Origin: Verrucomicrobiia bacterium
GTDB lineage: Bacteria > Verrucomicrobiota > Verrucomicrobiia > Opitutales > Opitutaceae
Length of the DNA stretch: 12,482 nt
Direction: 5' to 3'
Assembly: GCA_030424825.1 (NCBI GenBank)
Contig: JAUHWE010000064.1
Span: 1-12,482 of the forward strand
The first letter of the stretch is position 1; every line of letters begins with the position of its first letter. The notes under the pieces are model-generated. The model saw nothing but the letters and a program-made list of their open reading frames with translations. It did not search any database and was not told the DNA's origin. The translations under genes and the position numbers were made by a program. Positions 1 through 12,482 of this stretch are shown piece by piece.

Positions 1-84
1 CATTAAACCAAGCGTTCTACAGATAGGCTTCACTCAACCTCATTAACGAGGCTCACACAAACCAGGCCAATTGCCATTCCGATT

Positions 85-1287
85 TCAAACCGACAGGTAC
101 TCCTTTTCCCACCATCGATACTCCTCCAAAGTCGCCTCGTCGTCCTCCTCGCACCTTGATCCCTTGAGTACCACAGAAGCTCGTTCCCCAAGAAGTCGAT
201 ACAAAGCCCAAACGGCATGCGGCCTCACCATGGCTTCCTCATATCGAGCAAGCGAGACCAAGACTAACTCGACCCGATTAAGCCAGTCCGATCCGCCCGG
301 CTCAATCCAGCCCTCCGATTCGCGAATATTCCCGGCCACGATGCAGGCATTTCGAAGTAACCCCCTCAATTTCAGCCGCTTAATAGGTGTCTTCCTGAAG
401 GTAGCTCGAAACGTTTCGATATCCATTTCCAGAATATCCAGAAGCCCCAAGTCACAAATGTCATAGCGGCTGCTTAGCAGGATCTGCCTCCCCGATCTGG
501 CAAAACGATTCCACGGGCAAATATCAAGGCATATGTCACATCCAAAAATGCGACTCCCGATGCCCTCTCTAATTTCCCTGGGTATGACGCCTTTATTTTC
601 AATGGTTTGATAGGAAATGCACCGATTGGCATCCAGAATCCCCGCCTCAACGATCGCTTCAGTAGGACAGGCATCGATACAACGTCGACATTTTCCACAA
701 AGGGCTCCCAGCTCTGCATTTCTAGCCGATTCACTAGGCCGCTTTTTCAGAGGTGGGTCCGGCTCAATCTCCAATTTTGTGATCAATGTTGCCAGTAGTA
801 GCCAATTCCCATGGGATTTGGAAATCAGCATTCCATTCTTGCCCTGCCAGCCCATACCAGAAGCTGCCGCCCAGCCTCTCTCCATGACCGGACCGGTATC
901 GACATAGTAACGGTAATCTCTCGAGCCAAGACCATAGCGCGACTCAAGTAAAGCTCCTGCTCGTTTCAACCCCTTCAAAACTGTGTCGTGATAATCCTGG
1001 TACAAACTGTACTTCCCCCAGCGTTTTTGAGCCATAGCTCCGACTTCGCTCGGAAGATAATTAACCCCAAGCATCACAACGGAACACGCATCCTCTAGAA
1101 CCAACTGTGGATCCAACCGCTTTTCGATCGAGTTTTTCAGCCACTCCATATCCGCGTGATACCCGAGTTCAATCCACTCTTCGAGTCGATTGGCAGCCAC
1201 AGGACTCAAATCGGTAAATCGCACCTCATCAAAACCATAAGACGCAAGCTCCCGTCTTAAATCAGCCTTTTCCGTTCCTTCAATCAT
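85..1287 (-). CDS. queG: Epoxyqueuosine reductase QueG
   Basis: QueG reduces epoxyqueuosine to queuosine at the wobble position (34) of GUN-anticodon tRNAs, the last step of queuosine synthesis, using cobalamin and two 4Fe-4S clusters in the cytoplasm. In this 400-aa reading I see the YYVDTGP segment with the putative catalytic Asp at about residue 130. A first ferredoxin-type motif, CGKCRRCIDACP, lies at about 197-208, with an extra Cys in NRCISY (223), and a second, CDICLDICPWN, at about 250-260. A HEAT-like helical tail follows. Family members are about 380 aa. I place the start at the ATG at 1287, which overlaps the aroK stop as ATGA and has AAGGG just upstream. A TTG further up (1302) would add five residues but lies inside aroK. 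The two genes are therefore probably one translationally coupled transcript. Identity is very secure; only the start is open. Confidence 0.96.
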   Translation of the reverse strand: MIEGTEKADLRRELASYGFDEVRFTDLSPVAANRLEEWIELGYHADMEWLKNSIEKRLDPQLVLEDACSVVMLGVNYLPSEVGAMAQKRWGKYSLYQDYHDTVLKGLKRAGALLESRYGLGSRDYRYYVDTGPVMERGWAAASGMGWQGKNGMLISKSHGNWLLLATLITKLEIEPDPPLKKRPSESARNAELGALCGKCRRCIDACPTEAIVEAGILDANRCISYQTIENKGVIPREIREGIGSRIFGCDICLDICPWNRFARSGRQILLSSRYDICDLGLLDILEMDIETFRATFRKTPIKRLKLRGLLRNACIVAGNIRESEGWIEPGGSDWLNRVELVLVSLARYEEAMVRPHAVWALYRLLGERASVVLKGSRCEEDDEATLEEYRWWEKEYLSV

Positions 1288-1838
1288 GATCCCTTGGACC
1301 AAGATTGGGCTTCGCCCCGATAAATACGAACCACATGGGAAGCAATGTCAGAAATCGTGCGCCCATCGGTCAGCACTTCGGTGCCCGCTCTTTTGTATAT
1401 GGGCTCACGCTCGTTCAATAGTTCACGAATTCGGGCCATGGGGTCGTCAACATTAAGCAAAGGGCGCTTTTTGTTTCCTTTGATTCTTTCGTAAACCGTT
1501 TCAGGCGAGGCCAAAAGGCATACGACCGGTCCGAAGCCCCGAATCCGGGCCAGCAATCCAGGCTGGGCAATGAGCCCTCCACCACAAGATACGACGCAGG
1601 ACTCTCTCGGATGTCCCTTTTCGACAAACGACTTTTCCATTTCGCGAAAAGCGGCCTCCCCGTCTGAGTCGAAAATCTCCCTGATCTCACGCCCTTCTTT
1701 CGCCTCAATAGCGTGGTCGCTATCGATGAACGAGTAGCCGAGCCGTTCCGCGACTGCTCGCCCCACCGCGCTTTTCCCCGTCCCCATGAATCCCACAAGA
1801 TATAAGTTTGGTTTTGCCTGCTTGCTATTTCTTGTCAT
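1284..1838 (-). CDS. aroK: Shikimate kinase
   Basis: Shikimate kinase phosphorylates shikimate with ATP to shikimate 3-phosphate in the pathway to chorismate and aromatic amino acids. The 184-aa product has the Walker A loop GFMGTGKSAVG (about 16-26), the acidic DSD shikimate/Mg site (39-41), a conserved FREME Arg (65), the GGG loop (86-88), the lid KRPLL (about 124-128) and a REPIYKRA segment (144-151). All are in the usual order for AroK. The length is close to the family norm of 170-190. The ATG at 1838 is the only plausible start and has just a weak purine stretch upstream. The stop overlaps the queG start by four bases, so queG is probably co-expressed. An 89-bp region separates it from the divergent fusion gene. 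Confidence 0.97.
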   Translation of the reverse strand: MTRNSKQAKPNLYLVGFMGTGKSAVGRAVAERLGYSFIDSDHAIEAKEGREIREIFDSDGEAAFREMEKSFVEKGHPRESCVVSCGGGLIAQPGLLARIRGFGPVVCLLASPETVYERIKGNKKRPLLNVDDPMARIRELLNEREPIYKRAGTEVLTDGRTISDIASHVVRIYRGEAQSWSKGS

Positions 1839-1873
1839 GCGATTGAGCTCACTTTTTAAGAAAGGCTTGTTTC

Positions 1874-1882
1874 TTTATATCA
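1874..1882 (-). promoter_or_regulatory. Candidate extended -10 promoter for aroK-queG
   Basis: On the minus strand the sequence TGATATAAA fits an extended -10 element (TGnTATAAA). It would start transcription near 1867, about 29 nt before the aroK ATG. No convincing -35 box lies at the right distance, which an extended -10 can tolerate. This is read by eye and is only a candidate. Confidence 0.35.
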
Positions 1883-1927
1883 CCTGAAAAGATAGTCTAG
1901 GCCATTTATCAAACCAAGACACGCTTT

Positions 1928-3574
1928 ATGGCCACAGCAGTTCGCGAATTCGATTGTCTCATTTTCGGAGGAGGCTTAGCCGGATCCGTCCTCGCGTGGA
2001 CACTGATCGAAAATGGCAAACGGCCCCTCGTCATTGACCGGTTTGGCAAATCCCGATGCTCTCAGGTTGCCGCCGGGCTCATCAATCCCATTGGAGGGAA
2101 ACGGCTCAATCTAGTCTGGGAAGCGGCAAAGCAGATTCACTTCGCTCAGACGTTCTACAAGCGCCTGGAAGCAAAATTTGGCCGCCAATTCTTTTCCGAG
2201 CGAAAAGTCGCCCGTCTTTTCTCTAATGAAAGTGAACAATGTCTTTGGGATAAAAAGAAGAATCTAGTCGAATACCAAGAATGGACTTCCCCTCTCAAAA
2301 TAGACGAACTCCCCAATTATCTGGTCTCAAAGGAGCTTTCCGGAATGGCCATAAAAGGAGCGGGCATCGTCAAGATACCTGACTTGATCGCTAGTATTCA
2401 TCAAGGCCTTTCCCTGGAAAACGCCCTGGAAAGGACCGAGTTCAGGTACCAAGATATCACCGTCCGCAATGGATCAATCATTTGGAAAGAATACGAGGCT
2501 CCCTATGCCGTTTTCGCTGAAGGTCATCTCGCAACTGAAAATCCTTGGTTCAGATTTATCCCTTATCGCCCCGCCAAAGGAGTCATCGGAAAAATAGAAA
2601 CTCGTGTTCCTTTAATGGATACCGTCTTAATTCAAGGGAAATTCCTCATTCCAAATCGAGAGGGTTCCGCCATTGTCGGAGCCACTTACGACTGGGAGAG
2701 CAGAACCGACAAACCTGACGCCAAAGGAATCACCGAATTGGAATCATTCTTGAGAAAACACTTGGGAACCGAATGGAAGTGGCAGGAGGTTCACGCAGGA
2801 GTTCGGCCCACGATTCCAGGAGCAATGCCCGCAGTAGGGCCCCATCCCGAATTCTCCAACCTTTTTTCGTTCAACGGATTCGGCAGCAAGGGAGCGACTC
2901 AGGTTCCTATACTCGCAAAGGCTTTATACGAATTCATATGGCGAGCGGAGTCCCTACCAATGGAAATCACTCCTATCCGATTTCAAAAGAATGCAAATTT
3001 GCTGCCTCAACGCTGGATCGCAGTAGAGATCGCTCGCGATCGGGTTAAACAACATCTTGTTGCCGGTGACACGGTCATAGATGCTACCACAGGCAACGGT
3101 CATGACACACTCTGGCTAGCTCAATCTGTGGGTCCAACCGGTACTGTATACGCATTCGACATACAAAATTCCGCAATCGAAATCGCTAGAGAGAGATTAG
3201 CGAATGAGAACGCTCCTGCGCAAATAGTGTTTCTAAACACTTGCCATTCCCATATAGCCAAGTCCTTGCCTTCAGAGATAAGCGCTAAAGCAATCGTCTT
3301 CAATCTAGGATATTTGCCCGAAGGAGATAAGTCGATTATCACAAAAGCCGACACGACGATTTCAGCCTTAAACCAATGCCTTACGATCCTTCAACCGAAA
3401 GGAATCATCAGCATTGTTATCTATCCCGGACATCAAGGAGGATCCACAGAATCCAATGGGGTTCTTAATTGGGCACAATCACTAGACAAAAAATCCTACG
3501 CTACCGAAATCGTATCCAATCCTTCAGGAAATTTAAATTCCCCTTATCTTCTCTTCGTTCAGAAAGTTGACTGA
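1928..3574 (+). CDS. Fusion of DAO-type FAD oxidoreductase and MnmM/YtqB-like SAM methyltransferase
   Basis: Two domains are visible in 548 aa. Residues about 8-340 form a DAO-type flavoprotein. It has the dinucleotide-binding loop GGGLAGS (14-20), VAAGLINPIGGKRL (47-60), RPAKGVIG (214-221), VGATYDWE (250-257) and, near its end, AGVRPTIPG and FNGFGSKGA. Residues about 355-548 are a class I SAM methyltransferase of the YtqB/MnmM (rRNA_methylase Pfam) type, with motif I DATTGNGHDT (385-394), FDIQ (410-413), FNLGYLPEGDKSI (458-470) and YPGHQGG (499-505). MnmM is known to methylate nm5U34 of tRNA, and the DAO half of MnmC makes nm5U34 from cmnm5U34. I infer that this protein performs both steps, like MnmC but with the domain order reversed and a different methyltransferase family. 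Both active-site regions look intact. There is no clear Shine-Dalgarno sequence. It ends 13 bp from the convergent polymerase gene. Confidence 0.88.
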   Translation: MATAVREFDCLIFGGGLAGSVLAWTLIENGKRPLVIDRFGKSRCSQVAAGLINPIGGKRLNLVWEAAKQIHFAQTFYKRLEAKFGRQFFSERKVARLFSNESEQCLWDKKKNLVEYQEWTSPLKIDELPNYLVSKELSGMAIKGAGIVKIPDLIASIHQGLSLENALERTEFRYQDITVRNGSIIWKEYEAPYAVFAEGHLATENPWFRFIPYRPAKGVIGKIETRVPLMDTVLIQGKFLIPNREGSAIVGATYDWESRTDKPDAKGITELESFLRKHLGTEWKWQEVHAGVRPTIPGAMPAVGPHPEFSNLFSFNGFGSKGATQVPILAKALYEFIWRAESLPMEITPIRFQKNANLLPQRWIAVEIARDRVKQHLVAGDTVIDATTGNGHDTLWLAQSVGPTGTVYAFDIQNSAIEIARERLANENAPAQIVFLNTCHSHIAKSLPSEISAKAIVFNLGYLPEGDKSIITKADTTISALNQCLTILQPKGIISIVIYPGHQGGSTESNGVLNWAQSLDKKSYATEIVSNPSGNLNSPYLLFVQKVD

Positions 3575-3587
3575 CTATAGACTCAAT

Positions 3588-5786
3588 CTATTCAAATAAC
3601 TCTCTCTGATCTCGATCTTTCGCCAAATCCGGATGAAACGGAACGTAACGCGTTCTCCAGTCATTCAGTTTTTTCACATAGTACTTGGGATCGTAGGGAG
3701 CCGTTTCGGCATCAAATAAATCGACCGGATTCGCTCGTTGCCAATCCGCAGTCTGTCCCTTCTCCTTTGGAGAGATATAGTAGGATATGCGGTCTCCCAT
3801 CCGAACATTCTCACCTAGCTTCAGGGCCACTTCCGCCGATGCGCGTCTCGGTTTCCCACCAGAATCGATCTTCTTTTTATACGCTTCCGGATTCTGGCTC
3901 AGAATCTCTGACTTCGCGAGACGTTCGACTGGGTATTTGCCTGATTCTATTTCCAACTCAATTTTTTGAGCAAGGTCTGCCGGATTCTTTTCCGACGCAC
4001 CGAGCAGAAACCGAATCAGCTTTTGCGTAAGGGATCTCAAAAAAGGCTCAACCCCTCGGGAGCGCATCGCCGAACCTCGAATGATCACCTTTTCCCCGTC
4101 GTATAGCGCGTAGTTCTTCGCTTTGTAGCAGAACATTGTCTCATATCTGCCATCATACTCCAGTTCGATACCGTCTGGCAGAATTTCCTGGGCTTGTTCT
4201 AGCAATTTTTCTGGATCATCGAAATACTCATTTGCCTCAACATAGATCCCATCCGTATCCGCTTCCAGCGGAGAGCAGCCCACTTTTTCAAAAAAAGCTA
4301 TGAGTGATTGGAGAATCTCCCGACCTTTTGCCGTCACCTCCGCTGCGAGATCGGCGTCGCCAAACCGGGCTCCCGCAAAACCTAGGTAACCGTAAAACGA
4401 GTTTATGAGAATCTTGAAACTCGTTTGCCGCGCATTGTATTCAGAGACCAATGCCGGATCCTTTGTTTCTTGTGCCAGTTTTTTGAATTTCATCCGATAC
4501 TCCCGGAGTTGCTTTAACATCGGAATAAAAACCCCTTCCGTGTCTGGCTCTGGATTGCGCCCAATCAGGAGTAACAAGCTGGGATAAAGCGAAGCGACGT
4601 CGAAATGCAGTACTCTTTTGAACACCCCATCTTTGAAACTCGCAGTATAGCCTCCGGCAAAGGTATGCGTCTCACCTGGCATGGGGCAAGCGGCTTTCAG
4701 ATGGAAGTACTTCTCCTGGAACACAAGGTCTACCTTGCTCGCCGTTCCTCTGAGGCAAGCCTCCTGCAAGGTCGTTGGAAAAGCCTTGGTTTGCTCGAAG
4801 TAAGTTGGCAAAAGCCGATCCGCGACCCCTTTCGTTTCTCGCAGGTCGTCTCGCAGGTAATCCAAGAAAAGACCGCGATCGTCATCAAACATGTACTGGA
4901 TTTTCGATCCCTCAATATAGACCCGATCTCCCCCATCGTCGGGAGTCACTCCCATATAACGTGCCACGTCTTTCAATCCATAAGACATTAACTCCCTCGT
5001 TGTAATGTCGTGAATCTGAATTAAAATGAACGTATCCACAACCGCACGTCCCGGTAAATCGCAACGCGGATAGTCAATCCATCGTTCTGCTACTCTCAGT
5101 CGACTATTCCTAAAACTAGCCTTCTGCCCAAAGCGTCCCCAGCGGGCCGGAACTTTCAACATTTGCGAACGACGGCGCAAGTACTCCAAATCGAATTTGA
5201 AGATATTGTGCCCTTCTACTACATCCGGATCCCATTCCTGAAACCGATCGATTAACCGCTCCAACAAACGCTTTTCCGCTTCATTCGTCCGTTCCTCTAA
5301 GACAAGTGTATCCACCTTGTCACCGCATTGAATTCCAATGGCCAGCACTCGATCCTCGTTTCGTTTCGGATCACTGAATCCACCTTCCTCAGAACAAGCG
5401 GTCTCAATATCGAGTTGCATCCGGCGGAGGCCTACGAATGGCATGTCTTTGAATAGGCGCGCTTGATTCGTTAGCAGAAACTGCTGTTCCAATTGACGTA
5501 TCCAGTCAATGGAACCCGATCGTCCTTTATCTTTTACAAAACCACGATAGTCCTCAAGGTCTTCGAACTCGATCAAATGCCGATAGCTCGCGCTTCCCGA
5601 TAACGGCGATACGGACGCGCCCACGACAAGATCCCCAATCGCGCTATCCATCGCCCACACGAAAGGCGAGAAACCGGCTGTTTCCGTTTTGCGAGGGCCT
5701 TCTCCGTCGTCCCATGCCAGATGGGTCTGCCCTTCAGGACTGATCCAAACGCCGCAAAGCGAGGGTCCAGAATCCGAGGCCGACAT
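3588..5786 (-). CDS. polB: Family B DNA polymerase (Pol II-like) with 3'-5' exonuclease
   Basis: This is a template-directed DNA polymerase with proofreading, 732 aa against 783 for E. coli Pol II. The exonuclease motifs are present: Exo I MQLDIET (D126, E128), Exo II HNIFKFD (N194, D199) and Exo III YLRDD (Y310, D314). The polymerase motifs follow: A HFDVASLYPS (395-403), B SFKILINSFYG (456-466), C EADTDGIYV (508-516), and KAKNYAL (555-561). All metal-binding acids are in place, so it should be active in both functions. I chose the ATG at 5786 because its A is the last base of the preceding gene's stop (TGATG). A TTG at 5906 would add 40 residues that merely read through that gene. The arrangement suggests coupled translation. 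In E. coli this family works in translesion and restart synthesis under SOS control. I see no LexA-type box here, so the role in this organism is open. Confidence 0.95.
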   Translation of the reverse strand: MSASDSGPSLCGVWISPEGQTHLAWDDGEGPRKTETAGFSPFVWAMDSAIGDLVVGASVSPLSGSASYRHLIEFEDLEDYRGFVKDKGRSGSIDWIRQLEQQFLLTNQARLFKDMPFVGLRRMQLDIETACSEEGGFSDPKRNEDRVLAIGIQCGDKVDTLVLEERTNEAEKRLLERLIDRFQEWDPDVVEGHNIFKFDLEYLRRRSQMLKVPARWGRFGQKASFRNSRLRVAERWIDYPRCDLPGRAVVDTFILIQIHDITTRELMSYGLKDVARYMGVTPDDGGDRVYIEGSKIQYMFDDDRGLFLDYLRDDLRETKGVADRLLPTYFEQTKAFPTTLQEACLRGTASKVDLVFQEKYFHLKAACPMPGETHTFAGGYTASFKDGVFKRVLHFDVASLYPSLLLLIGRNPEPDTEGVFIPMLKQLREYRMKFKKLAQETKDPALVSEYNARQTSFKILINSFYGYLGFAGARFGDADLAAEVTAKGREILQSLIAFFEKVGCSPLEADTDGIYVEANEYFDDPEKLLEQAQEILPDGIELEYDGRYETMFCYKAKNYALYDGEKVIIRGSAMRSRGVEPFLRSLTQKLIRFLLGASEKNPADLAQKIELEIESGKYPVERLAKSEILSQNPEAYKKKIDSGGKPRRASAEVALKLGENVRMGDRISYYISPKEKGQTADWQRANPVDLFDAETAPYDPKYYVKKLNDWRTRYVPFHPDLAKDRDQRELFE

Positions 5787-6127
5787 CAGAAGGGCCGGAA
5801 ATACACCATGAACACTGCGACACCTACCGCGATCACCAGCCCAGCATGAATAAAGGACTTCGACTTTTTGTAAGCCATCCCACCCAATCCGGAAACGAAC
5901 AGCCAAGCGAGTATTTTCACAATCACCCAGCCCTGTCCCCAGTTGTTGTTATGCAGTTTAGACATCAACCCAGCTCCTGCTACCAGGGCCACTAAAGCCA
6001 AGATCCCAGTCACGATCGCCATCAACTTCTTTTTGCGCTTCTGCGGATTCGCCGCGATAGCGAAGGTAAACCCTGTGAGGAGAATTATGGAAAAAACATG
6101 TAGGAATTGGTAGATCTTCGGGTCCAT
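5786..6127 (-). CDS. Small four-helix membrane protein of unknown function
   Basis: I do not recognise a named family with confidence. The 113-aa product has four hydrophobic segments at about 8-26, 35-54, 67-87 and 92-110. A lysine/arginine-rich loop (PQKRKKKL) follows the first helix and a KKSK loop lies between the third and fourth, so both basic loops are probably cytoplasmic. The second helix is small-residue rich (VAGAGL) and the loop after it holds HNNNWGQGW. The general shape recalls SirB/CopD-like small membrane proteins, but that is only a resemblance. The ATG at 6127 lies just downstream of a promoter-like -10, so the mRNA may be almost leaderless. Its stop overlaps the polymerase start by one base (TGATG), which makes it the first gene of a two-gene unit. 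Confidence 0.85.
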   Translation of the reverse strand: MDPKIYQFLHVFSIILLTGFTFAIAANPQKRKKKLMAIVTGILALVALVAGAGLMSKLHNNNWGQGWVIVKILAWLFVSGLGGMAYKKSKSFIHAGLVIAVGVAVFMVYFRPF

Positions 6128-6135
6128 ATTTCGCT

Positions 6136-6165
6136 CTTATACAAGGACTTTCTTCGCTGGGGCAA
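6136..6165 (-). promoter_or_regulatory. Candidate promoter of the membrane protein-polymerase unit
   Basis: On the minus strand TTGCCC (6165-6160) and TATAAG (6141-6136) are separated by 18 bp, matching sigma-70 -35 and -10 boxes at 4/6 and 5/6. The start of transcription would fall near 6129, only a couple of bases before the ATG at 6127. This implies a leaderless or nearly leaderless message. Confidence 0.5.
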
Positions 6166-6211
6166 ACGTTAAAAACGTACGTCAGACCGCGCTTCCACGA
6201 TCAGGTAGTTT

Positions 6212-6225
6212 AAAAAGAAGAAAAA
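6212..6225 (-). terminator. U-tract at the 3' end of the candidate 6S RNA
   Basis: On the minus strand a 14-nt pyrimidine run (TTTTTCTTCTTTTT) follows directly after the 3' arm of the GC-rich stem that closes the candidate RNA. It could serve as the release tract of an intrinsic terminator or mark the processed 3' end. The stem partner is about 180 nt upstream rather than local, so this is not a standard terminator hairpin. Confidence 0.4.
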
Positions 6226-6414
6226 TTCACGCGCCCCACCACAGTGCCGTACGCCAAAAGGCTCTCTGTCCTTGGTAAGTCCAAGTGGGTGACATCAAAA
6301 CGAATTCTGCGGTCCGGTTTACGGCTGAGCATCCTCCATTCATCACGTCTCCCGTCAAATTAAGGTAGGCAAAGAGCAGTTGATTAACGCCTCGAACACG
6401 GTCGGGCGCGTGAA
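6226..6414 (-). ncRNA. ssrS: Candidate 6S RNA (RNA polymerase-sigma70 regulator)
   Basis: 6S RNA mimics an open promoter and binds the housekeeping RNA polymerase holoenzyme in stationary phase. This stretch folds by eye into that shape. A perfect 11-bp stem TTCACGCGCCC/GGGCGCGTGAA joins 6414-6404 to 6236-6226. A second helix, GCTCTTTG/CAGAGAGC (6377-6370 with 6268-6261), closes a central bubble. The 3' strand of that bubble holds a small hairpin, CTTGG-ACTTA-CCAAG (6285-6271), and an apical helix GTGATG/TGTCAC (6346-6341 with 6294-6289) lies beyond it. The length is 189 nt against 184 in E. coli. A sigma-70-like promoter predicts transcription starting at 6414, exactly at the first base of the stem, and a U-tract follows the last. 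The identity is inferred from architecture; I cannot run a covariance model. Other structured RNAs were considered, and their hallmark motifs (tmRNA, RNase P, SRP) are not seen. Confidence 0.6.
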
Positions 6415-6420
6415 AACAGA

Positions 6421-6448
6421 ACCCTAGGCAACCCGTCCCAGGGGTCAA
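6421..6448 (-). promoter_or_regulatory. Candidate sigma-70 promoter of the 6S RNA
   Basis: On the minus strand TTGACC (6448-6443) and TAGGGT (6426-6421) are 16 bp apart. The -35 is near perfect and the -10 is weak and GC-containing. A start seven bases downstream is 6414, the first base of the long closing stem of the RNA. The promoter begins about 20 bp after the stop of the zinc-ribbon gene, so the RNA need not depend on read-through from the proS cluster. Confidence 0.5.
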
Positions 6449-6467
6449 CAGGAATGCCAGAAAAATC

Positions 6468-6980
6468 CTATTTTTCCTTCTTTTTTGACGTGCGCCATAG
6501 GTAGAATACCCCACGATACAAGCATATGGAAATCAATAGGTTAACAATGGCTAAGCGAGACGTGAAATTTGTTGAGAGATTTGAAATTACCAACGGAAGT
6601 GCGAGAATCAGGATCCCGACAATTCCTGCTAGATAGTCACCCCACCGCTTCGGACTATGCGCCGCCCACGCAACTCCCATGAATATCAGCCAGAGCAATC
6701 CCGCAACTAATGACGCCGAGAAAAAACGCTCACCCGATTCCATCGACTCGCGACTGGATTTTACCCAACCAGCCACCAAAAACAGGAACTGGTTAAACAA
6801 TACAAAACAAGATGCCAGCAATACCGACAATTCCCAAGAGACTGGAAGCGCATCTTTCCCGACAGGGATGCGAGCCGCAAGCGCGCAACTCACCGAGCAA
6901 TGAACGAATGCTGAATCCAAAGGCGCTCCACAATTTTGGCAGGCTTTGCCAGCAGACTGATTACCAACCTCACCCTTCAT
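6468..6980 (-). CDS. Zinc-ribbon membrane protein of unknown function
   Basis: I do not recognise a named family. The 170-aa product starts with a short cytoplasmic-looking zinc-binding segment: C14, C17, C28 and C32 in CQNCG and HCSVSC, with H27 next to them. Four hydrophobic helices follow at about 50-72, 87-107, 115-133 and 143-162, and a basic tail (SKKKEK) ends it. Zinc-ribbon plus polytopic proteins of this size are common hypotheticals. The Cys spacing would suit one structural zinc. The ATG at 6980 overlaps the stop of the preceding gene by four bases (ATGA). It is thus the last gene of the proS-clpS cluster and is probably translated by coupling. Confidence 0.88.
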   Translation of the reverse strand: MKGEVGNQSAGKACQNCGAPLDSAFVHCSVSCALAARIPVGKDALPVSWELSVLLASCFVLFNQFLFLVAGWVKSSRESMESGERFFSASLVAGLLWLIFMGVAWAAHSPKRWGDYLAGIVGILILALPLVISNLSTNFTSRLAIVNLLISICLYRGVFYLWRTSKKKEK

Positions 6981-7426
6981 GGGTCCATTTGTGAGATAAT
7001 CAATTCCTGCAGGCTCGCAAACAAGACATAGGCTCCGTATCCATTTTTTTGTTCGCTCGTTAGTTCTGCCAAACTCAATTCTCCCGTTTCCAATAATTCA
7101 TCATCAATATTCGCTAATGTCGACTCCCTCAGTTTTAAGCGAACCGCCGTGCACCCTCTCAAGACCATATCCACGTCTTCTTCATCCTCCGTAGCTCGAC
7201 CGGTTTCCATGAAATCGTCGTCAAACAATTCGGCAATGGCAGCGACATCTTTTCTTTGGGAGTGGAGAAGGTCTCTCGACCAAAAGTCGGACATTATCTC
7301 ATCGTCTTCAGGAGCCTTGTTTGGAGTCGCCAACTTCTCCCCCAATTCCAACAACAAGCTTCGTACATGCTCCACGAGTGGACGAATCGCTTCAGCATCT
7401 AGCCTAAATTCAAGCTGACGACTCAT
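6977..7426 (-). CDS. Small acidic protein, DUF2017 (AosR)-like
   Basis: The 149-aa product is acidic and predicted to be mostly helical, with no membrane segment or signal peptide. The C-terminal part (about 88-147), with AVRLKLRE followed by YGAYVLFASLQELI, resembles the ending of DUF2017 proteins, which in Actinobacteria are encoded directly after clpS. One of these is the redox regulator AosR of Mycobacterium. The same gene order here, directly after an actinobacterial-type clpS, supports that reading. The sequence resemblance alone is modest, and I treat the family call as an inference. Its start at 7426 lies 17 bases inside the end of clpS, with a weak AGAGAAG purine stretch before it. 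The stop overlaps the next gene by four bases. A redox function should not be assumed: only one Cys (C92) is present. Confidence 0.75.
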   Translation of the reverse strand: MSRQLEFRLDAEAIRPLVEHVRSLLLELGEKLATPNKAPEDDEIMSDFWSRDLLHSQRKDVAAIAELFDDDFMETGRATEDEEDVDMVLRGCTAVRLKLRESTLANIDDELLETGELSLAELTSEQKNGYGAYVLFASLQELIISQMDP

Positions 7427-7721
7427 TCTTCTCTAAAATTGCGGTTAAATGCCATTCTTGCAATTGATACAAATAGGTTTCCGCCTTCTCTCGCTCTCCG
7501 GTCCAGACAACCGAACGACCGAGCTCGTGCACTTCCATCATATGGGTTTCGGCATCCGATTGAGACATCCCAAGCACCCGTTTGAAAACCATCGTTACGT
7601 AAGACATTAGATTTACCGGATCATTCAGGACGATCACGTTCCAAACACCCGACAGTTCTATCGCATCTTTTATACGGGTTTCTGGAGCGGAAGATCCGCC
7701 ACCTCCAATGAGTGACACCAT
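7410..7721 (-). CDS. clpS: ATP-dependent Clp protease adaptor ClpS
   Basis: ClpS binds proteins with destabilising N-terminal residues and delivers them to ClpA/ClpC for degradation by ClpP. The 103-aa product has a flexible Gly-rich N-terminal arm, then the core WNVIVLNDPVNLMSYVTMVF (27-46), MMEVHELG (61-68) and a final helix pair. By alignment the N-degron pocket residues N33, D34, M39, V64 and H65 are kept. The usual NDD is NDP here, as in actinobacterial ClpS, and Thr of the E. coli pocket is Asn. Substrate recognition should be retained, but its residue preference may differ. The gene begins 2 nt after the proS stop and overlaps the next gene by 17 nt, so it is inside an operon. No own promoter is apparent. 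Confidence 0.95.
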   Translation of the reverse strand: MVSLIGGGGSSAPETRIKDAIELSGVWNVIVLNDPVNLMSYVTMVFKRVLGMSQSDAETHMMEVHELGRSVVWTGEREKAETYLYQLQEWHLTAILEKNESSA

Positions 7722-7723
7722 TG

Positions 7724-9493
7724 CTAGGAAGATACTTTTGTGCGTATTTCCGAAGTCACTACTTCCAAGACTTCATCAATCGCGATCTTACGGGCCTCGT
7801 CTTCATTCCTCCACTTCACCTCTACAATACCTTCTTTCAATCCCCTTCCTCCGATAGTAACTCTCAGCGGAATTCCAATAAGGTCCGCGTCTTTGAACTT
7901 AACCCCAGGACGCTCATCCCGATCATCGACCAATACATCTGCCCCTTCCAACTCAGCAGCACGTCCGATCTTATTCGCCAGTTCAATGGCTTCTTCCATA
8001 TTGGGATCGAGCACAGTAACGACGACATGATAGGGAGCGACATTCCAGGGCCACACAATCCCCCACTTGTCACGGGACTGCTCGATAACAGCCTGAATCG
8101 TCCTGGAAACGCCAATACCGTAGCAACCCATTACAGCTGGTTTTGTTTGCTTTTCTGCATCGTGGAACTTCGCTCCCCATGATTCGTTCTCGCTAAATTT
8201 GGTACCCAGTTTAAAGATGTGTCCTACTTCAATTGCTCGAGCAATTTTAAGTGGTTTTCCAGATTTCGGACAAGGCTCGCCAGGTTTTACTTCGCGAAAG
8301 TCTCCAAAGGAATCGATATCCAAATCCCGGTCCACGTTCACGTTCCGAATGTGATACCCGTCTTTGTTTGCACCGGTCACTCCATTACCCACAAGCTTTA
8401 TGGCATGGTCCGCGTACACGCCATCAAGCTGGCCTCGTTGTTTGATCGACTCTTTTACCACTCCCAAACTTCCTGGCTTTGCCCCCATGACCGGCTCGAT
8501 CTCATCGGGAGTCGCTGGGCGAACCAGCTCATATCCCAGACTCCCGAGCTTTGCTTCCTGCAAATCATCGCAACCGCGAATAACTACAGCGAACAGCTTT
8601 CCGTCACCGACATAGAGTAGTGTCTTAAATTGCTGTTCCGCCGCCACATTGTACGGCGCTTTGCTCAACGCATTAATCGTCGTTGCACCGGGTGTTTCAA
8701 ATTCCTCGAGATCTCCAGCCGGCGCTTCGACCGAATAGCCTTCCGGCACGATCCCGCTGGTCGCCTTCTCCACGTTAGCGGCATATCCGCTTTCTTCACA
8801 ATATACGACGTCGTCGTCACCCACTTCTGCAGGTACCATAAACTCGTGTGAAAACGCGCCTCCCATTATTCCCGTATCCGCCTCTACCGAAATGAAGGTC
8901 AGCCCACAGCGAGCGAAAAACTTTTCATAGGCTGCCGCCATCTGATGATAGGTTTCCTCTGCCTTCTCGTCACTCTCGTCAAAGCTGTAGCCATCCTTCA
9001 TCACGAATTCACGTGCCCGCATCAAACCGTAGCGAGGGCGAATCTCATTCCGGAACTTCGTCTGAATCTGGTAGAATGTTTTACCCAGATCCCGATAACT
9101 GGAAATCTCAGAACCAATTAATGGGGTTATTACTTCTTCGTGGGTAGGCCCCAATACGTATTGCGGCTCTTCCGGTGACTTCGCATCGGACCCAGCACTG
9201 CTGACAGAATACATCACCTCGCGAACCGCATTCCAACGGGGACCCGCCTTCCATTGCTCAGCCGGATGCACCGCTGGCATCAAAAGCTCAATCGCTCCCG
9301 CAGCATTCATCTCTTCGCGACAAATTTGCGAAACTTTGTCTAAGACCCGTTTGCCTAGCGGAAGAAAGGCATAAAGTCCTCCACCAATCTTTCGGACCAA
9401 GCCCGCGCGCAGCAACAGCTTGTGCGACTCGATTTCCGCTTCGGCAGGACTCTCTTTAAGCGTGGGAATGTAGGTTTTGCTCCAGTATTGCAT
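7724..9493 (-). CDS. proS: Prolyl-tRNA synthetase, bacterial type with editing domain
   Basis: ProRS charges tRNA-Pro with proline. The 589-aa product matches the bacterial (E. coli-like, 572 aa) form. Class II motif 1 lies near 65-80, GPTHEE at 115-120 and motif 2 as FRNEIRPRYGLMRAREF (147-163). A long insertion at about 225-405 corresponds to the YbaK-like editing domain that clears Ala-tRNA-Pro; it contains RGCDDLQEAKL. Motif 3 is GCYGIGVSRTI (456-466), and the anticodon-binding domain starts near 485, with DDRDERPGVKFKDADLIG at 523-540. Catalytic and editing parts both look complete. It starts at the ATG at 9493, with a purine stretch (GAGAG) directly before it. It is the first gene of a minus-strand cluster with clpS, a DUF2017-like gene and a zinc-ribbon membrane protein. 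It diverges from a hypothetical gene across 113 bp. Confidence 0.98.
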   Translation of the reverse strand: MQYWSKTYIPTLKESPAEAEIESHKLLLRAGLVRKIGGGLYAFLPLGKRVLDKVSQICREEMNAAGAIELLMPAVHPAEQWKAGPRWNAVREVMYSVSSAGSDAKSPEEPQYVLGPTHEEVITPLIGSEISSYRDLGKTFYQIQTKFRNEIRPRYGLMRAREFVMKDGYSFDESDEKAEETYHQMAAAYEKFFARCGLTFISVEADTGIMGGAFSHEFMVPAEVGDDDVVYCEESGYAANVEKATSGIVPEGYSVEAPAGDLEEFETPGATTINALSKAPYNVAAEQQFKTLLYVGDGKLFAVVIRGCDDLQEAKLGSLGYELVRPATPDEIEPVMGAKPGSLGVVKESIKQRGQLDGVYADHAIKLVGNGVTGANKDGYHIRNVNVDRDLDIDSFGDFREVKPGEPCPKSGKPLKIARAIEVGHIFKLGTKFSENESWGAKFHDAEKQTKPAVMGCYGIGVSRTIQAVIEQSRDKWGIVWPWNVAPYHVVVTVLDPNMEEAIELANKIGRAAELEGADVLVDDRDERPGVKFKDADLIGIPLRVTIGGRGLKEGIVEVKWRNEDEARKIAIDEVLEVVTSEIRTKVSS

Positions 9494-9606
9494 CTCTCAA
9501 AACCTACCAAATGACCCCGCGTATTTCGCCGCGCAACGAAAAATGACCTCTATTTCAAACGATCAGGCTTTATCTCGGGCCCAATTAGGTTTGGCTAGCT
9601 GTCCTT

Positions 9607-10272
9607 ATGGATAACGAGAGACAGACGCCAGATTCGAAAAGGTCGCCCCTTGACCGCAAGCCCTGGCCCATGTGGCCGATAGCGCTTTCGATCCTCTCGT
9701 TCATAGTCTTCTACACTTGGTTCCAATTCACATTTCGCAAAACAGAGAAGCCCTACGAGCCCAGTCGGGCCATGCAGGACCGAGTCGAACGAGCCGCCGA
9801 GAAAAATCTCTACGACTGGTACAGTCTCGCCGTGAACCCAATCGCCCGAAAGACGATCTCGAATACTCCCTCTATCGTTCCAGATAACCTCGAACGTCCG
9901 TTGGAAGAGGAGCTGCCCTCTCAAATCGTCTACTACATTCCTCGAAAGCCGATCCTGATACCAATAGCTGCCGGTGTACTTTCCGATCCCACCTTTAACC
10001 AAACCCAACCCCTCTCCATTGCTCTTGAAATCCCTGCGGCATTCGCGGAAAGCCCGTTTTTCCACCTAACCGCTCTCTACAAAGAGGACTCGCTGATTCT
10101 TCTTGCGGAAATGCGCGTCGAAACGGAAACCGAACTTGCGGAACTCAAATCCAATGGCCCCGCCAAAACACTCTATTTCTCCATCGATACCCAACCGATC
10201 GAAAACGAATGGGTCACCGTCAAACTCTACACTAGCGAGAAATTCTATCAGTGGCAGATTAAGCGAATGTAA
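9607..10272 (+). CDS. Hypothetical single-pass membrane-anchored protein
   Basis: I do not recognise this 221-aa product. A short, charged, proline-containing N-terminus (1-20) precedes one hydrophobic segment, about 23-41 (PIALSILSFIVFYTWF and flanks). A basic patch FRKTEK and a long soluble part follow, so it is likely anchored with the C-terminal domain outside the cytoplasm. The soluble part has an AMQDRVERAAEKNLYDWYSLAVNP segment that looks helical (about 55-78). After it, several beta-like stretches end in YTSEKFYQWQIKRM. No Cys or catalytic motif stands out. No Shine-Dalgarno sequence is visible before the ATG at 9607. A minus-strand reading of the same bases is open too but lacks any protein-like features. 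The gene stands alone between proS (divergent) and argA (same strand, 148 bp further). Confidence 0.75.
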   Translation: MDNERQTPDSKRSPLDRKPWPMWPIALSILSFIVFYTWFQFTFRKTEKPYEPSRAMQDRVERAAEKNLYDWYSLAVNPIARKTISNTPSIVPDNLERPLEEELPSQIVYYIPRKPILIPIAAGVLSDPTFNQTQPLSIALEIPAAFAESPFFHLTALYKEDSLILLAEMRVETETELAELKSNGPAKTLYFSIDTQPIENEWVTVKLYTSEKFYQWQIKRM

Positions 10273-10395
10273 ACCCGGCCTTCCGAGGCTTCAGCAATCG
10301 AACCCCTGTCCACTGGCACGTTCTTAGACATTGTCATATTCGGATTCACCCTCATAACGATACGAGTTTAAACGGGCATTTGGCTGCCAACAGCT

Positions 10396-10401
10396 TATAA
10401 T
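10396..10401 (+). promoter_or_regulatory. argA: Consensus -10 box upstream of argA
   Basis: TATAAT matches the sigma-70 -10 consensus exactly and predicts a start near 10408, giving an argA leader of about 13 nt. No good -35 lies 16-18 bp upstream, and I see no palindromic ARG box. The call rests on the single hexamer and its position. Confidence 0.45.
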
Positions 10402-10420
10402 CTAATAGCGATTCCCATAA

Positions 10421-11728
10421 ATGGACGAAGGTATATCCAGTATTAATCCGACCGATTTACGCGGCATCCTCAATTATGTCCCAAGATTTCTGGGACAAAC
10501 ATTCGTCATTTCGCTAGACGGCGCTATCATCGAGAATGAGAACCTCCCCAATCTTCTCTTGGACATTGCGGTGCTTAGAAGTTTGCAGATCAACGTCGTT
10601 ATCGCCCATGGCATCAGCAAGCAGCTCACAGAACTCTCTGCAAGTCGTGGCATCAAAATATCCAACGCGGATGGTTCCGGCGTCACAGACAAACCCACTC
10701 TCGATCTAGCGATACGCGCCTCGTCTCGGGCGTCCCACCAGATACTAGAAGCGCTGACTCAATCCGGTCTGAAATGCGCCATTACCAATTCTGTTCGCTC
10801 CACCCCGATAGGAATCCTCAAAGGAGTCGATTTCCTGAGAAGCGGCAAGGTCGACCGAATCGATGCGGAATTCCTGAGCCATTTGATTTCCAAAAGCATT
10901 ATTCCTATAATTCAGCCGATCGGTTTCGACCGGAACGGACATACCTATCGGATAAACAGCGATCTTCTGGCGATCGAAGTCGCCTTCGCCTTGAAAGCCA
11001 CTAAGACGATTTTCATAACGGAACAAGACGGTCTTGAAATTGAAGGCGAGTTCGCCCATCAGCTATCCGTAGAAGCCCTCGAAGCTAAACTCACCGCCAG
11101 TTCCGGGAACAGCGGGATCGTGGAGCCCTATCTCAGCAAAGCGAAACATGCTCTTGCAGGAGTAAAAGGAGGGATCGCTCGTATCCACATTTTAAACGGT
11201 AATATTCACGACGGACTCATCCGGGAAGTCTTTTCCAATGAGGGAGTGGGAACCCTTGTTTACGGAAACGAGTACCAGCAGATCAGACAAGCAAGACGCT
11301 CGGACGTTGCCAGAATCTACAATCTCACCAGCGGGTCAGTGGAGAAGGAGGAACTGGCTCGCCGATCAATCGAGTCAATCGAGCACGATATCAAAAACTT
11401 CTATGTCTACGAGATAGACGGTAATCTGGTGGGTTGCGTTCTGATAACTCGATTCGAAGACGAAGCCTCAACCGCAGAAATAAACGCCTTGTTTGTTCAT
11501 CCTTTGCACCAGCGACAAGGCATCGGATCGAAACTCACGAATTTCGCCTGCCTCAAACTGAAAGAGCTCGGTGTGGAACGGGTACTGGCCCTCTCAACTC
11601 AAAGCGTCGGATTTTTCGAGACGATAACCGGGTTCAAAGAGTCAGGTTCGGACTCTCTGCCGAAAAGTCGCCAAGCGAGCTACGTTTCTCAAAACCGCAA
11701 ATCGAAGATCTTCTCTAAAACCTTGTAG
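10421..11728 (+). CDS. argA: N-acetylglutamate synthase (amino-acid N-acetyltransferase)
   Basis: ArgA acetylates glutamate with acetyl-CoA, the first step of arginine synthesis. The 435-aa product (E. coli 443) has an amino-acid-kinase-like domain at about 20-285: GQTFVISLDGAIIENENL, DIAVLRSLQINVVIAHG, VDRIDAEFL, YRINSDLLAIEVAFALKA and FSNEGVGTLV. A GNAT domain follows at about 286-435, with the acetyl-CoA loop HQRQGIGSKL (363-372), AEINALFVHP and the ArgA signature end LPKSRQASYVSQNRKSK (413-429). The kinase-like domain serves allosteric arginine control in this family, and its GG dipeptide is DG here. The ATG at 10421 has no Shine-Dalgarno sequence but a consensus -10 about 20 bp upstream. 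NAGK/ArgB was excluded because of the intact GNAT half. The next gene converges 26 bp beyond its stop. Confidence 0.96.
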   Translation: MDEGISSINPTDLRGILNYVPRFLGQTFVISLDGAIIENENLPNLLLDIAVLRSLQINVVIAHGISKQLTELSASRGIKISNADGSGVTDKPTLDLAIRASSRASHQILEALTQSGLKCAITNSVRSTPIGILKGVDFLRSGKVDRIDAEFLSHLISKSIIPIIQPIGFDRNGHTYRINSDLLAIEVAFALKATKTIFITEQDGLEIEGEFAHQLSVEALEAKLTASSGNSGIVEPYLSKAKHALAGVKGGIARIHILNGNIHDGLIREVFSNEGVGTLVYGNEYQQIRQARRSDVARIYNLTSGSVEKEELARRSIESIEHDIKNFYVYEIDGNLVGCVLITRFEDEASTAEINALFVHPLHQRQGIGSKLTNFACLKLKELGVERVLALSTQSVGFFETITGFKESGSDSLPKSRQASYVSQNRKSKIFSKTL

Positions 11729-11754
11729 GGCGATTCCGTCGAAACACTCTCGAT

Positions 11755-11979
11755 CTAGTCCAAATAGGAACTATTCTGTGTCGCATTCTTAATGCGGCGC
11801 AACTTCTCAAGCCCGCCTTGGTCCTTAGGATCTAGCTCTTCTAAGACATCCTCCAAGCACCGCTCCGGACGAGCCGATCTCGCCGCCAATGCACCAATAC
11901 TATGAATGGCATCACGACTCAGACCTCCGGAACAAGAGGCCGCTTTAATCATCATTTGAATTTCCAGCGACGTAGCCAT
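11755..11979 (-). CDS. Small hypothetical protein
   Basis: This is a 74-aa product I do not recognise. It looks helical and soluble, with SLEIQMMIKAASCSGGLSRD at the start and an acidic middle (CLEDVLEELDPKDQ), followed by a basic helix (LEKLRRIKNA). It has two Cys (16 and 41), no signal peptide and no membrane segment. Support for it being real: a clean AGGGG four bases before the ATG at 11979, better than most starts in this window; a position of its own, 26 bp past the convergent argA; and no competing long frame on the other strand. Against it: short length and no known family. It diverges from the phosphoesterase gene across 141 bp. Confidence 0.55.
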   Translation of the reverse strand: MATSLEIQMMIKAASCSGGLSRDAIHSIGALAARSARPERCLEDVLEELDPKDQGGLEKLRRIKNATQNSSYLD

Positions 11980-12051
11980 CTATCCCCTATCGGTTTTTCT
12001 CCCATATTCTTTAGATTCAAGGCCTTCCACCGATCTATATTTCAAACTCAA

Positions 12052-12090
12052 TTTGCGATTTCACCATTTCTGGAGAAGCTCTTTCGCAAA
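12052..12090. repeat. Inverted repeat TTTGCGA / TCGCAAA
   Basis: A perfect 7-bp inverted repeat (12052-12058 and 12084-12090) with a 25-bp spacer lies between the 74-aa gene and the metallophosphoesterase gene, 31 bp before the latter's start. It could be an operator pair or a chance match; there is no T-tract to make it a terminator. Confidence 0.3.
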
Positions 12091-12120
12091 ACACGATAAA
12101 TCCTTTCCGCACCCATCTAA

Positions 12121-12482
12121 GTGATTAGAATTCTGTCAGACCTCCACTGGGGCCATAAGGCTAGCCGCATCAAAGAAATAGACGCTCTCGAGAGGCTCGT
12201 TTACGGAGTCGATACCATCATTTTCAACGGCGACACTCTCGAGCAGAAATTCGAAGACTCCCCTGCCCACCGAGAACACCCTTTGCCACCTATGGGCCAA
12301 TTAAGGGACAAGGTCGAAAGCTGGAATGCGAAGCCAATCTTTCTGACTGGAAACCACGATCCTAGAGTCTCCAATGCCCACTATTGCGACATCGCCCAAG
12401 GGACCATTATCGTCACTCATGGCGACGCCATTTTCGACGACATTGCTCCCTGGAGCGCCAATGCCCTCGTATTGAAGGACCT
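12121..12482 (+). CDS. Calcineurin-like metallophosphoesterase (5' part, runs off the window)
   Basis: The 120 codons present encode a metallophosphoesterase of the calcineurin-like fold, a two-metal hydrolase of phosphoesters. The motifs appear in order: SDLHWGH (D7, H9), NGDTLEQ (G37, D38), GNHDP (77-81) and THGDAIF (H100, D102). Hence the metal-binding acids and histidines of the N-terminal half are intact. The start must be the GTG at 12121, because an in-frame TAA sits directly before it and the first beta strand begins right after. No Shine-Dalgarno sequence is seen. The substrate cannot be told from this part: a nucleotide, lipid A-type pyrophosphate or other phosphoester are all possible. 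The gene continues beyond the end of the window. Confidence 0.9.
   Translation, partial: MIRILSDLHWGHKASRIKEIDALERLVYGVDTIIFNGDTLEQKFEDSPAHREHPLPPMGQLRDKVESWNAKPIFLTGNHDPRVSNAHYCDIAQGTIIVTHGDAIFDDIAPWSANALVLKD

Follow-up and report, generated by a model that had tools for sequence, protein, structure and literature searches.

A two-domain gene in the window and its genomic setting

The window, i.e., the entire stretch of 12,482 nucleotides that was analysed, stems from a Verrucomicrobiia bacterium of the family Opitutaceae. It carries on its forward strand a gene with an ATG start (positions 1928..3574) for a protein of 548 amino acids that unites two enzyme domains (open reading frame list; Pfam and NCBIfam scans). 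The N-terminal half (residues 9-333; 1952..2926) is an FAD-dependent oxidoreductase of the DAO type (PF01266, 90.5 bits), a candidate for the oxidase converting cmnm5U34 into nm5U34; a profile search of the source genome returned coordinates for this half identical to those of the Pfam scan. An interdomain linker (about residues 338-365; 2939..3022), which corresponds to the gap between the two profile matches, leads to the MnmM methyltransferase half (residues 366-546; 3023..3565). This part scores 199.1 bits with NF053511, the MnmM equivalog of NCBIfam (cut-off 135; residues 366-546), and 141.2 bits with the Pfam family rRNA_methylase (PF06962; residues 407-544), and its matches in the PDB include the MnmM proteins of B. 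subtilis and S. aureus. A first-pass annotation of the window had read the gene as a DAO oxidoreductase and an MnmM-type methyltransferase in one chain, with the domain order reversed relative to that of MnmC. The matches to PF01266, PF06962 and NF053511 bear this out: all motifs quoted there are present in the translation, and the DAO domain (9-333) precedes the MnmM domain (366-546).

Structure prediction and profile searches of each half, proposed as a check at that time, yielded a confident DAO domain and a confident MnmM domain. Since the AlphaFold model of the fusion protein has a mean pLDDT of 92.1 and a pTM of 0.71, each domain is modelled confidently and their relative placing less so; within the linker, the mean pLDDT falls to 65 (residues 351-360). 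In Foldseek comparisons, glycine oxidases and CmiS2 were the best matches of the DAO part, with MnmC lower down and with N-methyl amine oxidases (for example sarcosine oxidase) also represented. The methyltransferase part matched MnmM/YtqB structures, aligned over nearly their full length.

Several other genes are present in the window. The gene for the epoxyqueuosine reductase QueG (85-1302; TIGR00276, 296.2 bits), a wobble-base enzyme, lies two genes away from the fusion gene on the opposite strand. A family-B DNA polymerase with an exonuclease domain (3588-5906, reverse strand) is convergent with the fusion gene and adjoins it in the four related records L025-L028 as well. Further downstream, a forward-strand frame (10421-11728) combines an amino-acid kinase with a GNAT domain and reads like a classical N-acetylglutamate synthase.

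The source genome comprises 5.04 Mb in 811 contigs and is 89% complete. Profile searches located mnmG (743.7 bits) and, close to it on the same contig (C98), mnmE (TrmE_N, 126.6 bits). Neither the fusion protein nor this 89%-complete genome contains a PF05430 methyltransferase, and a second MnmM domain was likewise not found in it. No protein of the genome exceeds the cut-off of TIGR01212 (best score 26.7 vs. 180 bits), a family that we take to cover YtqA and to be wider than MnmL. The first-pass annotation had expected mnmE and mnmG alongside a missing conventional MnmC and had named the opposite genome contents as grounds for abandoning its proposal; with both mnm genes present and PF05430 absent, neither of these grounds was encountered. 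The other full-length DAO protein of the source genome was set aside; its sequence looks like that of a glycerol-3-phosphate dehydrogenase.

Recurrence of the fusion and partners of the oxidase

A search with the whole protein, for which candidates were restricted to similar length (a setting that favours fusions), gave 515 matches, and all 120 of those listed, the source protein included, carry both domains; among the carriers are Pelagicoccus, Kaarinaea, Mariprofundus, Schlesneria and Fuerstiella. In four Opitutales records (L025-L028), the order of the genes for QueG, AroK, the family-B DNA polymerase, a SirB-like protein, two small frames and ClpS is kept around the fusion gene. ProS is kept as well in three of these four, and the contig of the remaining one (L027) stops before the ProS position. 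A record from the same genus as the source (L183) shows QueG, AroK and the polymerase within its shorter stretch, and another (L030) has none of the other genes of the source locus within its 4.1 kb. Because all 120 listed homologues are fused and four Opitutales records retain the neighbourhood, the fusion is no accident of assembly, and we could rule out both an assembly artefact and a chance adjacency, given its presence in many independent records.

A second search with the DAO half, sized so that most fusions stay out, gave 916 matches, and the 120 listed included 115 new separate DAO proteins and three new fusions. Two peptide patterns from the DAO half were also used to scan a single genome of each species; this yielded at least 343 confirmed loci, the best 80 of which were used. 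In five of these 80 the DAO gene is fused to MnmM, in 34 a separate MnmM gene is adjacent on the same strand, and in 41 the examined stretch is without MnmM. The adjacent gene lies directly downstream of the DAO gene in 33 of the 34 cases (it is upstream in L031). Taking the start codon nearest to the profile match as the likeliest, 29 of these 33 MnmM genes share 4 to 40 bases with the DAO gene, and the other four begin 2 to 72 bases behind it. Judged by their record titles, the 39 linked loci belong to Gammaproteobacteria (Methylobacter, Methylomonas and others), Nitrosomonas, Zetaproteobacteria, Hyphomicrobiales, Planctomycetota, Verrucomicrobiota and Omnitrophota, with one Kapaibacterium record. 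Five changes are needed to explain the fused state on the DAO tree, four of which are forced by well-supported branches of a quick tree; fusion (or splitting) has therefore happened repeatedly. The DAO-MnmM architecture is thus real and recurrent, and the survey of its spread that the first-pass annotation had called for revealed not a single curiosity but DAO and MnmM genes adjacent or fused in several phyla.

Within the source phylum, an MnmM domain is present in 46 of the 288 sampled genomes, and a fusion-sized MnmM frame (>500 amino acids) in only two of these 46, the source genome and one genome of the same genus; hence, fusion is not the norm in this phylum. Ten loci sampled from the phylum (L119-L128) have a separate MnmM gene and lack this DAO in the roughly 1.5 kb to each side of it. 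An oxidase or MnmL partner of these MnmM genes was not found, and inspection by eye of two of the loci (L120 and L126) for a neighbouring MnmL gave no dependable candidate. Nine of the ten separate MnmM genes belong to one family (f7).

We then asked which methyltransferase accompanies the DAO. MnmM is encoded in 48 of the 80 DAO genomes, 39 times linked and nine times elsewhere (in two of these nine, L072 and L074, the contig ends right after the DAO gene). PF05430 exceeds the Pfam cut-off of 22 bits in 27 of the 80 genomes (11 of 50 plus 16 of 30): 22 matches, mostly from Bacteroidota, are strong (≥63.9 bits) and five are weak (23.9-29.5 bits). A strong PF05430 match and MnmM occur together in none of the 80 genomes, and a weak match (24.3-29.5 bits) co-occurs with MnmM in three of the 48. 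Ten genomes, all of them MAG records, have neither methyltransferase (eight if weak PF05430 matches are counted). Without correction for kinship, the exclusion of MnmM and PF05430 has a Fisher p-value of 2e-12 for the strong matches and of 1e-10 for all. That MnmM and MnmC exclude each other has been reported before (PMC9976899); the addition made here is that one DAO subfamily pairs with either methyltransferase. In Bacteroidota, the DAO probably works with a separate methyltransferase of the PF05430 (MnmC2/MnmD) type.

Individual Bacteroidetes records offer further detail. In one of them (L036, 5321-7035), an MnmC2-type frame that scores 57 bits with E. coli MnmC2 lies directly upstream of the DAO frame and overlaps its start, so that the order of MnmC is present without a fusion. 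In two others with this DAO (L043 and L050), MnmM is encoded elsewhere in the genome and PF05430 is missing, as though one methyltransferase had replaced the other.

Family placement of the two halves

Three motifs of the methyltransferase half could be aligned with B. subtilis MnmM (8h0s). In DATTGNGHDT (residues 385-394; 3080..3109), D393 corresponds to D34; in NLGYLPEGDK (459-468; 3302..3331), N459, Y462 and K468 correspond to N101, Y104 and K110; and in YPGH (499-502; 3422..3433), Y499 and H502 correspond to Y141 and H144. Thus six of seven key residues are identical in the fusion protein, and the seventh, K11, is replaced by Arg370. The B. subtilis variants K11E, D34A, N101A/D, Y104A, K110E, Y141F and H144A are nearly inactive, and Y104F retains about one third of the activity (PMC9976899). 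In an alignment of 58 fusions drawn from the 120 listed proteins, the equivalents of D34 and N101 are invariant (58/58), those of Y141 and H144 occur in 55, that of Y104 in 50 and that of K110 in 42; in view of the variation at Y104 and K110, some members may differ in their tRNA contacts. By the curated cut-off and its key residues, the C-terminal half is MnmM, and methylation of nm5(s2)U34 is its predicted reaction.

The DAO half carries the dinucleotide-binding motif GGGLAG (residues 14-19; 1967..1984), in which G14, G16, A18 and G19 are invariant in all 58 aligned fusions, and a signature of the subfamily, AAGLINPIGGKR (residues 48-59; 2069..2104), with invariant A49, G50, P54 and G57 (58/58); the columns of this signature differ from those of MnmC1 and of ThiO. 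Arg293 (2804..2806), again invariant (58/58), is aligned with the arginine of the GLRP motif in solved glycine oxidases and presumably occupies the position of the carboxylate-binding R302 of the B. subtilis enzyme. Since a carboxylate-binding arginine is common in DAO oxidases, Arg293 does not name the substrate. Near the flavin, NGFGSKG (residues 316-322; 2873..2893) contains the GxGS[RK]G motif that is common to MnmC1.

We counted these near-flavin motifs on whole reading frames. GxG[STA][RK]G is present in 72 of the 80 DAO loci, the other eight having neither this motif nor that of ThiO, and in 218 of the 238 listed proteins (115/123 fused, 103/115 separate), the remainder again having neither. 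A wider pattern (Gly, Ala or Ser first) occurs in 19 of 20 MnmC1 proteins and in none of the seven ThiO and seven other rows of the tree described below. Conversely, the ThiO motif G[HQ]xRxG is found in all seven ThiO rows (one of them just below the family cut-off) and, at the place tested, in none of the 80 DAO loci; a looser ThiO pattern matched one of 59 DAO rows. As the GxGS[RK]G-type motif is present in both the DAO subfamily and MnmC1 and absent from ThiO, the subfamily resembles MnmC1 near the flavin.

Profile scores set the DAO half apart from both of these families. It reaches 77.9 bits with the ThiO profile (TIGR02352; cut-off 250.8), the highest bit score with any DAO-type NCBIfam profile, and 73.3 bits with the MnmC1 profile (TIGR03197; cut-off 174.2). 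Both scores are far below the cut-offs, so that the DAO half is related to ThiO and MnmC1 and by the NCBI standard a member of neither. When a profile of 21 relatives was run against the PDB, glycine oxidases came first (108.7 to about 80 bits), followed by a predicted D-amino acid dehydrogenase (71.7 bits) and then by E. coli MnmC (65.5 bits).

A tree of 93 rows placed 59 DAO relatives, 20 MnmC1 and 14 ThiO-like proteins on three sides, each with 100/99 support. The DAO rows consist of the source gene, all five fused loci, 11 of 119 other fused proteins, 22 of the 34 adjacent loci, 15 of the 22 genomes with strong PF05430 and five of the nine with MnmM elsewhere. The MnmC1 rows are 19 of 20 loci above the cut-off plus the E. 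coli protein, and the 14 ThiO-like rows are seven ThiO proteins (six above the cut-off, and L165 at 245.6 vs. 250.8 bits) and seven further matches to the MnmC1 or ThiO profile below the respective cut-offs. The search that supplied the 59 DAO rows used a profile of fused DAO halves, so that the tree is bound in part to unite them; its actual test concerns their separation from MnmC1 and ThiO. Where the first-pass annotation had set amino-acid oxidases against MnmC/MnmL-type proteins, the DAO half clusters with neither MnmC1 nor ThiO and falls into a third clade. A plain MnmC1 or a plain ThiO is therefore ruled out by the sub-cut-off scores and the separate clade, and the DAO half apparently represents an undescribed subfamily of flavin oxidases.

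A proposed two-step tRNA-modifying enzyme and its relation to known systems

We consider it highly probable that the fusion protein is a bifunctional enzyme catalysing both predicted reactions of the route cmnm5U34 to nm5U34 to mnm5U34, with cmnm5U34 as the predicted substrate of its DAO half. In the proposed scheme, C5 of U34 would first receive from MnmE-MnmG a carboxymethylaminomethyl group, which is an N-substituted glycine. The N-C bond of this glycine-like group would then be oxidised by the N-terminal flavoprotein, and hydrolysis would give nm5U34; the C-terminal MnmM domain would methylate the resulting amine with SAM to mnm5U34. The oxidase belongs to a DAO subfamily distinct from MnmC1 and ThiO that would serve, fused or in an operon, as the partner of MnmM in some lineages. 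Since cmnm5U carries an N-substituted glycine, a DAO of this type would be chemically apt. According to two studies, the domains of E. coli MnmC act independently (PMC3936742), and its two active sites are about 45 Å apart (PMC3648344). For this reason we claim no channelling; joint expression, stability and the draining of the intermediate would suffice as the benefit of joining.

The two-step reading is based on the architecture, the conserved active-site residues, the linkage to MnmM, the complementary distribution of the two methyltransferases and the presence of mnmE and mnmG. Several points count against it. The DAO half stays below the MnmC1 cut-off; glycine oxidases outrank MnmC in both profile and fold searches, and in the profile search a predicted D-amino acid dehydrogenase does so as well. 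Ten of the 80 genomes have neither methyltransferase, a weak PF05430 match accompanies MnmM in three of 48, and some fusions vary at MnmM residues. Finally, the source phylum has fusion-sized frames in only two of 46 genomes and ten MnmM loci without a nearby DAO.

The prominence of glycine oxidases in these searches could mean that the DAO half is an oxidase of the ThiO kind that provides iminoglycine for thiamin, its fusion to MnmM being incidental. ThiO is indeed its best DAO-type NCBIfam match (77.9 bits), the PDB entries that match the DAO half best are glycine oxidases, and in the source genome the fusion protein is the best of three matches to the ThiO profile (79 bits; one of the others reaches 20.7). 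Yet 77.9 bits compare with a cut-off of 250.8, the DAO rows are split from the ThiO-like rows with 100/99 support, and G[HQ]xRxG is found in 0/80 DAO loci (looser pattern 1/59). Moreover, when 26 chosen genomes, 18 of them with a DAO-MnmM pair, were searched with the ThiO profile, six had a ThiO above the cut-off, and all six (two Nitrosomonas, two Mariprofundaceae, a Planctomycete and a Methylobacter) also carry the pair, with ThiO and the pair as separate paralogues. A role in thiamin synthesis would leave unexplained why, in several phyla, the DAO shares an operon or a chain with a tRNA methyltransferase, and we judge it very unlikely.

The DAO might instead act on the same tRNA base in another reaction, such as oxidative demethylation or the removal of another N-substituent, and so tune the levels of nm5 and mnm5 rather than complete the glycine route. 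N-methyl amine oxidases, sarcosine oxidase among them, also have the DAO fold, and MnmEG can make nm5U directly via an ammonium route (PMC3936742, PMC3648344). However, partnership with two unrelated nm5U methyltransferases is what one would expect of an oxidase that supplies nm5U; the motif in common with MnmC1 points the same way, and an oxidase that undoes the product of its partner would be futile, which makes this option very improbable. If MnmM were to draw on nm5U from the ammonium route, the DAO half could even be catalytically dead and merely bind tRNA or stabilise MnmM. In E. coli, the intact MnmC exceeds its isolated domains in stability (PMC3936742). But the glycines that bind FAD are conserved, as are Arg293 and the GxGSKG motif, and unfused DAO genes of the same clade persist at many loci, so that we regard a dead DAO half as very unlikely.

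If the two-step reading holds, evolution has assembled this pair of reactions at least twice, using different parts, and has repeatedly selected for the joining of the two steps. In the 2023 MnmM study (PMC9976899), the MnmC(o)-like enzyme of MnmM organisms is called unknown, and organisms with an orphan MnmC(m), including Bacteroides and alpha-Proteobacteria, are thought likely to have an MnmC(o)-like enzyme too; an oxidoreductase fused to, or in an operon with, MnmM was sought, and none was found in the comparison made there. In the open-licence literature, covered mostly through titles and the openings of abstracts, we found no description of a DAO-MnmM fusion. The fusion singles out one oxidase subfamily for testing, a candidate for the MnmC(o)-like oxidase that has been missing, and its relatives suggest an oxidase of the first step in many bacteria without a classical MnmC. 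We lean towards the view that this subfamily constitutes a third family of cmnm5U34 oxidases, not described before, apart from MnmC1 and the radical-SAM protein MnmL, that is joined to MnmM through operons and repeated fusion and to PF05430/MnmD through partnership in the genome. In that case it would provide the as yet missing MnmC(o)-like enzyme in Bacteroidota and in many members of the Pseudomonadota, Planctomycetota and Verrucomicrobiota that lack MnmC.

As an enzyme concept, the fusion protein is a variant of the MnmC kind, and its larger value is that of a pointer to an oxidase subfamily. Bifunctional MnmC of E. coli (MnmC2-MnmC1) likewise holds a SAM methyltransferase and a DAO flavoprotein in one chain, carries out the same two chemical steps that we propose for the fusion protein and has the GxGS[RK]G-type DAO motif in common with it. 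The methyltransferase of MnmC, in contrast, is of the PF05430/DUF752 type and N-terminal, whereas that of the fusion protein is MnmM and C-terminal, and the DAO of MnmC1 forms a clade separate from that of the fusion protein, which scores below the MnmC1 cut-off. The convergence on MnmC that the first-pass annotation had postulated holds for the fusion event and the swapped methyltransferase; it does not extend to the DAO fold, which is common to MnmC1. ThiO and the glycine oxidases have the DAO fold and an arginine at the equivalent place, as in the fusion protein, and differ in their separate clade and their other near-flavin motif; the fusion protein remains below the ThiO cut-off.

The methyltransferases can be compared in the same way. 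MnmM (YtqB), the nm5s2U34 methyltransferase of Bacillus, Staphylococcus and plants, is the family whose equivalog cut-off the C-terminal half exceeds and with which it has six of seven key residues in common; described MnmM proteins stand alone, while here MnmM is fused to a DAO. Stand-alone MnmC2 (DUF752, MnmD), the other nm5U methyltransferase, is of a subfamily other than MnmM; it is absent from the source genome as judged by PF05430, and 22 of 80 genomes with this DAO have a strong match to it. From work by Jaroch in 2024, MnmL is reportedly a radical-SAM protein (YtqA) in an operon with MnmM, and fusion proteins are said to occur. A 2025 review cites that work for MnmL (PMC12548931). The MnmL-MnmM route of Gram-positives likewise combines an enzyme that makes nm5U with MnmM. 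Given that MnmL reportedly belongs to the radical-SAM proteins (YtqA group), the single DAO group of an "MnmC/MnmL type" invoked in the first-pass annotation has to be given up; in the fusion protein, a flavoprotein fills the place that a radical-SAM enzyme reportedly holds in the MnmL-MnmM route.
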